Source: an uncultured Flavobacteriales bacterium (lineage in GTDB: Bacteria > Bacteroidota > Bacteroidia > CAIKAF01). From it: a DNA stretch of 64,000 bases. Position 1 is the first letter of the stretch, and every line of letters starts with the position of its first letter. The stretch spans positions 1 through 64,000 of the forward strand of contig CAIKAF010000005.1 of assembly GCA_903825395.1 (NCBI GenBank), in the 5' to 3' direction. The position numbers and the translations under genes were made by a program. The notes beneath the pieces were generated by a model. It saw only the letters and a program-made list of their open reading frames with translations. It had not been told where the DNA came from and did not search any database. Positions 1 to 64,000 of the stretch are shown piece by piece.

Positions 1-412
1 ACTTCGTCACGTATTTGGGGTGGCGAAGAATAGTTAGGGCACTTTTTGGAGTGAACTACGGGAATTTGGGGAAGTTGAAAAACGGAACCAGGTTCGCCTT
101 GGGGAGTCTCAGAAAAGCTTTCTGAATCGTGCAAAGGAAACTTTGCTGGTGCAGGAAGCGGGAGCATGGGAATGAGACTGGATGAACTGGCAAATTCATC
201 CTTTTTTAGGAGGGGAAATTGGAAGGGGATTTGAGGAGGAGAGGAAAAGAGGAGGAGGGAGTCAAATTAATTTTCAAGATTCCATTTAATGGTAGGAGAA
301 GTTTGGCGACCCGAAGGGCGCGAGGCAACCTTTTTTGGGTAAGCCAAAGCGTAGCCTTCAGGAAATCGGTATTGGAATTAATCGATGTCCCAAAAAAGGG
401 ATGATTTCCTGA
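1..412 (+). repeat. Long interspersed repeat A, copy 1 (cut by window start)
   Basis: This stretch reappears in reverse complement at about 23357-23776 with roughly 90% identity by eye. The shared block begins ACTTCGTCACGTATTTGG at base 1, so it probably continues to the left of the window. It holds short open frames in both directions (for example 206-475 minus) but none has a recognisable domain, and the frames differ between the two copies, so I treat it as non-coding. From 413 to 699 I see only AT-rich sequence and no gene. Confidence 0.85.
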
Positions 413-699
413 GTCCCCTTGAATATTCCAGCCCCTTTGCTTCCTCAGATCAAATTCTGCCTTTGTCCTTAGCATGGATGTTTACCCTCATGTGTTAGGG
501 CTGGCCTAAAATAAAACCATCAAAACCTGAAAGTCAACTCATCCCAATTATCAAATATGTTTAAATCAAAAACCATTACGCTTTTTAAAATCCAATACCT
601 AAATTAAAATCTAACGTTTTGGAGTTTAGCATTTGTCGGTTGAAAAGGAAGGCTTTTTTACTAGTACCTCACAAAATAACCGCAAGTATTGAAATTCCG

Positions 700-707
700 T
701 AACTTTG
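700..707 (+). promoter_or_regulatory. Bacteroidota -7 promoter element (TAACTTTG)
   Basis: TAACTTTG matches the TAnnTTTG -7 consensus and lies 38 bases before the ATG of the kelch-like gene. I see no good TTTG at the -33 position. Confidence 0.5.
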
Positions 708-745
708 TTTTGCTTTAAGAATAAAGAGAACGTATTAGAAAATCC

Positions 746-2359
746 ATGAGAAAAAAACTCCTTTTTATACTTTTAATAAGTTGTCTGAACGCTTTTGGTC
801 AAAGCAATCCATTCAATATAGCGATTGAGCCAATTTCTATATCGGAACTTGGTGGCCTTCAATCCTTTGCATTTGGACAAGCAGATGGAAAATGGCTCCT
901 AATAGGTGGCCGACTGGATGGCCTACATCGGAGACAGCCTTGGGCGGCATTTGATATTGCTGGACACAACAATCAATTAATTGTTGTTGATCCTATTGCT
1001 TTACAAAAATGGTCTGCTCCATTAAGCTCATTGCCCAGCCTCGTCCAAGAACATTTAAGTTCTACAAACATGAACTTCTATCAAGAAGCTGATTTTTTAT
1101 ACATCATCGGCGGTTATGGATACAGCGCAACTCAAGGCGACCACATCACTTTTCCTTATCTAACGGCCATTAAAGTCTCCGATGTCATTTCTGCCGTAAT
1201 AAGTGGAACAAGTTTAACTGGATATTTCCGACAAATTTCAGATACAAAGTTCCAGGTTACAGGTGGTCGCCTAAAAAAAATAAACACCATTTACCATCTG
1301 TTGGGGGGACAAAAATTTATGGGAAGATACAACCCCATGGGGCCAAATCAAGGGCAAGGATTTGTACAGGAGTATACCAATGAAATTCGAAGGTTTACAT
1401 TGAATGATGATGGACAAAACATAACAATCAATCATTTAGCCTCCTTTACCGATGCCACAAATTTGCATCGAAGAGATTACAATGCCGAAGCTCAAATACT
1501 GCCTAACGGCCAAGAAGGCATAACTATGTTCTCTGGGGTTTTTCAACAAAATGCGGATTTGCCCTTCTTAAATTCAGTCACGGTTGATTCAAGTAATTTT
1601 TCAGTCAACAATACCTTTCAGCAGTTTTACAACCACTATCACTGTGCCGTGGTTCCTCTTTACTCCGTAAGCAACAATGAAATGCACACCGTTTTCTTTG
1701 GTGGAATTGCTCAATACTATGATAGCCTAGGCACCTTGGTTCAAGACAACAATGTGCCTTTTGTAAAAACAATTGCACGGGTTACAAGAGATGCCAATTC
1801 AACTATGGCAGAATTTAAATTACCCATTGAAATGCCAAGCTACCTTGGTGCGGGCTCAGAATTTATTCCAAATAAAAGCATTCCTCATTACAGCAACGAG
1901 GTGCTGAAATTGGATGAAATTACTGCAGATAGCTCTCTGATTGGATATATTTTTGGAGGAATACATAGTTCTGATAAAAATATTTTTTGGACAAACGATG
2001 GCACTCAAAGCTCGGCGAATCCACAAATTTTTAAGGTTTATCTAACCAATCAGTCCTTGTCAACCCCTTCACACGAATTAAATGCACAAAGTAAAGGCTC
2101 CTTAAAATTGAATGTTTACCCCAATCCCAATAAGGGAATGATAAACATTGAATACCACTTAAAAGAAACGAAGGACATCCGATTGAAAATTGTTGATTTG
2201 AAGGGGGAATTAATAGAAAACAAACTATTGTCCAAGCAGATGCTCGGAAAGAATAGCTATAGCCTTAACATTGAAGGTAAGGTGGATAGTGGAGTCATAC
2301 TGGTTTCAATTGAAACCCCTTATGAAACGGCAAGGCAAAAAATCATTTTGAATAGATAG
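746..2359 (+). CDS. Secreted kelch-like protein with T9SS sorting domain
   Basis: A 537-residue protein beginning with a Lys-rich n-region and hydrophobic signal peptide (residues 1-19, ending AFGQ). The middle has repeated glycine-glycine segments (IGGRL, IIGGYGY, LLGGQKF, FFGGIA, IFGGIH) spaced like blades of a kelch-type beta-propeller. The last ~85 residues begin LNVYPNPNKG and end in an IILNR strand, the layout of a type A T9SS C-terminal sorting domain. It is therefore expected to cross the outer membrane by T9SS and stay on the surface or be released. Its substrate is unknown. It is monocistronic, with a TAACTTTG promoter element about 40 bases upstream. The propeller call rests on repeat spacing only; the secretion route is more certain. 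Confidence 0.85.
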   Translation: MRKKLLFILLISCLNAFGQSNPFNIAIEPISISELGGLQSFAFGQADGKWLLIGGRLDGLHRRQPWAAFDIAGHNNQLIVVDPIALQKWSAPLSSLPSLVQEHLSSTNMNFYQEADFLYIIGGYGYSATQGDHITFPYLTAIKVSDVISAVISGTSLTGYFRQISDTKFQVTGGRLKKINTIYHLLGGQKFMGRYNPMGPNQGQGFVQEYTNEIRRFTLNDDGQNITINHLASFTDATNLHRRDYNAEAQILPNGQEGITMFSGVFQQNADLPFLNSVTVDSSNFSVNNTFQQFYNHYHCAVVPLYSVSNNEMHTVFFGGIAQYYDSLGTLVQDNNVPFVKTIARVTRDANSTMAEFKLPIEMPSYLGAGSEFIPNKSIPHYSNEVLKLDEITADSSLIGYIFGGIHSSDKNIFWTNDGTQSSANPQIFKVYLTNQSLSTPSHELNAQSKGSLKLNVYPNPNKGMINIEYHLKETKDIRLKIVDLKGELIENKLLSKQMLGKNSYSLNIEGKVDSGVILVSIETPYETARQKIILNR

Positions 2360-2399
2360 GCTGCCTCTGTTGTGGTAAAAGAAAATTAGTCCGAATCAG

Positions 2400-4079
2400 T
2401 TAAGGGCATGTGCGAACTATGGTAATATATCCTTGTCCGGCATTGTATTGACCTATATTCTGAATTGCATTTCCATTAAAACTTCCGGAATTGGCGTATT
2501 GCCCGGTTGAGGTGGCTGGATTTATTCCACTAGAGTGAATGTAGGAGCCGCCGCCTCCGCCGCCATTTCTTCCATCTGAATTACCAGATCCGGTATTGTT
2601 CCACATCCAGGCTCCGCCGCCTCCAGAATATCCACCTCCACCGCCGCCGGCATGGTCTCCGCCAGCCTTATCAGGGCCACCACCGCCAAATCCGCCCAAT
2701 TGTCCATAACCATTTCCTGCTATGCCTGTAAATCCATTCACCCGCATGGCATTCCAGCCTTTACCTCCGGCCGATGCCGAATTTCCATTTGTTCCATGAA
2801 CAGGGTCATTGTTCCAAGCCATGGAACCGTCAGGAGCTAAATTTCCGGGCTTCCCGGGATGAAATTGAGCAGAGCCCCCATTGATAATGGAACCTCCACC
2901 GCCGCCGCCGCCCACCAACAAAGGAAGGTTTTGGCCATTAATCCAAACAAAGGAACCGCCGCCGCCATTTCCTCCGCCATTGGCCGTATTGCCTTGGGTG
3001 TTTTGATTTGCTTCTTGCCCCACCACTAAATTCAATTGCGTTCCAGCCGTGAGCGCAAACGATGCCCTTACAATGGCTCCTAATCCTCGATTGTTTTGAC
3101 CAACTCCATTTGGAATGCCGCCCTGACCCCCAGCCACGGTAATGGTGTAATTGCCTGATGCTGGAACAGTCCAAGATTGAACGCCTGAATTTACCGAAAC
3201 AACCCCTGAGCCGTAGCTGGCATTGCATTGAGCCTGTGATGGGCCATTGATGCCCGTTTGGCCGCAATTGGAAAACGAATAGGTTGCCGGAACACAATTA
3301 ATTACAGTCAAAGTGCTATCTAGGGTATCTTTACATCCAGCGGTGCTGGTTGCTATTAAGCGTACAAGCACATTGCCTGTCTGCGACCAGGTTACGGAAG
3401 GCGTTCCTGAAGTAGAGCTTGCCGGGCTGCCATTTTGAAATGACCATGAAAAGGTAGCGTTTTGTGTGGTGGCCGTAAATTGGGTAGCAGTATTAATTAT
3501 TGGGGAAGCCGGCACTACAGAAAAGGCCGCTACCGGGTTGGCCACAGATACTGAAAGTACAGTAGGTGCTGAATTTCCGCAGGAATTCATGGCCACCACA
3601 GAAATACTTCGAGAACCTTGGAGTGCTGAAAAATGGATTGAAATACTATCCAGATTGTTTGGACCAACAATTGTATCTGAATTTCCAATGCTCCATGCAT
3701 ACGAAAAGGCACCGGGAACAGGCGCTATTGAAAAAACAACCGCCGTATCAGATGGACACACTAACCCTGGCCCCTGAATTTGGGTTGGTGAGGGCGGCGG
3801 CGAACTGCATTCACAGGAAATGGCTTTCCAGCCCGTTTGGAAATACGCCTCTATGCAGCGCGTATCGCTATTGTACACCTGTAATCCATGAGCGGGACTC
3901 CCTATTCCATTCCGCTGAGCCGTAGTTAAAGTTGGGAGTAAAAAGCCTCCGTTTGTACCTCCAACTTCGAGCGTAGCAGAGGCATGTGGAGGCGTTCCAG
4001 CGCCCACATTTACTCCTTGTGCCTGAGCAGAAACCATCCAAACCATCCATAGAAAAATTGAAGTTCCAACCGTTTTCAT
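2400..4079 (-). CDS. Secreted PKD and glycine-rich surface protein
   Basis: A 559-residue protein with a signal peptide (residues 1-20, cut near QAQG). Residues ~25-90 form a module (ATLEVGG, LTTAQRNGI, GLQVYNSDT, CIEAYF, ending CEC) shared with the protein at 36286-37458. Next come PKD-like strands (~95-260, with FSWSFQNGSPASS), and then a glycine-rich C-terminal half of long GGGGGG runs that begins after a VPASGNYTITVAGG strand. That half resembles the glycine-rich domain beside ALK-type receptors and found in many bacterial surface proteins. There is no T9SS sorting domain, so I infer export by Sec and then an unknown step. An adhesin or matrix role is a guess. The glycine codons make this gene locally GC-rich. 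Confidence 0.85.
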   Translation of the reverse strand: MKTVGTSIFLWMVWMVSAQAQGVNVGAGTPPHASATLEVGGTNGGFLLPTLTTAQRNGIGSPAHGLQVYNSDTRCIEAYFQTGWKAISCECSSPPPSPTQIQGPGLVCPSDTAVVFSIAPVPGAFSYAWSIGNSDTIVGPNNLDSISIHFSALQGSRSISVVAMNSCGNSAPTVLSVSVANPVAAFSVVPASPIINTATQFTATTQNATFSWSFQNGSPASSTSGTPSVTWSQTGNVLVRLIATSTAGCKDTLDSTLTVINCVPATYSFSNCGQTGINGPSQAQCNASYGSGVVSVNSGVQSWTVPASGNYTITVAGGQGGIPNGVGQNNRGLGAIVRASFALTAGTQLNLVVGQEANQNTQGNTANGGGNGGGGSFVWINGQNLPLLVGGGGGGGSIINGGSAQFHPGKPGNLAPDGSMAWNNDPVHGTNGNSASAGGKGWNAMRVNGFTGIAGNGYGQLGGFGGGGPDKAGGDHAGGGGGGYSGGGGAWMWNNTGSGNSDGRNGGGGGGSYIHSSGINPATSTGQYANSGSFNGNAIQNIGQYNAGQGYITIVRTCP

Positions 4080-4288
4080 TGCATCTATCCTTTTTAAGAT
4101 TTAGATATAAAGTAAGCTATTTTTTATGGATTCTAAGAAATAGGCAAAACAACTACTCTCTTCACAATCAAATCTTAAGATTAAAATAATGGCCAAATAA
4201 TATTCCAAACATGAATTTATTGGCCCGCCCCTTACTCATTGTAGGGCTTGGCTTGCACACCTTTCAGGGCAGTTCAGGACCCAACCAC

Positions 4289-4436
4289 GCCCGCGGCAGG
4301 GATTGACGAGGCTACCCCGCAAGACGGGCGGCGGATGGCAGCGCGCGGCGAGGAGGCGACCTTGGGAGCCACCGCAGACCGCTGCTGCCCCGCTCGCCCG
4401 GCGCGGAGTAGCCCGGAAAGCCCGGTTGCCGCCCCA
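4289..4436 (+). repeat. GC-rich interspersed repeat B, copy 1
   Basis: A ~150-bp GC-rich element that starts GCCCGCGGCAGGGATTGACG and contains GAGGCGACCTTGGGAGCCAC before ending near GCCCGGTTGCCGCCCC. Related copies lie at 9466-9612, 36043-36192, 38279-38425 and 51288-51432, with a fragment at 11696-11732. It fills most of the gap 4080-4447, upstream of the glycine-rich gene. Open frames inside it are by-products of its high GC content. Confidence 0.9.
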
Positions 4437-4447
4437 TAAAACATCCA

Positions 4448-5065
4448 TTATATTCCCTCGTTCCTTGGCTCTGCCACTAAGATGCCGTCGGCCGCGGGAA
4501 CGGCGTGCATTAGGGCTTGCTGCGGACTGCCGTTGAGCCAGTTGCTGAGGCCCTCATTTGGCTCCAACACCAGTGGCATGCGCTGCTTGCTGTTGTGGAT
4601 GTGGGCCATCAATGGATTGGCGGGGACAGTGACCAATGAAAAGGAACGCAAATCTAGCCATGTATTGTCTGCCCAAATGGCTCCCAACAAAAGATCTTGG
4701 CCATCGCTGCGGCGAATTTCATACGGAATTTTCTTACGGCCTTCATGCCGCCATTCAAAAAACGAACGTACCGGAACCACTCCCCGCCGATACATGAAAG
4801 ATGGCGCAAAGGCAGGGCTGCTTTGCAATCGCTCGACGGTAGCGTTCGCCATGCGCCGGCGCCAGACTTCATCCAATGTTTTATTCCACGCAGGAACCAA
4901 GCCCCAAAGCATGGGTTCAAGTCCTTGCTGCTCTGAAGTAACGACGCCCAATACGGGCCTAGCATCGCGCATGGCCGATACGATGCCCTCTGAAAATAAG
5001 GAAACCGCAGCCGGAGCTGATGAATCTGCCGCTTGAGTATAGTACACCGAAACGGTGTAGCACAT
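4448..5065 (-). CDS. SRAP (YedK/HMCES-type) abasic-site protein
   Basis: A 205-residue protein of the SOS response-associated peptidase family, which in characterised members forms a covalent thiazolidine link between Cys2 and abasic sites in single-stranded DNA. Visible hallmarks are Cys2 directly after the initiator Met, an N-A-x-x-E motif (Asn74, Glu78; the usual Arg of NARxE is Thr here), the FFEW motif with Glu104, and a C-terminal H-N-S-K-Q-R-M-P block with His157. Length is close to the usual ~200-230. Its ATG overlaps the TAA of the upstream lipoprotein gene (TAATG), so the two are probably translationally coupled. The cytoplasmic DNA-protection role is inferred from the family. Confidence 0.93.
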   Translation of the reverse strand: MCYTVSVYYTQAADSSAPAAVSLFSEGIVSAMRDARPVLGVVTSEQQGLEPMLWGLVPAWNKTLDEVWRRRMANATVERLQSSPAFAPSFMYRRGVVPVRSFFEWRHEGRKKIPYEIRRSDGQDLLLGAIWADNTWLDLRSFSLVTVPANPLMAHIHNSKQRMPLVLEPNEGLSNWLNGSPQQALMHAVPAADGILVAEPRNEGI

Positions 5066-5322
5066 TAAAACGGATGTGTTTTGGGTGGCTCGCCAACCGA
5101 CTTGTCGGCACCGGGAGGCACCGATTTAACCGGCTTTGGTCCCTGAGGCGGACCAATCACAGCCGGCCTAGGGGGAGGTAAGCTTGCCCCGGGCTTGATT
5201 GTTTGCGTTTGGGGAGCCTCGGGCAGTCGAGATGAGCGGCATGCGCTTAGCAAAAGAAAACAAAGGATTGCAAGGAAACAGCTTCGGCACAGATGCATCA
5301 AAATACTATCTTTGAAATTCAT
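5065..5322 (-). CDS. Small proline-rich lipoprotein
   Basis: An 85-residue protein with an n-region (MNFKDSILMHLCRSC), a hydrophobic stretch and a lipobox-like LLSAC at residues ~24-28, so the mature chain would start with a lipidated Cys. The rest is low-complexity and rich in Pro, Lys and Gly, with no fold that I recognise. Its stop overlaps the start of the SRAP gene by one base. A TATCTTTA element (5332-5339, minus strand) close to the TAnnTTTG consensus lies just upstream. Function unknown. The coding call rests on the lipobox, the start and the tight coupling to SRAP. Confidence 0.65.
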   Translation of the reverse strand: MNFKDSILMHLCRSCFLAILCFLLLSACRSSRLPEAPQTQTIKPGASLPPPRPAVIGPPQGPKPVKSVPPGADKSVGEPPKTHPF

Positions 5323-5357
5323 TTTGTTTAGGTAAAGATAATCAAGCTGAGATAAGC

Positions 5358-7586
5358 ATGAAAAAACTATACGCTCTATTTTTATTCCTACTTCCTGGTT
5401 TTGCTTGGGCCGGCCCTGGCGATACGCTACACGTGCAGAGTCACCAGGCCGTACATATGAGTTGGTACGGAAATTACGACCGCTGGGCTCAGTTCCCTTC
5501 GGCAGCCCAAGGGCCTTTTTATAAAGTGCTTATGGATTACACCCTGGGCTGCCCCAGCAGCGGCTGCTCAGAATGGGATTATACCACTCAGATTTTTCTT
5601 CGTCGCCGTACCGGCACTATGGATTCGAATCAGGTTCAAAACCCCCATGTCAAGGTGGGCAATACCACGCCCGATTCCGTTGGAATTTCTTGGTTTCCAA
5701 CCTTTACCACCGCTTGGAATGCAGGAACTCAATCGGTGGACACCACCTTCAATGCCCCGCTGCAGGCCATTTTATTCCAGAACACTCAGCAACCGGCCCT
5801 GGCGACCGACACCTTGAACGGATGGCCCGCCTGGGGAAGTTATTATTTGTTTGATGCTCAAGGGAATATTACCGACACCGTATTTTGGAACCCAGACACC
5901 ATCGTCTATCAATCCTACATCACCACCTATCAGGTTTTTGAAGTGATTGAAAACATAGAAATTGGTCGCCTCATCACCCCCTATGCCGGTACCTATCCCA
6001 ACACTTGGAAATGGACCTATCGGTTTGACGTTACAGATTTTCAAGATTTGTTGCAAGATTCCGTCGAAATTCGGGCCTTTTACAGCGGGTACCAAGACGG
6101 GTTTACTGTCACGTTGAACTTTCATTTTGTAGAAGGAGAACCGCCGCTGAAGGTGGCTAGGCTGCAAAAAATGTTTGGGGGCAGCTTCCCCTATGGTAAT
6201 CCCAGCAATCCTATTGGAAATTATATGACTCCTCTGTTGCACCAAGCCTTTCCGGGAGCAACGCGCACCGATGCCCTCTTGTATATTACCGGCCATGGCT
6301 TCGGTGGCAACGAAAACTGCGCGGAGTTTTGCAGTAAGAACTACTATTTAAAGGTCAACAACCAATCTCAGGCTTCGGCAGCGGTGTGGGACAACAGCTG
6401 CGGATGGAACCCGATTTTCCCTCAAGGCGGGACCTGGGTATACGACCGAGCCAACTGGTGTCCAGGGGGGGCTGTGCCTTGGTTTCGACACAACGTCACT
6501 CCCTTTTTGCTGGGAAACAGCAATTTAATTGGCTTTGACATGCAGGCATTCACCAACGTCAACAACAATTATTGCAGCTACATCACCGAAGGGCATGTGG
6601 TGGATTATTTCCCCGCCACCTATCAAAACGATGCTTCGGTAGAAGAGATTTTAGCTCCCAGCTCCAATCCCAACCACTCCCGGTTCAATCCCATTTGTGG
6701 AAGTCCAAAAATTCGGATTCGGAACAATGGCTCAACGGCACTGACCTCAGCCAAAATTGAATATGGGGTTAGCGGTGGCACTGCGCAGGTGTACAATTGG
6801 ACGGGCAGTTTGGCCCTATTGGCTGAAACCGAGGTGGATTTGCCGCCATTGGGCAGCTGGTTCAATTCTTTTGGTGCCAACACCTTTTTTGCACGAATAA
6901 CAGAAGCCAATGGACAAACCGATGAATTGGCCTTCAACAACGAGCAACAAAGTGCTTTTCAGGCCGTTCCTCAAATGCCCGACTCCTTTTTTATCTTCTT
7001 TAAAACCAACATGGTTCCCGGAGAAAACAACTGGTTTATTGAGGATGCCAATGGACAGGTTGTGCGCTCGCGCAGCTCATTCCCCATCAATACCCTTGCC
7101 AGAGATACTATACGTCTGGATCCCGGTTGCTATCGGTTCCGTTTTAACGACAACGGAGGCGATGGCATTGCCTTTTGGGCCAATCAGCAAGCCGGTACCG
7201 GATCCTTGAGGTTTATGCAAGCTGTTTCTCCATACTCCATGCTTCGGAATTTTGGAGGAGATTTTGGCAATGGTGTCGATTTTCAATTCACTGTGGGATA
7301 TCAAATGTCTACTGGAGAATTGAGTGCTCAAAAATGGAACTTATACCCCAACCCAGCGTATGACAAAGTAACCGTTGATTTTCATACTGAGTTAATGGGC
7401 AATTATACCTTCCGTGTGTTGGATTTGCTGGGTCGGGAAGTGCATCGGCAGCAGGTAGCTTTAACGGGAGAAACTTCGTATACACTTGAATTGCGTCATT
7501 TACCGGCAGGCAGCTATGTTCTGAGCAGTCATGGACCAGGAGGTTGGACCCGCAGCGATCGGTTTTTGATGGGTAGTCGGCCTTAA
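5358..7586 (+). CDS. PNGase F-like secreted protein with T9SS sorting domain
   Basis: A 742-residue protein with a signal peptide (1-18, cut at AWAG). Residues ~20-270 resemble the eight-stranded jelly-roll pair of peptide-N-glycosidase F: a GCSEWDYTT segment near residue 70, then IEIGRLITPYAG, WTYRFDVTDF and IRAFYSGYQDGFTVTLNFHF. Flavobacterial PNGase F removes N-glycans from glycoproteins; whether this homologue keeps the catalytic acids is not clear by eye. Cys pairs around NENCAEFC and DNSCGW suggest disulfides. The last ~85 residues (WNLYPNPAYDKVTV, a YTLELRHLPAG strand) form a T9SS type A sorting domain. It is divergent from the small lipoprotein gene. An extracellular role in glycan or glycoprotein processing is inferred. 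Confidence 0.88.
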   Translation: MKKLYALFLFLLPGFAWAGPGDTLHVQSHQAVHMSWYGNYDRWAQFPSAAQGPFYKVLMDYTLGCPSSGCSEWDYTTQIFLRRRTGTMDSNQVQNPHVKVGNTTPDSVGISWFPTFTTAWNAGTQSVDTTFNAPLQAILFQNTQQPALATDTLNGWPAWGSYYLFDAQGNITDTVFWNPDTIVYQSYITTYQVFEVIENIEIGRLITPYAGTYPNTWKWTYRFDVTDFQDLLQDSVEIRAFYSGYQDGFTVTLNFHFVEGEPPLKVARLQKMFGGSFPYGNPSNPIGNYMTPLLHQAFPGATRTDALLYITGHGFGGNENCAEFCSKNYYLKVNNQSQASAAVWDNSCGWNPIFPQGGTWVYDRANWCPGGAVPWFRHNVTPFLLGNSNLIGFDMQAFTNVNNNYCSYITEGHVVDYFPATYQNDASVEEILAPSSNPNHSRFNPICGSPKIRIRNNGSTALTSAKIEYGVSGGTAQVYNWTGSLALLAETEVDLPPLGSWFNSFGANTFFARITEANGQTDELAFNNEQQSAFQAVPQMPDSFFIFFKTNMVPGENNWFIEDANGQVVRSRSSFPINTLARDTIRLDPGCYRFRFNDNGGDGIAFWANQQAGTGSLRFMQAVSPYSMLRNFGGDFGNGVDFQFTVGYQMSTGELSAQKWNLYPNPAYDKVTVDFHTELMGNYTFRVLDLLGREVHRQQVALTGETSYTLELRHLPAGSYVLSSHGPGGWTRSDRFLMGSRP

Positions 7587-7589
7587 GGC

Positions 7590-8440
7590 AATTACTGCAT
7601 CTACTTGTGTCCTTTGCGCCGGCATGGCGTGCATTGTGGTAAAAAAACGGGCTCAGGCTTGGAGGGCTGTTTTTAACACAAAGCACACAGAGTGAGCCGC
7701 AGAGTTCACAGAGGTTTGGGGAGGAAGGAGAGGGCGGTCTTTTTTACTACATCTGCTTTGCACCCTTTGCGCCGGCATGGCGTGCATTGTGGTAAAAAAA
7801 CGGGCTCAGGCTTGGAGGGCTGTTTTTAACACAAAGTACACGAAGGGAGCCGCAATGTTCACAGAGGTTTGGAGAGGAAGGAGAGGGTGGTCTTTTTTAC
7901 TACATCTGCTTTGCACCCTTTGCGCCGGCATGGCGTGCATTGTGGTAAAAAAACGGGCTCAGGCTTGGAGGGCTGTTTTTAACACAAAGTACACGAAGGG
8001 AGCCGCAATGTTCACAGAGGTTTGGGGAGGAAGGATAGTGTGGTATTTTTACCACACCTGCTTTGTGTCCTTTGCGCCGGCATGGTGTGCTTTGTGGTAA
8101 AAAAAAGGATTCAGGCTTGGATGGCTGTTTTTAACACAAAGTACACGAAGGGAGCCGCAATGTTCACAGAGGTTTGGGGAGGAAGGATAGTGTGGTATTT
8201 TTACCACACCTGCTTTGTGTCCTTTGCGCCGGCATGGCGTGCATTGTGGTAAAAAAAAGGATTCAGGCTTGGAGGGCTGTTTTTAACACAAAGTACACGA
8301 AGGGAGCCGCAATGTTCGCAAAGGAGCCTCCAAACTCCTGCACACCCTCGCTATAACACCATTCCCTCTGTGCACTTTGCGCCGGCATGGTGTGCTTTGT
8401 GGTAAAAAAACAGGTTCAGGCGTTGATGGCCACTTTCGCA
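7590..8440. repeat. Tandem array of 152-bp repeat C
   Basis: The anchor GCGCCGGCATGG recurs at about 7616, 7770, 7922, 8074, 8226 and 8379, giving a head-to-tail array with a period of 152-154 bases. Each unit carries a GTGGTAAAAA stretch, a TTTTTAACACAAAG segment and a GAAGGGAGCCGCAATGTTC segment. Single or double relatives occur at 43614-43850, 48118-48245 and 61130-61400. Open frames of 60-107 codons run through the array but merely repeat the same peptide and have no ribosome-binding context. The array fills the gap 7587-8497 between the PNGase-like gene and the reductase gene. The last unit diverges after 8300. Confidence 0.93.
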
Positions 8441-8497
8441 CTCCGACATGACAAACCTTCCCATGGCAAACCCCTCGATTTCGAATAGACACCCTTC

Positions 8498-9406
8498 TCA
8501 GGAAGTCATGGCCTCCACTTGGCTTTGCACCAAAGCAAGCCCCTCCTCAAACGTATGCGGCGCATAACCCAATTCCCGAATGGCCTTATCGATAATAAAA
8601 CCGGTTCTGGGCGGACGCCGGGCAGGCTGATTTAAGGTGCTTGAACTCACGGTTTCCATTGAATCCAAGGGTAAATTCCAAAAGGATGCCACCCGCCGAA
8701 CCAGTTCGTCAATGCCCATCATATCTGGCCCTGAAATATGATATATTCCTTCTGCTTTTCGTTGAATTGCCAGCCAGCAGGCCATAGCCAGATCTTCAGC
8801 CAACGTTGGCGACCGAAATTGATCGTTCACAACCCGCACCGGATTCCCGCTTTGCAAGGCATTGCGCGCCCAAAGCACAATATTCGACCTGGCCATGCCC
8901 TGGGTAACACCGTACACCAGCACCGTCCGTAAGATGGCCCATTTCAATGAACTTTGAATTACTGTTTGTTCGGCTTTCCATTTGCTAAGTCCATAGTGGC
9001 TAACCGGGTCGGGCCGCCCGCTTTCATCATAAGGGCCATCGTTTCCGTTAAAAATAAAATCTGTACTGATGTGAATCAAGTGGCTTTGGTGTTGGGCACA
9101 GGCTTCAACCACAAATTGGGTGCCCAGCACATTAATAGCATCGCAGTCTTCTTTCTGCAATTCGCAGGCATCCACATTGGTCATGGCGGCGGCGTGCACC
9201 ACCGCTTCTGGTCGAGCCTCAGCCCAGCACGCCTGAACCGCTTTGGCATCGCGAATATCCAGCGGCCTGTAGTTCACTGCTGCAGGAAGCGGATACCGGC
9301 TTTCGCCAAGGCCGGTGGCCCAGAGCTCAAGCCCGGGTTGCTGCATCAGCAGCTCCACCAATTTCTGCCCCAGCAGGCCATTGCTTCCAGTCACCAAAAC
9401 GCGCAT
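8498..9406 (-). CDS. RmlD-like SDR family NAD(P)-dependent reductase
   Basis: A 302-residue extended SDR protein. It starts with a Rossmann motif (TGSNGLLGQK, residues 7-16, fitting TGxxGxxG). It then has an AAAMTNVDACE block and a catalytic STD...YGLSK (Tyr-x-x-x-Lys) near residues 115-142, both typical of dTDP-4-dehydrorhamnose reductases. The C-terminal part (YHISGPDMMGIDELVRR) also fits RmlD. It may reduce a nucleotide-bound 4-keto sugar, but no other rml gene lies nearby, so the substrate is not fixed. It is a single gene transcribed away from the DUF2851 gene. A TACCTTAA element just upstream is a weak promoter match. Confidence 0.85.
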   Translation of the reverse strand: MRVLVTGSNGLLGQKLVELLMQQPGLELWATGLGESRYPLPAAVNYRPLDIRDAKAVQACWAEARPEAVVHAAAMTNVDACELQKEDCDAINVLGTQFVVEACAQHQSHLIHISTDFIFNGNDGPYDESGRPDPVSHYGLSKWKAEQTVIQSSLKWAILRTVLVYGVTQGMARSNIVLWARNALQSGNPVRVVNDQFRSPTLAEDLAMACWLAIQRKAEGIYHISGPDMMGIDELVRRVASFWNLPLDSMETVSSSTLNQPARRPPRTGFIIDKAIRELGYAPHTFEEGLALVQSQVEAMTS

Positions 9407-9465
9407 ACATGAATTATTTTAAGGTACAATACTACAAAATCTGCTTGGATGAGGGGGGATTTTTT

Positions 9466-9612
9466 GGGGCGGCTGACGGGCTTTCCGAGCTTGTCCGCGG
9501 TGGCCGGACGGGGTGGCAGCGGGCTGCGGTGGCTCCTAAAGTCGCCTCCTCGCCACGCGCCACCATCCGCCGGCCTCCTTGCGGGCAAGCTTCGTCAATC
9601 CCTGCCGCAGGG
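9466..9612 (-). repeat. GC-rich interspersed repeat B, copy 2
   Basis: Reverse-oriented copy of repeat B, from GGGGCGGCTGACGGGCTTTC to ATCCCTGCCGCAGGG, with the GAGGCGACTTTAGGAGCCAC core on the minus strand. It sits in the divergent gap between the RmlD-like and DUF2851 genes, so whatever drives the two genes must flank it. Confidence 0.9.
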
Positions 9613-9651
9613 CCTGAACATACTACAACGAAATAAAATGAACCTCTGCCC

Positions 9652-9682
9652 TTGACAAGACCATCTCCCTCTCGTATCTTCG
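9652..9682 (+). promoter_or_regulatory. Promoter of DUF2851 gene (TTG-N20-TATCTTCG)
   Basis: TTG at 9652-9654 and TATCTTCG at 9675-9682 are separated by 20 bases, fitting the Bacteroidota -33/-7 layout with one mismatch in the -7 box. The ATG follows 16 bases later. Confidence 0.5.
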
Positions 9683-9698
9683 TAGAAATAAATAGACG

Positions 9699-10970
9699 AT
9701 GGTACAGGAATCCTTCCTGCATCAGGTATGGCAACGGCATCCCTGGCGCGGAAAAATACTGCAAATCGTCCCCCACCAAACCTTAGAAATTATTCACCCC
9801 GGCGTGCTCAATGCGTACGGTGGCCCAGACTTTCATGCTGGCCGAATACGCATTGCCGGTCGAGAATGGGCCGGCCACATTGAATTGCATGTGCGCTCAT
9901 CAGATTGGTACAAGCATACCCACCACACCGATCCCGCCTATTCAAATGTGATATTGCATGTGGTTTGGGAACATGATGAGGACGTGTTTCTAGAAAACGG
10001 CCAGACTATACCAACACTAGAGTTAAAAGGGTTAATTCCAGAAAATTGGAGGCATCAGCAGCGGGAATTGGACAGCAGCCTTCATGACCCGCCATGCGCT
10101 ATGCATTTTCCCTTGAACCTAAAACAGGTTGATGATTGGGACGAAATGTGGGTAATTCATAGACTTGAGCGCCGCAGCGAAATTTGGAAAGAACGACTGC
10201 AAACCCTAAATATGGATTGGGGCCAACTGCTTTGGGAAGCCCTTCTTAGGTCGCAGGGAGGCTCAGCCAATGCCTTGCCTTTCCAGCTTTTGGGCCGAGC
10301 CTTTCCGCTGCCTCTAGCTTACCGCTACCGAAACCAGAGCGATACATTCACTGCCCTTTTACTGGGGCAGGCGGGTTTACTCAACGATACCGATATGAAA
10401 TCCGCACAATGGCTGCGCACCTTCCATGCCCTAGAATCGGGATTGCCAATGCCGCCCCTACCCTTGTTTTTATGGAAACTGGGGGGAGTACGCCCGGCGG
10501 CATTTCCGGCCCTTCGCCTGGCTCGACTGCAGACGGTCATCGTACATTGTCATCCACTAACTCGATTGCTGAGCCCAGAAGGAGCCGAAATCCTTAGGCA
10601 GACTTGGAGCCTTCCCTTGCCAGAATATTGGCAGAGACACTACCATCCGGGGCGGATGGCCAAGGTGAAACAAAATGTGGGTTGGGGTGGATATGAATCG
10701 GCTGTACTGAATGCCTTAAGTCCGCTGTTATACTTGAGAGGCAAATTGCGCAACAGAGCAGATTGGATGCAATCGGCCTTGGATTGGCATTCGGGTCTTC
10801 CCGCCGAAAAAAATCGCATCACTCAAAAATGGAAAGGTTCAGGCCTACCATTTATATCTGCCATGAACAGCCAAGCGGCCCTTGAACGTTACGAAAACGC
10901 ATGCATGAACCGGCAATGTAGCACCTGCCCAATCGGGCAACATTTGGTGTTTGACGGCGGCGGCGTGTGA
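9699..10970 (+). CDS. DUF2851 family protein
   Basis: A 423-residue protein that I recognise as DUF2851, a family widespread in Bacteroidota with no established function. Typical features are the N-terminal VWQ....W-type opening, the segment GGPDFHAGRIRI, then HIELHVRSSDWYKH and VILHVVWEHDED (residues ~40-100), and a C-terminal CMNRQCSTCPIG cysteine cluster (residues ~399-411) that could bind metal. No signal peptide is present, so it is probably cytoplasmic. Conserved His and Asp residues in the N-terminal half hint at an enzymatic or nuclease-like site, but that is conjecture. It is monocistronic and is followed at once by a REP palindrome. Confidence 0.88.
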   Translation: MVQESFLHQVWQRHPWRGKILQIVPHQTLEIIHPGVLNAYGGPDFHAGRIRIAGREWAGHIELHVRSSDWYKHTHHTDPAYSNVILHVVWEHDEDVFLENGQTIPTLELKGLIPENWRHQQRELDSSLHDPPCAMHFPLNLKQVDDWDEMWVIHRLERRSEIWKERLQTLNMDWGQLLWEALLRSQGGSANALPFQLLGRAFPLPLAYRYRNQSDTFTALLLGQAGLLNDTDMKSAQWLRTFHALESGLPMPPLPLFLWKLGGVRPAAFPALRLARLQTVIVHCHPLTRLLSPEGAEILRQTWSLPLPEYWQRHYHPGRMAKVKQNVGWGGYESAVLNALSPLLYLRGKLRNRADWMQSALDWHSGLPAEKNRITQKWKGSGLPFISAMNSQAALERYENACMNRQCSTCPIGQHLVFDGGGV

Positions 10971-10977
10971 CGTAAAC

Positions 10978-11005
10978 GTAGAGACGCACTATTGTGCGTC
11001 TCTAC
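10978..11005. repeat. REP palindrome, GAGACGCAC family, copy 1
   Basis: A perfect-arm palindrome GTAGAGACGCAC-4-GTGCGTCTCTAC. The GTAG tetranucleotide at the foot is the mark of REP sequences handled by RAYT transposases. It lies between the convergent DUF2851 and RAYT genes and supplies the TAG stop codon (11002-11004) of the RAYT gene. Confidence 0.93.
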
Positions 11006-11526
11006 AACGGGGTGTTTTTTCGCCATTTTTGGGGATTGTTTTTTATGTATTTACGTACGGCGATTAACCCGTTTTTATCTCTGATTATTCTGTCGTGAAA
11101 TCGAGGTTGCCATTCAAATTCGATATTATTTAGGTTGGCAAATCGTTTGGTTGCCGATTTAAAGGCACGGATGATGGCCCCTAAATTTTTTGATTGGGGA
11201 CTAAATTGGTTCGGATTCCATTCGTTGTAATCAGGTTTATTGATTTTTATTATGCCGTGAATGTGATCTGGCATAATTACAAATTCATCCAATTCAACAA
11301 ATGGGTAATGCTTTGGGATTTCGGCCCAATTTTTTTGGGCAATTTGCCCCATCGTGGTGGCATGCAGAGACGCACGATTGTGCGTCTCTGCGGCGGTGAC
11401 GATTTTCCCAAAATAAAATTTCCGGTTTTTGGTACAAATGGTTACAAAATACAGGCCATTTGAACCGTAATCATATCCCTTTAATCGGGCTGATGGTATT
11501 CGATATTTGTTTTTGAATTTTTCCAT
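11002..11526 (-). CDS. REP-associated tyrosine transposase (RAYT, Y1_Tnp)
   Basis: A 174-residue IS200-like Y1 transposase of the REP-associated class. After the start chosen here (MEKFKNKYRIPSARL) come the family opening GYDYGSNGLYFVTICTKNR, the HUH-type metal motif (MPDHIHG, His88 and His90), the LGAIIRAFKSA helix, WQPRFHDRII, and the catalytic-Tyr helix RKYIKNNPQKW (Tyr160). Known RAYTs cut and rejoin single-stranded DNA at REP hairpins. A full REP palindrome (11364-11391) lies inside the gene in frame and encodes residues ~46-57 (ETHNRASL), in the variable loop just before MGQIAQ. The stop codon comes from another REP. Four more REPs lie just upstream. All motifs are intact, so it could be active. 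Confidence 0.93.
   Translation of the reverse strand: MEKFKNKYRIPSARLKGYDYGSNGLYFVTICTKNRKFYFGKIVTAAETHNRASLHATTMGQIAQKNWAEIPKHYPFVELDEFVIMPDHIHGIIKINKPDYNEWNPNQFSPQSKNLGAIIRAFKSATKRFANLNNIEFEWQPRFHDRIIRDKNGLIAVRKYIKNNPQKWRKNTPL
11364..11391. repeat. REP palindrome inside the RAYT coding sequence
   Basis: GCAGAGACGCAC-4-GTGCGTCTCTGC. It is the same palindrome as the flanking REPs except that the outermost base pair region is GCAG rather than GTAG. It is read in frame by the transposase gene without introducing a stop. Confidence 0.92.
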
Positions 11527-11607
11527 TGCTCCCCTTTTCCAACCCGAATTATGCAATTGGATTCGTTGTTAGGCAAAAGGTACGCACAAATAGGGAAAAT
11601 TGCCACC

Positions 11608-11634
11608 GTAGAGACGCACAAACGTGCGTCTCTC
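11608..11634. repeat. REP palindrome, GAGACGCAC family, copy 3
   Basis: GTAGAGACGCAC-AAAC-style loop-GTGCGTCTCT. It keeps the GTAG foot on its left side and lies upstream of the RAYT gene. Confidence 0.9.
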
Positions 11635-11663
11635 CAATCCGCCCAAATCAATAGTAGAGAGTA

Positions 11664-11692
11664 GTAGAGAAGCACAAACGTGCGTCTCTCTA
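11664..11692. repeat. REP palindrome, GAGACGCAC family, copy 4 (one deletion)
   Basis: GTAGAGAAGCAC...GTGCGTCTCTC. The left arm differs from the right (GAGAAGCAC against GTGCGTCTC), so the hairpin is imperfect. A fragment of repeat B begins directly after it. Confidence 0.85.
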
Positions 11693-11695
11693 AAC

Positions 11696-11732
11696 CGCCC
11701 GCGGCAGGGATTGACGAGGCTACCCCGCAAAG
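11696..11732 (+). repeat. Fragment of GC-rich repeat B
   Basis: GCCCGCGGCAGGGATTGACG followed by AGGCTACCCCGCAA matches the first ~37 bases of repeat B copy 1, then stops at AAGGAAAAAACG. The break suggests an incomplete insertion or a later deletion inside the REP cluster. Confidence 0.85.
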
Positions 11733-11749
11733 GAAAAAACGATTGGCCC

Positions 11750-11818
11750 AGAGACGCACAATTGTGCGTCTCTATTACCGCCCAAAACAATAGCAAAGAC
11801 GCACGATTGTGCGTCTCT
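11750..11818. repeat. Two REP palindromes in tandem (copies 5 and 6)
   Basis: Copy 5 (11750-11773) and copy 6 (11796-11818) each have GACGCAC-4-GTGCGTC and are followed by ATTACCGCCC or ATTACCGCTC. The second abuts the TAA stop of the next minus-strand gene exactly. Together with copies 1-4 this makes six palindromes within 850 bases of the RAYT gene. Confidence 0.9.
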
Positions 11819-11819
11819 A

Positions 11820-12251
11820 TTACCGCTCCAACCGGTACACCTCGCCCAGGCTGATGCTCATTTCCAGATTACTGCCGCTGCACGTTGTGCTGCCAGATTT
11901 GTCGGGAATTTGCTGATCAACCGTGTAGGTGTAGGGGATATTGCAAGCCAAGCCTGTAGATTTAAAGTCGATGCTTAATGTAGTGCCATTCAGGGTCCAG
12001 CTTAGGTCGTAATACGCTCCGCCAACCCCGCCCAAGATGGCGCATTGATTCTGGCAATCGGATATGCGCAATTCCCCGCTGCCATCGGCATTAAATTGAA
12101 TGTCAGCCGGACATGGAAAAGGGCTGGGATTGAAGGTCCAAGTGCCGGCGATGCAGTCAGACAAATTTTCTTCGCTACCGCAAGAATTGAAAAGCAAACC
12201 GCTCAACAGCATAAGCCAAAGTGAACCGCGAAAAAAAGAAATTTGGGTCAT
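11820..12251 (-). CDS. Hypothetical lipocalin-like lipoprotein
   Basis: A 143-residue protein with a signal peptide and a lipobox-like FNSC motif (Cys at about residue 24), followed by an acidic GSEEN linker that suits an outer-membrane lipoprotein of Bacteroidota. The mature part opens with CIAGTWTFNPSP, continues with an INADGSGELRISDC-like strand and DLSWTLNGTTLSIDF, and ends EVYRLER. This pattern resembles lipocalin-like or META-like small beta-barrel lipoproteins, and six cysteines may form disulfides. Function unknown. Its stop codon is immediately followed by a REP palindrome, so transcripts would end in that hairpin. Confidence 0.8.
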   Translation of the reverse strand: MTQISFFRGSLWLMLLSGLLFNSCGSEENLSDCIAGTWTFNPSPFPCPADIQFNADGSGELRISDCQNQCAILGGVGGAYYDLSWTLNGTTLSIDFKSTGLACNIPYTYTVDQQIPDKSGSTTCSGSNLEMSISLGEVYRLER

Positions 12252-12343
12252 CTTATTTTTGGTAGAAAGCTACGTATTTTTTTGAATTGAAACCAGAGCC
12301 TAACTTTTTCAATTTTATAACATTAAGTCCATTTTCCAGCACC

Positions 12344-12351
12344 TACCTTTG
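12344..12351 (+). promoter_or_regulatory. -7 promoter element TACCTTTG for TonB receptor
   Basis: Exact match to TAnnTTTG. Transcription would start near 12358, where one ATG lies, and a second ATG at 12394 would then have a ~35-base leader. I see no clear -33 box. Confidence 0.55.
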
Positions 12352-12393
12352 TGCCCAATGAACAGAATGCCGTTTTTAGGGTTTAATGAGGGT

Positions 12394-14766
12394 ATGAAGT
12401 GGTTTCTGCTCCCCATTTTAATCAGCCTTTCCCTTTTGTTGCCTGCTCAACGCAGTGAAAAGGCAACGCTTTCAGGCTATGTGCGCGACGCTGCCACCGG
12501 GGAATCGCTGCCGGGAGCCGCCGTTGTGATAAAAGGGACAAGTACCGGTGCCGTGGCTAATACGTACGGATTTTATTCTTTAACTCTCCCCAAAGGAAGC
12601 TATTCCATACAGTGCGCATACTTGGGGTATGAAGCGCAATTGGACAGCCTTTCTTTGTTCAGCAACCAAACGCGCAATTATGAATTAAAGGTGCAAGCAA
12701 AGCTGGCCGGAGAATATACGGTTACCGATGATAAAGCTCGGCAAAACACGGAAAGCACGCGCATGAGCACCATTGATTTGCAAATGGAAGAGGTGAAGAA
12801 AATGCCCGTTTTGTTTGGCGAAGTGGATATTTTAAAAACCATTCAATTGCTTCCCGGTGTCAAGGGTGCCGCTGAGGGAAGTTCAGGTTTTTATGTGCGG
12901 GGTGGCGGTCCGGACCAAAACCTGATTCTGCTTGACAATGCTACCGTATACAACGCCTCTCATTTGTTCGGTTTTTTCAGTGTATTCAATTCCGATGCCA
13001 TTAAAAACGCGGAACTAATCAAAGGCGGTATGCCTGCCCGTTATGGAGGCCGTCTAAGCTCCGTGCTTGATATTTCGATGAAGGAGGGCAACATGAAGGA
13101 ATTTCACGGAAGTGGTGGTATTGGTCTGATTGCCAGCCGACTAACCCTTGAGGGGCCAATTGCAAAAGAGAAGGTGTCGTTTCTTGTTAGTGGTCGCCGC
13201 ACCTATCTAGATGCCTTACTCTTACCCTTTTCAGGCGAAGGAAGTCCCTTGAACGGGAACAGTTATTATTTCTACGATTTGAATGCCAAGGTGCAGTGGA
13301 AAGTTGGAGAAAAAGACCGCTTGTTTTTTTCCGGATATTTTGGAGAGGATGTATTTAATTTCAGAAGTCCTACGGGTGCTTTGAGGATTGATATTCCCTG
13401 GGGAAATGCCATTGCCTCCCTACGCTGGAACCATCAGTTTGATTCCCGCTTGTTTTTGAATACCACCGTTTCATTTACCGATTACAATTTCCGGACGGGT
13501 GCACGTGGCGAGAATTTTAGTTTTGAATTGAATAGTGGAATCCGAGATTATACCCTGAAAACAGATTTTTACTGGACACCCACCAACAAGCATTTAATTC
13601 GGTACGGTTCTGAAATGATATTTCATGAATTCCGGCCCAGCACCGTTCAGGCCTCTTTAGAAAGCAACAGCGTTGGATTACCTACTGCTCAAGTGCTGTA
13701 CGCCCTAGATGGTTCTTTGTATGCTGAAGACGACTGGAACATCAGCACACGCTGGAAGGCCAACCTGGGCTTCCGGCTCAGTTATTTTCAACATACGGGG
13801 CCCTACGACCGTTTTATAAAAGGCAGCGATGGTTCAAACATTGACACCATTTCGTATTCCAGCTTAGAGAACATTCAAGATTATTTTAGAGCCGAACCGC
13901 GGATTGCTCTGCGGTATTTAATCAACGAGAACAGCAGCCTTAAGGGAGCTTTTACAGTAAACTACCAAAATTTGCATTTGGCCAATTTGGCTACTGTTTC
14001 TTTGCCTACCGACATCTGGCTGCCAAGCACCTCTCTGATTCCGCCTCAGCAGTCCATTCAAGGGAATTTGGGATATTTCCATAACTTCTTTAACAATACC
14101 TTAGAGACATCGGTCGAGGTGTATTACAAGCACATGGACAATTTGGTGGAGTACCGTGACAACAGCAGTTTCGGCGATTTGGTGAATGACAATCCGGACA
14201 ACATTATGGTATTGGGAAGTGGCCGAAGCTATGGCGCCGAATTTTTCATCAAAAAGCGACTTGGCAAAATTACGGGTTGGATTGGGTATACATTGAGTTG
14301 GACTGAGCGGTTCAATTTCGACAAAAATTTGGTGAGCTACGACGGAGATTTCTTTTATCCGAGGTACGATCGGAGGCACGACATTTCGGTTACTGCCACT
14401 TGGGAGATTTCTAAGCGATGGACACTATCGGGCGTATTTGTGTATAGTACCGGGAATGTATTGGCCGTGCCTTCAGAGTTCTACTTTTTGGGTGATGACA
14501 TCATCCCCTATTTTACCGACCGCGACAACTTCCGCATGGTACCCTATCACCGGCTAGACCTATCTGCCACTTACACCATAAAAAAGACTGACAAATGGGA
14601 AAACAGCTTAAACATTAGTATTTATAATGTGTACAGTAGGCTGAACCCCTTCTTTGTTTACTTCGACATTGAATCTGACAGCAACACTGGCGCCGTGAAT
14701 TTTCAAGGCAAACAGGTTTCGTTGTTCCCCATAATTCCTGCTGTAACATGGAACTTTTCATTTTGA
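12394..14766 (+). CDS. TonB-dependent receptor with CarboxypepD_reg domain
   Basis: A ~790-residue outer-membrane receptor. From the ATG at 12394 it starts MKWFLLPIL, a classic signal peptide ending LLPAQ; an ATG at 12358 would add 12 residues. Residues ~22-110 are a carboxypeptidase-regulatory-like beta-sandwich (SGYVRDAATGESLPGAAV, GSYSIQCAYLGY). The plug follows (~130-240, with LLPGVKGAAEGSSGFYVRGG and MPARYGGRLSSVLDI), and then the beta-barrel, ending in the aromatic WNFSF. The receptor would import a substrate using the TonB-ExbBD system. Its stop overlaps the next gene, a DUF4249 protein, a pairing common in this phylum. The ligand is not predictable from sequence. Confidence 0.93.
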   Translation: MKWFLLPILISLSLLLPAQRSEKATLSGYVRDAATGESLPGAAVVIKGTSTGAVANTYGFYSLTLPKGSYSIQCAYLGYEAQLDSLSLFSNQTRNYELKVQAKLAGEYTVTDDKARQNTESTRMSTIDLQMEEVKKMPVLFGEVDILKTIQLLPGVKGAAEGSSGFYVRGGGPDQNLILLDNATVYNASHLFGFFSVFNSDAIKNAELIKGGMPARYGGRLSSVLDISMKEGNMKEFHGSGGIGLIASRLTLEGPIAKEKVSFLVSGRRTYLDALLLPFSGEGSPLNGNSYYFYDLNAKVQWKVGEKDRLFFSGYFGEDVFNFRSPTGALRIDIPWGNAIASLRWNHQFDSRLFLNTTVSFTDYNFRTGARGENFSFELNSGIRDYTLKTDFYWTPTNKHLIRYGSEMIFHEFRPSTVQASLESNSVGLPTAQVLYALDGSLYAEDDWNISTRWKANLGFRLSYFQHTGPYDRFIKGSDGSNIDTISYSSLENIQDYFRAEPRIALRYLINENSSLKGAFTVNYQNLHLANLATVSLPTDIWLPSTSLIPPQQSIQGNLGYFHNFFNNTLETSVEVYYKHMDNLVEYRDNSSFGDLVNDNPDNIMVLGSGRSYGAEFFIKKRLGKITGWIGYTLSWTERFNFDKNLVSYDGDFFYPRYDRRHDISVTATWEISKRWTLSGVFVYSTGNVLAVPSEFYFLGDDIIPYFTDRDNFRMVPYHRLDLSATYTIKKTDKWENSLNISIYNVYSRLNPFFVYFDIESDSNTGAVNFQGKQVSLFPIIPAVTWNFSF

Positions 14767-15821
14767 TTTTTTTGGGGGCCATTTCCGGCCATTGGCTGCA
14801 TCTACCTTCCAAGGTGCTTCGCCGGATTGTCGCTGCCTTGTATTCACTGAAGTTCATCCAAGGCAGCTCCGCCGGCGTAGGCACCTTGCCTCAGCAGCTG
14901 CTTGCCGCTGTCCGGGGCCCGGGCCTACTCCATGCGAAATTGCCGCTTGGGGTTTTGGGTCTAATTGTGACCTTATTCAGCGCTTGCGAAACAGACATTG
15001 ACTTGTCCATTCCCATCAACGAATCTTCATTGGTGGTAGATGGCTATATCATCAATGGAGAGCCTGCGCGGGTGGCTGTTACCACGGCATACCCCTACAC
15101 CTCTGTCATTGATTTAGAAAGTCTTTCTGAAATTGTAATTCCGGATGCCATCGTACTTTTAAGTGATGGGCAACTGACCGACACCCTGAAATACACCGTG
15201 GATTTAACCCAATTTCCCCCGTTTTTTTACCAAGGCCAAAATCCCGCCTTGTATGGTCAAGAGGGGAAAACCTATACCATTCAGGTGATTGTGGGTGAAG
15301 ATACAGCCACAGCAAGTACCTACATACCAACGGTGGTGCCATTGGATAGTTTAGCCTGGGAATCGGAGGGAAAAGACGAATTGGATACCAACATTGAGTA
15401 TGGTCGGCTTCGGGTATGGTTTAGGGATCCTCCTGAATTGGGCAATCATTACCGTATTTTTTTGAAAAATCAAGACTTCAGCGCCTTTCAAGCGCCTTTT
15501 AACAGTGTGTTTGAAGATCGCATCATCAATGGAGATAGCATCTTCTTTGACGTTTCAAAACCCGATGCCGTTCCCACCTTTTTGGTGCCCGACTCCCTGT
15601 CATTTCAGGAGCGGCGGCGATTTATTAAAGGCGATACCATTGATTTGCGTTTTTGTAGCATAACCCGAGAATCTTACACCTTTATACGGAGTTTTCAAAC
15701 TGCAGCGGGTTCATTCGGGAATCCCTTTGCTGCACCAACGTTTGTTAAAGGAAATATGAAAGGAGCATTGGGTGGTTTTGTCGGTTATGGTGCCTCCTAT
15801 CACACCTTCATCTCTCAATGA
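14748..15821 (+). CDS. DUF4249 lipoprotein (start uncertain)
   Basis: The frame is open from an ATG at 14748 that overlaps the end of the TonB receptor gene by 19 bases. The recognisable DUF4249 protein begins only at the lipobox LFSAC (about residue 80-84), followed by ETDIDLSIPINESSLVVDGYI and an extracellular beta-rich domain. The ~80 residues before the lipobox are far longer than a normal signal sequence and span a strong hairpin (14807-14889). TTG codons near 14885 or at 14940 could be the true start. DUF4249 proteins usually accompany a TonB receptor of this type and are thought to be surface lipoproteins that aid uptake, but this is unproven. The C-terminus looks complete. Confidence 0.82.
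   Translation: MELFILIFLGAISGHWLHLPSKVLRRIVAALYSLKFIQGSSAGVGTLPQQLLAAVRGPGLLHAKLPLGVLGLIVTLFSACETDIDLSIPINESSLVVDGYIINGEPARVAVTTAYPYTSVIDLESLSEIVIPDAIVLLSDGQLTDTLKYTVDLTQFPPFFYQGQNPALYGQEGKTYTIQVIVGEDTATASTYIPTVVPLDSLAWESEGKDELDTNIEYGRLRVWFRDPPELGNHYRIFLKNQDFSAFQAPFNSVFEDRIINGDSIFFDVSKPDAVPTFLVPDSLSFQERRRFIKGDTIDLRFCSITRESYTFIRSFQTAAGSFGNPFAAPTFVKGNMKGALGGFVGYGASYHTFISQ
14807..14889. repeat. Long imperfect hairpin at the start of the DUF4249 gene
   Basis: The left arm begins CAAGGTGCTTCGCCGG and ends GCTGCCTTG. The right arm begins CAAGGCAGC and ends GTAGGCACCTTG. The arms pair over about 30 bases with a few mismatches around an 18-base loop. The element has the size and symmetry of a palindromic insertion and lies in the open frame upstream of the lipobox. 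Confidence 0.85.
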
Positions 15822-15825
15822 TGCC

Positions 15826-15833
15826 TATCTTTG
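15826..15833 (+). promoter_or_regulatory. -7 promoter element TATCTTTG for trxB
   Basis: Fits TAnnTTTG. It lies 18 bases before the trxB ATG at 15852 and just after the DUF4249 stop. Confidence 0.55.
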
Positions 15834-15851
15834 CGGCATAAACTTGAACTC

Positions 15852-16796
15852 ATGTCTGAATCTGCTGAACAACATGCTTTGCCTTGCCTGATATTAGGCT
15901 CAGGTCCTGCAGGGTATACCGCTGCCATCTATGCTGCCCGTGCTGGATTGACTCCGGTGATGTATACCGGTCCCGAACCTGGAGGACAACTTATGATTAC
16001 CAACGATGTTGAAAATTATCCTGGATATCCTGAGGGAATCATGGGGCCTCAAATGATGGAGGACTTTAAAAAGCAGGCCCAGCGTTTTGGTACTGATGTG
16101 CGATTTGGGATGGGCACCTCTGTTGATCTTTCTTCCCGCCCCTTTAAAGTTACCATAGATCAAGCTCAAGAGGTGTGGGCGGAAACCCTAATTATAACTA
16201 CAGGAGCCTCTGCAAAATGGCTGGGATTGGAAAGCGAACAACGTTTAAACGGTCGCGGGGTTTCCGCCTGTGCCGTTTGTGATGGTTTTTTCTTTAAAAA
16301 CCAAGATGTGATAATTGTAGGCGGTGGAGATACGGCATGCGAAGAAGCAACCTACTTGTCAAAACTGTGCTCAAGCGTGCATATGTTGGTTCGTAAAGAC
16401 AGCATGCGAGCCAGTCAAATCATGCAAAAGCGGGTTCTTGACAATCCCAAAATAAAGGTCTATTTCAACACTGAAACCTTGGAAGTATTAGGAGACGATA
16501 CTGTAACGGGAGCCCGACTCAAGAATTCTGCAACGGGCGAGGAGTTTACTATTAAGGCTACCGGATTTTTTGTTGCCATTGGACACCGCCCCAATACCGA
16601 TATTTTCAAAGGGCAATTGGACATGGATGAAAATGGATACCTAAAAACGATTCCGGGTACTACATCTACCAAAATCCCAGGAGTCTTTGCTGCGGGCGAT
16701 GTACAGGATTCCGTTTACCGCCAAGCGGTAACCGCCGCTGGAACGGGCTGTATGGCTGCATTAGAGGCCGAACGTTTTTTGGCTGCTCAGGAATAA
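15852..16796 (+). CDS. trxB: Thioredoxin-disulfide reductase
   Basis: A 314-residue flavoenzyme that uses NADPH and FAD to reduce thioredoxin in the cytoplasm. The FAD-binding GSGPAGYTAA lies at residues 17-26, the redox pair CAVC at 140-143, the NADPH-binding motif GGGDTACEEA at ~158-167, and the C-terminal FAD motif GVFAAGDVQD at ~278-287. Length matches the family (~310-320). I chose the ATG at 15852 because an upstream in-frame TTG would place the start inside the promoter element. It has its own TATCTTTG promoter, so it is probably transcribed separately from the TonB/DUF4249 pair. Confidence 0.97.
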   Translation: MSESAEQHALPCLILGSGPAGYTAAIYAARAGLTPVMYTGPEPGGQLMITNDVENYPGYPEGIMGPQMMEDFKKQAQRFGTDVRFGMGTSVDLSSRPFKVTIDQAQEVWAETLIITTGASAKWLGLESEQRLNGRGVSACAVCDGFFFKNQDVIIVGGGDTACEEATYLSKLCSSVHMLVRKDSMRASQIMQKRVLDNPKIKVYFNTETLEVLGDDTVTGARLKNSATGEEFTIKATGFFVAIGHRPNTDIFKGQLDMDENGYLKTIPGTTSTKIPGVFAAGDVQDSVYRQAVTAAGTGCMAALEAERFLAAQE

Positions 16797-16868
16797 AACA
16801 AGGAAAATCCCTGAAATTGGGAATTGAATAATTCAATCTCTAGTTCTGTCAAAAAAGGGTGATTTACC

Positions 16869-16876
16869 TACCTTTG
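16869..16876 (+). promoter_or_regulatory. -7 promoter element TACCTTTG for fumC
   Basis: Exact TAnnTTTG match 17 bases upstream of the fumC ATG. A TTCTG about 20 bases further upstream is a weak -33 candidate. Confidence 0.6.
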
Positions 16877-16893
16877 AAATTAAAACAATCACG

Positions 16894-18294
16894 ATGGATT
16901 ACCGGATAGAAAAAGACACCATGGGCGAAGTAAACGTTCCTGCTCATGCCTATTGGGGAGCTCAAACCGAACGCTCGCGCAACAATTTCAAAATTGGTCC
17001 GGAAGCCTCTATGCCTGCTGAAATTATTCGTGGGTTTGCCATTTTGAAAAAAGCTGCCGCCTATGCAAACTGCGATTTAGGCGTTTTGGATGCCATGAAA
17101 CGCGATGCCATTGCTTCGGTTTGCGATGAAATATTAGGGGGAGGGCTTTCCGATGAATTTCCGTTGGTGATTTGGCAAACCGGATCGGGCACCCAAAGCA
17201 ATATGAATGTAAATGAGGTAGTGGCTAACCGGGCACACGTTCTTCAAGGTGGAAATCTAACCGATGAGGTTAAAATTTTACACCCGAACGACGACGTAAA
17301 TAAGAGTCAAAGTTCCAACGACACCTTTCCTACCGCCATGCATATTGCAGCCTACCATTCTGTAGTTACTGGCACCTTGCCCGGCTTGATGGAATTGAGA
17401 AATGTGCTGGCGAATAAAGCCAAGGAAACAATGGAGCTGGTAAAAATTGGCCGTACCCATTTTATGGATGCCACACCATTAACCCTAGGTCAAGAATTTA
17501 GTGGTTATGTGCAGCAAATTGACAACAGCGTTCGAGCCATTCACAATGCCCTTCAAGCCATCCGCGAAATTGCGTTGGGAGGTACCGCAGTAGGCACAGG
17601 ATTGAATGCGCCGAAAGGGTATTCAGAACTTGTAGCCAAGTACATAGCCGACTTTTCCGGACACCCCTTTGTTACTGCTCCTAATAAGTTTGAAGCTTTA
17701 GCTGCCCACGATGCCATGGTGGAGTTGAGTGGAGCGTTAAAACGGGCGGCCGTAGCTTTGATGAAAATCGGAAACGATGTACGTATGCTGAGCTCAGGAC
17801 CACGCTGCGGCATTGGAGAAATTTTGATACCAGACAACGAACCCGGCTCTTCCATCATGCCCGGTAAAGTCAATCCTACTCAGCCAGAAGCTTTAACCAT
17901 GGTTTGTGCCCAGGTGATTGGTAACGACGTAGCTGTAAGCGTTGGCGGAGCCACCGGCCACTTTGAACTGAACGTATTTAAGCCGCTAATTGCTGCCAAT
18001 GTACTTCAATCGGCTCGTTTGTTGGGCGATGCCTGCCGGTCTTTCAGCCAGAACTGTGCTGAAGGCATAGAACCCAATCGGGATGCCATTCAATCCAATT
18101 TAGAAAACAGCTTAATGTTGGTCACCGCTTTGAACCCCCACATTGGGTATGAGAAATCGGCGTCCATAGCTAAAAAGGCACATAAGGAAAATTTAACCCT
18201 AAGGGAAGCGGCTCTAGCTTTGGGATACCTGACCAACGAACAGTTTGATGCCTGGGTAGTCCCTGGAAATATGGTAGGAGAACTTCCCCGCTAA
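16894..18294 (+). CDS. fumC: Class II fumarate hydratase
   Basis: A 466-residue enzyme of the fumarase/aspartase superfamily that interconverts fumarate and malate in the TCA cycle. It opens [26 protein letters not shown] as in FumC. Diagnostic motifs are [13 protein letters not shown] (~110), [14 protein letters not shown] (~131-144), [16 protein letters not shown] (~187-202) and the signature [16 protein letters not shown] (~318), whose Ser and Lys belong to the active site. Length and C-terminus are normal for the iron-independent class II enzyme. The next gene starts 11 bases after its stop and probably shares the transcript. Confidence 0.97.
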
Positions 18295-18305
18295 GGAAAA
18301 ATGGT

Positions 18306-19052
18306 TTGAAAAAAACCCGAATTGCTCCAACTCCCAGCGGATTTTTACATAAAGGAAACCGATTCAATGCTGAATGGATTTCTAATTGGGCAAAATTGGC
18401 AGGGGCCTCGATTCGACTTAGAATTGACGATATAGACCGCAGCCGATTTCGGAATGCCTATCTAGAAGATATCTTTGAGCGCCTAAAAGAATGGGAAATT
18501 GAGTGGCAGGAGGGGCCAAGAAATTGCCAGGATTTTTTTCAAAACCACTCCCAGCATCACAAATTGGAACGCTACCGACGGGCCTTGGGTCTTATTGGCG
18601 GCGATTCTTATGTCTGTTCCTGCTCTCGGAAAGACATTGAAGGCGCCGATTGGGGTAAAGGGTGCCCTAGGCATTGTGAAGAGAATAACATGGAATTCAG
18701 TGTCGGGAAGACAGCCCTTCGCGTTCGAATTCCCGGAGGATTAGAGGCCTGGACAAGACCCGACGGAACTCCAGAATCTATTGATTTGGGGATGCATCCC
18801 ATGCATCCGGTAGTTTGGACACGGGAAGGGCTTCCGGCATACCATTGGGTGAGTATTTTGGATGATATTGACCATGAAATTTCAGATGTTTGGCGTGGCG
18901 CCGACCTTTTAGAATCAACGGGAATTCAACGGCAATTGGCTCGCCTGGCTGGACTTGACGGTTTTGAAACCATTCGGTTTGGCCATCATGCCTTGATTAC
19001 CGATACTGAGGGCAGAAAGCTAAGCAAGAGCGTATTGAGTGGAAATCAATAG
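18306..19052 (+). CDS. GluQ-like glutamyl-tRNA synthetase paralogue
   Basis: A 248-residue protein with the catalytic core of class Ic glutamyl-tRNA synthetases but no anticodon-binding domain, as in glutamyl-Q tRNA(Asp) synthetases. The HIGH-type motif is APTPSGFLHKGN (residues 7-18), the zinc-like ligands are Cys104, Cys106, Cys120 and Cys124, and the KMSKS-type motif is KLSKS near 238-242. Characterised GluQ enzymes attach glutamate to queuosine in the tRNA(Asp) wobble position. At 248 residues it is somewhat shorter than the usual ~290. The start is a TTG; the nearby ATG at 18301 is out of frame and stops at once. It follows fumC closely. The GluQ role itself is inferred. Confidence 0.82.
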   Translation: MKKTRIAPTPSGFLHKGNRFNAEWISNWAKLAGASIRLRIDDIDRSRFRNAYLEDIFERLKEWEIEWQEGPRNCQDFFQNHSQHHKLERYRRALGLIGGDSYVCSCSRKDIEGADWGKGCPRHCEENNMEFSVGKTALRVRIPGGLEAWTRPDGTPESIDLGMHPMHPVVWTREGLPAYHWVSILDDIDHEISDVWRGADLLESTGIQRQLARLAGLDGFETIRFGHHALITDTEGRKLSKSVLSGNQ

Positions 19053-19417
19053 TCTTTTTTTGCTGGAATTACCCCCCGGACCCCTCCTCTTGGATTTTCA
19101 ACATCTCCGGCATATCGAGGAATCAAATGAAGATGGGCATGGAAAATCGTTTGTCCGGCGGCAGTCCCCACATTGATTCCAATATTAAATCCATCGGGTT
19201 TTCGTTCTGAAATCAGCTGCATTTGACACTCGTTCAGTAACTCTAGGCATGCCTTTTGCTCTGACGGGCTGAGCTGAAAAAAATCAGAACAATGCCGTCG
19301 GGGAATCACCAAAATATGTCCAGGACTTACCGGGAATCCATCGTAAAAGGAAATCGCTTCCTTGTTTTCAGCGATAATTGTCCGATGATTTAAATCGCAA
19401 AAAGGGCAATCGCTCAT
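19046..19417 (-). CDS. HIT family nucleotide-binding protein
   Basis: A 123-residue histidine-triad protein. The triad HAHLHLIP (His93, His95, His97) is intact, preceded by SPGHILVIPRRH and by an N-terminal CPFC pair (Cys4, Cys7). HIT proteins hydrolyse or transfer nucleoside phosphates, usually on substrates such as AMP-lysine, diadenosine polyphosphates or related adducts. Its C-terminus (AGDVENPRGGVRGVIPAKK) is typical of the bacterial branch found beside helicase or nuclease genes. The ATG overlaps the stop of the HNH gene by four bases (ATGA), so the two are translated together. The 3' end overlaps the convergent GluQ-like gene by seven bases. Confidence 0.92.
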   Translation of the reverse strand: MSDCPFCDLNHRTIIAENKEAISFYDGFPVSPGHILVIPRRHCSDFFQLSPSEQKACLELLNECQMQLISERKPDGFNIGINVGTAAGQTIFHAHLHLIPRYAGDVENPRGGVRGVIPAKKDY

Positions 19418-20484
19418 ACTGTTTCTAGGTATTCAAATCCATTGTTGTGGGCAATGCTGAGCAAAGGGGAAAGTTGTTCCCGGAATCGTTCACTCGACAT
19501 GGCATCTACATGGGGAAATAATGTTAAATAATCTTGAAGGAATCGATTACGCGGAGCCACCTTACTCATATGTTGAACGGCAGAAGATTGAAGCAAATAA
19601 AAGCCGTCGAAGTACCGGTTCAATGGCGGTAGCTTGTCGCTTTTTCGAGAATTAAAAGAAGGATCGGCGGGAATTAAATTCCACATCAGGTCGTGAGAAA
19701 CAAAGCGATAAGGAATAAAATGTTCGACAGCATAGGTTCCTTTTTCCATTGGTTTCCCAGTATAAATACAGGCTTGAGGGCCTAGGTCGTTCAATACTTT
19801 ATCCCAAAAGTCCCTGCGTTGAGGAACCAATGAATTGCGCATTGCTGGCTTAATTAACTTATTTGCCAAGTCTGGCACCTGTGGGTTTTTGGTTTGTAAA
19901 AACTGAGTCAAGTTCCAATAGCAAAAGTCTTTTAGCAAACGGATGTTGGTTTCTAAATATGGGAGCCAAATTGGATTGATTTCTATTCGGTCAGGAAATA
20001 CGGCATACAAAACCTGATTGGAATACGCCTGCGATTGAGTATAAATACGTTGCCGCTGCTGTGCGTCGCTTTCTCCTTTAAATTTAGGAAACCAGGGGCT
20101 TAAGAACCAATGTGGTACATTTTTATCGAAGTGTTTTAACAAACGAAGCGATAATGGTCTTTTGGTGACAGACAGCTGTGCCAACACCTGATCGCGGGCC
20201 GCGTCCACAGGGATGTCTTCTAAGTGTGCTAGTGCTTGAGCGGCATATTGAAGCTTATCGTTATGGCCAAAAGAAACCTTAAAATAGTGAATGGTGTACC
20301 AGGCTTGAGCAAGCATTTGAGCAAAGAGCTCCTGTTTAGAAATGGTGTCTCTCCGTTGTTCTACAAAATATAAGATGGATAAAAACCAGTAAAACTTGTA
20401 GGTTAAATAGGTGTTATTAAAGCAAGCTGCCAGATTGGCTACGGGCAGATAAGATGAGGGCGTAAGGCGAGAAGAAACAACCAT
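19414..20484 (-). CDS. HNH endonuclease domain protein
   Basis: A 356-residue protein (start chosen at MVVSSRLTP; upstream in-frame residues look non-natural). The N-terminal ~230 residues are helical and unlike anything I can name. Residues ~238-290 form an HNH nuclease fold: CIYTGKPM, then AVEHFIPYRFV, then LMWNLIPADPSFNSRKSDKLP, with His, Asn and Asn/Lys in the expected order. This HNH layout is typical of stand-alone defence-related or restriction-like nucleases in Bacteroidota, but no methyltransferase or helicase lies nearby. It is coupled to the HIT gene by a four-base overlap. A role in nucleic-acid cleavage is likely; the biological purpose is unknown. Confidence 0.8.
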   Translation of the reverse strand: MVVSSRLTPSSYLPVANLAACFNNTYLTYKFYWFLSILYFVEQRRDTISKQELFAQMLAQAWYTIHYFKVSFGHNDKLQYAAQALAHLEDIPVDAARDQVLAQLSVTKRPLSLRLLKHFDKNVPHWFLSPWFPKFKGESDAQQRQRIYTQSQAYSNQVLYAVFPDRIEINPIWLPYLETNIRLLKDFCYWNLTQFLQTKNPQVPDLANKLIKPAMRNSLVPQRRDFWDKVLNDLGPQACIYTGKPMEKGTYAVEHFIPYRFVSHDLMWNLIPADPSFNSRKSDKLPPLNRYFDGFYLLQSSAVQHMSKVAPRNRFLQDYLTLFPHVDAMSSERFREQLSPLLSIAHNNGFEYLETV

Positions 20485-20608
20485 AAATTGAAAAACAAAG
20501 TACGGAAATCTTCTCTCGTTTGAGGAGATAAAAAACCATCCAAGGAAAAAAAACAACAGAAAACAATGGTTTAGGGGAGCATAAAGGGGGCTAATGCGGT
20601 CAAAAGCC

Positions 20609-20616
20609 TACCTTTG
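20609..20616 (+). promoter_or_regulatory. -7 promoter element TACCTTTG
   Basis: Exact TAnnTTTG match 35 bases upstream of the ATG at 20652. It probably drives the small secreted protein and the coupled DUF255 gene. Confidence 0.55.
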
Positions 20617-20651
20617 TTCTAGCATAACACGTCGAAAGCATCATTAAGACG

Positions 20652-21188
20652 ATGGGAAAAAAAATTCGAAATGGGGTATTGGGACTGCTGAGGGTTTGCC
20701 TCTGTACGTTTGTACTTTCTCCGCTTCAAGCCCAACAGTTCCATTCAGATGCCAATTTGCGCGCGCTTGCGGAAGCAGATACCATTGTTCGTATATACAG
20801 CCGGGAGAGCGGAAATTTTAGTGGAGTCTTTTTTGCCCGAATTTCAGATTCTAAGAAATGGGGAGTTTTTAATGCCTTTTCCGAGTCCAAAGGCAATTCA
20901 CAGGTAATTCCAATGCTATTTGACTCTCTCACCCTTGTACATCACCCTGTTTATGTGTATTTGGCATGGCAAGACGGAAAAATGGGTTTGGTAGAAAATA
21001 GCCGCATACAAGAACGCGTACCCGTATTCATATATCAAGATGGAATGTACGCTCTAGATGCGCAACAAAACCATTATGTTTTGGTGAAAGAGAAAAACCG
21101 TTGGTCTGTTTTAGATGCTCGAAGTCAGCGGCCTCTTTCGGGAAAAACATGGCCAGACCCCCTTCGGATTCCACTTCCTGTTCGGTAA
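20652..21188 (+). CDS. Small secreted WG-repeat-like protein
   Basis: A 178-residue protein with a signal peptide (basic n-region MGKKIRNG, cut near LQAQQ at ~28). The mature part has short beta segments of the type K-W-G-V-F and N-R-W-S-V-L-D separated by ~35 residues, reminiscent of degenerate WG repeats. No catalytic motif is visible. Its TAA overlaps the ATG of the following DUF255 gene (TAATG), so the pair is probably translationally coupled. Function unknown. Confidence 0.75.
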   Translation: MGKKIRNGVLGLLRVCLCTFVLSPLQAQQFHSDANLRALAEADTIVRIYSRESGNFSGVFFARISDSKKWGVFNAFSESKGNSQVIPMLFDSLTLVHHPVYVYLAWQDGKMGLVENSRIQERVPVFIYQDGMYALDAQQNHYVLVKEKNRWSVLDARSQRPLSGKTWPDPLRIPLPVR

Positions 21189-23131
21189 TGAAGAACATGG
21201 AGCAAAATAATCTGGGGCTTGAAAATAGCCCCTATCTGCGTCAGCATTCCTCAAACCCGGTATGGTGGCAACCCTATGGACATGAAGCCATACAGCAGGC
21301 AGAAAAGTCAAATCGGTTGTTGGTTGTAAGCATCGGTTATTCCGCCTGCCATTGGTGCCATGTAATGGAACATGAATCCTTTTCTGATCAGGAAGTAGCA
21401 GCGGTCATGAATTCCCGCTATGTTTCCATAAAATTAGATCGAGAAGAACGGCCCGACTTAGACCATGTTTACATGCAAGCAGCCATGTTATCTTCTCGGC
21501 AAGGAGGTTGGCCGCTAAATGCCTTGTGCTTGCCGGACGGGAGACCCTTTTTTGCCGGCACCTACTTTCCAAAAGAACGCTGGCTGTTGATTTTGAATCA
21601 TTTTTATGGTCTCTGGATTACTGAGCCGCAGTCCTTGCTTGAGGCGGCAAGCCAAATTCAACAAGGGATTTCAAGACTGCTTGCCGCTCCTACTATTGAC
21701 TATGATGCTACACCTGATATTTCTGGGCAACTTCAAGATTGGAAACAACGCGTTTATGCCCATTTGGATCCAGATTTTGGAGGGCCAGACCGTGAGCCTC
21801 GATTTCCGATGCCAGCCATTGCCCTTCCTTTTTTGAGCGACAATCAACCCATGGCCGAGCGAATAAAAACTTGGCTATTGAGGATGGCGGCAGGTGGTAT
21901 ATATGACCAAGTAGGAGGAGGATTTGCTCGCTATTCTACAGACGGCCATTGGTTTGTTCCTCATTTTGAAAAGATGCTGTACGACAATGCACAACTGCTT
22001 GAGGTATATGCATTAGCCTTTCAACGAGAAAAACATCCCATCTTCCTTCGAACCCTTCATGGAATATTAGATTGGGTCAGCTCTGATTTAGAATTATCAG
22101 ATGGTCGAATTCAATCGGCTATGGATGCGGACAGCGAAGGCGAAGAGGGCCTTTTTTATTGCTGGAAGCCTGAAGAGTTGCCCGCATTTAAGCCTAAGGA
22201 ATGGAATGATTTACGGTTGGATTTTGAATGGATTCCAGAAGGGAATTGGGAAGGGAAAACCATATTTTGGCGCCCTAAACGCTGGGCTCAGCCTCTACTA
22301 CCCAATACCGAATCGGCATTGCAAAAACTAAAGCGTACCCGAGACCTTAGAACGGCGCCTAGCATAGACACCAAGGTGCTTTTGGGCTGGAACGCCCTAT
22401 ACCTTAAAGGCTTGGTAGCGGCAGCACTATGCGATGTCTGTTTTGAAGAAAAAATATTAAAAAAGGCTGGAATTCTGGGCGAAGTCCTATGGAAATATCG
22501 ACATGAGCAAGGACAGTGGACGCGCTGCATGGAAGCTAGGCCGTATTTACCTGCCTTTCTAGAAGATTTAGCACCACTTGGGTTGGCTTTGACTGGCCTG
22601 CACCAATTGTATGGAAAAGGCCCTTGGCTTGATAGAGCATTGCAATTGGCAGAGGATATGGTGGCGCAGTTTGGGCAAGCCGACAGTCCGCTACTTTCCT
22701 TTTCTGCCGAACCAGATCCAATAACGGGGAAAGCGCATTTTGAAATACAAGACAATGTGATTCCTTCTGGCAACAGTATGGCAGCTCGGTTTTTTTTGGA
22801 ATTGGGGCGGCTTTCAGGCCGAATGGAGCTAATAGAGCGTGCGAAAAAAATGCTGTTCCAAGCGTATGGTGCGCTGAATGAATCTCCAATGTGGCATAGC
22901 GGTTGGTTGTTGCTCGCTGAAACCATTGTCGACCCCCCAGATGAGCTTCGATACCATGAAGATGCCATTTCGGCCCGTCGGGTCTGGAGACAGCGGCACC
23001 GAGCACCCCTATTAATCTTTGATGAATCCCTTGCCCCTGGACATTGGCAGGTTTGTCGAGGTACTCAGTGTATATTGCCGGCAGCGTCGGAGGCCGAATT
23101 GCTGAACTGCTGGCCCAATTATGTTGAATAG
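21188..23131 (+). CDS. DUF255 (YyaL/SSP411) thioredoxin-domain protein
   Basis: A 647-residue protein with an N-terminal thioredoxin-like domain of the DUF255 type and a C-terminal (alpha/alpha)6-type domain related to N-acylglucosamine epimerases. The opening LENSPYLRQHSSNPVWWQPY is diagnostic, followed by SACHWCHVMEHESF (CHWC at residues 54-57) and later GGFARYSTDGHWFVPHFEKM (~250-270). The family is conserved from bacteria to human SPATA20 but its reaction is not established. I placed the start at 21188, where ATG overlaps the previous stop; the longer upstream frame lies inside that gene. Downstream is a 900-base gap. Confidence 0.92.
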   Translation: MKNMEQNNLGLENSPYLRQHSSNPVWWQPYGHEAIQQAEKSNRLLVVSIGYSACHWCHVMEHESFSDQEVAAVMNSRYVSIKLDREERPDLDHVYMQAAMLSSRQGGWPLNALCLPDGRPFFAGTYFPKERWLLILNHFYGLWITEPQSLLEAASQIQQGISRLLAAPTIDYDATPDISGQLQDWKQRVYAHLDPDFGGPDREPRFPMPAIALPFLSDNQPMAERIKTWLLRMAAGGIYDQVGGGFARYSTDGHWFVPHFEKMLYDNAQLLEVYALAFQREKHPIFLRTLHGILDWVSSDLELSDGRIQSAMDADSEGEEGLFYCWKPEELPAFKPKEWNDLRLDFEWIPEGNWEGKTIFWRPKRWAQPLLPNTESALQKLKRTRDLRTAPSIDTKVLLGWNALYLKGLVAAALCDVCFEEKILKKAGILGEVLWKYRHEQGQWTRCMEARPYLPAFLEDLAPLGLALTGLHQLYGKGPWLDRALQLAEDMVAQFGQADSPLLSFSAEPDPITGKAHFEIQDNVIPSGNSMAARFFLELGRLSGRMELIERAKKMLFQAYGALNESPMWHSGWLLLAETIVDPPDELRYHEDAISARRVWRQRHRAPLLIFDESLAPGHWQVCRGTQCILPAASEAELLNCWPNYVE

Positions 23132-23356
23132 GAATGATGGCCAGAGAAAAAAGTAAAGTTTTGAGCTTTAAACTTGAAACGAAGATTAAATCGACCTTGA
23201 AACCCCTTCTTGTATGCATTCTAAATTAAAGAGCGAGGTATAGCCAAAAGTGGCATTAATCGATGTATATGGAGAAGCTGAAAATACAAGGCAACTTCGT
23301 TCGCGTTCCATTGGGGAAGGGAGTGGGAAAATCAAAAATAGGTCATTACGTCCGTT

Positions 23357-23776
23357 GGAAGAGATTTCCCTTTTTTGGGTCCACGGTTTGACGCCTCAGT
23401 TAACTCCAATACCGATTTCCTGAAGACTGCGCATAAGCTTTACCCAAAAAAGGTTGCCTCGCGCCCTTCAGGTCGCCATCGTTTTACCCGACTCAAAGGA
23501 AACTTGAATTTTTTTTGATTCCCACCTCATTTCCTCTCCTCCTTAAACCCCCTTCCAATTTCCCCTCCTAAAAAAGGATGAATTTGCCAGTTCATCCAGT
23601 CTCATTCCCATGCTCCCGCTTCCTGCATCAGCAAAGTTGCCTTTGCACGATTCAGAAAGCTTTTCTGAGACTCCCCAAGGCGAATTTGATTCCGCTTTTC
23701 AGCTTCACCAAATTCCCGTAGTTCACTCCAAAAAGTGCCCTAACTATTCTTCGCCACCCCAAATACGTGACGAAGT
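23357..23776 (-). repeat. Long interspersed repeat A, copy 2 (inverted)
   Basis: Reverse-complement copy of bases 1-412, sharing blocks such as GGGCACTTTTTGGAGTGAAC and GGAAGCGGGAGCATGGGAAT on the minus strand. Differences are scattered substitutions and small indels, with more divergence at the left end. A 64-codon open frame inside it (23610-23801) is not conserved in copy 1. The rest of the gap 23132-24033 holds AT-rich sequence without a gene, and then a terminator. Confidence 0.88.
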
Positions 23777-23986
23777 CTTCTTTTTAACGTTTCATCGATG
23801 AACTACAAAGTTACGCGAGGATTTTCAAAGTTTCAAGGAGAATAGCCAATTTAATTCGTAGTTGAGCAGCCTCTCAAGGTTGAATCCCCTGAAATACCTA
23901 CATTATGATGTGATTCAGGCAATTTAATAATAGCTAAAATAAAAGCCGAAAAATTACATTATTCCAAAAAAGAGAGGTTCAAAACA

Positions 23987-24014
23987 AAAAAAGCAGCCCG
24001 AAGGCTGCTTTTTT
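23987..24014 (-). terminator. Rho-independent terminator of the esterase gene
   Basis: AAAAAAGCAGCC-CGAA-GGCTGCTTTTTT, a perfect stem with a tetraloop and T-run on both strands, located 20 bases past the stop of the minus-strand esterase. Confidence 0.9.
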
Positions 24015-24033
24015 ATTTAAAAGAATTCCGTAA

Positions 24034-25572
24034 TTATTTCCATTGAATACGTTCCGTAACCACGCCCATTGAGGTTGTCATTTCAACAACGTACAATCCG
24101 GAGGGAAGCCCATTGCGGTCTAAAACCACCAGCGAGGTTGGTTCAACTTCTGCACTGCTTATTTCCACACCATTTAGGGCAAGTACCCGAACTCGAAAAA
24201 TAGAATTAGAGGGGTGAACCCGTAGATTCATCACATCAGCAGAGGGATTAGGAAATGCGCTATGCTGAATTACAAAGTTATTGATAGGCTCAGAATTTAA
24301 TGTTGGGTTATCCAATACCAACTTCATGCGTGGGATTAGGAATCCTACGATGGTATCCAAATAGGTCATAGCTTTAGCCTTGCTCATATCTGGATTTCCG
24401 GCAAGTCCATTGGCATTGATGGTAGGACCATTTTGACCCAACATGGCAGCTTCTGCAGAAACCGTTGCGGTATCCCACCACTCCCAAGGAGAAGTGTCTT
24501 CTAGAGGTCCTGATATTTCAGGGCGATCAATTTGAAACAATCCTTCATACTGGGCCTTTGGATTTAATGCATAGGCGCGTTGGCTAATGGGATCATTAAA
24601 TGTGGCATTTTGCCAAATGTCATTGTTCCCCAATTCATTGGCCCGTTTCACAACGGCACGGCTTCCTTGAACAAACACTACAGGCTGCCCCGTAGTGGGT
24701 ACAATGACCACACCAGAATCAAAGGGAGCATAAATATCACGGCTGGCATGAATAGCGGCCACGGGTGGCTCTTGCCACTCGCCTTGCATCCAGCTAATGT
24801 CTCCAATGGCTCCGCCAAGGTTGGCAACCATAGAAACATAATTTTCATATCCAGGGTGGTTGTAATTGTTAAACAAACCTCCGGTACCATTAACTGAACC
24901 TACCAGTGTATCATTGATTACAGAGTTTCCGCTAGGTAAAAGAAACTTCGGCAAAGCTGTTTCCTCTTGACGATTTAGGGCACCGTATGCCAAAGTTATA
25001 TACCCCCCAGATCCTTGACCAATCAAAATGATTTTACCTGGATTGATGTTGTAGGTAGTGGCTTCTTTTTTGAAATAACGAACGGCAGTTTGAACGTCAT
25101 GAATGGCGCGATAAACAGCATTCAAGATTCCTGCGGTACGTTCAATTTGAGAGGGAGCAAACGGGTTCCATCCTATACGGTAGGTAGGAGCTGCCACCAC
25201 ATAGCCCTTCATGGCCATGCGCACACACAACTCCACCAAGGCGGAATCCTTGTTGTTACCAGAATAGGAGCCATTGATGTATTTGGGTAAGAAAGATCCA
25301 GTGTGCAACAAAATAACGACCGGCCGATCGGTGACGTTATCGCTGGATGGAGGCGTATACATATCCATGTACAAATCGCCCAACTGTGGATTGGTAGAAC
25401 TACTTCCAGACGGAGCTGGAGGGAAGTTTAAGAAATAATAATTCTGGCCAAAGGTTACGTTAGGAGTAATAACCACGTCATTGCGGCTGAACACATCATC
25501 CACGTAACGGGTTTGGGCCATTCCAGCAAAACTCATGCTGAGAAGGGCGGCAGAGAGTAAGAGATTTTTCAT
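24034..25572 (-). CDS. Secreted alpha/beta hydrolase (carboxylesterase-like), T9SS
   Basis: A 512-residue secreted enzyme. The signal peptide (1-20) ends GMAQ. The hydrolase part includes VVILLHTGSF (~85-94, oxyanion region) and the nucleophile elbow GQGSGG (residues 185-190, Ser188), as in carboxylesterases and esterase/lipase-like enzymes. The C-terminal ~85 residues (SAFPNPSADVMNLRV, ending RIQWK) are a T9SS type A sorting domain. It would hydrolyse an ester outside the cell or on its surface. The gene lies 43 bases downstream of the large TonB receptor on the same strand, so co-transcription and a shared substrate are possible. A TACCTTAG element (25592-25599) could give it an extra promoter. 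Confidence 0.88.
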   Translation of the reverse strand: MKNLLLSAALLSMSFAGMAQTRYVDDVFSRNDVVITPNVTFGQNYYFLNFPPAPSGSSSTNPQLGDLYMDMYTPPSSDNVTDRPVVILLHTGSFLPKYINGSYSGNNKDSALVELCVRMAMKGYVVAAPTYRIGWNPFAPSQIERTAGILNAVYRAIHDVQTAVRYFKKEATTYNINPGKIILIGQGSGGYITLAYGALNRQEETALPKFLLPSGNSVINDTLVGSVNGTGGLFNNYNHPGYENYVSMVANLGGAIGDISWMQGEWQEPPVAAIHASRDIYAPFDSGVVIVPTTGQPVVFVQGSRAVVKRANELGNNDIWQNATFNDPISQRAYALNPKAQYEGLFQIDRPEISGPLEDTSPWEWWDTATVSAEAAMLGQNGPTINANGLAGNPDMSKAKAMTYLDTIVGFLIPRMKLVLDNPTLNSEPINNFVIQHSAFPNPSADVMNLRVHPSNSIFRVRVLALNGVEISSAEVEPTSLVVLDRNGLPSGLYVVEMTTSMGVVTERIQWK

Positions 25573-25615
25573 AAGGTGTATTTATGAATCTAAGGTATAA
25601 ATAAAAACCCGTGAA

Positions 25616-28513
25616 TTAACGATTCAACAGGTTCATATCGAAAAGTAGAGAGATGTAGGCTATTCGACCGATCTGAGGACCGCCATATACCTGAACAACT
25701 CGATTATCGGTCAAGTTTTGAGCTCCAATTTTAAGTGTGGTATGCCATTTCGGATACCTGTAATTCAGCTGAGCATCCAGCAAATAATAGGATGGAATGG
25801 CCCCTGTAAACTGAGGGGAACCTTCAAATAAAAATCCTTCAATCCATTTGAAATTAACATTAAAGCCCCAATTTTTTAAGCGAAGGAAGCCTAAATCCAA
25901 ATCAATATCCCGACCTTCAAAACCGATATTAAACTTATGCTCTGGTGTGTTAAATGCAGGAATCAAAGGGTCGGCACTTCCCAACCGATTAAGTACATTC
26001 CAAGAATAATTGCCGGATAAGGTATAATATTTTCCGAGAAAGTAATTGGCTTGAATTGCTGAACCATAGGTAAATACCGCATCTTTACTATTTGTTGCCA
26101 CCCGGTAGGCTTGAGTTTTATTGGTGGGGAATTGGGTTGTGGGCTCTATCTCGAGGTCCACTCCAATTTGATAGCCGATAAAATCGGTGTACCAACTAAA
26201 ATAGGCCCCTCCATCAATAAACAATCGCTTACCTAAGGTTCCGCGGTAGCCAATCTCCAGGGTTCTTACTTGTTCTGGCCTGACAGGATCAACGTTAAAA
26301 TAGCTCAATGAATCCGTAGAAAGAGAGCCCAAATACGAATAAAAATCATCTACTGAAATCAGGCTGTCTCGCCCGCTCAGATTGCCGACCAACCGAGCTC
26401 TACCCACATCATAATTTAGAAATTGGTCGGCCATGGTTGGGTTTCGCACCCCCCATGAGCCTGAAAAACGAAGGGTGTGTTTCTTGGTGGGCGAATAAAC
26501 AACTGAGGCGGCAGGACTAAAGAGCCAATCAAAGTTTTCGTTTTTGTCGGCACGAAGGGTCAAGTTTAAATTCACTTTTTCCCATTTCTTTTCCATGCCC
26601 AAATAGGCACCGCCTTGCCAATTGGTAATCACGCGGTTATTGGTATCAATGAAAATGGTTCCTTGTGAGTTGGGTTGATACAACCGGAAACTACCTCCCA
26701 ACTTCCATTCAATGGAAGCAAACCCTGGAGCAGAATTTTTAAACCCCAGCGCATCCAAGAACTCAGAGGTTCGAAAAGAATATCCGGCATCGGCATGAAA
26801 TAAAGCCGATCGATCAATCAATCGGCTGCCTCCTGCTCCTAGGGGTAAGTTTATGATGGAATTAAAGGCGGAATCAAACTCGGGAGTCCCTGGTTGAAAG
26901 TAGGGCTCAAATCCAAGGCCAGCAGATTGATTGGCGTGATTGCGAGCCATCTGATGCCATTCTCGGATTAAATCAATATTATCGGCCAAGAGCTGATTGG
27001 CTAAAGTATGGTTGTAGTTTACTGGACCTTGAATATGCACATTAGGCATCCCCGGAATGCTATCGTACAAAGGACCATATCCGAACCCAATCACATTTTC
27101 GTTGTAAAAGGTAGCATATTGATTCAACCAGGTTTTTATTCCGTTGCCTGTGGGGATGTTGTTGTTGAGCATTTCGAGGGCTGTTGCAACAACATCATAG
27201 GTAGAGCCGGCATCTTCATGGGTGGCATATAGCCTAAAATAAAACCTGTTTTCCTTTTGCACCTCAAACCGATGCTGAAAAAATTGAACGTCCTGTAGCC
27301 TGTATCGATTTTCCCCCTGATACACCGTAGAACCAAAACCAAAGCTGGACGCCAATATAAATTCCACCTTGTTTTTGGTTAAGTAATGCAAGCCGGCATT
27401 GGCCTTAATGTTTTGGGTCTGGTAATCCATTAAATCCCTTTCTCGGTATCCGGAACGATAAATTAAACCCAACCCTGGGCTATACGCTTGATCAAATTTG
27501 GAGGTATAATCATAGGGCCCCGCCAGGGCTTCATCGCCATATATATTTACCGCATCATAGCCCCCGGGGTTTGTTTCGTCGGCCTCTGAATCTGTGCTGG
27601 GAGAATAATTCTCGGCTTCCCAATCCATGGCTTGCAAATAATAGGCATTTAACTTATACCCAAAACGCGGCCGGCCAGATTTATCTTTGTAGAAATCAGC
27701 CCAGCGCAAGGCCAGTTCTCCTAGATTTCGCTCTCCTCCCTTTAAAGACAAACTGAAGCCAGGAAATAAGAAAGGACTTTTCGTTGTCATGTTTAGCACC
27801 CCATTAAAGGCATTGGGACCAAAAAAAGCCGAACTGGCACCTTGAATTAAATCTACCTTAGCGACATCCAAATCTGAAGCCCCTAAGAAGTTCCCCAACG
27901 AAAAATTAAGGCCGGGACTCATGTTATCTACCCCATCAATAAGCTGCAGAGAACGAACCGGACTGGTGGAGTTAAAGCCGCGGGTATTGATCACTTTAAA
28001 TCCTAAGCTTGCTGTAGTAATGTCAACCCCCTTCATGTTTCCAAGTCCTTCATAAAAACTGAGCGAACTGGTTTGCTTTATGGCAACGGCGTTCATTGAT
28101 TCTACCGTAAGGGGTTCTTCTTGTTGCTTTTCTGTAATCCGGGTATCATAAATCTCAACCTCCTTCAACTTTACCTGGGTAGAAACCAAGGTAATTTTCA
28201 AAGGCACATTCACATTGCTTACCTGAATTTCCTGCTTTTCATACCCTACTCCGGTAACAATCACAATCAATGGGGGTTTTCCTTTGGGTTTTAGCTCAAA
28301 TTTCCCGTTAAAATCAGTCGACACTCCATTGTTGCTGCCTTTTTCTATGATGTTAATACCAAACAATGGTTCTTTATTCCCATCCGCATCCCGAACAACA
28401 CCTTTTATAGTTTGTGCCAACACCATGCCATGGAAATAGAAACCGACCATGACCATAAAAATCAATCGAAAGCTGGAGCGAGGAAGTAAAAATGGTAGCA
28501 TAGGCAAAAACAC
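25616..28513 (-). CDS. TonB-dependent receptor with CarboxypepD_reg domain
   Basis: A 965-residue outer-membrane receptor. The n-region is long, with the hydrophobic core around residues 14-33 (cut after VLAQ). Residues ~34-115 form the regulatory-like sandwich (IKGVVRDADGNKEPLFGINI, GVSTDFNGKFEL). The plug (~125-250) contains VINTRGFNSTSPVR, QLIDGVDNM and LIQGASSAFFGPNAFNGV, and the barrel runs to the C-terminus. The plug motif SLQLIDGVDNMSPGL is typical of iron or vitamin-type receptors, but the ligand is not determinable. It has its own TAACTTTG promoter at 28545-28552 and is followed by the T9SS esterase, which may process the transported compound. Confidence 0.94.
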   Translation of the reverse strand: MFLPMLPFLLPRSSFRLIFMVMVGFYFHGMVLAQTIKGVVRDADGNKEPLFGINIIEKGSNNGVSTDFNGKFELKPKGKPPLIVIVTGVGYEKQEIQVSNVNVPLKITLVSTQVKLKEVEIYDTRITEKQQEEPLTVESMNAVAIKQTSSLSFYEGLGNMKGVDITTASLGFKVINTRGFNSTSPVRSLQLIDGVDNMSPGLNFSLGNFLGASDLDVAKVDLIQGASSAFFGPNAFNGVLNMTTKSPFLFPGFSLSLKGGERNLGELALRWADFYKDKSGRPRFGYKLNAYYLQAMDWEAENYSPSTDSEADETNPGGYDAVNIYGDEALAGPYDYTSKFDQAYSPGLGLIYRSGYRERDLMDYQTQNIKANAGLHYLTKNKVEFILASSFGFGSTVYQGENRYRLQDVQFFQHRFEVQKENRFYFRLYATHEDAGSTYDVVATALEMLNNNIPTGNGIKTWLNQYATFYNENVIGFGYGPLYDSIPGMPNVHIQGPVNYNHTLANQLLADNIDLIREWHQMARNHANQSAGLGFEPYFQPGTPEFDSAFNSIINLPLGAGGSRLIDRSALFHADAGYSFRTSEFLDALGFKNSAPGFASIEWKLGGSFRLYQPNSQGTIFIDTNNRVITNWQGGAYLGMEKKWEKVNLNLTLRADKNENFDWLFSPAASVVYSPTKKHTLRFSGSWGVRNPTMADQFLNYDVGRARLVGNLSGRDSLISVDDFYSYLGSLSTDSLSYFNVDPVRPEQVRTLEIGYRGTLGKRLFIDGGAYFSWYTDFIGYQIGVDLEIEPTTQFPTNKTQAYRVATNSKDAVFTYGSAIQANYFLGKYYTLSGNYSWNVLNRLGSADPLIPAFNTPEHKFNIGFEGRDIDLDLGFLRLKNWGFNVNFKWIEGFLFEGSPQFTGAIPSYYLLDAQLNYRYPKWHTTLKIGAQNLTDNRVVQVYGGPQIGRIAYISLLFDMNLLNR

Positions 28514-28544
28514 TGCAAGGGTTATGAAATTCCCCCCTTCATTT

Positions 28545-28552
28545 CAAAGTTA
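28545..28552 (-). promoter_or_regulatory. -7 promoter element TAACTTTG for TonB receptor
   Basis: Reverse complement of CAAAGTTA, 31 bases upstream of the receptor start. It fits TAnnTTTG. Confidence 0.5.
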
Positions 28553-28609
28553 ATATATTGTACCCAAACGAGGTTTTTTGATTCAGGATATATCCCGTGG
28601 GAATGATAA

Positions 28610-28637
28610 AAAAACGCCGGCATATACCGGCGTTTTT
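28610..28637 (-). terminator. Rho-independent terminator of the OmpA/TPR gene
   Basis: AAAAACGCCGG-CATATA-CCGGCGTTTTT, a perfect 11-base stem located 37 bases past the stop of the minus-strand lipoprotein gene. It separates that gene from the TonB receptor promoter. Confidence 0.9.
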
Positions 28638-28673
28638 AATCTTGATTCTAATTTAATCGCTTGAGATTGCGCA

Positions 28674-30353
28674 TTAATTTACAATGTCTTTAAAGTCAGC
28701 TTTTTCGCGGTAATTTAAAAACTCTACATCTTTTTTCGCTTTTGCTTTTAGGCTAGCATCTCCTCCGATTGCTTTGCGTAGATGTTCAAATACGCCTTGC
28801 TCTCCACCAGAACGAGCCGCAGCTATTGCTTTTAAGTATGAAGCGATAGCCTTGTCTTTGTCAGCCCCACAATCCAATGTCGATGCTGCTTGTGTTGGAG
28901 CTCCTGAAAGTACTTTAGCCAAGGCAGCATTAAAGGTGCAGTTGTTCCCAAAAGAGGCCGAAGCCGCGCTGTAATCTCCCGACTTCACCTGTAAAATACC
29001 ATTGTTGTACTTTGCTTCAGCCGCGTTGCTCTTCGCCAGGTGTTTTTTAGCCTCCTCTTTATTGCCTTCCTTAAGAGCTATAGCACCTAAATTGTTGGCA
29101 ACATCTGCAGCAGAAGGGGCAATTTTTTCCGCCTTTTTAAATTCAGCTTTTGCTTCTGCCCATTTGCCTTGATTGGCAAAAATAACCCCCCGATTATTGT
29201 AAGGCTGATAATCAGATGGGAATTTCTGTGCTGCAAAATCAAGCACTTGCAATTGTTGCGCCGGATCTGAAAGTAAGGTTGACGCCGCAAATAAAAATTC
29301 GGGCAAAGCCAAATCTCCATTTGCCAAGGCTAGTTTACGTAACTCTTCTTCTGTTTTTTGACGCTGCTTCACGGTAAGCGTAGCTTCTGCCCGACGCAGG
29401 GGAGTGAAGACCTGTTGTTCTAAAGTTTGATATACGGAAGAACCAAGTGCTTTAAAATCAGAGTTCATAGCATTGCTGCCAATTTTACTCTTAACCGCAC
29501 CCTTGTTATCTACGGGTGATGAATTCAAAAGTGTATTGAAACCATCGGTATCGGCTCCTTTACCATTCACTACGAATGAAACAGAAGAGCCTTTAAAAGC
29601 AGATTTGAAAGAACCTTCCAAAAAACTATTAGCCGCTGTAGATCGGTCTTGAGAAAGTTCATTGTTGATAAATGATTCTCCATCGGGTGAGGCCCAGCCG
29701 TTAATTTCAAAACGCTCAAAAACAGCGCCATCTTTTTGTTGAGCTGCCACAAATGCTTTAAGGGATTTCATCTCTTCCGAATTCTTTTCCCCGGGGCGCA
29801 GGGATGCTGAGTTGTAAGGGAAATAGAAGGAAACCTTGGCGGTTTTGTATATAGGGCCATATCCATGGGGGGCAGCTGAAAAGCGCTCGTCATTTTGAAC
29901 CAACAACGGAGTCACGATGGTTCCCAATGCAATAGGCGTTGGGGTAGATTCATTGTACTTCTCTTTCCCTTTTACAGATGCACTCACCCGAAGATGCAGC
30001 TCCGCGTTTTGCATCCCTTCAGCATAGGCCACACTCAAGTTTACCGGCTTAATTTTCCCTCCTGCATGTGAAAGCACTTGACCATTTCCTGTTGACTTCT
30101 CACCCTGATAACGAATGGGATCAAACACCTTCTCTCCTCCCTGAAATTTCAGTACAGGAGTTATTACAATATCCGCTTTCTTTGGAACAAGCTTTTCAGG
30201 ATATGAGGCGCTTATCGTCCATTTCACGCTATCTCCATGCAATTCAAGGGGACTAGGTTTAACCTCATATTTGACCTGATCCAAATTGAATTTGGCGCAG
30301 CCGAACAAAACAGTTCCGGCTATCATTGCAAATCCATAGATTCTGATTTTCAT
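28674..30353 (-). CDS. OmpA-like lipoprotein with C-terminal TPR repeats
   Basis: A 559-residue lipoprotein. From the start chosen (MKIRIYGFAM) the lipobox is LFGC (Cys ~19). Residues ~25-190 are a beta-rich domain, with SVKWTISASYPEKLVPKKADI. Residues ~190-340 have an OmpA-like peptidoglycan-associating layout (YFPYNSASLRPGE...FEINGWASPDGE..NNELSQDRSTAANSFL). Residues ~375-510 contain tetratricopeptide helices (YQPYNNRGVIFANQGKWAEA, VANNLGAIALKEG). It probably anchors an outer-membrane or T9SS-type complex to the cell wall, an inference from domains. The upstream frame to 30443 is discarded because the promoter lies there. Confidence 0.88.
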   Translation of the reverse strand: MKIRIYGFAMIAGTVLFGCAKFNLDQVKYEVKPSPLELHGDSVKWTISASYPEKLVPKKADIVITPVLKFQGGEKVFDPIRYQGEKSTGNGQVLSHAGGKIKPVNLSVAYAEGMQNAELHLRVSASVKGKEKYNESTPTPIALGTIVTPLLVQNDERFSAAPHGYGPIYKTAKVSFYFPYNSASLRPGEKNSEEMKSLKAFVAAQQKDGAVFERFEINGWASPDGESFINNELSQDRSTAANSFLEGSFKSAFKGSSVSFVVNGKGADTDGFNTLLNSSPVDNKGAVKSKIGSNAMNSDFKALGSSVYQTLEQQVFTPLRRAEATLTVKQRQKTEEELRKLALANGDLALPEFLFAASTLLSDPAQQLQVLDFAAQKFPSDYQPYNNRGVIFANQGKWAEAKAEFKKAEKIAPSAADVANNLGAIALKEGNKEEAKKHLAKSNAAEAKYNNGILQVKSGDYSAASASFGNNCTFNAALAKVLSGAPTQAASTLDCGADKDKAIASYLKAIAAARSGGEQGVFEHLRKAIGGDASLKAKAKKDVEFLNYREKADFKDIVN

Positions 30354-30375
30354 GGTGAAAATGTATTGTTTTATG

Positions 30376-30407
30376 CAAAGGTAACCAAACTCTTCTAAGT
30401 TACGAAA
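30376..30407 (-). promoter_or_regulatory. Promoter TTTC-N20-TACCTTTG for OmpA/TPR gene
   Basis: On the minus strand TACCTTTG (30376-30383) is preceded by TTTC (30404-30407) at a spacing of 20. This is near-consensus, with a 22-base leader to the ATG. Confidence 0.65.
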
Positions 30408-30471
30408 CCTAAAATAATAGGAGAAAACAACCCTTAAAAACACAAATTATTTCAGCCTTAAACTAAAATCC

Positions 30472-31035
30472 TTACCACCTACTTTCAACCAAATGCACAA
30501 GGGTATGGCCCATAAGCAAATGCATTTCTTGAATTCTAGAGGTAATATCGCTAGGAACAATGATGCATATGTCTGACACTTCAGGCATGTTCCCTCCTTC
30601 TCGACCCGTAAAACCAATTGTTTTGCAGCCTTTTATCCGAGCCCGCTCAAGTCCCCGAATGACGTTGGCACTATGGCCTGAAGTAGAAAGTCCAATGCAT
30701 ACATCCCCTTTCCTTCCAAGAGCTTCCACCTGCCGAGAGAACACCATATCAAATCCAAAATCATTTCCTATGCTGGTCAAAGCCGCTGCATCGCTGTTCA
30801 AAGCAATAGCTGCCAAGCCAACCCGCTGAGTCTGATACCTGCCGGTAAATTCTGCCGCCAAATGCAATGCATCCGCAGCGCTGCCTCCATTCCCCATCAG
30901 TAGGATTTTCCGACCGGCCTTAAGCGCATCGTAGCATACCTCCGCCGCCTGAGCCAACTCAAGAGCACACCGCTCCATGGTCTTTTCGGCAACCTTTATG
31001 TGAGAAATAAATTCCTGGCGTATGGTTTCAGGCAT
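30472..31035 (-). CDS. gmhA: Phosphoheptose isomerase (SIS domain)
   Basis: A 187-residue SIS-domain isomerase that converts sedoheptulose 7-phosphate to D-glycero-D-manno-heptose 7-phosphate for lipopolysaccharide core synthesis. Motifs typical of GmhA are GNGGSAADALHLAAEFTGRY (~48-67), LTSIGNDFGFDMVFSRQVEA, ISTSGHS-like LSTSGHSANVIR and SRIQEMHLLMGH, whose Glu and His bind the metal. I chose the ATG at 31035; the open frame upstream is only read-through of the CCAAGG palindromes. A TATCTTTG element ends three bases before the ATG, which would make the mRNA nearly leaderless. Confidence 0.93.
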   Translation of the reverse strand: MPETIRQEFISHIKVAEKTMERCALELAQAAEVCYDALKAGRKILLMGNGGSAADALHLAAEFTGRYQTQRVGLAAIALNSDAAALTSIGNDFGFDMVFSRQVEALGRKGDVCIGLSTSGHSANVIRGLERARIKGCKTIGFTGREGGNMPEVSDICIIVPSDITSRIQEMHLLMGHTLVHLVESRW

Positions 31036-31038
31036 GTA

Positions 31039-31046
31039 CAAAGATA
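31039..31046 (-). promoter_or_regulatory. -7 promoter element TATCTTTG immediately upstream of gmhA
   Basis: Fits TAnnTTTG and lies only three bases from the ATG. If used, transcription would start at or inside the first codons. The palindromic repeats begin directly beyond it. Confidence 0.35.
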
Positions 31047-31059
31047 TAGATTCGATCAC

Positions 31060-31196
31060 GTAGAGCCAAGGCATGCCTTGGCTATATTCCATTTTCGTTT
31101 TGCCAAGGCATGCCTTGGCTATATTCCAAATTCGTGCAGCCAAGGCATGCCTTGGCTCTACACCGCCATCGTACAGCCAAGGCATGCCTTGGCTCT
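31060..31196. repeat. Four REP-like palindromes, CCAAGGCATGCCTTGG family
   Basis: The 16-base perfect palindrome CCAAGGCATGCCTTGG occurs at 31066-31081, 31103-31118, 31140-31155 and 31177-31192, exactly 37 bases apart. Outer copies are flanked by GTAGAG or CTCTAC and inner ones by CTATATTCC. The GTAG foot is the same as in the RAYT-associated REPs, but the core is different. The cluster fills the gap between gmhA and the small membrane protein gene and supplies the TAG stop of the latter. Confidence 0.95.
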
Positions 31197-31404
31197 ACCG
31201 TTTTCGCCGCCGGTACAAAAAATAACCCAACAATGCAGCACCCATAACCAAATACGGCGCCGCCATTAAATACAATATGCCCTCGTTGATGCCTACCGCA
31301 CGTGTCTCTGCTTCTGCCGCCTCTTTGCACATTACACACTGCCCCGAAAGCCGCATGCCGTACACAACACACATCACTAGAATTAAACCAAAGCGTAGCC
31401 TCAT
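31195..31404 (-). CDS. Small membrane protein ending the oxidase operon
   Basis: A 69-residue protein. From the ATG at 31404 it has a signal-like hydrophobic segment (MRLRFGLILVMCVVYG), a CVMCKEAAEA segment with a CxxC pair (~residues 22-30), and a C-terminal transmembrane helix ending YRRRKR on the cytoplasmic side. The ATG overlaps the TAA of the DUF420 gene (TAATG), so it is the last gene of the operon. Short CxxC membrane proteins of this sort are common after DUF420 in Bacteroidota. A link to oxidase assembly is inferred from position only. Its TAG stop falls within a REP-like palindrome flank. Confidence 0.75.
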   Translation of the reverse strand: MRLRFGLILVMCVVYGMRLSGQCVMCKEAAEAETRAVGINEGILYLMAAPYLVMGAALLGYFLYRRRKR

Positions 31405-31922
31405 TAGTAGGGATAATAAGGGGATATCATCAGGTAAACGATAACCCCTGAAACCGTAACGTAAAACCACAAAGGCCATGTAATTTTAGCCACCTTTTTG
31501 TGCTTGTCAAAACGCTGCTGCAAGGCACGACTCACACTCAAAAGCACCAAAGGAACAATCACAATGGCCAAGAAAATATGGCTAATCAGTATGGGATAAT
31601 AAATGTAAGCATATTGCCCTCCGTACGACACACTTTGGTGCGTAGCATGATACAGCACATAAAAAAGTAAAAATACCGCCGATAGACCAAGAGCGCTTAA
31701 CATTAAAATCCGATGCAAACCAATGTCTTTGCGGCGAATAGCAACCAAGGCCGAGACCAACAGTAAGGCCGTGGCGGTATTCAAAATGGCATTTACCATC
31801 GGCAACATATCAAACAAAGGCGTATATAAGGCCTCTTTTGGCATGAAATAAAGTACGGCAACTGCTACCGGCAATACTATAGAAATTGCCCAAATGCTAC
31901 GTTTTAAATTTGTAGGGTTCAT
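31404..31922 (-). CDS. DUF420 membrane protein
   Basis: A 172-residue protein with about five transmembrane helices that I recognise as DUF420: MVNAILNTATALLLVSALVAIRRKDIGLHR, then VLYHATH and SHIFLAIVIVPLVLLS. The conserved histidines (LHR, YHATH, SHI) lie near the membrane faces and could bind heme or metal. DUF420 genes are usually found beside cytochrome c oxidase and SCO genes, suggesting a role in oxidase biogenesis; the biochemical function is unknown. It overlaps the SCO gene upstream by four bases and the small membrane gene downstream by one. Confidence 0.9.
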   Translation of the reverse strand: MNPTNLKRSIWAISIVLPVAVAVLYFMPKEALYTPLFDMLPMVNAILNTATALLLVSALVAIRRKDIGLHRILMLSALGLSAVFLLFYVLYHATHQSVSYGGQYAYIYYPILISHIFLAIVIVPLVLLSVSRALQQRFDKHKKVAKITWPLWFYVTVSGVIVYLMISPYYPY

Positions 31923-32542
31923 TCGTTAAATAAGATTTGAATGTCGTTATAAATGCTATCTGTCAATTCGCTACGGGTCCCATCATAAACGGCTCGTATT
32001 TGCCTGCGGTCATCCATTAGCATGATGAACCCAGAATGGGTGAATCCTCCTTCTTCTTCCGGAGCCACTTTAGCAAAGGCTAGATATCGTTCGGCCAACG
32101 AAAAGATGCTGTCGGTGGGGCCCGTCAAAAACTGCCAACGGTGGTTGCTAACCCCTTGTTTCTCTGCATACGCTTTCAGGGAAGAGGGCCCATCGTTTTT
32201 AGGATCTATGGTATGCGAAACAAGTACAAATCGGTCGTCTTCCTTTAACCGCTCGTACAACAACTGCATGGTCAAGGTCATTTTTGGACAAATGGTTGGA
32301 CAGGAAGTAAAGAAAAAATCAGCCAAATATATTCGACCATTCAGGCTATCCTGATTAAAAACAAGGCTGTCTTGATTTAGTAAGGAGAACGGAGGTATGC
32401 GGTGGTAAAGGGTATCGGTTTTGCCCTCACCTGAAACAACCTGAACCGGCCCCAAGATGGGCAATGTTTTCCCCTGTGGAACTGTCGAACAGGCAACCCC
32501 AAGCAACACGGCAGCCAAAAGAATGAACGTCCAGCGGCTCAT
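31919..32542 (-). CDS. SCO1/SenC copper chaperone lipoprotein
   Basis: A 207-residue lipoprotein (lipobox GVAC, Cys18) with a thioredoxin-like fold of the SCO1/SenC/PrrC family. The copper-binding pair is in FTSCPTICPKM (Cys81, Cys85), and the third ligand is His169 in FTHSGF. SCO proteins deliver copper to the CuA site of cytochrome oxidase subunit II in the periplasm. SHTIDPKND and WQFLTGP are further family marks. It is coupled by four-base overlaps to the gene on each side, in line with assembly of the neighbouring oxidase. Confidence 0.94.
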   Translation of the reverse strand: MSRWTFILLAAVLLGVACSTVPQGKTLPILGPVQVVSGEGKTDTLYHRIPPFSLLNQDSLVFNQDSLNGRIYLADFFFTSCPTICPKMTLTMQLLYERLKEDDRFVLVSHTIDPKNDGPSSLKAYAEKQGVSNHRWQFLTGPTDSIFSLAERYLAFAKVAPEEEGGFTHSGFIMLMDDRRQIRAVYDGTRSELTDSIYNDIQILFNE

Positions 32543-33273
32543 GGATTCCCGGTATTTCGCTCCAGTTTATCATCAAACTTATAAAACCGGTGTGTCCTGA
32601 AGTTGTAGGCATACTCCCGATTTAAATGGGCAATGTCTTCTTTCAATCGCTTGGCGTCTTTTGCCAGCAACGGATTGTAGAATCCTCTCAGCCTACCCTC
32701 CTTATCCACCAACACCATACACATTGGGTCTGGCTTCGGGTTGGGCAATCCGGCAGAAGGAAAAAGGGATTGATGCACGGAAAATGCCGTCTGAACGGAA
32801 TCAACATCACACAGGTAATGCCAACGGTGCTGAAGGGATGAAAACCTGGAACTAAAATCAACAGGGCGACTCCAACTCTGCTCCAACCCCTCTCCCAAGC
32901 TAACAAACTGAACCAAACTGTCGTTATTCAACACATCTAAGGCCGCATACACTATTTCATCCGGAATGTCTTGAACCACTTTTGGCAAAAAATGAGCTAC
33001 ATATATGCTGCCGGATAAATTGGCAGAGCCGAAGCGTTGGCCAGAATCAGCATTCAGCTCCCATTGCTTCAATTCATAATAAATCGTGTCGGTTCGAGGG
33101 CGTTTTCCTGCTTCTCGAATTTCACCAAACCCATGAGGCCCATAAAAGGGAAGCCGATGAATATGGGCTACGGTATTGAATAAGAAGAAATAGAACAACA
33201 CCGCAGGAAGGAACAGCATTCCTCCCAAGATTGCGATTTTTGCCCAAGGTAACCGGCGGCGCGTTTGTTGCAT
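32539..33273 (-). CDS. SCO-like membrane protein lacking the copper cysteines
   Basis: A 244-residue protein with one N-terminal transmembrane helix (residues ~15-33) and a periplasmic domain. The domain order parallels the SCO protein next door (GSIYVAHF...WHYLCDVDSVQTAFSVHQSLF...MVLVDKEGRLRGFYN), yet the position of the CxxxC motif reads FLPKVVQDIPDE with no cysteine. It is therefore a degenerate thioredoxin-like or SCO-like paralogue that cannot bind copper in the usual way. It lies between subunit IV and the true SCO gene and overlaps the latter by four bases. A structural or docking role in oxidase assembly is possible but unproven. Confidence 0.78.
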   Translation of the reverse strand: MQQTRRRLPWAKIAILGGMLFLPAVLFYFFLFNTVAHIHRLPFYGPHGFGEIREAGKRPRTDTIYYELKQWELNADSGQRFGSANLSGSIYVAHFLPKVVQDIPDEIVYAALDVLNNDSLVQFVSLGEGLEQSWSRPVDFSSRFSSLQHRWHYLCDVDSVQTAFSVHQSLFPSAGLPNPKPDPMCMVLVDKEGRLRGFYNPLLAKDAKRLKEDIAHLNREYAYNFRTHRFYKFDDKLERNTGNP

Positions 33274-33310
33274 TGATTAAGAAGCAGCCCGCCCCCCTAA
33301 ATGGTTTTAA

Positions 33311-33709
33311 TTATAAACCAAATGCGGGAGAATCAGAAATTAAGTATGAAGGGAAAATCAAGCGCACATTCTCCTGATATAGTCCCTCAATCATCATTAA
33401 GGTCACAAAATACACCAGCAGCACAAGCAGAAATCCCAAGGTAAGCTGGAATCCCTTTTTCTCATCTTTTAAGTGCATGTAGGAAAAAATGATGTAATAC
33501 GCCTTCAGCAAGGTCATACCAATGAAAAGGTATTTTAAAACTTGCTTGCTAACAAAGTGCATTTCATAATTGGCAAAGGCCAATCCCACTTCAATAACAG
33601 TAATAGCAAGAAGGTACCAAAAAATCTTCCAAATCCACCCTGTTTTGGGTGCGGGAATGGGATCAGAAGCCGAGTGCAGGTGCGGTTGGTAATTATCGTA
33701 CAGTTCCAT
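33311..33709 (-). CDS. Cytochrome c oxidase subunit IV-type protein
   Basis: A 132-residue protein with three predicted transmembrane helices after a hydrophilic N-terminus (HSASDPIPAPKTGWIWKIFW). The pattern YLFIGMTLLKAYYIIFSYMHLKDEKK is typical of prokaryotic cytochrome c oxidase subunit IV. It is a small accessory subunit of the heme-copper oxidase in the inner membrane. It is 19 bases from the subunit III stop and belongs to the same minus-strand operon. Confidence 0.88.
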   Translation of the reverse strand: MELYDNYQPHLHSASDPIPAPKTGWIWKIFWYLLAITVIEVGLAFANYEMHFVSKQVLKYLFIGMTLLKAYYIIFSYMHLKDEKKGFQLTLGFLLVLLVYFVTLMMIEGLYQENVRLIFPSYLISDSPAFGL

Positions 33710-33728
33710 AGCTGTTCGTTGGTTCAGT

Positions 33729-34433
33729 TTAAATCAAGTAAAAGAAGGTGAATACGAATACCCAGACTAAATCTACAAAGTGCCAGTACAAACCCACCTT
33801 TTCAACCATTTCATAATGGCCTCGCCGATGAAAAACACCCCGCGCCGCCATAATTAAAACAATAATATTTAGCACCACACCCGAAAAAACGTGCGAGCCG
33901 TGGAATCCCGTAATCAAGAAAAACAAATTGGCGAACTGCTTCGGCCCATATTCATTCTCAACCATGTTGGCTCCGTGAATTACGCCCAAACCGTGTTCAA
34001 CCACTTTGCCCTCGGCAGTTCCATGAATAAAATGATACCATTCATAGGCTTGAGAACCCAAAAACAAAAAGCCGCCGATAATAGTCCAAATCATCCACTT
34101 TACCACTCCCTTTTTATCAAAACGATGACCAGCCTCAACAGCCAATACCATCGTCACTGAACTCATAATCAGAATAAAGGTCATCAACGACACAAAGGCC
34201 AATGGAATGTGCCCCTCAACAAACGGAAAGTGATTGTACACTTCGTCGGGATTGGGCCAAAATTCCCGATTCATATTGCGGGTAGCACCGTAATAAATTA
34301 AGAGGCTCGAAAAGGTCAGTGCATCCGACACCAAAAAGAACCACATCATCATTTTACCCCAGCTGATGTTGAAGGGGGCATCCCCTCCGCTCCAAGGTTT
34401 AGGGGCATCTACAGTTGAAACAGCGTGAGCCAT
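33729..34433 (-). CDS. Heme-copper oxidase subunit III (second copy)
   Basis: A 234-residue membrane protein with five to seven helices. Family marks are WGKMMMWFFLVSDALTFSSLLIYY (helix 1), SVTMVLAVEAG, GSQAYEWYHF, FFLITGFHGSHVFSGV (the HGxHV motif) and a C-terminal VGLYWHFVDLVWVFVFTFFYL. Subunit III stabilises the catalytic core of aa3/caa3-type oxidases. It follows a second subunit III-like gene, a tandem arrangement usual in Bacteroidota. The core subunits I and II are not in this window. Confidence 0.93.
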   Translation of the reverse strand: MAHAVSTVDAPKPWSGGDAPFNISWGKMMMWFFLVSDALTFSSLLIYYGATRNMNREFWPNPDEVYNHFPFVEGHIPLAFVSLMTFILIMSSVTMVLAVEAGHRFDKKGVVKWMIWTIIGGFLFLGSQAYEWYHFIHGTAEGKVVEHGLGVIHGANMVENEYGPKQFANLFFLITGFHGSHVFSGVVLNIIVLIMAARGVFHRRGHYEMVEKVGLYWHFVDLVWVFVFTFFYLI

Positions 34434-34459
34434 AGTCAGGTTAGGCGTTGGTTTCTAAT

Positions 34460-35080
34460 TTAAATTAGTTGGTCAGCGTAGCTTAAAAACAGGAACAAAT
34501 ATAACCACAAGAAATCTAAAAAATGCCAATAAATGGCGGTACGGCTCAAATTATGGTGGCTTTGGGCCGTCAAATTTCCACGTATTGCCTTTGCGAAAGT
34601 CCAAACCAAGGCCAATAACCCACTGATTATGTGAGCAAAATGAGCTCCGGTAATGATGTAAAAAAAAGAGCCCGAAACATTCCCTGTCCGGTTATCTACC
34701 AAAAATATATTCTGGGCCACCAAGGCCTTGTAGCCCTCCCATTGCAACTGGGTAAACCAAATTCCGAGTCCAAAAATTACGGCTATACCTGCCGAAAGCA
34801 GCCAGCGGTTCATGGATCGATCGGTTCGAACCAGCCATTGCAGCAAGGCCATCAATAGCGAACTCATCAGCAATACTATGGTGCTGTGCGTAAAGGGTTC
34901 CGGCAGAGAAAATTCCAACCAATCGCTGCCATCTTTTCGCACCACATACACGCTGGTTAAGGCCGCAAAAAACAGGGTTACCGAAGCCAAAAACAGCCAA
35001 AGCATAATGTTTTTTGCCCGAATGTTGGCTTTCCGTTCTTCCTCCGGACTCAAGGGTTTCAGCACCAAAGGCTCTTTCAT
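34460..35080 (-). CDS. Heme-copper oxidase subunit III (first copy)
   Basis: A 206-residue five-helix protein of the subunit III family. Features are NIMLWLFLASVTLFFAALTS, SSLLMALLQWLVRTD, YIITGAHFAHIISGL (the GxHxxH-type motif) and the C-terminal AIYWHFLDFLWLYLFLFL. It is about 30 residues shorter than the following paralogue and keeps the same WHFLD ending. Its ATG overlaps the ctaB stop by four bases, so expression of the two is coupled. Confidence 0.92.
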   Translation of the reverse strand: MKEPLVLKPLSPEEERKANIRAKNIMLWLFLASVTLFFAALTSVYVVRKDGSDWLEFSLPEPFTHSTIVLLMSSLLMALLQWLVRTDRSMNRWLLSAGIAVIFGLGIWFTQLQWEGYKALVAQNIFLVDNRTGNVSGSFFYIITGAHFAHIISGLLALVWTFAKAIRGNLTAQSHHNLSRTAIYWHFLDFLWLYLFLFLSYADQLI

Positions 35081-35940
35081 AAGGCAAACAGTAAAATAAA
35101 CTGAATCATGGGCAAATACAGAAACGAGGCAAACATCAGGCGCTTAGCGTCCTTCATGTCGTCATACAAATACAGGCGCGCCGCCGGCAATACCATGATT
35201 AAGCCGGCCAACAGCAAACCCAGCATCGGCCACATTCCAATCATATTTAACCAGAACGGAGCCAATCCAACCGGAATTAAGCACAGCGAATACAGCAGTA
35301 TCTGAAAGGCATTGGCCTTAGAACGCCCATTCGGGAAAGGCAGCAAATTGAATCCTGCCTTCCTATAATCTTCATCCAATCTCCAGGCAATGGCCCAAAA
35401 ATGAGGAAACTGCCACATGAATTGCATACTAAACAACAACACCGCAACGGCATCAATGGTTCCCGTTGCCGCAACATAACCCAGCAGCGGCGGAGCAGCT
35501 CCCGGAAAAGCGCCCACAAAGACGGCCAATGGAGTCTTTGACTTCAATGGGGTGTAAAACAATACGTACGATACCAACGCCAGTATGCTAATCAGGCAGG
35601 TAAGAGGATTGGTGAACATCCACAGAATTAGGGCTCCTGTTAAAGCCAGCGATAGCGACAAGGCCCAGGCAAATCCTTGCGACATTCGCCCCGTTGGCAA
35701 TGGACGGTTGCGGGTCCGCTCCATCATTCCGTCGGGCAGCCGTTCTAAAATCTGATTCATTCCATTGGACGCAGCGGTAATCATTGTCCCGCCCAGAGCC
35801 AGTGCGCTAAACTCAAGCCAATTAATCTGGTCAGCACCAATTACGTATCCCAACACGGCCGAAAAAATCACCAGCGAGGCCAGCCTCAGCTTCGTGAACG
35901 CCAAAATATCTTTCCCCTTTGAAGGCTGCAAATCCGTCAT
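35077..35940 (-). CDS. ctaB: Protoheme IX farnesyltransferase
   Basis: A 287-residue integral membrane prenyltransferase of the UbiA family that converts heme B to heme O for the oxidase. The prenyl-binding region is NQILERLPDGMMERTRNRPL (~57-76), where the first acidic residue of the usual NxxxDxxxD is Glu. The second acidic motif region is AIAWRLDEDYRKAGFNLLP. About nine helices are visible. I chose the ATG at 35940 (MTDLQPSKG); an earlier ATG at 35952 adds four residues. It is the first gene of the minus-strand cluster and has a TACCTTTG promoter element 23 bases upstream. Confidence 0.95.
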   Translation of the reverse strand: MTDLQPSKGKDILAFTKLRLASLVIFSAVLGYVIGADQINWLEFSALALGGTMITAASNGMNQILERLPDGMMERTRNRPLPTGRMSQGFAWALSLSLALTGALILWMFTNPLTCLISILALVSYVLFYTPLKSKTPLAVFVGAFPGAAPPLLGYVAATGTIDAVAVLLFSMQFMWQFPHFWAIAWRLDEDYRKAGFNLLPFPNGRSKANAFQILLYSLCLIPVGLAPFWLNMIGMWPMLGLLLAGLIMVLPAARLYLYDDMKDAKRLMFASFLYLPMIQFILLFAL

Positions 35941-35963
35941 GCAATGGCACATTGATTCCTGCG

Positions 35964-35971
35964 CAAAGGTA
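35964..35971 (-). promoter_or_regulatory. -7 promoter element TACCTTTG for the ctaB-oxidase operon
   Basis: Reverse complement of CAAAGGTA, an exact TAnnTTTG match. It implies that the eight-gene cluster from ctaB to the small membrane protein can be transcribed without upstream oxidase genes. Confidence 0.6.
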
Positions 35972-36042
35972 CATTAATTGTCCATGCTTGAACACAGATG
36001 CGCTTGGGGCGGCACCATTCTTCCTTCGATTTTTTGTTTTTT

Positions 36043-36192
36043 GGGGGGCGGTTACGGGCTTTCAGAGCTAGTCCGCGGGTGCCGGCGGCTGGCCCAGCGG
36101 GCTTGCGGTGGCTCCCAAGGTCGCCTCCGCGCCACGCGGGCTCAGGCGCCGCCACCCTTGCGTTCTAGCTTCTTCAATCCCTACCGCGGGCC
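36043..36192 (-). repeat. GC-rich interspersed repeat B, copy 3
   Basis: Reverse-oriented, from GGGGGGCGGTTACGGGCTTT to ATCCCTACCGCGGGCC. It is the most diverged full-length copy (GCGCCACGCGGGCTCAGGCG insertion region). It lies between the divergent ctaB and fibrinogen-domain genes; the rest of the gap shows only AT-rich sequence. Confidence 0.88.
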
Positions 36193-36285
36193 ACCTTCAA
36201 CACCTAATTCCACTGCAAATCAATACCCCTTGCTGTTCGATTTTCCACTTTTCCTTACCTTCATTCTGCAATTCAACCCCAAACC

Positions 36286-37458
36286 ATGAACCGATTTTTT
36301 ATTCTTGTCGTTTTTGTTGCTGTGCAACTAAATCTGTTGTCTCAAACCACCGGTGTGGGCATCAACGCCACGGGCAGTGCTCCTGACCCCTCGGCGGGCC
36401 TCGATGTGAATTACACCAATAAGGGCTTTCTGCAACCCAGATTAACCACTGCCCAACGCAATGGCATTGCCAACCCCGCAAGCGGATTGTCCATTTACAA
36501 TACCAGTACCAACTGCCTTGAGGCGTATTTCCCTCAGTTTGGCTGGAAAAAAATCGCCTGCGATTGCCCGCCGGGCCCTGCCAATCTAATTCTTGTTCCC
36601 AATCCCATCAATGCCGGCTCGGCAGTAACGTTTAGCAGCGCCATGCTGGGCAGCTCCTACGCTTGGTCTTTCCAAAATGGAAGCCCTTCTACCTCAAACA
36701 ATGCCTCTGTCAGTGTAACCTGGGCCGCCGCTGGCAGCGCTCAGGTAATTTTGTCGGTCGATTCCGGTGGCTGCAATTATGCCGACACTGTTGGTGTTAC
36801 CATCAGTTCCAGTCCGCGCAATTGCTTAGATATTCTTACCGCGAACCCCAACGCTGCTTCAGGTGTGTACACCGTAGACCCCGATTTGGGCGGAGCCCTT
36901 CCATCCATGAGCGTATATTGCGACATGAGCAACCACGGCGGCGGCTGGACCTTGGTGCTTCGCGATGACCGAGACGGAGCTTTTCAAGTGGAAACCACCG
37001 GCTCGTTCGGGAATGTGGCGAATCTTAGCAGTTTAACTGGGGCTTCGGCCAAGTATTCCGATGCTGTCATCAATGCCCTGCGCAGCTACACCGATGCCCG
37101 AGTCACCTACCGCAGCAACAACGCCAATTTTCAATACAACTACTTTCACCCCGGAAGCTGTGCCTATCAGCACAATTCCAACAACAACAGCTTCAATGTA
37201 TCGGCATGCATGCGTTATGTTTCCACCTTCACCACATCGCTCAATCCCAATTACATACAATGCGCAAGCTGGGGTGGACAAGGAGCCGGTATCAACTGTT
37301 GGTACGGTTGCGGAAACAACCCCAACTGGTACACCAATGTTACCATTTCACACCGTGGATACAGCGAACAAACAGGCCTTTTGAATAATCCTAACGGCTT
37401 AGCAAACGGCAGTTCTAGTACCACTTACAACCAGAAATATTGGTTGTGGGTGCGCTAA
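36286..37458 (+). CDS. Secreted protein with PKD and fibrinogen-like domains
   Basis: A 390-residue protein with a signal peptide (1-20, ending LLSQ). Residues ~25-95 are the same module as in the glycine-rich protein at 2400-4079: AGLDVNYTNKGFLQPRLTTA, GLSIYNTST, CLEAYF, CDCPPG. A PKD-like domain follows (~100-175, YAWSFQNGSPSTSNN). Residues ~178-390 resemble a fibrinogen C-terminal domain: NCLDILTANPNAASGVYTVD, MSVYCDMSNHGGGWTLVLRD, and a WLWVR end. Fibrinogen-related domains usually bind glycans or acetyl groups. No T9SS domain is visible. A lectin-like surface role is inferred; such a domain is uncommon in bacteria and the shared N-terminal module suggests domain shuffling. Confidence 0.85.
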   Translation: MNRFFILVVFVAVQLNLLSQTTGVGINATGSAPDPSAGLDVNYTNKGFLQPRLTTAQRNGIANPASGLSIYNTSTNCLEAYFPQFGWKKIACDCPPGPANLILVPNPINAGSAVTFSSAMLGSSYAWSFQNGSPSTSNNASVSVTWAAAGSAQVILSVDSGGCNYADTVGVTISSSPRNCLDILTANPNAASGVYTVDPDLGGALPSMSVYCDMSNHGGGWTLVLRDDRDGAFQVETTGSFGNVANLSSLTGASAKYSDAVINALRSYTDARVTYRSNNANFQYNYFHPGSCAYQHNSNNNSFNVSACMRYVSTFTTSLNPNYIQCASWGGQGAGINCWYGCGNNPNWYTNVTISHRGYSEQTGLLNNPNGLANGSSSTTYNQKYWLWVR

Positions 37459-37497
37459 GAAATCCCGGCAGGGACTGAATTGTTGTACCTTAGCCCC

Positions 37498-38226
37498 ATG
37501 TTAGTACAGGAATTTGAGCAACAGGGCCTGTCTCTTTTTCGCTGGCGCAGTTACTGGCCCTTGGTTGGTTTGGCCCTAGCACTTTGGATTGTTTGGCTTC
37601 GCCCCAATCCCTATCCTTGGTTGGTTTGGCCGGCCTTAATCCTGGGCTTGCTAGGTCTGTTTATACGCATTATCACCGTGGGCTTTACTCCCAAAAACAC
37701 CTCGGGCCGCAATACGGCAGAAGGGCAAGTGGCCGAAAGTATAAACACCCAGGGCATGTACTCTATGGTTCGCCACCCCTTGTATTTGGGGAATTTTCTA
37801 ATGTGGTTGGCGCCCGCCGTTTTAACCGGGCACCTTTGGTTTATTTTGGTGTTCTGTTTGGCCTTTTGGTTGTATTACGAACGCATTATGTTTGCCGAAG
37901 AGCAGTTTTTGCAGCGCAAATTTGGAAAACCCTATCAGGATTGGGGAAGCCAACGGCCCGCATTTATTCCTAAGAAGTTGATGTGGCAACGGCCCACTCT
38001 TCAATTTAGCTGGAAAAAAAGTGTGAAAAAAGAAAAGAATGGACTGGCCGCCTTGCTGTTGGTGTTGGCAGGCATTCTGTATGTTGAACAAGTGGGTATT
38101 CGGCGGCAGCTTTTTTGGCCGGAACTTGATTTCTGGACGCTTTCCGCCCTGGCCTCTACCCTATTGTATTTGGTATTGAAACTCATCAAAAAATACACGC
38201 ACTGGCTGGACGAAGAGGGGCGGTGA
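37498..38226 (+). CDS. Isoprenylcysteine/phospholipid methyltransferase-like protein
   Basis: A 242-residue integral membrane protein with five or six helices. The ICMT/phospholipid-methyltransferase signature is visible as MVRHPLYLGNFLMWL (~88-102) and YYERIMFAEEQFLQRKFGKPYQDW (~130-153), where RHPxYxG and EE.L...FG..Y bind S-adenosylmethionine. The substrate in Bacteroidota is unknown; lipids or membrane polymers are candidates. I chose the ATG at 37498 over an in-frame TTG at 37480. A TACCTTAG element just upstream resembles a -7 box with one mismatch. Confidence 0.88.
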   Translation: MLVQEFEQQGLSLFRWRSYWPLVGLALALWIVWLRPNPYPWLVWPALILGLLGLFIRIITVGFTPKNTSGRNTAEGQVAESINTQGMYSMVRHPLYLGNFLMWLAPAVLTGHLWFILVFCLAFWLYYERIMFAEEQFLQRKFGKPYQDWGSQRPAFIPKKLMWQRPTLQFSWKKSVKKEKNGLAALLLVLAGILYVEQVGIRRQLFWPELDFWTLSALASTLLYLVLKLIKKYTHWLDEEGR

Positions 38227-38278
38227 TTCAGCGGGGTGCTGAACGGCCAATTCAAGAGTGGCATTTTAGTCTAAACTC

Positions 38279-38425
38279 GGCCCGCGGCAGGGATTGAAGA
38301 GGCTTGCCCGCAAGGTTGGCGGGGCTTGGCCCGCGCGGCGCGGAGGCGACCTTGGGAGCCACCGCAAGCCCGCTGGGCCAACCCCCGGCAACCGCGGACA
38401 AGCCCTGAAAGCCCGTTTGCCGCCC
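38279..38425 (+). repeat. GC-rich interspersed repeat B, copy 4
   Basis: Forward copy beginning CCCGCGGCAGGGATTGAAGA and carrying GAGGCGACCTTGGGAGCCAC. It ends nine bases before the ATG region of the serine hydrolase gene, whose apparent N-terminal extension is read-through of this repeat. Confidence 0.9.
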
Positions 38426-38433
38426 TTAAAATC

Positions 38434-39828
38434 ATGACTTTTCAACTAAATTTAATGCAGACATTAAACGTTTTGATTTTGAAAAGCACTAACTTGTATA
38501 AAACTCAAAAATTACGCTGGCTTGTGCGCTATCTTTTGCTTTTCATCGCATTCCTTCCGATTTCCATGGCGAAATTGCAGAGCCAACCTCTGTATTTTCC
38601 GCCTGCCACCGGCACTTGGCAAACCCAAAACTTCAGCGATTTAGGCTGGTGTCAAGACAATATCGACAGCCTATATGCCTATTTGCAAGTCAATAACAGC
38701 AAAGGTTTTATCCTTTTAAATCAAGGTAAAATTGTGCTGGAAACGTACTTTGGCTCTTTTACTAAAGATAGCCTTTGGTATTGGGCATCGGCCGGGAAAA
38801 CGCTAACCGCCATGTTGGTGGGAATTGCTCAGCAAGAAGGGCATTTAAGCCTGTCGGATAGCAGCAGCCAATATTTGGGCTCGGGCTGGACCTCTGCCCC
38901 CGCCAACAAGGAAGGCCTGATTACCATACGGCATCAGCTCGCCCTAGATGCCGGACTGAACGACGGTTTAAGCAATCCGGATTGCACCCTTGATACCTGT
39001 TTGCAATACCTAACAGATCCCGGAACCCGCTGGGCCTACCACAATGCCGTGTACACCCTGTTGGATTCTGTCTTGCTGAATGCCACAGGGCAAAATGCGA
39101 ATGCCCTTTTTCAATCCCGAATCCGGCCGACAACGGGCATAAACGGGCTGTACCTTATGCTGGGCTATAACAATGTGTTTTTTAGCACGCTTAGGTCTAT
39201 GGCCAGGTATGGCTTGCTGTTGCAAAACCGGGGGAATTGGAATGGAACTCCTGTGCTGAGCGATACTGCATTTTTTGGACAGATGACCCGTCCATCTCAG
39301 TTGCTCAATCGATCTTATGGATATTTGACCTGGCTGAATGGGCAAAGCTCGTTTATGCTGCCGACCACACAGCTGGTATTTCCGGGCCCTCTTTTCCCCG
39401 ATGCGCCCAGCACTATGTTTGCCGCTTTAGGAAAAGACGGGCAAATTATCAGTGTGGCTGCCAACCAAGGCTTGGTTTGGGTGAGGATGGGAGAAAGCCC
39501 AAACAGTGGGAGCGCAACCGTTACACCCATTTTTGCCAATGAAATTTGGAAATACATCAACCGCCTGCCCTGCAGCTCAGGACTATCTGATGAACTTCAT
39601 CCAGATGGCTTGGTTTGGCCAAACCCGGGCAGCAAGTTGATTCGGTATCGGGGCGCTGAAACCCCTTTGGAGTGGAAGGTATACGACGCTCTGGGACGAT
39701 TGCGGCTTGAACATGGACCGGGAAATGAACTTGAAACAACGGAATTGGAGCCCCATGTGTATTGGATTGAAATTCAATTGCCAAACAGGCCTCCTAAACG
39801 GACAACATGGGTGAAGGAGTCGAATTAA
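38434..39828 (+). CDS. Secreted serine hydrolase (beta-lactamase fold), T9SS
   Basis: A 464-residue exported enzyme of the serine beta-lactamase/PBP-like superfamily. A hydrophobic signal segment lies at residues ~32-50, so the n-region is long; a second ATG at 38455 is equally possible. The SxxK motif is in WASAGKTLTAML (~112), the YxN motif is YHN in WAYHNAVYTLLD (~205), and SYGYLTWLNG lies near the third motif. The C-terminal ~80 residues (LVWPNPGSKLIRYRG, ending RTTWVKESN) look like a T9SS sorting domain. The substrate could be a beta-lactam, D-amino-acid ester or other ester and cannot be read from sequence. Confidence 0.88.
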   Translation: MTFQLNLMQTLNVLILKSTNLYKTQKLRWLVRYLLLFIAFLPISMAKLQSQPLYFPPATGTWQTQNFSDLGWCQDNIDSLYAYLQVNNSKGFILLNQGKIVLETYFGSFTKDSLWYWASAGKTLTAMLVGIAQQEGHLSLSDSSSQYLGSGWTSAPANKEGLITIRHQLALDAGLNDGLSNPDCTLDTCLQYLTDPGTRWAYHNAVYTLLDSVLLNATGQNANALFQSRIRPTTGINGLYLMLGYNNVFFSTLRSMARYGLLLQNRGNWNGTPVLSDTAFFGQMTRPSQLLNRSYGYLTWLNGQSSFMLPTTQLVFPGPLFPDAPSTMFAALGKDGQIISVAANQGLVWVRMGESPNSGSATVTPIFANEIWKYINRLPCSSGLSDELHPDGLVWPNPGSKLIRYRGAETPLEWKVYDALGRLRLEHGPGNELETTELEPHVYWIEIQLPNRPPKRTTWVKESN

Positions 39829-39861
39829 ACACCCTTATTCCAAGGCAGGAACTGGATTGAA

Positions 39862-40659
39862 TTAATTTTTGGGATGCTGTCGGTTGAAAAACAAAGCAGA
39901 ATTTCGGGTCATTAGCGTATCGCAGATTCGCCGCGCTAAACGCTCTGAAGCACGCCGAGCCCGAATGGAGCTCATATGAAAGGTGGACAAGGTATCGTGT
40001 CCCGCTAAATCCCAGGCAGGAATCATCCGGGCATTGATGTCTGTTTTCAAGACCTTTTGAATGCCCAATATACGGCTCTGCAGTCCTGGGCGCAAAAATG
40101 GACTAATCCAATAAATAGGAATATATGGTTTGTATTTACGGATTTTCTGAAGAAGGCCGGCATGGTTGTCGATTCGATTGTTCCCCAGTTCGACAACGAC
40201 CAAATCGGGTTGCCAATACGCCATTAGACTGTCCAAGTTTCTACTCCAGGTTCGACCTATTGGCTTAAAATCTGCCCGTAGGGTTCCGGCGACAGTGCGA
40301 ACAGGGCTTGAATGCCCAATGCTATCGTCGGCCCAGGTGCGGCGAATTCGAAAGCCACAACAGGCGTTCTTTAGTTCAGCAACAGTAAAGGTCTGGCTAC
40401 CGGCACCGCCAATTGCCACAGATAAAATATGAAAACTTCCCAGCTGATGCAGATGCCGCTGCAGGTGTTCTCCGAAATAACCTACCATGTGGCTGTCGCC
40501 CAACATTAAGATATGGGTTGTTTTTCTGGGTTGAGCCGAAATCGATAGAGCGAAGAAACAAGCAACCAACCAAATGGAGCACTTATGGGCTTGATTTAAA
40601 CCGTTTGTAAAAACGTGCAATGTTGATTTCAGGTGGAATTTCACGGGGCGAATGTACAC
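39862..40659 (-). CDS. SGNH/GDSL-like hydrolase
   Basis: A ~265-residue exported protein with a hydrophobic signal around residues 30-42 (VACFFALSISAQ). Block I is LMLGDSHMVG (~50-59; GDSx with Ser nucleophile), block II-like Gly occurs in AIGGAGSQT, and block III is ELGNNRID (~146-153), matching the GxND-type Asn. These fit SGNH esterases that deacetylate sugars or hydrolyse lipids. The start is uncertain: ATG at 40659 overlaps the upstream DAO gene by 77 bases, while an internal TTG at 40620 would reduce the overlap to 38. The C-terminal catalytic Asp/His pair is not clear to me. Confidence 0.8.
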   Translation of the reverse strand: MYIRPVKFHLKSTLHVFTNGLNQAHKCSIWLVACFFALSISAQPRKTTHILMLGDSHMVGYFGEHLQRHLHQLGSFHILSVAIGGAGSQTFTVAELKNACCGFRIRRTWADDSIGHSSPVRTVAGTLRADFKPIGRTWSRNLDSLMAYWQPDLVVVELGNNRIDNHAGLLQKIRKYKPYIPIYWISPFLRPGLQSRILGIQKVLKTDINARMIPAWDLAGHDTLSTFHMSSIRARRASERLARRICDTLMTRNSALFFNRQHPKN

Positions 40660-41590
40660 AAATATCGGCCATTAAATCAGCAAGTTGCGGAGCTAAAAGC
40701 AAGCCTTTGCTTCCCAATCCATTAAAAAACAGGTGGTTGCGAAATTCGGGGTGATGACCGACGATGGGCTTTCTATCGCCGCTGGCTGGCCGATACCCCA
40801 AACTAAACTTTAATGCCGTTGGCGGTTGAGCTTCAGGATAGGAGGGAAGCGCTTGAATTAGCTCTTGTTCCGCTTGGGCATGATCGGCTGGGGTTTGACT
40901 CCAACTGTAGGTGCTTCCCAAGCGATGTACACTAGGATTGGCTGGATCTTGCCCAAAAAAGAACCCCCGATGAACAACCAAGGGTTGAAATTCCGAGCTG
41001 GATTGATTCCATTCTGCCTGAACTCCTGCCGATGGACGTAAGGGCACCCATCCGAACAAGGAAGAGGAACAGGCCCATACTCCTTGAGCCCAAATCACCC
41101 AGTTTGAAACAGGAACATTCATCAATTCGGCTTCCTGCCCAACGGCATTCCGCCAAAATCCCCGCCGTTCTAAATCCTGCTGTGATGCCGATAAAAAATG
41201 CGGAATAGAAATGGAAGCGGCGCGCAATACATCAACATAGGTGTCTCCGCAGTGAATATGCTGATGTAACCCTTCTTGCCAAGCTTGAATCCATCTGGTA
41301 TTGTCCGACTCATCTCGAAAATAGTGCCGCAACACTACCGGTTCCATAAAATGAGCATCCAAACGTTCTTGGCACTGGGAATAAAAAGCTAAGGCCAGTT
41401 CAAATCCCAAGGCCCCATAGGTCAGCGTCCTGGTTTTTAAATGCACCGGATTGAGCAATCCCCAGGCTGCTTTTGAAGCTGCGCCGGGAAAATCCGCGGC
41501 AAACACCTCTACCTCAAGACCGCGCTGAATCAGAGTTTGGGCCAGAACATGAGCGGCAAGACCATTTCCTACTATGCGTATGGGCTGCAT
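40583..41590 (-). CDS. DAO-family FAD-dependent oxidoreductase
   Basis: A 335-residue protein of the D-amino-acid-oxidase family (related to the C-terminal domain of MnmC). The FAD-binding motif is IVGNGLAAHVLAQTL (residues ~5-19), followed by AASKAAWGLLNPVHLKTRT. The C-terminal LGYRPASGDRKPIVGHHPEF and NGLGSKGLLLAPQLADLM blocks bind FAD. It would oxidise an amine or imino acid. The tRNA-modifying methyltransferase partner domain is absent, so a link to MnmC is only by resemblance. No signal peptide is present. It lies between the SGNH gene and the cysteine-cluster gene on the same strand. Confidence 0.87.
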   Translation of the reverse strand: MQPIRIVGNGLAAHVLAQTLIQRGLEVEVFAADFPGAASKAAWGLLNPVHLKTRTLTYGALGFELALAFYSQCQERLDAHFMEPVVLRHYFRDESDNTRWIQAWQEGLHQHIHCGDTYVDVLRAASISIPHFLSASQQDLERRGFWRNAVGQEAELMNVPVSNWVIWAQGVWACSSSLFGWVPLRPSAGVQAEWNQSSSEFQPLVVHRGFFFGQDPANPSVHRLGSTYSWSQTPADHAQAEQELIQALPSYPEAQPPTALKFSLGYRPASGDRKPIVGHHPEFRNHLFFNGLGSKGLLLAPQLADLMADICVHSPREIPPEINIARFYKRFKSSP

Positions 41591-41608
41591 GCCACGAAGG
41601 TACTTGGA

Positions 41609-42112
41609 TTATTTAAGGTTGTTGGGCGGACTCTCCAACCAGTTCAACACAATGTGGGCAACAGCCGGGCAAATCCGGGCATTTTTCTTGGTCAAATCAA
41701 GCACCTCCGACATGCTTGCATGGTCGGTATGGGGGTACATCCTACAGGCTCTTGGTCTAGCCTCATACACCGAGCAACGGTTGTCTTCCAACAAAAATGG
41801 ACAGGGTGTAGATTTGAGTACCCAATCTCCATCTTCATCCAGCCTTAGGTAGGTATCTTGAAGTTGCCCCGGACTAATTTTTAAATGGTGGGCGAGTTTA
41901 TCCACATCTTTATTCGTAAACAAGGGGCCTGTTTCTTTGCAACACCGAGCACATGAAAGGCAATCGGTGTGTTCAAAAGCTTCCTCGTGTGCCTGATGGA
42001 AAGCGGTATTTTGCTGAGCGGGTTTCCAGCGGGCAATGCTGGAAAAAAGGGCGTTTACTTCTCGCTTCCGGGATTGAACCGTTTCCGTTCGCTTCCGGTA
42101 TTCCTCATTCAT
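41609..42112 (-). CDS. YkgJ family cysteine cluster protein
   Basis: A 167-residue protein of the YkgJ family (start chosen at MNEEYRKRTE). The cluster is CLSCARCC (residues ~54-61) with later cysteines in STPCPFLLEDNRCSVYEARPRAC, together giving the CxxCxxCC...C...C...C pattern thought to bind zinc or an iron-sulfur centre. Function unknown, with some members near oxidoreductases. Its start lies only a few bases from the stop of the coiled-coil lipoprotein gene, so they may be co-transcribed. Confidence 0.88.
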   Translation of the reverse strand: MNEEYRKRTETVQSRKREVNALFSSIARWKPAQQNTAFHQAHEEAFEHTDCLSCARCCKETGPLFTNKDVDKLAHHLKISPGQLQDTYLRLDEDGDWVLKSTPCPFLLEDNRCSVYEARPRACRMYPHTDHASMSEVLDLTKKNARICPAVAHIVLNWLESPPNNLK

Positions 42113-42116
42113 GGAA

Positions 42117-42971
42117 TCAATCCAAAATAATAACCAAGTAGCGTGAGGAACTCCAGAATGCTTCAGGATCAGTAATAACCAGTTTTTCAATCATAAAATC
42201 GGTCTTCACCAATTCGTACGCTGTGCTGGGGTGATTGGTTGCAAAATGAATGTTCCGGGTTCCCAATGGAATTTCAAGCAACTTGCGCCGGTCGGCCGAC
42301 TTAAAATAATCCTGATTAAAATCAGAGGAAATTCGAGCACCACTGCGGGCATTCAGGAAGCCGCCAGAACTAATCACTTTTTTCTCTTTTAATGTGGTGT
42401 AGGAACCTGTGGCCCAAAAGACGGTATTAATAACCTCTGATTGTTGTTCAATTCGAGCGCCACGACGTGCATGCGAAATCGCAAGACTATCAAAAGACCG
42501 CTCTACCGTCTGCACCCGTACATTCACTTTCTCCAATTCCTTTTTCAGAGTAACAATTTGCCCATCTTTTTCCTCCAAGTTTTTTTGAAGATTCGCGATG
42601 AGTGCTTGCAGCGACTTCATGTTCTTTTTAGATTGGCTTACTTCTTTCTTTAGCAATTCAATTTTGGCCTTTCCCTCATTTAATAACGTTTCCAACTCCA
42701 ACAAATCATTGGTCAGGTTGGCCCTGGTGTTTGAGCTCAATTCTGGACTCCCCCCGGCACTGGCAATGATGGCTTGCCGTGATTTCACCGAATCCATTAC
42801 TTTCTGGATTTCCATAAAGTCGGCCAGGTAATAATCAATTTCGCTTTGTTGGTTGCTGTTCACCATTTCCAGCGAGTCAATGGTAGCTTGCAAGGGATTG
42901 CTTTCTGAGTCCTTTCCACCACAAGCCCAAAGTAGAACCAACGATAAAACAGGTAGAATGAAGTAGCGCAT
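42117..42971 (-). CDS. Coiled-coil lipoprotein
   Basis: A 284-residue lipoprotein (MRYFILPVLSLVLLWACGG; lipobox LLWAC). Residues ~25-180 are a long heptad-rich coiled coil (IDSLEMVNSNQQSEID, LLNEGKAKIELLKKEVSQSK, KKELEKVNVRVQTVERSFD). The C-terminal ~100 residues form a globular part with FWATGSYTTLKEKKVISSGG and SAYELV-type strands. No enzymatic motif is visible. It would be anchored in the outer membrane and project a coiled coil into the periplasm or outward. I prefer the second Met (42971) because MRYF gives a compact signal. Confidence 0.8.
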   Translation of the reverse strand: MRYFILPVLSLVLLWACGGKDSESNPLQATIDSLEMVNSNQQSEIDYYLADFMEIQKVMDSVKSRQAIIASAGGSPELSSNTRANLTNDLLELETLLNEGKAKIELLKKEVSQSKKNMKSLQALIANLQKNLEEKDGQIVTLKKELEKVNVRVQTVERSFDSLAISHARRGARIEQQSEVINTVFWATGSYTTLKEKKVISSGGFLNARSGARISSDFNQDYFKSADRRKLLEIPLGTRNIHFATNHPSTAYELVKTDFMIEKLVITDPEAFWSSSRYLVIILD

Positions 42972-42980
42972 ATTAAACAT

Positions 42981-42988
42981 TAACTTTG
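42981..42988 (+). promoter_or_regulatory. -7 promoter element TAACTTTG for the DCC gene
   Basis: Fits TAnnTTTG, about 40 bases upstream of the ATG at 43028. The divergent lipoprotein gene has TACCTTTA on the minus strand just beyond it, so the short gap may hold two promoters. Confidence 0.45.
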
Positions 42989-43027
42989 ATAAAGGTATTA
43001 TTTAACAAGCAAATAAACCATTGGCGT

Positions 43028-43453
43028 ATGGAAAACCTCGTCCAAAAGAACGTTAAAAGCTCATCTCCCTTTCTGGTTTTGCTGGATAGCGAATGTGCGT
43101 TTTGTTCTAGGCTAGGGCAATGGCTTAGAAACAGAAAGAATCAGCCAAAATTCAACATTTCTGATGCTCGTAATTGGCCTTCAGATTGCCCTTGGCCTGT
43201 TGAAGTATCAAAGGATTACTTGGTGTATTATTCGGGCTCAAAGCATTGGTATATGGGTGAGGCCGCCGTTTTGGCCATGGCCTGGGATTTGGGTGGTGGG
43301 TGGCGGTTGTTGGCATTGATATTAAGGATAATTCCCCGCCCAATCCGGAGTTTATTTTATCGGATTTGGTCAAAAAACAGATACAGAATTTGGGGGAAAG
43401 TGGATTCCTGTTCGCTTCCGGTAGCCCCCCAGAAAGACAATCAAGAATGGTAG
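43028..43453 (+). CDS. DCC family (DUF393) thiol-disulfide oxidoreductase-like protein
   Basis: A 141-residue protein of the DCC/DUF393 family. The signature is LLDSECAFCSRLGQWLRNR (~17-35), where D...CxxC gives the family its name. Later marks are MGEAAVLAMAWDLGGGWRLL and IRSLFYRIWSKNRYRIWG. The family has a predicted thioredoxin-like fold. I chose the ATG at 43028; the longer frame from 42986 overlaps the promoter. After its stop lies a 680-base gap rich in repeats. Confidence 0.85.
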   Translation: MENLVQKNVKSSSPFLVLLDSECAFCSRLGQWLRNRKNQPKFNISDARNWPSDCPWPVEVSKDYLVYYSGSKHWYMGEAAVLAMAWDLGGGWRLLALILRIIPRPIRSLFYRIWSKNRYRIWGKVDSCSLPVAPQKDNQEW

Positions 43454-43613
43454 GTGATTTCGTTTTTCAGCCTACTTTGATGAAATCCACCTTGATTGTA
43501 CACGATACAAGAGCAACGCCGCCATCAGAGCTTGCCTTACATTTCCAGCATTTTTTGATTTTTTTATGCCCTGTTTGTTATCCTCGGTTTGTATTTCCTA
43601 TAGTGCGGCCTTT

Positions 43614-43850
43614 GTGTTAAAAAATGGCGGTTTTGCCTTGATGTGTCTTTTAACACAAAGAACACCCTGTCGGCGCAAAGGGCGCAGAGGGGATGTAGTT
43701 ATAACGAGGGTGTGCAGGATTTTTGGGGCTCCTTTGCGAACCTTTGCGGCTCCCTTTGCGGCCTTTGTGTTAAAAAATGGCGGTTTGGCTTTGATGAGTC
43801 TTTTAACACAAAGAACACCATGTCGGCGCAAAGGGCACAGAGGGCGATAT
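43614..43850. repeat. Repeat C family, two units
   Basis: Two units each begin CCTTTGTGTTAAAAAATGGC and later have TTTTAACACAAAGAACACC, with CGGCGCAAAGGGC further on. The CTTTGTGTTAAAA and TTTTAACACAAAG arms are inverted copies, so each unit can fold. It is related to the tandem array at 7590-8440 but diverged. The surrounding gap 43454-44132 holds no gene that I can support. Confidence 0.85.
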
Positions 43851-43902
43851 CCAGGTATAAGCCCCCCTTGGAATTAATGAAGCTCAGAACATCAGAGCCA
43901 CT

Positions 43903-43974
43903 TAGGGGTGATAGTATTGTAGAAAACATTGGTACCCACAAGATCTGAACCCCGTAGGGGTGATAGTATTGTAG
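43903..43974 (+). repeat. Direct repeat TAGGGGTGATAGTATTGTAG (two copies)
   Basis: The 20-base sequence TAGGGGTGATAGTATTGTAG occurs at 43903-43922 and again at 43955-43974. The second copy is preceded by GAACCCCG so that CCCCGTAGGGG forms a small palindrome. A related AACCCCTACGGGGTT lies near 61067. Confidence 0.85.
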
Positions 43975-44132
43975 CTGACATTATTGTGGAATACATGGGA
44001 GGATTTGGAATAGAGAATTTGCCGAATTCCCCCTCACTGCCTTGTGCGGCTCCCTTGCGTTTCATGTTGCAAACCGAACACAGCAATGGGTGCGCCGTAA
44101 AGCAATATTGCATTAGAACCAATCCGGCTCAT

Positions 44133-45254
44133 TTACTCCATAACCGGAGGTTCAACCCTTCGTGCCGATTCTACAGCTCGGGCTTGAATTTCAAGTCCAC
44201 GTTGATGCATATCCATCCACATGGTTCGAACAAATTCCGCATCCAAGCCAAGCTCCTCGGCTCGCTGTGTGCGCGTCGAAAGTATTTCGTTCCAACGTTC
44301 CAGCTGGAATAAGGTAATGTTGTGGTCGGCCTTATGCTGACCAATTTCTCTGGTGTATTCCATTCGGCGGGCCAATACATTCAACAGGTCTTCATCCAGG
44401 CTGTCTATCAATTTCCTCAAGGCCCATAAGCGGTCATTAAATTCAGCGGAAGGACCGGTAGTACTTGCGTATTCTAGACCACTCCAAAACGCATTCAAAT
44501 CACGCACATTCAGCTGCTGTGCGGCATCGCTCCAAGCAAATTCAGGGTTAGGATGGCTTTCAACCATTAGCCCTTGCATTCCAAAATCCAAGGCTTTCTG
44601 CGCCACTTCTGGCACCAAATCCCGGCGACCCGCAATGTGACTAGGATCGCAGATGACAGGCAATTCAGGTATCATTCCTTTCAGCTGCAGTGGTATTTCC
44701 CAGCGTGCAGCATTCCGGTATGGATGGGCATCGTAAGACGTAAATCCACGATGCACCGCAACCAATTTCCTGATGCCCGAAGCATGGACACGTTCTAAGG
44801 CTCCCAGCCATAAGGGTAGGTCTGGACTTATTGGATTTTTAACAAAAATAGGCACATCAATACCCTTTAAAGCATCGGCAATATTTTGAACACTAAAGGG
44901 ATTGACCGTTGTTCGTGCTCCGATCCACAAGGCTTCAATCCCCGCCTTCAACGCAGCTTCTACATGGGTATGATTCGCAACTTCTACCATTTGAGGCAGC
45001 CCCGTTCGCCGAGCCGAATCCCTTAACCATTCTAGGGCCGGATTTCCATTTCCTTCAAATGAATTGGGGCGAGTTCGGGGTTTCCATACTCCAAACCGAA
45101 CGTAATGAAGACCAGGCACCTTGGTTAAGGCCTGCATCATTTCTTCCACCTGCTCAGGAGTTTCTGCAGAACATGGCCCTGAAATCTTCAAAAAATCAGC
45201 ACCATTAGGCAGCCAATGACGAAGGGGGTGTATATCGTTGAGTATGGGATTCAC
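44133..45254 (-). CDS. Bifunctional DAHP synthase/chorismate mutase type II
   Basis: A 373-residue fusion enzyme at the entry to aromatic amino-acid synthesis. The N-terminal two-thirds is a class-I-type KDPG-like DAHP synthase: LKISGPCSAETPEQVEEMM (~23-41), VRFGVWKPRTRPNSFEGNG, then IFVKNPISPDL and VICDPSHIAGRRDLVPEVAQ. The C-terminal ~100 residues are an AroQ-type chorismate mutase (LRKLIDSLDEDLLNVLARRM, EIGQHKADHNITLFQLERW). This order is standard in Bacteroidota. The frame starts with GTG at 45254, only four bases after a TATCTTTG element, suggesting a leaderless mRNA. Confidence 0.95.
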   Translation of the reverse strand: MNPILNDIHPLRHWLPNGADFLKISGPCSAETPEQVEEMMQALTKVPGLHYVRFGVWKPRTRPNSFEGNGNPALEWLRDSARRTGLPQMVEVANHTHVEAALKAGIEALWIGARTTVNPFSVQNIADALKGIDVPIFVKNPISPDLPLWLGALERVHASGIRKLVAVHRGFTSYDAHPYRNAARWEIPLQLKGMIPELPVICDPSHIAGRRDLVPEVAQKALDFGMQGLMVESHPNPEFAWSDAAQQLNVRDLNAFWSGLEYASTTGPSAEFNDRLWALRKLIDSLDEDLLNVLARRMEYTREIGQHKADHNITLFQLERWNEILSTRTQRAEELGLDAEFVRTMWMDMHQRGLEIQARAVESARRVEPPVME

Positions 45255-45258
45255 ACTA

Positions 45259-45266
45259 CAAAGATA
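45259..45266 (-). promoter_or_regulatory. -7 promoter element TATCTTTG for the DAHP synthase gene
   Basis: Reverse complement of CAAAGATA, an exact TAnnTTTG match four bases upstream of the GTG start. Confidence 0.45.
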
Positions 45267-45373
45267 CGGGAGTAAAGGGAAAGTTGTTGGGATTCATCCA
45301 TTGACGCCATTCTTCTATGAAAGATGTCGAGCCTGGTAGGGGAAATTTATACTAATGAGACTCTCGTGTAAAC

Positions 45374-45398
45374 AAAAAACCCTGCCGAAAGACAGGGT
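45374..45398 (-). terminator. Terminator of the ExbB/ExbD operon
   Basis: On the minus strand ACCCTGTCTTTCGGCAGGGT is followed by TTTTT, a six-base-paired hairpin with a T-run, 20 bases past the last ExbD stop. Confidence 0.85.
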
Positions 45399-45419
45399 AG
45401 AATTCAAAAGAAAATCAAA

Positions 45420-45896
45420 TCAATACAGGGAAGCTGTTTTGCGGGTGCCGTATTGAATTTTCAGGGCATCAACATCACGCAAGGCTTCCTTGATGTCGGT
45501 AATGATACCGGTTGAAATCTCTTCATCTGCCTTAATAGAAACGAAGGCCTTTTTCCTGTCTGCTTCAGGCAACCGGTTCATTTCTTCCAAAACAAATGGC
45601 CCAACATCTTTCAAATCAGCAATCACATCGTTTAACTGCATACGAGCCGCTGAACCATACAGATTGGCTTTGGTTGGCTTTCCAACATATACTGAAATCA
45701 CCTTATTTCGATCTTCAGACGCAATTTTGACCGATTGAGTAGCTCCAGGCTTCGTTACCTTAACCTGCAATGTAACTTCTCTCATCCGGGTAGCCACCAT
45801 GAAGAAAAACAACAACATAAAAACAATATCGGGCAAGGATGCCGTATTTATTCCCGGAGCATCACCTGAACCACTTTTTTTCCTAAACTTTGACAT
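45420..45896 (-). CDS. ExbD/TolR family protein (second of pair)
   Basis: A 158-residue inner-membrane protein with one N-terminal transmembrane helix (residues ~22-38, preceded by NTASLPDIVFMLLFFFMVATRM). The conserved Asp within the helix start (SLPDIVFML) carries protons in ExbD/TolR/MotB-like stators. The periplasmic domain follows (VISVYVGKPTKANL, KAFVSIKADEEISTGIITDIK). With the ExbB-like subunit it would energise TonB-dependent receptors, of which two lie in this window. It is the last gene of the operon and is separated from the other ExbD gene by three bases. Confidence 0.93.
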   Translation of the reverse strand: MSKFRKKSGSGDAPGINTASLPDIVFMLLFFFMVATRMREVTLQVKVTKPGATQSVKIASEDRNKVISVYVGKPTKANLYGSAARMQLNDVIADLKDVGPFVLEEMNRLPEADRKKAFVSIKADEEISTGIITDIKEALRDVDALKIQYGTRKTASLY

Positions 45897-45898
45897 GT

Positions 45899-46531
45899 TT
45901 ATTTAGATTTTATGGGTTCAGCCTCAGAAATAGCCATAGGAATGGCCTTTTGGATGGCCTCAATTTTAGCACTGGCATCCTCTTGAATGTCATCGGTTTG
46001 GCCTTTATCAGCAAGTTCAGACAATTCATCGTAAGATTTCCCATATTTTTCCTTGGCCAACTCATTCCTCAATTCATTAAATGCCTGCGTAAGAATATCT
46101 TGAACTTCAATGTAGGTTTTATACATGGTAAGGCGATCGTTTTGTAGTGCCACTATGCCTTTTGACTTTTGGAAAACAAACGTATTTCCATCGCTACCAT
46201 ATTCCTCCGGAGCCTCCTTTTCTGGCCAATCTGTTCGGTTCGTTTTATTCGGTATAAATGTTTTGACTCGTTCTTTAAGTGATTTTACATCACCATATTC
46301 ATTGTTCACTAACAATTCATTATTCCGATTCACATATACCAACAGTACATTTCTCTCCTTTACAGGGGGGGGAGGTATTTTCTCTTCTACTTTTCTGGGC
46401 AATTCTCTTGGCAAACCATACTCTTGATCCATGGTAGTGGTCACCAAAAAGAAAATTAATAGCAGAAAGGCAATATCTGCCATTGACCCGGAATTGATTT
46501 CCGGTAAGGGTTTTCTGCTGCGTCGTCCCAT
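45899..46531 (-). CDS. ExbD/TolR family protein (first of pair)
   Basis: A 210-residue protein with the ExbD layout: a short cytoplasmic start (MGRRSRKPLPEINSGSMADI), one helix (AFLLLIFFLVTTTM) with the MADIAF Asp, and a larger periplasmic part. The periplasmic part is longer than in the second ExbD and ends in an acidic/helical region (ELADKGQTDDIQEDASAKIE). Two ExbD genes in tandem after an ExbB and a small membrane gene are typical of Bacteroidota and may serve TonB transport or envelope work. Confidence 0.92.
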   Translation of the reverse strand: MGRRSRKPLPEINSGSMADIAFLLLIFFLVTTTMDQEYGLPRELPRKVEEKIPPPPVKERNVLLVYVNRNNELLVNNEYGDVKSLKERVKTFIPNKTNRTDWPEKEAPEEYGSDGNTFVFQKSKGIVALQNDRLTMYKTYIEVQDILTQAFNELRNELAKEKYGKSYDELSELADKGQTDDIQEDASAKIEAIQKAIPMAISEAEPIKSK

Positions 46532-46541
46532 AGCTCTTTGT

Positions 46542-47057
46542 TTATTTAAACATTTTAGAGACCTCCGTATAAATAATCGCAGCCAAAGCTAACCCTATTA
46601 TAATCATCATGGTAAGAAGTGCTGCATCTGCAAAATAAAAGGCTGCATCAGGTACGCTCCGAATAAACTCGACCGTTTCAACAGACTTATTTGTCAAGTC
46701 ATACGATTCTCTTCCTGTAGCAAAAAGCCAACTAAAAAGAAAAATACCGATTATTCCACCCGTAAAAATGGCGGGCTTATAAAGACGACGAATGTCTTGA
46801 ATTGCTGTTTTGATTAAAAAAACCAGAATAAGTGCCGCCGCAAGAAAAATTGAAATCAAGGTCAGTGTCATAAAAAAATCTACTGCCCCATTAAAACGAG
46901 CCACAGACCCGGCATTTTCGGCATCCACATTCAATGTGGCCATCGAAATGTCCTCATTGCTCACTCCGGTCGCCATTACCAAAATGTAAGCTATTACACC
47001 AAGAAGTCCAATTAAGTAACTAAGTCCTGGCCCTAAAAATTTTGTGTAGGATTTCAT
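46542..47057 (-). CDS. Conserved membrane protein of the ExbBD operon
   Basis: A 171-residue protein with four predicted helices (residues ~10-30, ~60-82, ~95-115, ~145-165) and a hydrophilic loop between helices one and two (NLDVDAENAGSVAR-like). I do not recognise a named family beyond the hypothetical protein usually found between ExbB and ExbD genes in this phylum. The start at 47057 (MKSYTKFLG) is preferred. Position suggests it is an extra stator subunit or regulator, inferred only from context. Confidence 0.82.
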   Translation of the reverse strand: MKSYTKFLGPGLSYLIGLLGVIAYILVMATGVSNEDISMATLNVDAENAGSVARFNGAVDFFMTLTLISIFLAAALILVFLIKTAIQDIRRLYKPAIFTGGIIGIFLFSWLFATGRESYDLTNKSVETVEFIRSVPDAAFYFADAALLTMMIIIGLALAAIIYTEVSKMFK

Positions 47058-47067
47058 CAGCAATGGA

Positions 47068-47907
47068 TTAAGATTTGGAATTGCCGCTCTTGGCTACCCC
47101 TGTCTTTACTAACATGTCAACGAAATTAACTGAAGCCTCTTCCATTTCGTTAACCAAACCTTCAATTTTGGACATGATATAGTTGTAGAAAATCTGCAAA
47201 ATCATGGCTACGATTAAGCCGCCAACCGTTGTCAAAAGTGCAACTTTAATACCTCCAGCTACTACTGTGGGAGAGATGTCTCCTGCAGCTTCGATTTTAT
47301 CAAAAGCGAAAATCATCCCAATTACAGTTCCTAAGAACCCAAGCATTGGAGCTAAAGCGATGAATAAAGATAACCAAGGCAAAGCCTTTTCCATTTTTCC
47401 CATTTCAACTCCTCCATAAGAAACCACTGCCTTTTCAACTACGTCTATTCCTTCATCAGCCCGATTTAAACCTTCTGCAAAAATTCCAGCTACTGGACCA
47501 GGGGTCTTCTGACAAACAGCTAAACCAGCCTTTGCTCCTCCGCTTTTCAATGCCGATTCCAGTTCTGTCAAAAACTTTTTCGTATTGATGGTAGCCATAT
47601 TTAGATAAATTATTCGTTCAATTGCCACGGCCAAACCAATAATCAAACAAATCAAGATAGGAGACATCCAAATGTAATCCCCTTCTATAAACTTATCTTT
47701 TAAAATTTCTCGAAAGCCTTTTTCGGTAGCCGAGGCGGGTGCAACAGCATCAGCCGTAGAGTCTGCCGGAACCTCCGAAGACGTTTCTTCGACAACCGGA
47801 GCAGCAGATTGAGCTGTACTTGAATCAGAACCTTCAGCCAATGCAATAGCTGGGCTCATAAACATGGTCAAAAGCAGTAGAAAAGCGGTTAACTTCTTCA
47901 TAATCAT
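47068..47907 (-). CDS. MotA/TolQ/ExbB proton channel family protein
   Basis: A 279-residue protein. It has an N-terminal signal or anchor (1-25), an Ala/Thr/Ser-rich acidic linker (~25-65), and the three helices of the ExbB/TolQ core: WMSPILICLIIGLAVAIERI (~80-99), LSLFIALAPMLGFLGTVIGMI (~180-200) and KVALLTTVGGLIVAMILQI (~222-240). The GTVxGM and TTVGGL motifs line the proton path. It works with the two ExbD proteins to energise TonB or a related system. It is the first gene of the minus-strand operon. No TAnnTTTG box is evident directly upstream. Confidence 0.94.
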   Translation of the reverse strand: MIMKKLTAFLLLLTMFMSPAIALAEGSDSSTAQSAAPVVEETSSEVPADSTADAVAPASATEKGFREILKDKFIEGDYIWMSPILICLIIGLAVAIERIIYLNMATINTKKFLTELESALKSGGAKAGLAVCQKTPGPVAGIFAEGLNRADEGIDVVEKAVVSYGGVEMGKMEKALPWLSLFIALAPMLGFLGTVIGMIFAFDKIEAAGDISPTVVAGGIKVALLTTVGGLIVAMILQIFYNYIMSKIEGLVNEMEEASVNFVDMLVKTGVAKSGNSKS

Positions 47908-48117
47908 TTAAGTTAGCGATTAGTCGCGTTGAGTAACGAGGGTTTAAATGCTCAGCAAAATTAGAAGAATTTTATAATCTCAGGCCTAGACGTACCGGTT
48001 TTATCGAATTTGTTTGAGAATGGGTGAATACTTGAGCTGTTTTGTGTTTGAACCTTAGGGGATAGGATTACTTGACGGACTTTCTACTAAAAAAGTGTTG
48101 TCCAGGCCCGAACCGTT

Positions 48118-48245
48118 TTTTTTACCACAGAGAACACAATGCCGGCGCAAAGGGCGCAAAGGAGCTGTTGTAAAAGCAACCACGCTATTTTCCCTCCCCA
48201 AAACTCCGTGAACTCCGTGCCTCCCTTGAAGAACTTTGTGGTAAA
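48118..48245. repeat. Repeat C family, one unit
   Basis: TTTACCACAGAGAACACAAT near the start, CCGGCGCAAAGGGCGCAAAG, and an ending with AACTTTGTGGTAAAAA. The unit is diverged and inverted-terminal, with GGTAAAAA on one side and TTTTTACCACA on the other. The remaining gap 47908-48358 shows a short internal repeat (GGCAGTCTAGC twice near 48250-48295) and nothing gene-like. Confidence 0.8.
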
Positions 48246-48345
48246 AATCGGCAGTCTAGCATAAACCAGTCTTTTTTTGGTAAAAAAGGCAGTCTAGCCT
48301 GAACCACGCTTTTCACACCAAAGCCTACACCCAACCCAAAATAAT

Positions 48346-48353
48346 TACCTTTG
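48346..48353 (+). promoter_or_regulatory. -7 promoter element TACCTTTG abutting tyrS
   Basis: Exact TAnnTTTG match ending five bases before the tyrS ATG, which predicts a leaderless or near-leaderless message. No -33 box is clear. Confidence 0.5.
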
Positions 48354-48358
48354 AACCC

Positions 48359-49624
48359 ATGAATAATTTTCTGAACGAGCTGAAATGGAGAGGCATGCTG
48401 GCAGATGTCATGCCCGGCACCGAAGATTGGCTAAACCAAGGCCCAATTGCTGGATATGTGGGTTTTGACCCTACCGCAGACTCCCTGCACGTCGGACACT
48501 TGGTCCAAATTATGCTCCTAGTTCATTTGCAACGCGCCGGACACACTCCCATTGCTTTAATTGGAGGCGCAACAGGAATGGTGGGAGACCCCTCCGGAAA
48601 ATCCCAAGAACGGAATCTGCTGACCCCAGACACCATTGCTCACAATACCCAAGCCATTCAAAAGCAAATGGAAGCTTTTTTGGATTTTTCCTCCGCCAAA
48701 TTGCTAAACAATTTGGATTGGTTCGGAAATATGGGATTCATTGATTTTATTCGAGATGTAGGCAAACACATTCCCGTGAATTACATGACCGCCAAGGAAT
48801 CGGTTAAAAAACGCCTAGAAACAGGAATGTCTTTCACAGAATTCACCTATCAGCTGCTTCAAGGGTACGACTTCTATTACCTCTACCAACACCACCATTG
48901 CCGCTTGCAAATGGGTGGAACCGACCAGTGGGGCAATATGACCACGGGCACTGAATTAATCCGCAGAAAAGCCGGAGGAGAAGCCTTTGCCTTTACTACG
49001 CCTCTTATCACCAAAGCCGACGGAACCAAATTTGGTAAAACCGAATCCGGCAACGTCTGGTTAAGCCCCGAAAAAACATCTGTATACGATTTTTACCAAT
49101 TCTGGCTGCGCAGCTCCGATGCCGACGCCGCCCGATACATCCGAATCTTTACGCTGAAATCGAAAGAGGAAGTGGAAGCCCTTGAATCTGAGCATCAAGG
49201 GGCACCCCACGAATTGAAATTGCAACGCTGCCTAGCCGAAGACATTACCCAACGCGTTCACGGACAAGAAGGAGTTATCATGGCCGAAAAAACCAGCAAT
49301 TTCCTGTTCGGAAAAGCCAGCACCGAAGAACTCAAATCCCTGTCCGAAAAAGAAATTCTACAGATTTTTAACGGAGTCCCTACGTTTTTCATATCCCACT
49401 CCGACCTGTCCTCCTGCTCAGAATTGGCCGACCTGCTCGCCGTCAAAACCTCCATTTTCAGCTCAAAAGGAGAAGCCCGGCGCATGATCCAATCCAACGC
49501 TGTATCTGTCAACCAATCTCGAGTTGCCAACGATTTCCTCCCTGCTCCTGAAAATCTAATTCAAGGAAAATACCTGCTCGTTCAAAAAGGAAAGAAAAAT
49601 CACAATTTAATTGTAATTCAATAA
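48359..49624 (+). CDS. tyrS: Tyrosyl-tRNA synthetase
   Basis: A 421-residue class Ic enzyme that charges tRNA(Tyr). The HIGH-type motif is SLHVGHLVQ (~43-51) within GYVGFDPTADSLHVGH, the tyrosine-binding segment is QLLQGYDFYYLYQ, and GGTDQWGN (~185-192) and the KMSKS-type KFGKTESGNVW (~223-233) are intact. The C-terminal S4-type RNA-binding domain is visible as SSKGEARRMIQSNAVSVN (~375-392). Length is normal. The next gene starts ten bases after its stop and is probably co-transcribed. Confidence 0.97.
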   Translation: MNNFLNELKWRGMLADVMPGTEDWLNQGPIAGYVGFDPTADSLHVGHLVQIMLLVHLQRAGHTPIALIGGATGMVGDPSGKSQERNLLTPDTIAHNTQAIQKQMEAFLDFSSAKLLNNLDWFGNMGFIDFIRDVGKHIPVNYMTAKESVKKRLETGMSFTEFTYQLLQGYDFYYLYQHHHCRLQMGGTDQWGNMTTGTELIRRKAGGEAFAFTTPLITKADGTKFGKTESGNVWLSPEKTSVYDFYQFWLRSSDADAARYIRIFTLKSKEEVEALESEHQGAPHELKLQRCLAEDITQRVHGQEGVIMAEKTSNFLFGKASTEELKSLSEKEILQIFNGVPTFFISHSDLSSCSELADLLAVKTSIFSSKGEARRMIQSNAVSVNQSRVANDFLPAPENLIQGKYLLVQKGKKNHNLIVIQ

Positions 49625-49633
49625 GTTAGAATT

Positions 49634-51268
49634 ATGAAATACGTTTTTAGCCTAGCTACCTTTGCCCTGTTTCTGGCTGCCTGCGGCGGACCCGGCATGG
49701 CCGAAATTCAACCGATTTCTGTCTCGGCCGACGAAATTAAGCACATCGAAGATCGATTGAACACCTATGCTGAAATCCAGTTGAGCAGCGAGCTTCAAGC
49801 CAAACTCGATCCCCGCTACCAAGAAATGCTCCCCCTACTCAAAGAGGCCGCCCACGTCATGGACGAGTTGTTTTGGCTGCAGGCCTATGGAGAAAAAGAG
49901 CCCTTCCTGGCTCAATTGTCCCATCCCGCCGTTCGCCGATTCGCCGAAATCAATTATGGCCCATGGGATCGGCTCAACGACAACCAACCCTTTATCTCTA
50001 TGGCCGGAGAAAAACCAGCCGGTGCCAATCTGTATCCCCCAAATATGTCGAAATCGGAATTCGACTCCCTTCCCGACCCCAAAAAAACCGACCTGTACAC
50101 GCTAATTCGGCGCAACTCCACCGGCCGATTGGAAGCTGTCCCCTACAGCAAAGCCTTTGAACCTCAGCTTAAAAAAGCAGCAGGATTACTTGAAAAAGCG
50201 GCCAAAATCTGCCCCGATCCCGTTCTGGCCGATTACCTTAATGAACGCGCCGCTGCCTTCCTCAGCAACCAATATTACGAAAGTGATTTGGCTTGGATGA
50301 AGATGAAATCCAACCCCATCGACATTGTTATTGGCCCCATCGAAACCTATGAAGATAAATTATACGGCTATAAAGCTGGTTTTGAAGCCTATGTTCTTAT
50401 CAAAGACATGGAATGGAGCCAAAAGCTAGAACGATTTACCAAGCTGCTGCCCGGTTTGCAGGCAGGGCTTCCCGTACCCGCCGAATTCAAGCCCGCAATC
50501 AGCGGCGACGCCTCTGAAATCAACGCCTATGATGTGGTATATTATGCCGGCGAATGCAACAGCGGCTCCAAAACCATCGCCATCAATCTGCCCAACGACG
50601 AACGCATTCAACAGCAATGGGGCACCCGCCGATTGCAACTAAAAAATGTAATCAGGGCCAAGTTTGATAAAATTCTTCAGCCCATTGCAAAAGAACTTAT
50701 CGACTCCTCTCAATGGAAACACATCACCTTCGATGCCTTTTTTAATACCATTATGTTCCACGAAGTGGCCCATGGCCTTGGAATTAAAGAGGTGGTTGGC
50801 CAGCCCGGCGTTTTGGTGCGCACCGCCCTGCAAGACCACGCCTCTGCGCTCGAAGAAGGAAAAGCCGACATTCTCGGTCTGTACATGATTCACCAACTTC
50901 ACAGCATGGGCGAAATTCAAGGGAATTTAGAAGATTTTTACGTCACATTTATGGCCGGTATTTTCCGCTCCGTTCGATTCGGCGCGGCTAGCGCACACGG
51001 ACAAGCCAATATGATGCGCTTTAATTATTTCTTGGAACAAGGCGCATTTCAAAAGTCAAACTCCGGAAAATACAAGGTGAATATGGCCAAAATGGAGGCC
51101 GCCATGAAGGGCCTGTCGGCCTTAATCCTGACGCTGCAAGGCAAGGGCGATTACGCCGGAGTTCAAAAGGCCTTCGCAGAACAAGGCAAGATTGGCAGCG
51201 ACCTTCAAGCCGATTTAGATCGACTGGCACAACGCGGAATCCCCATCGACTTGGTATTCAAACAATAA
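49634..51268 (+). CDS. M49-like zinc metallopeptidase lipoprotein
   Basis: A 544-residue lipoprotein (lipobox FLAAC, Cys17, followed by GGPG). The zinc site is HEVAHG (residues ~376-381), an HExxH motif, with the further glutamate in EEGKADILGLY (~406-416), an arrangement like the HEXXXH/EExxAE sites of dipeptidyl peptidase III (M49). The helical N-terminal half and the FDAFFNTIMFHEVAHG context fit that clan. Bacteroidota homologues are often called Zn-dependent hydrolases. It would cleave short peptides in the periplasm or on the surface. The HExxH spacing, one residue shorter than in classical DPP III, is worth noting. Confidence 0.85.
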   Translation: MKYVFSLATFALFLAACGGPGMAEIQPISVSADEIKHIEDRLNTYAEIQLSSELQAKLDPRYQEMLPLLKEAAHVMDELFWLQAYGEKEPFLAQLSHPAVRRFAEINYGPWDRLNDNQPFISMAGEKPAGANLYPPNMSKSEFDSLPDPKKTDLYTLIRRNSTGRLEAVPYSKAFEPQLKKAAGLLEKAAKICPDPVLADYLNERAAAFLSNQYYESDLAWMKMKSNPIDIVIGPIETYEDKLYGYKAGFEAYVLIKDMEWSQKLERFTKLLPGLQAGLPVPAEFKPAISGDASEINAYDVVYYAGECNSGSKTIAINLPNDERIQQQWGTRRLQLKNVIRAKFDKILQPIAKELIDSSQWKHITFDAFFNTIMFHEVAHGLGIKEVVGQPGVLVRTALQDHASALEEGKADILGLYMIHQLHSMGEIQGNLEDFYVTFMAGIFRSVRFGAASAHGQANMMRFNYFLEQGAFQKSNSGKYKVNMAKMEAAMKGLSALILTLQGKGDYAGVQKAFAEQGKIGSDLQADLDRLAQRGIPIDLVFKQ

Positions 51269-51287
51269 AATCCGTCATTATGGTTTT

Positions 51288-51432
51288 TTGGGGCGGCTGC
51301 CGGGCTTTCTCAGGTAGTCCGCCTTGGCCGAACGGGGTGGCTGCCGGCTGCGGTGGCTCCTCACGTCGCCTCCTCGCCCTGCGCCACCACCCGTCGGCCC
51401 ACGGCGTCCTACCTTGTTCAATCCCTGCCGCA
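51288..51432 (-). repeat. GC-rich interspersed repeat B, copy 5
   Basis: Reverse-oriented, from GGGGCGGCTGCCGGGCTTTC to CAATCCCTGCCGCA, between the convergent M49-like and membrane glycosyltransferase-like genes. Confidence 0.9.
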
Positions 51433-51453
51433 CATCAAACCCAAAACCCCCTA

Positions 51454-52944
51454 TTAGGGAACAGGTCTCTGTGAACGCCGTCCAAATCCTAACCCTCGGC
51501 AATATTGAGCAATGCAGATGCACATGCACACCACCACTACCGCCAAAAACGGCAAGGTATAACGCTCCTCAATTCCGCGCTGCACAAAAATCAAATAAAA
51601 CACATACACAGCAATTCCCAAGAATGCCCATTGTTGTGCCCCCCGCCGCACCATGAACCACACAGAAAATATCCAGGCCGAGGTATGCAACAAAAAACAA
51701 AGGTACCTCAAAGCCTCAACCCAAATTCTTCCCCGGCCGTCGTGCTGAAAAAAATAGGCGTTTAGATTGCTGTGACCCATCAATTCCCAAGCCACCTTCG
51801 CCGGAGTACCAACATAGTAATCAAACGGTGCATGCGCTTTAAATTCATGCTTCAATGAATCAAACGCGGCCACGCTCACGTGCTCTTCCGGCAGCAAGCC
51901 TGAAAGCAGCAAACGACCTTGATCGGAAGCCAAATGCTGAGCCCGAACGGCTTGAATGTACTTTAAAAATGCCGCTTCCAAGGCTTCTCGACCCAAGACC
52001 TGAACCGCCTGTTCCGGAAGGTATCCCAGCGCCCGTTGAATTGGCTCCTGCACCGAATCTGAACGCAGGGCCTGTTCATATAAACCATCCATGCAGGAAT
52101 GAAACCTAGCCCCCTTGTGCTCCCAACCTTTAAACAAACCCCAGGCCGCAGCATGGGTCGCTCGGTACTGCCCAGGCAATTCCGATTGATAAATTGGGTG
52201 TAGGTTCCAGCCAATCCCAAATCGTTTTTCCGACCGATACATCCAAGCCGCTAAAGGAAGCAACGATAACATCACTACAAGTACGGCTTGACGAGGCCGC
52301 CGAATAAATAAAGGAACAAAAGCAAGACCCAAGGGCAATAAGGCCGGACGGCTAAGCCACATCCAACCAAAAGCCATAACGACCAGACCCGCCCATGGGT
52401 ACCTGTTTTTAATCTCAAGTTGCTGCAGCGAAAACAATCCCAAGGCCACCAAAAAAGGACTAATCCCTTCCGTAAGGGTAAAGGAGCTAAACCCATAAAA
52501 GAAAGGCAATGCCAACAACGGAGCCGCTGCCACAGGTCTGAGCCTAAACCCCAAGGCCGTGTTGGCCCAAGCCAAAACCAGCACCAAAGCAAGGGCCTGC
52601 AGACCGGCCTGACTGATTCTAATCGCCCAAAAACAACGCTCGGGCGTTTTAAAAACAAGCCAATGAAGTCCATACCACAAGCCATAACCGGGAGAACGAA
52701 CAATGGCTTCTCGGCCTTGCTTCCCTTGGTATGGAAAATACCCCTGCTCCATCCATTGGTCGATGGGCCTCAAATAAGAGGCGTCATCTGCGGTTCTAAT
52801 TGTTTGTCCGTAGCGCAAATGCACCGCCGGGGTAGTAGCATGCTGAAACCACTGCCAGCCCAAGGAGGCCAGCATCGCCCAGGCAAAAACAACGGCCCAC
52901 GACCTCTTAGATGTTTCCTGAAAAAAAGATGTACCTTGGAGCAT
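51454..52944 (-). CDS. Membrane glycosyltransferase-like (PMT/ArnT-type) protein
   Basis: A 496-residue integral membrane protein with about ten helices. The first periplasmic loop after helix one (TADDASYLRPIDQWMEQGYF, then VRSPGYGLWYGLHWL) matches the DDxxY/SPGY pattern of GT39/GT83-type transferases that take sugars from polyprenyl phosphates. The acidic pair Asp-Asp would be the catalytic site. The product could be a glycosylated lipid or protein. The start at 52944 is coupled head-on to the divergent FN3 gene, whose ATG overlaps it within GCATGC. An ATG at 53004 lies inside that gene and is less likely. Confidence 0.8.
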   Translation of the reverse strand: MLQGTSFFQETSKRSWAVVFAWAMLASLGWQWFQHATTPAVHLRYGQTIRTADDASYLRPIDQWMEQGYFPYQGKQGREAIVRSPGYGLWYGLHWLVFKTPERCFWAIRISQAGLQALALVLVLAWANTALGFRLRPVAAAPLLALPFFYGFSSFTLTEGISPFLVALGLFSLQQLEIKNRYPWAGLVVMAFGWMWLSRPALLPLGLAFVPLFIRRPRQAVLVVMLSLLPLAAWMYRSEKRFGIGWNLHPIYQSELPGQYRATHAAAWGLFKGWEHKGARFHSCMDGLYEQALRSDSVQEPIQRALGYLPEQAVQVLGREALEAAFLKYIQAVRAQHLASDQGRLLLSGLLPEEHVSVAAFDSLKHEFKAHAPFDYYVGTPAKVAWELMGHSNLNAYFFQHDGRGRIWVEALRYLCFLLHTSAWIFSVWFMVRRGAQQWAFLGIAVYVFYLIFVQRGIEERYTLPFLAVVVVCMCICIAQYCRGLGFGRRSQRPVP

Positions 52945-54364
52945 GCTTGCAGTATCAGGTAAACTTAAGCAATTCCTAACGTTTGGCATCGCTACCCTTG
53001 GCACATTCGGCAGCCTTCTGTCTCAGCCTTGCCTTGCCCCAACTCAGCAAACTTCGTTTTTGGTCCCCGATTCCATTCGACAAGACAGTGCATTCATTTC
53101 ATGGATTCCCGGCAATGGAGACGGCCGAGCCATTTTCATTCAACAGCAAGCCGGCTTTATCCCACCCGCCGCTGGAACGATTCCAACCCCATCTACAGCG
53201 TATGCCGGCGGACAACAATGTGTGTACGACGGTACGGGGTCGGGGCCCATATGGATTAGTGGCCTTCAACCCAATACCATTTACCATGTAGCCGGGTTTG
53301 AATATTGCCTGCCCGACCGAACCTACCAAGACACCGTCGCCCTGTTGAATCCCTCCTCCTTTATTACCAGTCCCGCTCCATGCACCTTGGCCACCGTTCA
53401 GGCATCCAACATTGGTACGGTACAGGTGAGTACCACTTCCGTCTCGTTTTATTGGTCGGTAGGCAACGGAAGCGGCCGAGCCGTATTTTTAAGCGATGGA
53501 GCCCCGGCTCAGCCTCCCCAAAACGGAACCCAACCTCTGGCCGATACGGCATTCAGCTCAGGAACCCAATGCGTTTTTTTGGGGCCCGTTGCTCCAACGC
53601 TCCATGTCACCGGATTAAGTCCCGGAACCACCTATTCCATCCGAATTTTTGAATACTGTGGCAATTCTCCAACCTACTTAACCGATACCGGACTTGGCAA
53701 CCCCTACTCGTTTACTACACCTGCCGACAGTACCATTAACCCTTGCGATCCCCCCTTAAATGGAATACAGGGATTAACCGCAGTTTGGCTTGGGGGCGAC
53801 AGCATTCAGGTCGACTGGCAATCTCCCTCCAGCGATGGGCAAGTTGTTTTTGTAGGCAGCTCCAGCCCCATATTGCCCCCTCTAAACGGACAATCCCCAC
53901 CCACAAGCTCCACTCAATACCAAGGCCATCCAACCGTGCTCTATTTTGGGTCCCTGTCCGGGCCAATGCAAATGGCCGGCCTGAGTCCGGGAACCTATTA
54001 TGTGGCAGGATATGCCTATTGCCTTCCTGATTTTATGTACGATTTGGAAGGATTGCAATCCAATCCCATTTCAGTCACCGTGGGCACCCAGGGCTTGGAT
54101 TCTAAGCACCCCAATGCCCCTTGGATTAGAAACCCTGTGATTGATCCCAACTGGATGATTCACCTTCCTGAATCTTGGAATTCGGAATTTTTAAGCCTAC
54201 AACTGCATTCCATTTCCGGGCATGAAATTCCTGCTCGTTTTGAATCTGTAGAAGATGGACTGCGTTGGAATGGCCCCCCGCTTTCTGCAGGGGTATATGT
54301 TTTACATTGGAACAGCCCTTTTGGAACCTCAGGGAATGTACGGGTAGTGCTGCCTTCATTTTAA
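52943..54364 (+). CDS. Secreted FN3-like repeat protein with C-terminal sorting-like domain
   Basis: A 473-residue exported protein with a signal peptide (residues ~8-28, GIATLGTFGSLLSQ). It contains three similar ~110-residue beta units, at about 30-145, 150-260 and 270-380, each with a SISW/SFYWSVGNGSGRAVF-type strand, a GLxPxTxY motif and an EYC or AYC ending. These are fibronectin type III-like domains. The final ~70 residues (LSAGVYVLHWN) resemble a T9SS sorting domain although the NPxxG start is weak. A surface adhesion role is plausible. It starts directly opposite the membrane transferase gene. Confidence 0.82.
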   Translation: MLAVSGKLKQFLTFGIATLGTFGSLLSQPCLAPTQQTSFLVPDSIRQDSAFISWIPGNGDGRAIFIQQQAGFIPPAAGTIPTPSTAYAGGQQCVYDGTGSGPIWISGLQPNTIYHVAGFEYCLPDRTYQDTVALLNPSSFITSPAPCTLATVQASNIGTVQVSTTSVSFYWSVGNGSGRAVFLSDGAPAQPPQNGTQPLADTAFSSGTQCVFLGPVAPTLHVTGLSPGTTYSIRIFEYCGNSPTYLTDTGLGNPYSFTTPADSTINPCDPPLNGIQGLTAVWLGGDSIQVDWQSPSSDGQVVFVGSSSPILPPLNGQSPPTSSTQYQGHPTVLYFGSLSGPMQMAGLSPGTYYVAGYAYCLPDFMYDLEGLQSNPISVTVGTQGLDSKHPNAPWIRNPVIDPNWMIHLPESWNSEFLSLQLHSISGHEIPARFESVEDGLRWNGPPLSAGVYVLHWNSPFGTSGNVRVVLPSF

Positions 54365-54388
54365 GGGTTCGCCTTGGGCGACTTCAGC

Positions 54389-55069
54389 TTAATCCAACCA
54401 GCCCGAACAAGCCAAGGTCCAGGCTTCAACCTGAGTAAACCCTGAACGATTCAAGGCCATACAGCACGATTTAAGCGTAGATCCTGTTGTAATAACGTCG
54501 TCCACCAGGGCAATTTTCAAGGGCATTCCTGGGGGCTTGCTCCGCGTACAAAGGAAGGCTTGCTGAACGTTTTCGGCCCTTCCCTTTCGGCTGTTTTTCG
54601 TTTGGCTTTCACTGTGAAGTTGCCGAATTAAAGATTGGGTATCGATGCGACCTCCGCCCACGGAAGCCAGACCTTTCGCCAACATTTCACTTTGGTTGTA
54701 TCCGCGCTGACGGCGGCGTTTGGCATGCAAAGGCACCGGAATCCAAACATCTGGCCAAACCATGGAGGCATCTGAACGAAAATCCTTGGCCATTGCGCAA
54801 CCCAAATCAAAGGCAAGGTGGGCATCCGATTGATATTTGATGCGATGAATGAGCGTACGAACGGCATTGTGCTCTGAAAAAAGCAGCCAACTCCGAATCG
54901 GCATGTTGATGTGTTCCTTCTCATTCTCTACTACAGACAGGGAATTTCGCATCCAGGCAAAAGGCAAAACCCCCAAACAGCCGGTACAAATTCCTGACTC
55001 CATCGGCAACAAGCCGGCTGAACATAAACGGCAGGATTCCCCCAGCCAAAATCGCATCCATGCATGCAT
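54389..55069 (-). CDS. ComF family phosphoribosyltransferase-like protein
   Basis: A 226-residue ComF-family protein. An N-terminal zinc-binding region is visible (CRLCSAGLLPMESGICTGC), then the helical part (LIHRIKYQSDAHLAFDLG), PVPLHAKRRRQRGYNQSEMLA, and the phosphoribosyltransferase loop IALVDDVITTGSTLKSCC (~191-208). ComF proteins act in DNA uptake or recombination-linked steps of competence, though their exact reaction is unclear. It is divergent from the coiled-coil membrane gene. Confidence 0.93.
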   Translation of the reverse strand: MHAWMRFWLGESCRLCSAGLLPMESGICTGCLGVLPFAWMRNSLSVVENEKEHINMPIRSWLLFSEHNAVRTLIHRIKYQSDAHLAFDLGCAMAKDFRSDASMVWPDVWIPVPLHAKRRRQRGYNQSEMLAKGLASVGGGRIDTQSLIRQLHSESQTKNSRKGRAENVQQAFLCTRSKPPGMPLKIALVDDVITTGSTLKSCCMALNRSGFTQVEAWTLACSGWLD

Positions 55070-55115
55070 AATTCATACTTATTAACATGGGAGGGGGAAA
55101 ACTTATCCTTACAAA

Positions 55116-55147
55116 TTTACCGTATGTAATTAACAATTGTAACTTTG
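55116..55147 (+). promoter_or_regulatory. Promoter TTTA-N20-TAACTTTG for coiled-coil gene
   Basis: TTTA (55116-55119) and TAACTTTG (55140-55147) are 20 bases apart, as in Bacteroidota promoters. The ATG follows 11 bases later, so the leader would be very short. Confidence 0.55.
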
Positions 55148-55158
55148 AAATAAAAACC

Positions 55159-56097
55159 ATGAGCGAGAGTCAATTAACTTCAGCGCCACAGGAGAAAAAA
55201 AAGTCTGGACGCAGAAATATATTATTGCTGCTTTTGTTGTTGCTTTTGCTGTTGGGCGGGGCATCTGGGTATCTAGGCTTGCAATACCTTAGCCACACGG
55301 CATTGATTGCAGAACAGGAAAAGCAGGTGGCCGAGCTGGAAGCAGATTATCAACAAGCCATGGCCGAATTAGAAAAGGCCAAGGAAGAATACGAAATGTT
55401 GGCCGCCGAAAAAATGGTTTCCGATTCCCTAGCTAGTGCTCGTTTAGGCGAAATTGATCGCCTGATGGCAGAGCTGAAAAATGCCAAATCCCGAGGACTA
55501 AACGCGGGCGGAGGGGCCAAATACCGGCAATTAAAGGAAGAACGCGATCGCCTAATGGGTGACCTACGCAAATTAAAAGCCGATTACGCTAAATTGGTGG
55601 GCGTGCGCGATTCCATTTTAGTTAACCTAAATACCTCTGAAGAGGTTCGCCGACAACTGACCGACACCAATCAGCTGCTCACCGAAAAAATCAACATCGC
55701 GAAACAGCTTAAAATTTACAGAGCCGAACTTATTGGAGTCAGGGAACGTAGAAATGGAGACGCCTTTACCGAAGACCGCCTGAAAAAATGCAACCGATTG
55801 GAAATCGAGTTCGATGTGCAAGAAAATGAACTGGCAGAGCCCGGAGAACGAACCGCTTATGTGGTCATTTATACCCCCGGAAAGGTTACCCTCAATGATA
55901 ACCCCTCCGATAACTTCGATTACATGGGTTCCAAAAAGTTGTTCTCAGTTCGTAAAACCTTCACCTATAGCAACAAGCCTCAAATGGTGGTGGCCGAATA
56001 CGACATTAAAGACGATTTGCCCGAAGGCTTATATACGGCTGAGGTATATTTGGACGGAGTGCTGTGCTACACCACAAAAGCCAAATTCCGTAAATAA
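55159..56097 (+). CDS. Coiled-coil membrane protein
   Basis: A 312-residue protein. From the ATG at 55159 it has a basic N-terminus (KKKSGRRN), a Leu-rich transmembrane helix (~24-37, a run of about ten Leu) and then a long coiled coil (residues ~50-195, with many Glu/Lys/Leu heptads). The C-terminal ~110 residues are beta-rich (RLEIEFDVQENELAEPGER, VYLDGVLCYTTKAKFRK) and could bind a partner. It resembles cell-envelope scaffold proteins of Bacteroidota but I cannot name it. The upstream frame from 55087 overlaps the promoter and is rejected. Confidence 0.82.
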   Translation: MSESQLTSAPQEKKKSGRRNILLLLLLLLLLLGGASGYLGLQYLSHTALIAEQEKQVAELEADYQQAMAELEKAKEEYEMLAAEKMVSDSLASARLGEIDRLMAELKNAKSRGLNAGGGAKYRQLKEERDRLMGDLRKLKADYAKLVGVRDSILVNLNTSEEVRRQLTDTNQLLTEKINIAKQLKIYRAELIGVRERRNGDAFTEDRLKKCNRLEIEFDVQENELAEPGERTAYVVIYTPGKVTLNDNPSDNFDYMGSKKLFSVRKTFTYSNKPQMVVAEYDIKDDLPEGLYTAEVYLDGVLCYTTKAKFRK

Positions 56098-56210
56098 GCC
56101 CTAGGAGACCCGATTCAAATCCAAGGTCCTCAACTCGAGAATTGGAAGGGTTTGCTGTATTCAAATTGGATGGAACAGGCCTATGGGTTTGAATACCATA
56201 CCGAAGAAAG

Positions 56211-57497
56211 TTGGAAAATTCACCCCACAACTTGACGAGCAGCTGGCAATTTAATCAGGTATTTCGGTATCTCAGCGTCCTTCTGCTGAGTGTTATTTTG
56301 GCCCGAAACATTCAAGACCGTTCCGCCCTAGCGACCATAGAACTGCTTTTTTTAATTGGTTCTCTATTCAGCTCGGCCCTTGTAAGTTCAGTACTACAAG
56401 CCGGCCTTCTTCCCGCTGTTCCCACACAAAACCTAAAGGCCACCTCGATGGTCTTTTTGGGATTTGGGCTGTTGTCTTCCCTGCTTTTCTTTCTAGGAAC
56501 ATTCGCTATTCCAACTTGGAACCACTGGTCCATGCCACTACGTTGCAGTGTCGCCGCCTGGCTGGCCTGCATGCCCCTGGGCTTTGTTCTTGAACACCTG
56601 CTTTTTCGGCACCAAAAATCAGGATGGCTGCGTGTTAGCAGTTTTATTTCTGGCAGTACCTACCTGGCACTGGGTAGTACTTTTTTATGGTGGCCCTTGG
56701 GCTCTAGTGGAGTTCAAGTGTTCAGCGGCCTGGCCATCTTTGCCTTTTTAAAAGCGCTTATCGCCATCCATTTCGTGTGGAAAATAGAAACAGACTCCTC
56801 CATTTGGAATACCATTAAACCCCTGTTGCACCAAACCTGGCCATTGCTTTTGGCCTTTGTATTTGGGATGTATTCTATGTACTTGGATGGAATTTGGGTT
56901 GCCACTTGGGCTGGCGCATCGGCATTTTTATTGTTTAGTTATGGCGCCCGCGAATTCCCATTAAGCCAATTGCTGGCCAATGGCTTTTCAGAAAATCAAG
57001 TCCGACACTTCCGTACACATGGTCAATTCAGTCACTTTAAAAAAGAACAAATCCGAATTGGATACCTCACCATTCCTGCTTCCATTGCATTGATGGTAAG
57101 CGCTCCCTTCTTGTTTAATCTGGTGTTTGGAAGCAGCTTTGCCGCTGCGGCTGGCGTTTTTCAAGTGTACCTGTTGCTGATTGTCCCTCGGCTGTTTTTT
57201 CCCCAAACGCTGTTGTATGCCTATGGATATTCCAAGTGGGCCTTACCCGCATCCATTGTAGAATGGCTAATCAATGTGGGTTGTTCCATTTGGTGGCTGC
57301 ATCTGTGGGGCTGGGAAGCAGTGGCTTGGGCTACTGTTTTGGCATTTTGCATTGAAAAGCTCCTTCTGCTGGGCATTTTAAGGAAAAAATCTCCTGAGAC
57401 TTGGCAGCAGGCTATCCCCCCGAAACCCGTTCTTCTACTGCTCCTGCTGTTGGGATTTACCTTTTTATTGCTTCGGTTGGATTTGAACCTCGTTTAG
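56211..57497 (+). CDS. Polysaccharide flippase-like membrane protein
   Basis: A ~428-residue membrane protein with about twelve helices, resembling Wzx/MATE-type lipid-linked oligosaccharide flippases: LSVLLLSVILARNIQD at the start, ARLLFxxGS-type loops, and a C-terminal IVPRLFFPQTLLYAYGYSKWA. It would move a lipid-linked saccharide across the inner membrane. No ATG is available: the frame opens after a TGA at ~56190, and TTG at 56211 or 56232 are the only sensible starts. The TTG at 56232 overlaps the TGA of the preceding open frame. The C-terminus is nearly convergent with era. Confidence 0.75.
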   Translation: MENSPHNLTSSWQFNQVFRYLSVLLLSVILARNIQDRSALATIELLFLIGSLFSSALVSSVLQAGLLPAVPTQNLKATSMVFLGFGLLSSLLFFLGTFAIPTWNHWSMPLRCSVAAWLACMPLGFVLEHLLFRHQKSGWLRVSSFISGSTYLALGSTFLWWPLGSSGVQVFSGLAIFAFLKALIAIHFVWKIETDSSIWNTIKPLLHQTWPLLLAFVFGMYSMYLDGIWVATWAGASAFLLFSYGAREFPLSQLLANGFSENQVRHFRTHGQFSHFKKEQIRIGYLTIPASIALMVSAPFLFNLVFGSSFAAAAGVFQVYLLLIVPRLFFPQTLLYAYGYSKWALPASIVEWLINVGCSIWWLHLWGWEAVAWATVLAFCIEKLLLLGILRKKSPETWQQAIPPKPVLLLLLLLGFTFLLLRLDLNLV

Positions 57498-57521
57498 CTT
57501 CTGCAACTCCCATATTAAGTA

Positions 57522-58415
57522 TCAATCGTACCCTAGCCAGCTCAAGGCTCCATCGCTGTCGCGCCAATCCTTTTTCACCTTTACTTGAAGTTCCAGGTAC
57601 ACCTTTTTCCCTAAGAAGGCCTCCATGTCTTTTCGCGCTTCTGTTCCCACCACTTTCAGGCGGCTTCCTTTATGTCCGATTAAAATGGCTTTTTGTGAAT
57701 CGCGCCCCACATAAATTTCAGCCCGAATCCGGTCGATGTCCTCGGCTTCTTTGTACTCAATAATGGATACCGCGCAGTGGTAAGGGATTTCCTTTTTATA
57801 ATGCAGCAGTAATTTCTCACGTATAAACTCAGCCACAAAAAACCGAACGGGCCGATCGGTTATTTCCTCCTTATCAAAGTAGGGTGCATGCTCTGGACAA
57901 ATCTGCTTTAACATGCCCATCAGTTCTTCCAATCCCTTCATTTCTAAGGCTGAACCGAAAAGCACCTTCGCATGGCTAAAACGCTCTTGGCATACTTGCA
58001 TTTTCTCGGCCACCTCTTCCGGACTTAGCTGCTCCGTTTTGTTGATAAAAACGACGAGCGGCAAATCGGGAGCCTGCACCCGGTGTTCAATTTCGTCTGG
58101 CCAGGGCAATTTTTCTTCCCAGTGCCTGCGGTCGGTTGCATCCAACACCAGTAAAAAAATATCGGCATCTTCCATGCTTTCTTCCACTCCTTTCATCATC
58201 CGTTCTTGGAGTTTATAGGCCGGTTTAATGATGCCCGGCGTATCTGAGAAAATCAGTTGATGTTGCTCATCATTGAAAAATCCCAGGATTCTATGCCTGG
58301 TAGTCTGAACCTTATGAGTTATGATTGCCAGTTTTTCACCCAACAGAGCATTGAGCAAGGTGGACTTACCTGCGTTGGGTTTTCCCAAAATATTCACGAA
58401 ACCGGCTTTGTGCAT
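57522..58415 (-). CDS. era: GTPase Era
   Basis: A 297-residue GTPase with a C-terminal KH domain that binds 16S rRNA and assists small-subunit assembly. The G1 motif is GKPNAGKS (11-18), QTTRHRI is the switch I region (38-42), DTPG is at 58-61, and the KH domain GHKGSRLKVVG lies near residue 250. The G4 motif reads NKTE (125-128) where most Era proteins have NKxD; the Glu is conservative but unusual. The start at 58415 is chosen because the longer frame to 58559 runs antisense through tRNA-Met. A TACCTTTA element lies upstream on the minus strand. Confidence 0.96.
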   Translation of the reverse strand: MHKAGFVNILGKPNAGKSTLLNALLGEKLAIITHKVQTTRHRILGFFNDEQHQLIFSDTPGIIKPAYKLQERMMKGVEESMEDADIFLLVLDATDRRHWEEKLPWPDEIEHRVQAPDLPLVVFINKTEQLSPEEVAEKMQVCQERFSHAKVLFGSALEMKGLEELMGMLKQICPEHAPYFDKEEITDRPVRFFVAEFIREKLLLHYKKEIPYHCAVSIIEYKEAEDIDRIRAEIYVGRDSQKAILIGHKGSRLKVVGTEARKDMEAFLGKKVYLELQVKVKKDWRDSDGALSWLGYD

Positions 58416-58423
58416 AAAGATTG

Positions 58424-58455
58424 TTTGGGCGTAAAGGTAAAAGTTCTTATATTTG
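58424..58455 (+). promoter_or_regulatory. Consensus promoter TTTG-N20-TATATTTG for tRNA genes
   Basis: TTTG (58424-58427) and TATATTTG (58448-58455) are exactly 20 bases apart, a perfect Bacteroidota -33/-7 pair. It faces the initiator tRNA, 40 bases downstream. Confidence 0.8.
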
Positions 58456-58495
58456 CAGTCCCAATTTGAATGCGTTCTTAAACAAAAATATACAG

Positions 58496-58568
58496 TGCGG
58501 GGTGGAGAAGTAGGTATCTCGTCGGGCTCATAACCCGAAGACCGTTGGTTCGAGTCCAACCCCCGCTA
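58496..58568 (+). tRNA. Initiator tRNA-fMet (CAT)
   Basis: A full cloverleaf: acceptor arm TGCGGGG/CCCCGCT, D-stem GAGA/TCTC, anticodon stem TCGGG/CCCGA around CTCATAA (anticodon CAU), and T-arm GTTGG/CCAAC. Initiator traits are the unpaired 1:72 position (U opposite U here), the A11:U24 pair in the D-stem and the three consecutive G-C pairs at the base of the anticodon stem. CCA is not encoded. Length 73 without CCA. Confidence 0.97.
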
Positions 58569-58576
58569 CCTACGGA

Positions 58577-58604
58577 AAAGCCGGTCTTAAGATCGGCTTT
58601 TTTT
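58577..58604 (+). terminator. Hairpin between the two tRNA genes
   Basis: AAAGCCGGTCTTAAGATCGGC followed by seven Ts; the GCCG..CGGC stem has a central CTTAAG. It would end or attenuate transcription before tRNA-Arg, or be a processing hairpin. Confidence 0.7.
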
Positions 58605-58609
58605 GTGTT

Positions 58610-58681
58610 GGTCCCGTAGTAGAATGGATACTACGTAAGTCTCCGGAACTTAAGATACAGGTTCGATTCCTGTCGGGACCA
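58610..58681 (+). tRNA. tRNA-Arg (CCG)
   Basis: Acceptor arm GGTCCCG/CGGGACC, D-stem GTAG/CTAC, anticodon stem TAAGT/ACTTA around CTCCGGA (anticodon CCG, reads CGG), and T-arm ACAGG/CCTGT. All stems pair. Length 72 without CCA, which is not encoded. A decayed copy lies at 60876-60947. Confidence 0.97.
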
Positions 58682-58688
58682 CAAAAAC

Positions 58689-58729
58689 AAATCGCAACCC
58701 CTTTATTTTAAGCGAGTTGCGATTTTTTT
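58689..58729 (+). terminator. Terminator downstream of tRNA-Arg
   Basis: AAATCGCAAC and GTTGCGATTT pair over ten bases with a 17-base loop and are followed by Ts. Placed eight bases after the tRNA. The gap to 58849 holds no gene that I can see. Confidence 0.85.
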
Positions 58730-58848
58730 ATTTTAAATTTAGCCGACAAGTTTGGTTTTGCAATTCGAGATTTCCTGCTTTTTGGGGTTGAGGCGACTTC
58801 ATTACGGGAGATAAGCATGCGGGTTTATATGGACTTGCATGCGGGATT

Positions 58849-59904
58849 CTAATTCACCGCCTTATACCAATAGAAAAATGCTGCCTTGTCTCTTGACTTT
58901 TTGAGCTTGTTCAAGAAGTTTAACTCCCCCGAAATTTCCAGCTTACTAATGTCCTGACCGTTAAATTTCTCTATAGCTGAAAGGTTTTTGTTCTTTAATT
59001 GTTGAGCCAGGTAAGCGGCCTTACCTGCCGCAAGAATGGCATCTTCAATTTTGAAATTCTCTGCCATCAAAAATCCTTCAAACCGTCGGATTCCGGTAAT
59101 GAGTTCGGTAAATCTAGCTTTGTCTAGCTCTTCGGTGTTTTTGGTTCGTTTGGCTATCAGTAAAGAAGTGGCGAAAATATCATCCAGTATGTCAGATACG
59201 CCAATTTCAAGTTCACGGTATTTAATTTCCTTTGCTCCAATTTTCTCAAAGCTTAAGCCAATTTCTTCTATATTTTCCGCTTCATCAAACAGGCAACCTA
59301 TATCAAAAAGCTGCTTGATGATTTCCTGCTCCTTGTTCTTTCCGTAAAGAATTCCAACCGTATTGGGAGCAAATGCCGTGAGTTTATCTCCTAAAATGGA
59401 TTCAATAGACGGAACAGACACTTCCAATACGTCTTCGGATTCAATCCATTCCGATTGAATTGGAACTGCCAATAACCTTGGGTAATCCGTTTTCTCAAAA
59501 AGAATATCCAACAATACCACATGGGCGCTTTGATTAAGACTCGATTCATAATCAAATTCGTAATGGGCTTTTGGAACCCCTTCTTTGTAGCTTCTTCTAT
59601 CTTGCAGATCCCATTTGTTGAAATGTGAGTTCTCTACCACTTTGTCCAAAATAGCTTCAACTTCTTCTCGACGTTGGGTGGTAATGATGTCAATGTCAAC
59701 GGAAAACCGTCTTGATTTGGCGAGCAATAAAACAAGGCTTGTTCCTCCTTTGAAGGTAAAATCCAGCCCCTGAGCTTTGAGTTGCTGCAATAAGGATAGA
59801 GCCTGTATCATTTTTTCCAGTATCGGAGGATTGATGCGCCCTAAATGCTTTTTCTGCTTAAAGCTGTTGATCCATTCTTTGGTAAAACAATGTGCTTTTA
59901 TCAT
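58849..59904 (-). CDS. AbiEii-type nucleotidyltransferase toxin
   Basis: A 351-residue nucleotidyltransferase of the AbiEii/AbiGii toxin family. The active-site motifs are GGTSL (residues 53-57) and FSVDID (67-72), which provide the catalytic Asp70 and Asp72. SIESILGDKLTAFAP (~165-179) is also typical. Type IV AbiE systems arrest growth, often as phage-abortive defence, and studied relatives transfer nucleotides to tRNAs. Its ATG overlaps the stop of the antitoxin gene by four bases, giving a tight two-gene operon. The module is flanked on the left by tRNA-Arg and on the right by a decayed tRNA-Arg copy. Confidence 0.93.
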   Translation of the reverse strand: MIKAHCFTKEWINSFKQKKHLGRINPPILEKMIQALSLLQQLKAQGLDFTFKGGTSLVLLLAKSRRFSVDIDIITTQRREEVEAILDKVVENSHFNKWDLQDRRSYKEGVPKAHYEFDYESSLNQSAHVVLLDILFEKTDYPRLLAVPIQSEWIESEDVLEVSVPSIESILGDKLTAFAPNTVGILYGKNKEQEIIKQLFDIGCLFDEAENIEEIGLSFEKIGAKEIKYRELEIGVSDILDDIFATSLLIAKRTKNTEELDKARFTELITGIRRFEGFLMAENFKIEDAILAAGKAAYLAQQLKNKNLSAIEKFNGQDISKLEISGELNFLNKLKKSRDKAAFFYWYKAVN

Positions 59905-60671
59905 TCTAAAATACCGTTTACAACCTCTGGAAAATTGTGCTCTAAGTACCCTTTAATTTGTTCTTCTTTATTTCTTCTTTTAGCATAGCTAATGAGTTTG
60001 GTGAAGTTTATTTGATAGCGTTTAAAGGCCGTTTCAAACAGCGCATCCATTTCACTTCCCTGAATGGCATAGAAGGTTACGGCATCGCTGTACACATCAA
60101 CTAGCATTTTCTCTAACATCGGCACATCGATTTTATCCTTTGACGTTTCTTTAAAAGCAATTTTCCGTTTTGGCGAACGGCTGATTAGGGGTTTAATAAC
60201 GATGGAAATTTCACTTTCCAAATACCTTCCCATAATTTCCTCTGTGGGATTGAGGAGCACCCGGTATGGCTTGATCTCGGAATAGGCGTTGAATACTTCC
60301 TCAACAAAATCCTTTTCCACCTCGAGTATATAAAAGAAGGTTCCCAATTGATGCCTTGTAAAATCATTCAGCCATTCGGTACTCCAAAGACAATAATCCA
60401 ATTGCTCAAACTCCTTGGCTACAATCTTTGATAATCGAGCTAGTTTATCTGATATAAATGGTCTATACGCTTTTTTGCTTGAAAGGGTATATACACCCAA
60501 TTTTAATTGGTCAATCACCTTGCGCTTTACCAAATCATGGATTCTCCAAGTCAAGGCACTTTCGGTGATTTCAGGATTCAAATCGGTTAAAAAGGAGCTT
60601 AAGACACCTCGGTCGAAATTCCCTTTGCCCTTGAAATGCTTCGATATTTGATGGTCGATGATTTTAGACAT
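59901..60671 (-). CDS. AbiEi/DUF6577-type antitoxin
   Basis: A 256-residue protein placed immediately before the AbiEii toxin. Residues ~10-70 look like a winged helix-turn-helix (RGVLSSFLTDLNPEITESAL, TWRIHDLVKRKVIDQLK, GVYTLS), as in AbiEi antitoxins. The rest has a helical region and a FYILEVEKDFVEEVF segment. I recognise it as the DUF6577-type partner. It probably represses its own operon and neutralises the toxin, by analogy. Two direct repeats lie in its promoter. It is the first gene of the operon. Confidence 0.85.
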   Translation of the reverse strand: MSKIIDHQISKHFKGKGNFDRGVLSSFLTDLNPEITESALTWRIHDLVKRKVIDQLKLGVYTLSSKKAYRPFISDKLARLSKIVAKEFEQLDYCLWSTEWLNDFTRHQLGTFFYILEVEKDFVEEVFNAYSEIKPYRVLLNPTEEIMGRYLESEISIVIKPLISRSPKRKIAFKETSKDKIDVPMLEKMLVDVYSDAVTFYAIQGSEMDALFETAFKRYQINFTKLISYAKRRNKEEQIKGYLEHNFPEVVNGILE

Positions 60672-60712
60672 AGATTAATGTTGGATAAATTTAACATTTT
60701 TAACACATATGA

Positions 60713-60775
60713 ATTACTCATTTTTGCCAATATTGCAAATATAATGGCTTTTTGTAAAATTACTCATTTTTGCCA
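60713..60775 (-). promoter_or_regulatory. AbiE operon operator: two 17-bp direct repeats around a -7 box
   Basis: ATTACTCATTTTTGCCA occurs at 60713-60729 and 60759-60775. Between them, on the minus strand, TATATTTG (60736-60743) fits the -7 consensus, so one repeat covers the start-site region and the other the -33 region. Paired repeats of this sort are what autoregulating AbiEi antitoxins bind. Leader about 55-60 bases. Confidence 0.75.
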
Positions 60776-60833
60776 CTAAATTGTATTCGCTGGCATTTTT
60801 AACCAATTTTTATCGACTGAATTTATCCCCAAT

Positions 60834-60947
60834 ACCTACGGAAGAGGCAGTCTTAAGATCGGCCCATTTTGTATAGATTCCGAAGCAAAATGGATACTTT
60901 GTAAGTCTCCGGAACTTAAGATACTGGTTCGATTACTTCTTAAAGAA
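60834..60947 (+). pseudogene. Decayed copy of the tRNA-Arg(CCG) locus
   Basis: 60834-60875 matches the sequence following tRNA-Met (CCTACGGAA, then GTCTTAAGATCGGC). 60876-60947 matches tRNA-Arg: AATGGATACT, GTAAGTCTCCGGAACTTAAG and GGTTCGATT are intact while the acceptor stem is lost (GATTCCG opposite TTAAAGA). The order and orientation are the same as at 58569-58681, so this is a direct duplication with the AbiE operon between the copies. It cannot fold into a working tRNA. Confidence 0.9.
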
Positions 60948-60971
60948 AGCCTAATTGTATGAGGCTTTTTT
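60946..60971 (+). terminator. Hairpin with T-run after the tRNA-like remnant
   Basis: AAAGCCT and AGGCTTTTTT pair over seven bases. It sits where the terminator of tRNA-Arg would be but its sequence is different. Confidence 0.6.
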
Positions 60972-61129
60972 GTTTATATCTAGTTAAGTAAAAACGGCAA
61001 ATCCTATGTTTCCAAACTTATCCTCTTTAGTACAGCAAGTGCCGCAGGGTAGAAAAAACAAAACCAACCCCTACGGGGTTTTGAGGGCGGGAGCTCCAAT
61101 AATTCCATGGGGGCTTATCCCTAGATTTC

Positions 61130-61400
61130 GCCCTCGGTCCCCTTTGCGCCGACTTGGAGCCCTTTGCAGTAAAAAAACATCGAGGCTTAACCGCCAATTT
61201 TTTAACACAAAGGCCGCAAAGGAAGCCGCAATGTTCGCAAAGGAACCCCCAAACTCCTACACCCCCTCGCTATAACTACATTCCCTTTGTGCCCTTCGCG
61301 CCGACATCGTGCCCTTTGCGGTAAAAAAACATCAAGGCCTAATCGCCAATTTTTAACACAAAGACCGCAAAGGAAGCCGCAATGTTCGCAAAGGAGCTTC
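61130..61400. repeat. Repeat C family, two units
   Basis: Two units of about 178 bases, each with CCCTTTGCGCCGAC-like start, GTAAAAAAACATC, TTTTTAACACAAAG and AATGTTCGCAAAGGA. It is related to the array at 7590-8440. The preceding stretch has AACCCCTACGGGGTT, a palindrome like that near 43950. The gap 60672-61536 otherwise contains no gene. Confidence 0.85.
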
Positions 61401-61536
61401 AGAATTCCATCACGCACCGAACTTCTCCACTCTAGCACAACATCCACAAACCAATCCGAAAACAGATCTGTTCCGACCAGAAACTAAAACCGCAACGCTC
61501 TACTTGTGCTCTCAGTTCGATTTTATCGTTTCTGAT

Positions 61537-61914
61537 TTAGCCGACAACCAAAATCGCCCCGGCATCAATATGGTGATGGCTGCTGTTGAAGATGGCTTCT
61601 CCCCCCTTCACACAAATCACTTGAGGACTTTGATGCTGTACTCCAGTTCGCTGCTCAATCTGATTCGAAACTTCTCTAAATTGAATCAAATCTAAAAAAT
61701 GCAAATCAAATCGGTCTTTCAATTGGCTTGTGCTCTCTTTTAAATGCGCCCAGGCATGCGATGAGACCGGACAGCGGGTACTGTGCTTAAAAAGCAACTG
61801 AGGGCGCGAATTTGAGGCTAAAAAGACCGCATCCAGTTGCGCTACGCTTTCAAGGACATTCCAACCCTCGGGCTGTGCCGCCTCATCTTTTGATTTTGAC
61901 CAAAACCAACTCAT
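61537..61914 (-). CDS. ytxJ: Bacillithiol system redox protein YtxJ
   Basis: A 125-residue thioredoxin-like protein of the YtxJ family. The family motif FKHSTRCPVSS (Cys48) has one cysteine in place of a CxxC pair, as in monothiol bacilliredoxin-like proteins, and the second block VQHQSPQVICVKGGE provides the cis-Pro loop. It ends SSHHHIDAGAIL. YtxJ proteins are linked to bacillithiol redox chemistry in Firmicutes and Bacteroidota. Its ATG overlaps the stop of icd by four bases, so the two genes are co-translated. Confidence 0.92.
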   Translation of the reverse strand: MSWFWSKSKDEAAQPEGWNVLESVAQLDAVFLASNSRPQLLFKHSTRCPVSSHAWAHLKESTSQLKDRFDLHFLDLIQFREVSNQIEQRTGVQHQSPQVICVKGGEAIFNSSHHHIDAGAILVVG

Positions 61915-63356
61915 TCCCCCTGACCCAATGAATATCCACGAACCCCATCAAACTGATATAGGTTCTCGGTTTTAATGACATCAAACCCCGCTTCAACCAA
62001 GGTCTGAAGTAATTTAGGAATATCTGCATTCCGAGGACTATTCCCATCTACGGTTAGCATACGGCAGCGCCAATGATCGGTACAAAAGGTCTGATCAAAC
62101 CCATCAGGATATACTTTAACGCCCCGATTGGTTATCATTTTAAGTTTAAATGGAGCGCTAATGCTGGCCTCTAATTTTTTGCCCAATTCTGCGGGTTTGC
62201 CACCTTGCCATTCTAGGAATACATCAATACCCAAAAGCTCTTTCTTAACTTCTTTCCGATGGTAATCCAAAGTTTGAACGGGTTTTGAGGCGAGCTTAGA
62301 ACTCGAAGAAAGGGCAGGCGCTGAGGCCAATCGCTCAATGACAGCATCCGCAAATTCCGAGGTTCCAACCTTACGTTTACTGGTTTCCTGCCGATAAATA
62401 TCGGCCGTATGCAAACCATCCTCTAAGGTTTTTAACCAGGCCCAGCGAATTCGTTCAGCGACATCGTGCTGACCCAAATGCTCCAACATCATCATGGCTC
62501 CATTCAACATTCCTGAGGGATTTGCAATCGCCTTGCCGGCAATATCTGGGGCAGAGCCATGAATGGCTTCAAACATAGCCAATTCTGTACCAATATTGGA
62601 AGATCCGCACAAACCAACCGAACCACTCACCTCTGCGGCGATATCAGAAATTATATCTCCATACAAATTCAAGGTCACCACTACATCAAACCGATCGGGG
62701 TACCGAGCCAAACGGGCACTGCCAATATCAATGATCATTACCTCTTGTTCCAACTCCGGATACTCCGCTCCAATTTCACGGAAAATGGAAGCAAACAATC
62801 CGTCGGTGATTTTCATGATGTTGTCTTTCACCATGCAAGTCACTTTTTTTCTGCCATTCTGCCGCGCATACTCAAACGCATACCGTACAATACGTTGTGT
62901 CCCCGGAATTGAAATCAATTTTAAACATTGAAAAACATCCGTGGTTTGACGGTGCTCAATGCCGGCATACAAATCCTCTTCATTCTCGCGAACAATCACC
63001 ATATCCATATCTGGAAACGGAGAAGGGATATATGGTTTTAAGGTAAAACAAGGCCGAACGTTGGCGTACAAACCCATGGTTTTTCGAATGGTAACATTCA
63101 AACTTTTATAGCCTCCACCCTGAGGTGTGGTAATAGGAGCTTTAAGAAAAATTCCAGCCCGAATTAAGGCCTCCCAAGCTTCCTGAGGAATACCGGAGGT
63201 GTTCCCAGACAGATAAACTTTCTCCCCAATATCAATAAAGGTTGGGCTGTATTTCGCACCAGCAGCATCCAATATGCGCAAGGTGGCATCGGTAATTTCA
63301 GGACCAATTCCATCGCCCTTAGCGATAACAACTTCTGGATAGCCGGATGTACTCAT
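61911..63356 (-). CDS. icd: Isocitrate dehydrogenase, NADP-type
   Basis: A 481-residue enzyme that oxidatively decarboxylates isocitrate in the TCA cycle. The N-terminal KGDGIGPEITDATLRIL, the isocitrate-binding NVTIRKTMGLYANVRP (~103-118), VIVRENEEDLYAGIEHR (~138-154) and the metal-binding NLYGDIISDIAAEVSGSVGL (~228-247) are clear. The extra ~120-residue C-terminal domain (after DAVIERLASAP) is as in the Bacteroidota/Rickettsia type, longer than E. coli Icd. Cofactor choice is assumed from that type. Promoter TACCTTTG lies at 63417-63424. Confidence 0.95.
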   Translation of the reverse strand: MSTSGYPEVVIAKGDGIGPEITDATLRILDAAGAKYSPTFIDIGEKVYLSGNTSGIPQEAWEALIRAGIFLKAPITTPQGGGYKSLNVTIRKTMGLYANVRPCFTLKPYIPSPFPDMDMVIVRENEEDLYAGIEHRQTTDVFQCLKLISIPGTQRIVRYAFEYARQNGRKKVTCMVKDNIMKITDGLFASIFREIGAEYPELEQEVMIIDIGSARLARYPDRFDVVVTLNLYGDIISDIAAEVSGSVGLCGSSNIGTELAMFEAIHGSAPDIAGKAIANPSGMLNGAMMMLEHLGQHDVAERIRWAWLKTLEDGLHTADIYRQETSKRKVGTSEFADAVIERLASAPALSSSSKLASKPVQTLDYHRKEVKKELLGIDVFLEWQGGKPAELGKKLEASISAPFKLKMITNRGVKVYPDGFDQTFCTDHWRCRMLTVDGNSPRNADIPKLLQTLVEAGFDVIKTENLYQFDGVRGYSLGQGE

Positions 63357-63416
63357 AGGATTTAAGGCATTTAATTCAACGGTAGAATCTTAAAATAAGG
63401 TGTTTTTTAAGGCGCT

Positions 63417-63424
63417 CAAAGGTA
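63417..63424 (-). promoter_or_regulatory. -7 promoter element TACCTTTG for icd-ytxJ
   Basis: Reverse complement of CAAAGGTA, an exact TAnnTTTG match about 60 bases upstream of the icd ATG and just past the terminator of the upstream gene. Confidence 0.55.
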
Positions 63425-63436
63425 CATAAAATAAAA

Positions 63437-63466
63437 AAAGGGATGGCCTTGTGGGCCATCCCTTTT
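63437..63466 (-). terminator. Terminator of the PKD/T9SS gene
   Basis: AAAAGGGATGGCC and GGCCATCCCTTTT pair over thirteen bases around a short loop, with T-runs on both strands. It lies 19 bases past the stop of the partial minus-strand gene at the window end. Confidence 0.92.
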
Positions 63467-63484
63467 AGATTAAATAACTAGGGC

Positions 63485-64000
63485 TTAGTGGCCGCGTACT
63501 ACACGGCTGGTAAACAATTTTCCGTTGATGTCTAAGGTCAACATGTAGGTGCCTGTAGACAAATTCAATGGAGCTGTTTCCAATTCAACCTGATGGTTAC
63601 CCATTGAACGCTGACCTAAGTCGAAGGTAGCAATCAATTTTCCGGTAACATCACGTAGGCTGGCAACTACAGCAGAAGATTCAGTCAATTGCATACCTAC
63701 CATCACGTTTTCAGTGAATGGGTTAGGATACACATTCAAGTTCATAGCCTCAGCATCTGGTCCGTTGAAAGAGAAGATGTCTTTAGCGGTTACTGAATCG
63801 CATTCTGTCGAAGTACAACCGTTTTTAGAAACACTTACACACACATAGTATGTACCTGCCTGAGCATAGTTCTTAAGCGGAGTAGGTTGATTGGAAGAAG
63901 TTCCATCTCCAAAGCTCCACAAGTAACTTGCACCATTGGTTGGGCTGAACAGTGAGAACTGAACTTGGTTCACTCCCATGTTGTTTGAAATCCAAGTGGC
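63485..64000 (-). CDS. C-terminal part of a PKD/T9SS secreted protein (partial)
   Basis: The reading frame is open to the last base of the window, so the true start lies outside. The visible 171 residues begin with a PKD domain (NQVQFSLFSPTNGASYLWSF, then GDGTSSNQPTPLKNYAQAGTYYVCVSVS) and a Cys pair (GCTSTEC). The last ~85 residues (MNLNVYPNPFTENVMVGMQL, TGTYMLTLDINGKLFTSRVV) are a type A T9SS sorting domain. It is a surface or secreted protein; the N-terminal function cannot be read here. Confidence 0.92.
   Translation of the reverse strand, partial: ATWISNNMGVNQVQFSLFSPTNGASYLWSFGDGTSSNQPTPLKNYAQAGTYYVCVSVSKNGCTSTECDSVTAKDIFSFNGPDAEAMNLNVYPNPFTENVMVGMQLTESSAVVASLRDVTGKLIATFDLGQRSMGNHQVELETAPLNLSTGTYMLTLDINGKLFTSRVVRGH

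Follow-up and report, generated by a model that had tools for sequence, protein, structure and literature searches.

In-frame REP palindromes inside the gene of a RAYT enzyme are already on record. In Quentin et al. (2018; PMC6006769) they are presented as a unique and predominant feature of TnpA-REP subclass 2.4 (equivalent to RAYT group 4 of Bertels et al.), where they are "generally" located between HuH and Y, and the motifs NH[IFV]H, WQ and YIxNNP are given for this subclass. That paper does not list in-gene REPs for subclass 2.2, the subclass of E. coli TnpA-REP. Intragenic GTAG REPs have also been described in host genes, with the GTAG feet acting as stop codons (PMC3733652).

The locus analyzed here belongs to an uncultured Flavobacteriales bacterium and lies in a contiguous stretch of 64,000 nucleotides (hereafter, the window). 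Compared with subclass 2.4 as portrayed in PMC6006769, it shares the in-frame REP, the double-foot GTAG...CTAC REPs, the WQ and YIxNNP motifs and the occurrence in Bacteroidota and scattered phyla. On the other hand, it differs in the position of the in-gene REP (before HUH), in an HUH motif reading DHIH rather than NH[IFV]H and in a REP family of only six copies, all of them at the gene. A preliminary description of this DNA was unaware of the published in-frame REPs; the present analysis adds the pre-HUH placement as a trait of one clade, together with numbers on enrichment, match to the locus's own flank, reading frames and purifying selection. It is unusual for the gene of a DNA-processing enzyme to hold the presumed substrate of that enzyme as coding sequence, and the survey numbers turn a published remark into a testable question, namely selfish tolerance versus self-regulation, which are separable by synonymous recoding.

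The RAYT gene and its product

The ORF at 11002-11556 (-) is open to a TTG at 11556; conservation places the start at the ATG at 11526 rather than at this TTG (Table 1). The product matches PF01797 just over the cutoff (24.5 bits, cutoff 23); its sole NCBIfam match is NF047646 (REP-associated tyrosine transposase), where its 56.1 bits (E 3.6e-15) fall short of the cutoff (80). The AlphaFold model (mean pLDDT 84.6) is matched best by E. coli TnpA-REP with a REP hairpin (PDB 4er8, subclass 2.2) and next by IS200/IS605 transposases. The fold is the same as in the E. coli enzyme (Z 13.0, 126 residues aligned, 2.9 A), whereas the identity in the structural alignment is 24% and the E. coli REPs are bulged and long. 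Among 56 relatives P96, H98 and Y170 are invariant and H100 is nearly invariant. By the PF01797 match, these conserved H98, H100 and Y170 residues and the similarity to 4er8, the protein has a Y1 transposase core, and its assignment as a RAYT is made from profile matches and a predicted structure. Both WQ and YIKNNP are present, and DHIH is one residue from the listed NH[IFV]H. That the HUH (PDHIHG) and the catalytic tyrosine (YIKNNP) are undamaged, as originally proposed, is borne out by the translation.

Comparison with the copy in a sister genome (G007, 99% identical protein) revealed 6 synonymous and 0 nonsynonymous changes over codons 1-175 (P ~2e-4 under neutrality). The RAYT gene is intact and under purifying selection.

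Table 1. Positions of the RAYT gene, the REP palindromes and a second dispersed repeat in the window.
Feature	Position	Strand	Evidence
RAYT / TnpA-REP gene, 174 aa from the conserved ATG	11002..11526	-	ORF, profile matches, fold match, purifying selection
HUH motif codons (HIH, residues 98-100 of the 184-aa ORF)	11257..11265	-	translation, conservation
Catalytic Tyr codon (Y170, YIKNNP)	11047..11049	-	translation, conservation
REP, GTAG on both ends; overlaps RAYT stop, downstream of RAYT gene	10978..11005	.	pattern search, hairpin fold
REP palindrome inside RAYT gene, GCAGAGACGCAC-AATC-GTGCGTCTCTGC, in frame AETHNRASL(H), both feet GCAG not GTAG	11364..11391	-	pattern search, hairpin fold
REP upstream of RAYT gene, one GTAG foot	11608..11635	.	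pattern search, hairpin fold
REP upstream of RAYT gene, one GTAG foot, one stem mismatch	11664..11691	.	pattern search, hairpin fold
REP upstream of RAYT gene, without GTAG foot	11748..11775	.	pattern search, hairpin fold
REP upstream, without GTAG foot, adjoins 3' end of lipoprotein gene 11820-12251 (-)	11793..11820	.	pattern search, hairpin fold
Copies of the GCGGCAGGGATTGA repeat	4293-4313, 9588-9608, 11701-11721, 36167-36187, 38284-38304, 51411-51431		

A REP family confined to its gene

The six palindromes within 850 bases noted in the preliminary description were recovered by a pattern search as GACGCAC-n4-GTGCGTC hairpins in 10978-11820, five of them perfect and one with a single mismatch. 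The chance mean is 0.06 per window (at ≤2 mismatches), and none of the shuffles reached 7. Each copy forms a hairpin when single-stranded (z-scores -4 to -8). The count of three copies with a GTAG foot was likewise confirmed: the first carries it on both ends and the third and fourth on one end. The double-foot REP downstream of the gene (GTAGAGACGCAC...GTGCGTCTCTAC) has the form typical of subclass 2.4 / RAYT group 4, and the gene is flanked on its two sides by GTAG-foot palindromes (10978-11005 and 11608-11635). A feature missed earlier is that the downstream REP supplies the stop codon of the RAYT gene: the TAG at 11004-11002 belongs to its GTAG foot. Short in-frame palindromes in genes and a TAG stop provided by a GTAG foot are also seen in the GTAG/CGTC intragenic REPs and Rickettsia RPEs (PMC3733652); unlike those cases, which concern unrelated host genes, the window REP is found within the gene that encodes its presumed enzyme, and RAYT genes are the only real coding sequences near these loci to contain such a REP.

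Across the full assembly (2.6 Mb, 33 contigs), a search at ≤3 mismatches returned these six places only, all at the RAYT gene. The high-copy dispersal of cognate REPs that usually accompanies RAYT / TnpA-REP genes is therefore not seen in this genome. High REP copy number is usual for REPtrons, not required. The preliminary description had named a genome without REPs beyond the cluster as evidence against its reading, and this is literally what the count gave; we do not regard it as decisive, since REPs are few (0-9) throughout the genus and in-gene and flanking copies match each other across many genomes (see below).

The in-frame copy

The in-gene palindrome belongs to the same family as the flanking REPs. 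It reads GCAG...CTGC, having lost GTAG from both feet through a paired T-A to C-G change, and it lies in the gene without breaking the frame, as in subclass 2.4. Its translation is AETHNRASLH, with ATT and MGQIAQ coming next; the length of about 12 residues given at the outset is thereby corrected to about 9-10. In the AlphaFold model the palindrome residues (56-65) fall between strand 50-54 (strand 2) and helix 68-78 (helix A), where they form a turn and the larger part of strand 62-66 and hence the far side of a beta-hairpin before HUH. The insertion precedes HUH instead of lying between HUH and Tyr, the general arrangement in PMC6006769, where the word "generally" does not make it a strict criterion.

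The pre-HUH segment is 21 residues long in the commonest relatives, 17 in a sister group and 28 in the window gene, with an overall range of 17-86 and the greatest lengths where copies have multiplied. Many relatives have REP-encoded peptides in this loop or the next one. To the question whether ETHNRASL is an insertion or a recurring feature, the alignment answers with both: judged by segment lengths and by the REP-encoded peptides of relatives, it is an insertion of a recurring kind. The sister-group genes L030, L031 and L033 have no insertion at all and are otherwise conserved, and L059-L062 look decayed at the pre-HUH site. As a separate observation, in-gene REPs have multiplied in frame to tandem peptide arrays in L032 and L040 (pre-HUH) and in L047 (post-HUH), giving segments of 64-93 residues.

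In-gene palindromes among relatives

Relatives were gathered from order, phylum and genome contigs and reduced to 140 full-length, non-redundant genes; since these were chosen by similarity to the window protein, the proportions below apply to this branch and not to RAYTs in general, and the genes do not count as independent observations. In 77 of the 140 genes the coding core contains a perfect palindrome (arm ≥9). The total of 89 such palindromes compares with 2.7 expected when synonymous codons are shuffled. This excess, together with the purifying selection on the gene and its intact, invariant catalytic residues, led us to reject the reading of a pseudogene or of a coding coincidence that happens to resemble a palindrome, which can hardly be credited.

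The post-HUH loop holds 80 of the 89 palindromes, most of them starting 8-15 residues past the second His, and seven, the window copy among them, are pre-HUH. With mismatches allowed, a genuine pre-HUH palindrome is found in 11 genes and a post-HUH one in about 95 of the 140 (9 in shuffles), while 35 of the 140 have no in-gene palindrome of any kind. Two labels of the tolerant hairpin scan look like chance: "B" for L030 and L031, whose B segment has the REP-free length of 29 residues, and "A" for L102, whose palindrome is an AT-rich non-REP sequence. In the coding for the tree, L102 was recoded as B and L030/L031 were kept as B.

The frames are used unequally, with 59 palindromes read as GTA-GAG, 14 as xGT-AGA and 2 in the remaining frame, both without TAG, which is the filtering of frames expected from the TAG in the foot. 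The preference for the GTA-GAG frame (xETxxxxSL) could also indicate that the encoded peptide benefits the protein, perhaps as an extension aiding recognition of the cognate REP, the palindrome being kept via its amino acids. The retention of SL-like residues and of a nearly constant segment length after palindrome decay in L059, L060 and L062 is in line with this idea. We nevertheless regard it as quite improbable, because the second frame, with unrelated residues (RDAxxxxVST), is used as well, the segment varies as widely as stated above and, in PMC6006769, the variable region of subclass 2.4 sits away from the DNA-binding surface. Moreover, selection on amino acids alone would leave the palindromes open to synonymous change and so would not keep them perfect.

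Of 75 in-gene copies, 44 are perfect palindromes with a GTAG foot at each end. The many in-gene copies that are still perfect with both feet would fit a selected control element, in which either the RAYT protein or base pairing with the leader REP of the mRNA would act on the hairpin in the enzyme's own gene or message and limit expression. Two further observations point in the same direction. Pre-HUH stems vary among relatives yet stay paired (92% of cells; covariation 0.340 vs 0.121 in shuffles), and in a predicted mRNA fold the leader REP (11608-11635) and the in-gene copy pair around the start codon. We do not read the covariation as proof of compensatory evolution, since independent insertion of differing palindromes would produce it too, and the predicted pairing is not counted in favor of regulation, since REP copies on one transcript will pair in any case. 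The proportion of relatives lacking an in-gene palindrome, including the close L030, L031 and L033 with their otherwise conserved gene, and the shift of the hairpin between two loops also speak against a control element, which we consider possible, albeit rather unlikely.

Placement on the tree

A tree was made without both loop regions. Because its columns were few and many of its forks stay open, it allows only a rough count of gains and losses. The window gene falls in an 18-row clade (SH-aLRT 99), eight genes of which have the pre-HUH palindrome, while the remaining 122 tree rows are mostly post-HUH. In its closest clade members the post-HUH segment keeps the REP-free 29 residues. One could imagine that the in-gene REP is a selected cognate label required of RAYT genes in this branch, which the clade of the window gene moved from the usual post-HUH loop to the pre-HUH beta-hairpin, either as a self-binding control element or as a self-template; we hold this to be unlikely.

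Proposed local origin of the in-gene copies

In loci having both kinds of REP, the in-gene palindrome matches its own flank in 28 of 42, as compared with a permutation mean of 5.1 and a maximum of 13 in 2000 permutations. The density of canonical palindromes is 0.78/kb in RAYT genes and 0.66/kb in the non-coding remainder, and there are none in about 320 kb of non-RAYT neighbor ORFs. The only three found in neighbor ORFs lie within the second, palindrome-bearing RAYT genes of the L135 and L155 loci. We also examined 16 REPs at other places in four related genomes, and none falls within a host coding sequence that looks convincing. Around these loci, RAYT genes are the only coding sequences with the REP, which tracks the local REP family and occupies two loops in TAG-avoiding frames.

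Two related genomes illustrate the local behavior. In G007 (L029) a recent local expansion turned the 3' REP into an array of four to five tandem 28-bp units (CACCCCGTAGTAGAGACGCACAATAGTG, about 2546-2690); it replaced the C-terminus of the RAYT protein and left the in-gene copy unchanged. The orthologous spacer of G009 (L188, G009:C40, about 1360-1500), flanked by the lipoprotein gene and the DUF2851 gene, has no RAYT gene and holds two full and one partial REP of the GACGCAA type, the type found inside the genome's own RAYT, located elsewhere.

We consider it probable that the locus is a REPtron, in which a group 4 / subclass 2.4 RAYT with its own double-foot REPs is subject to local copying, tolerated loop insertion and renewal or decay. 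This reading is supported by the palindrome excess, the own-flank match, the restriction of coding copies to RAYT genes, the TAG-free frames, the position of all six copies at the gene, the G007 3' expansion and the RAYT-free G009 spacer with REPs of the type of that genome's own RAYT. It is further supported by the insertion-free L030/L031/L033, the decayed look of L059-L062, the loop position and the 6 synonymous versus 0 nonsynonymous changes. In such a scheme the enzyme would bind and cut REP hairpins as single-stranded DNA and transfer REPs mostly to sites close to its own gene. A copy landing in a surface loop in a TAG-avoiding frame would be harmless and retained; local copying or conversion may then renew in-gene copies and hold them in step with the local REP family, and copies that are not renewed would decay to ordinary loop sequence. 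Between tolerated insertion and self-regulation, the two options offered at the outset, sequence comparison appears to favor the former. Pure tolerance does not by itself explain the many perfect double-GTAG in-gene copies (the 44 of 75 above) or the high occupancy of the post-HUH loop (about 95 of 140).

Other repeats in the genome

The genome's second RAYT (L002, G000:C26:28807-29087) has two in-frame post-HUH palindromes of a different type, one of which (GGGGCAGAC-n6-GTCTGCCCC) belongs to a family of 21 places in the genome. A far commoner dispersed repeat has the core GCGGCAGGGATTGA followed by a variable stretch. A literature search did not find this core in a bacterial context. It occurs at 96 places in the 2.6 Mb genome (≤3 mismatches; control 0), and one of its copies in the window (11701-11721) falls within the REP cluster.
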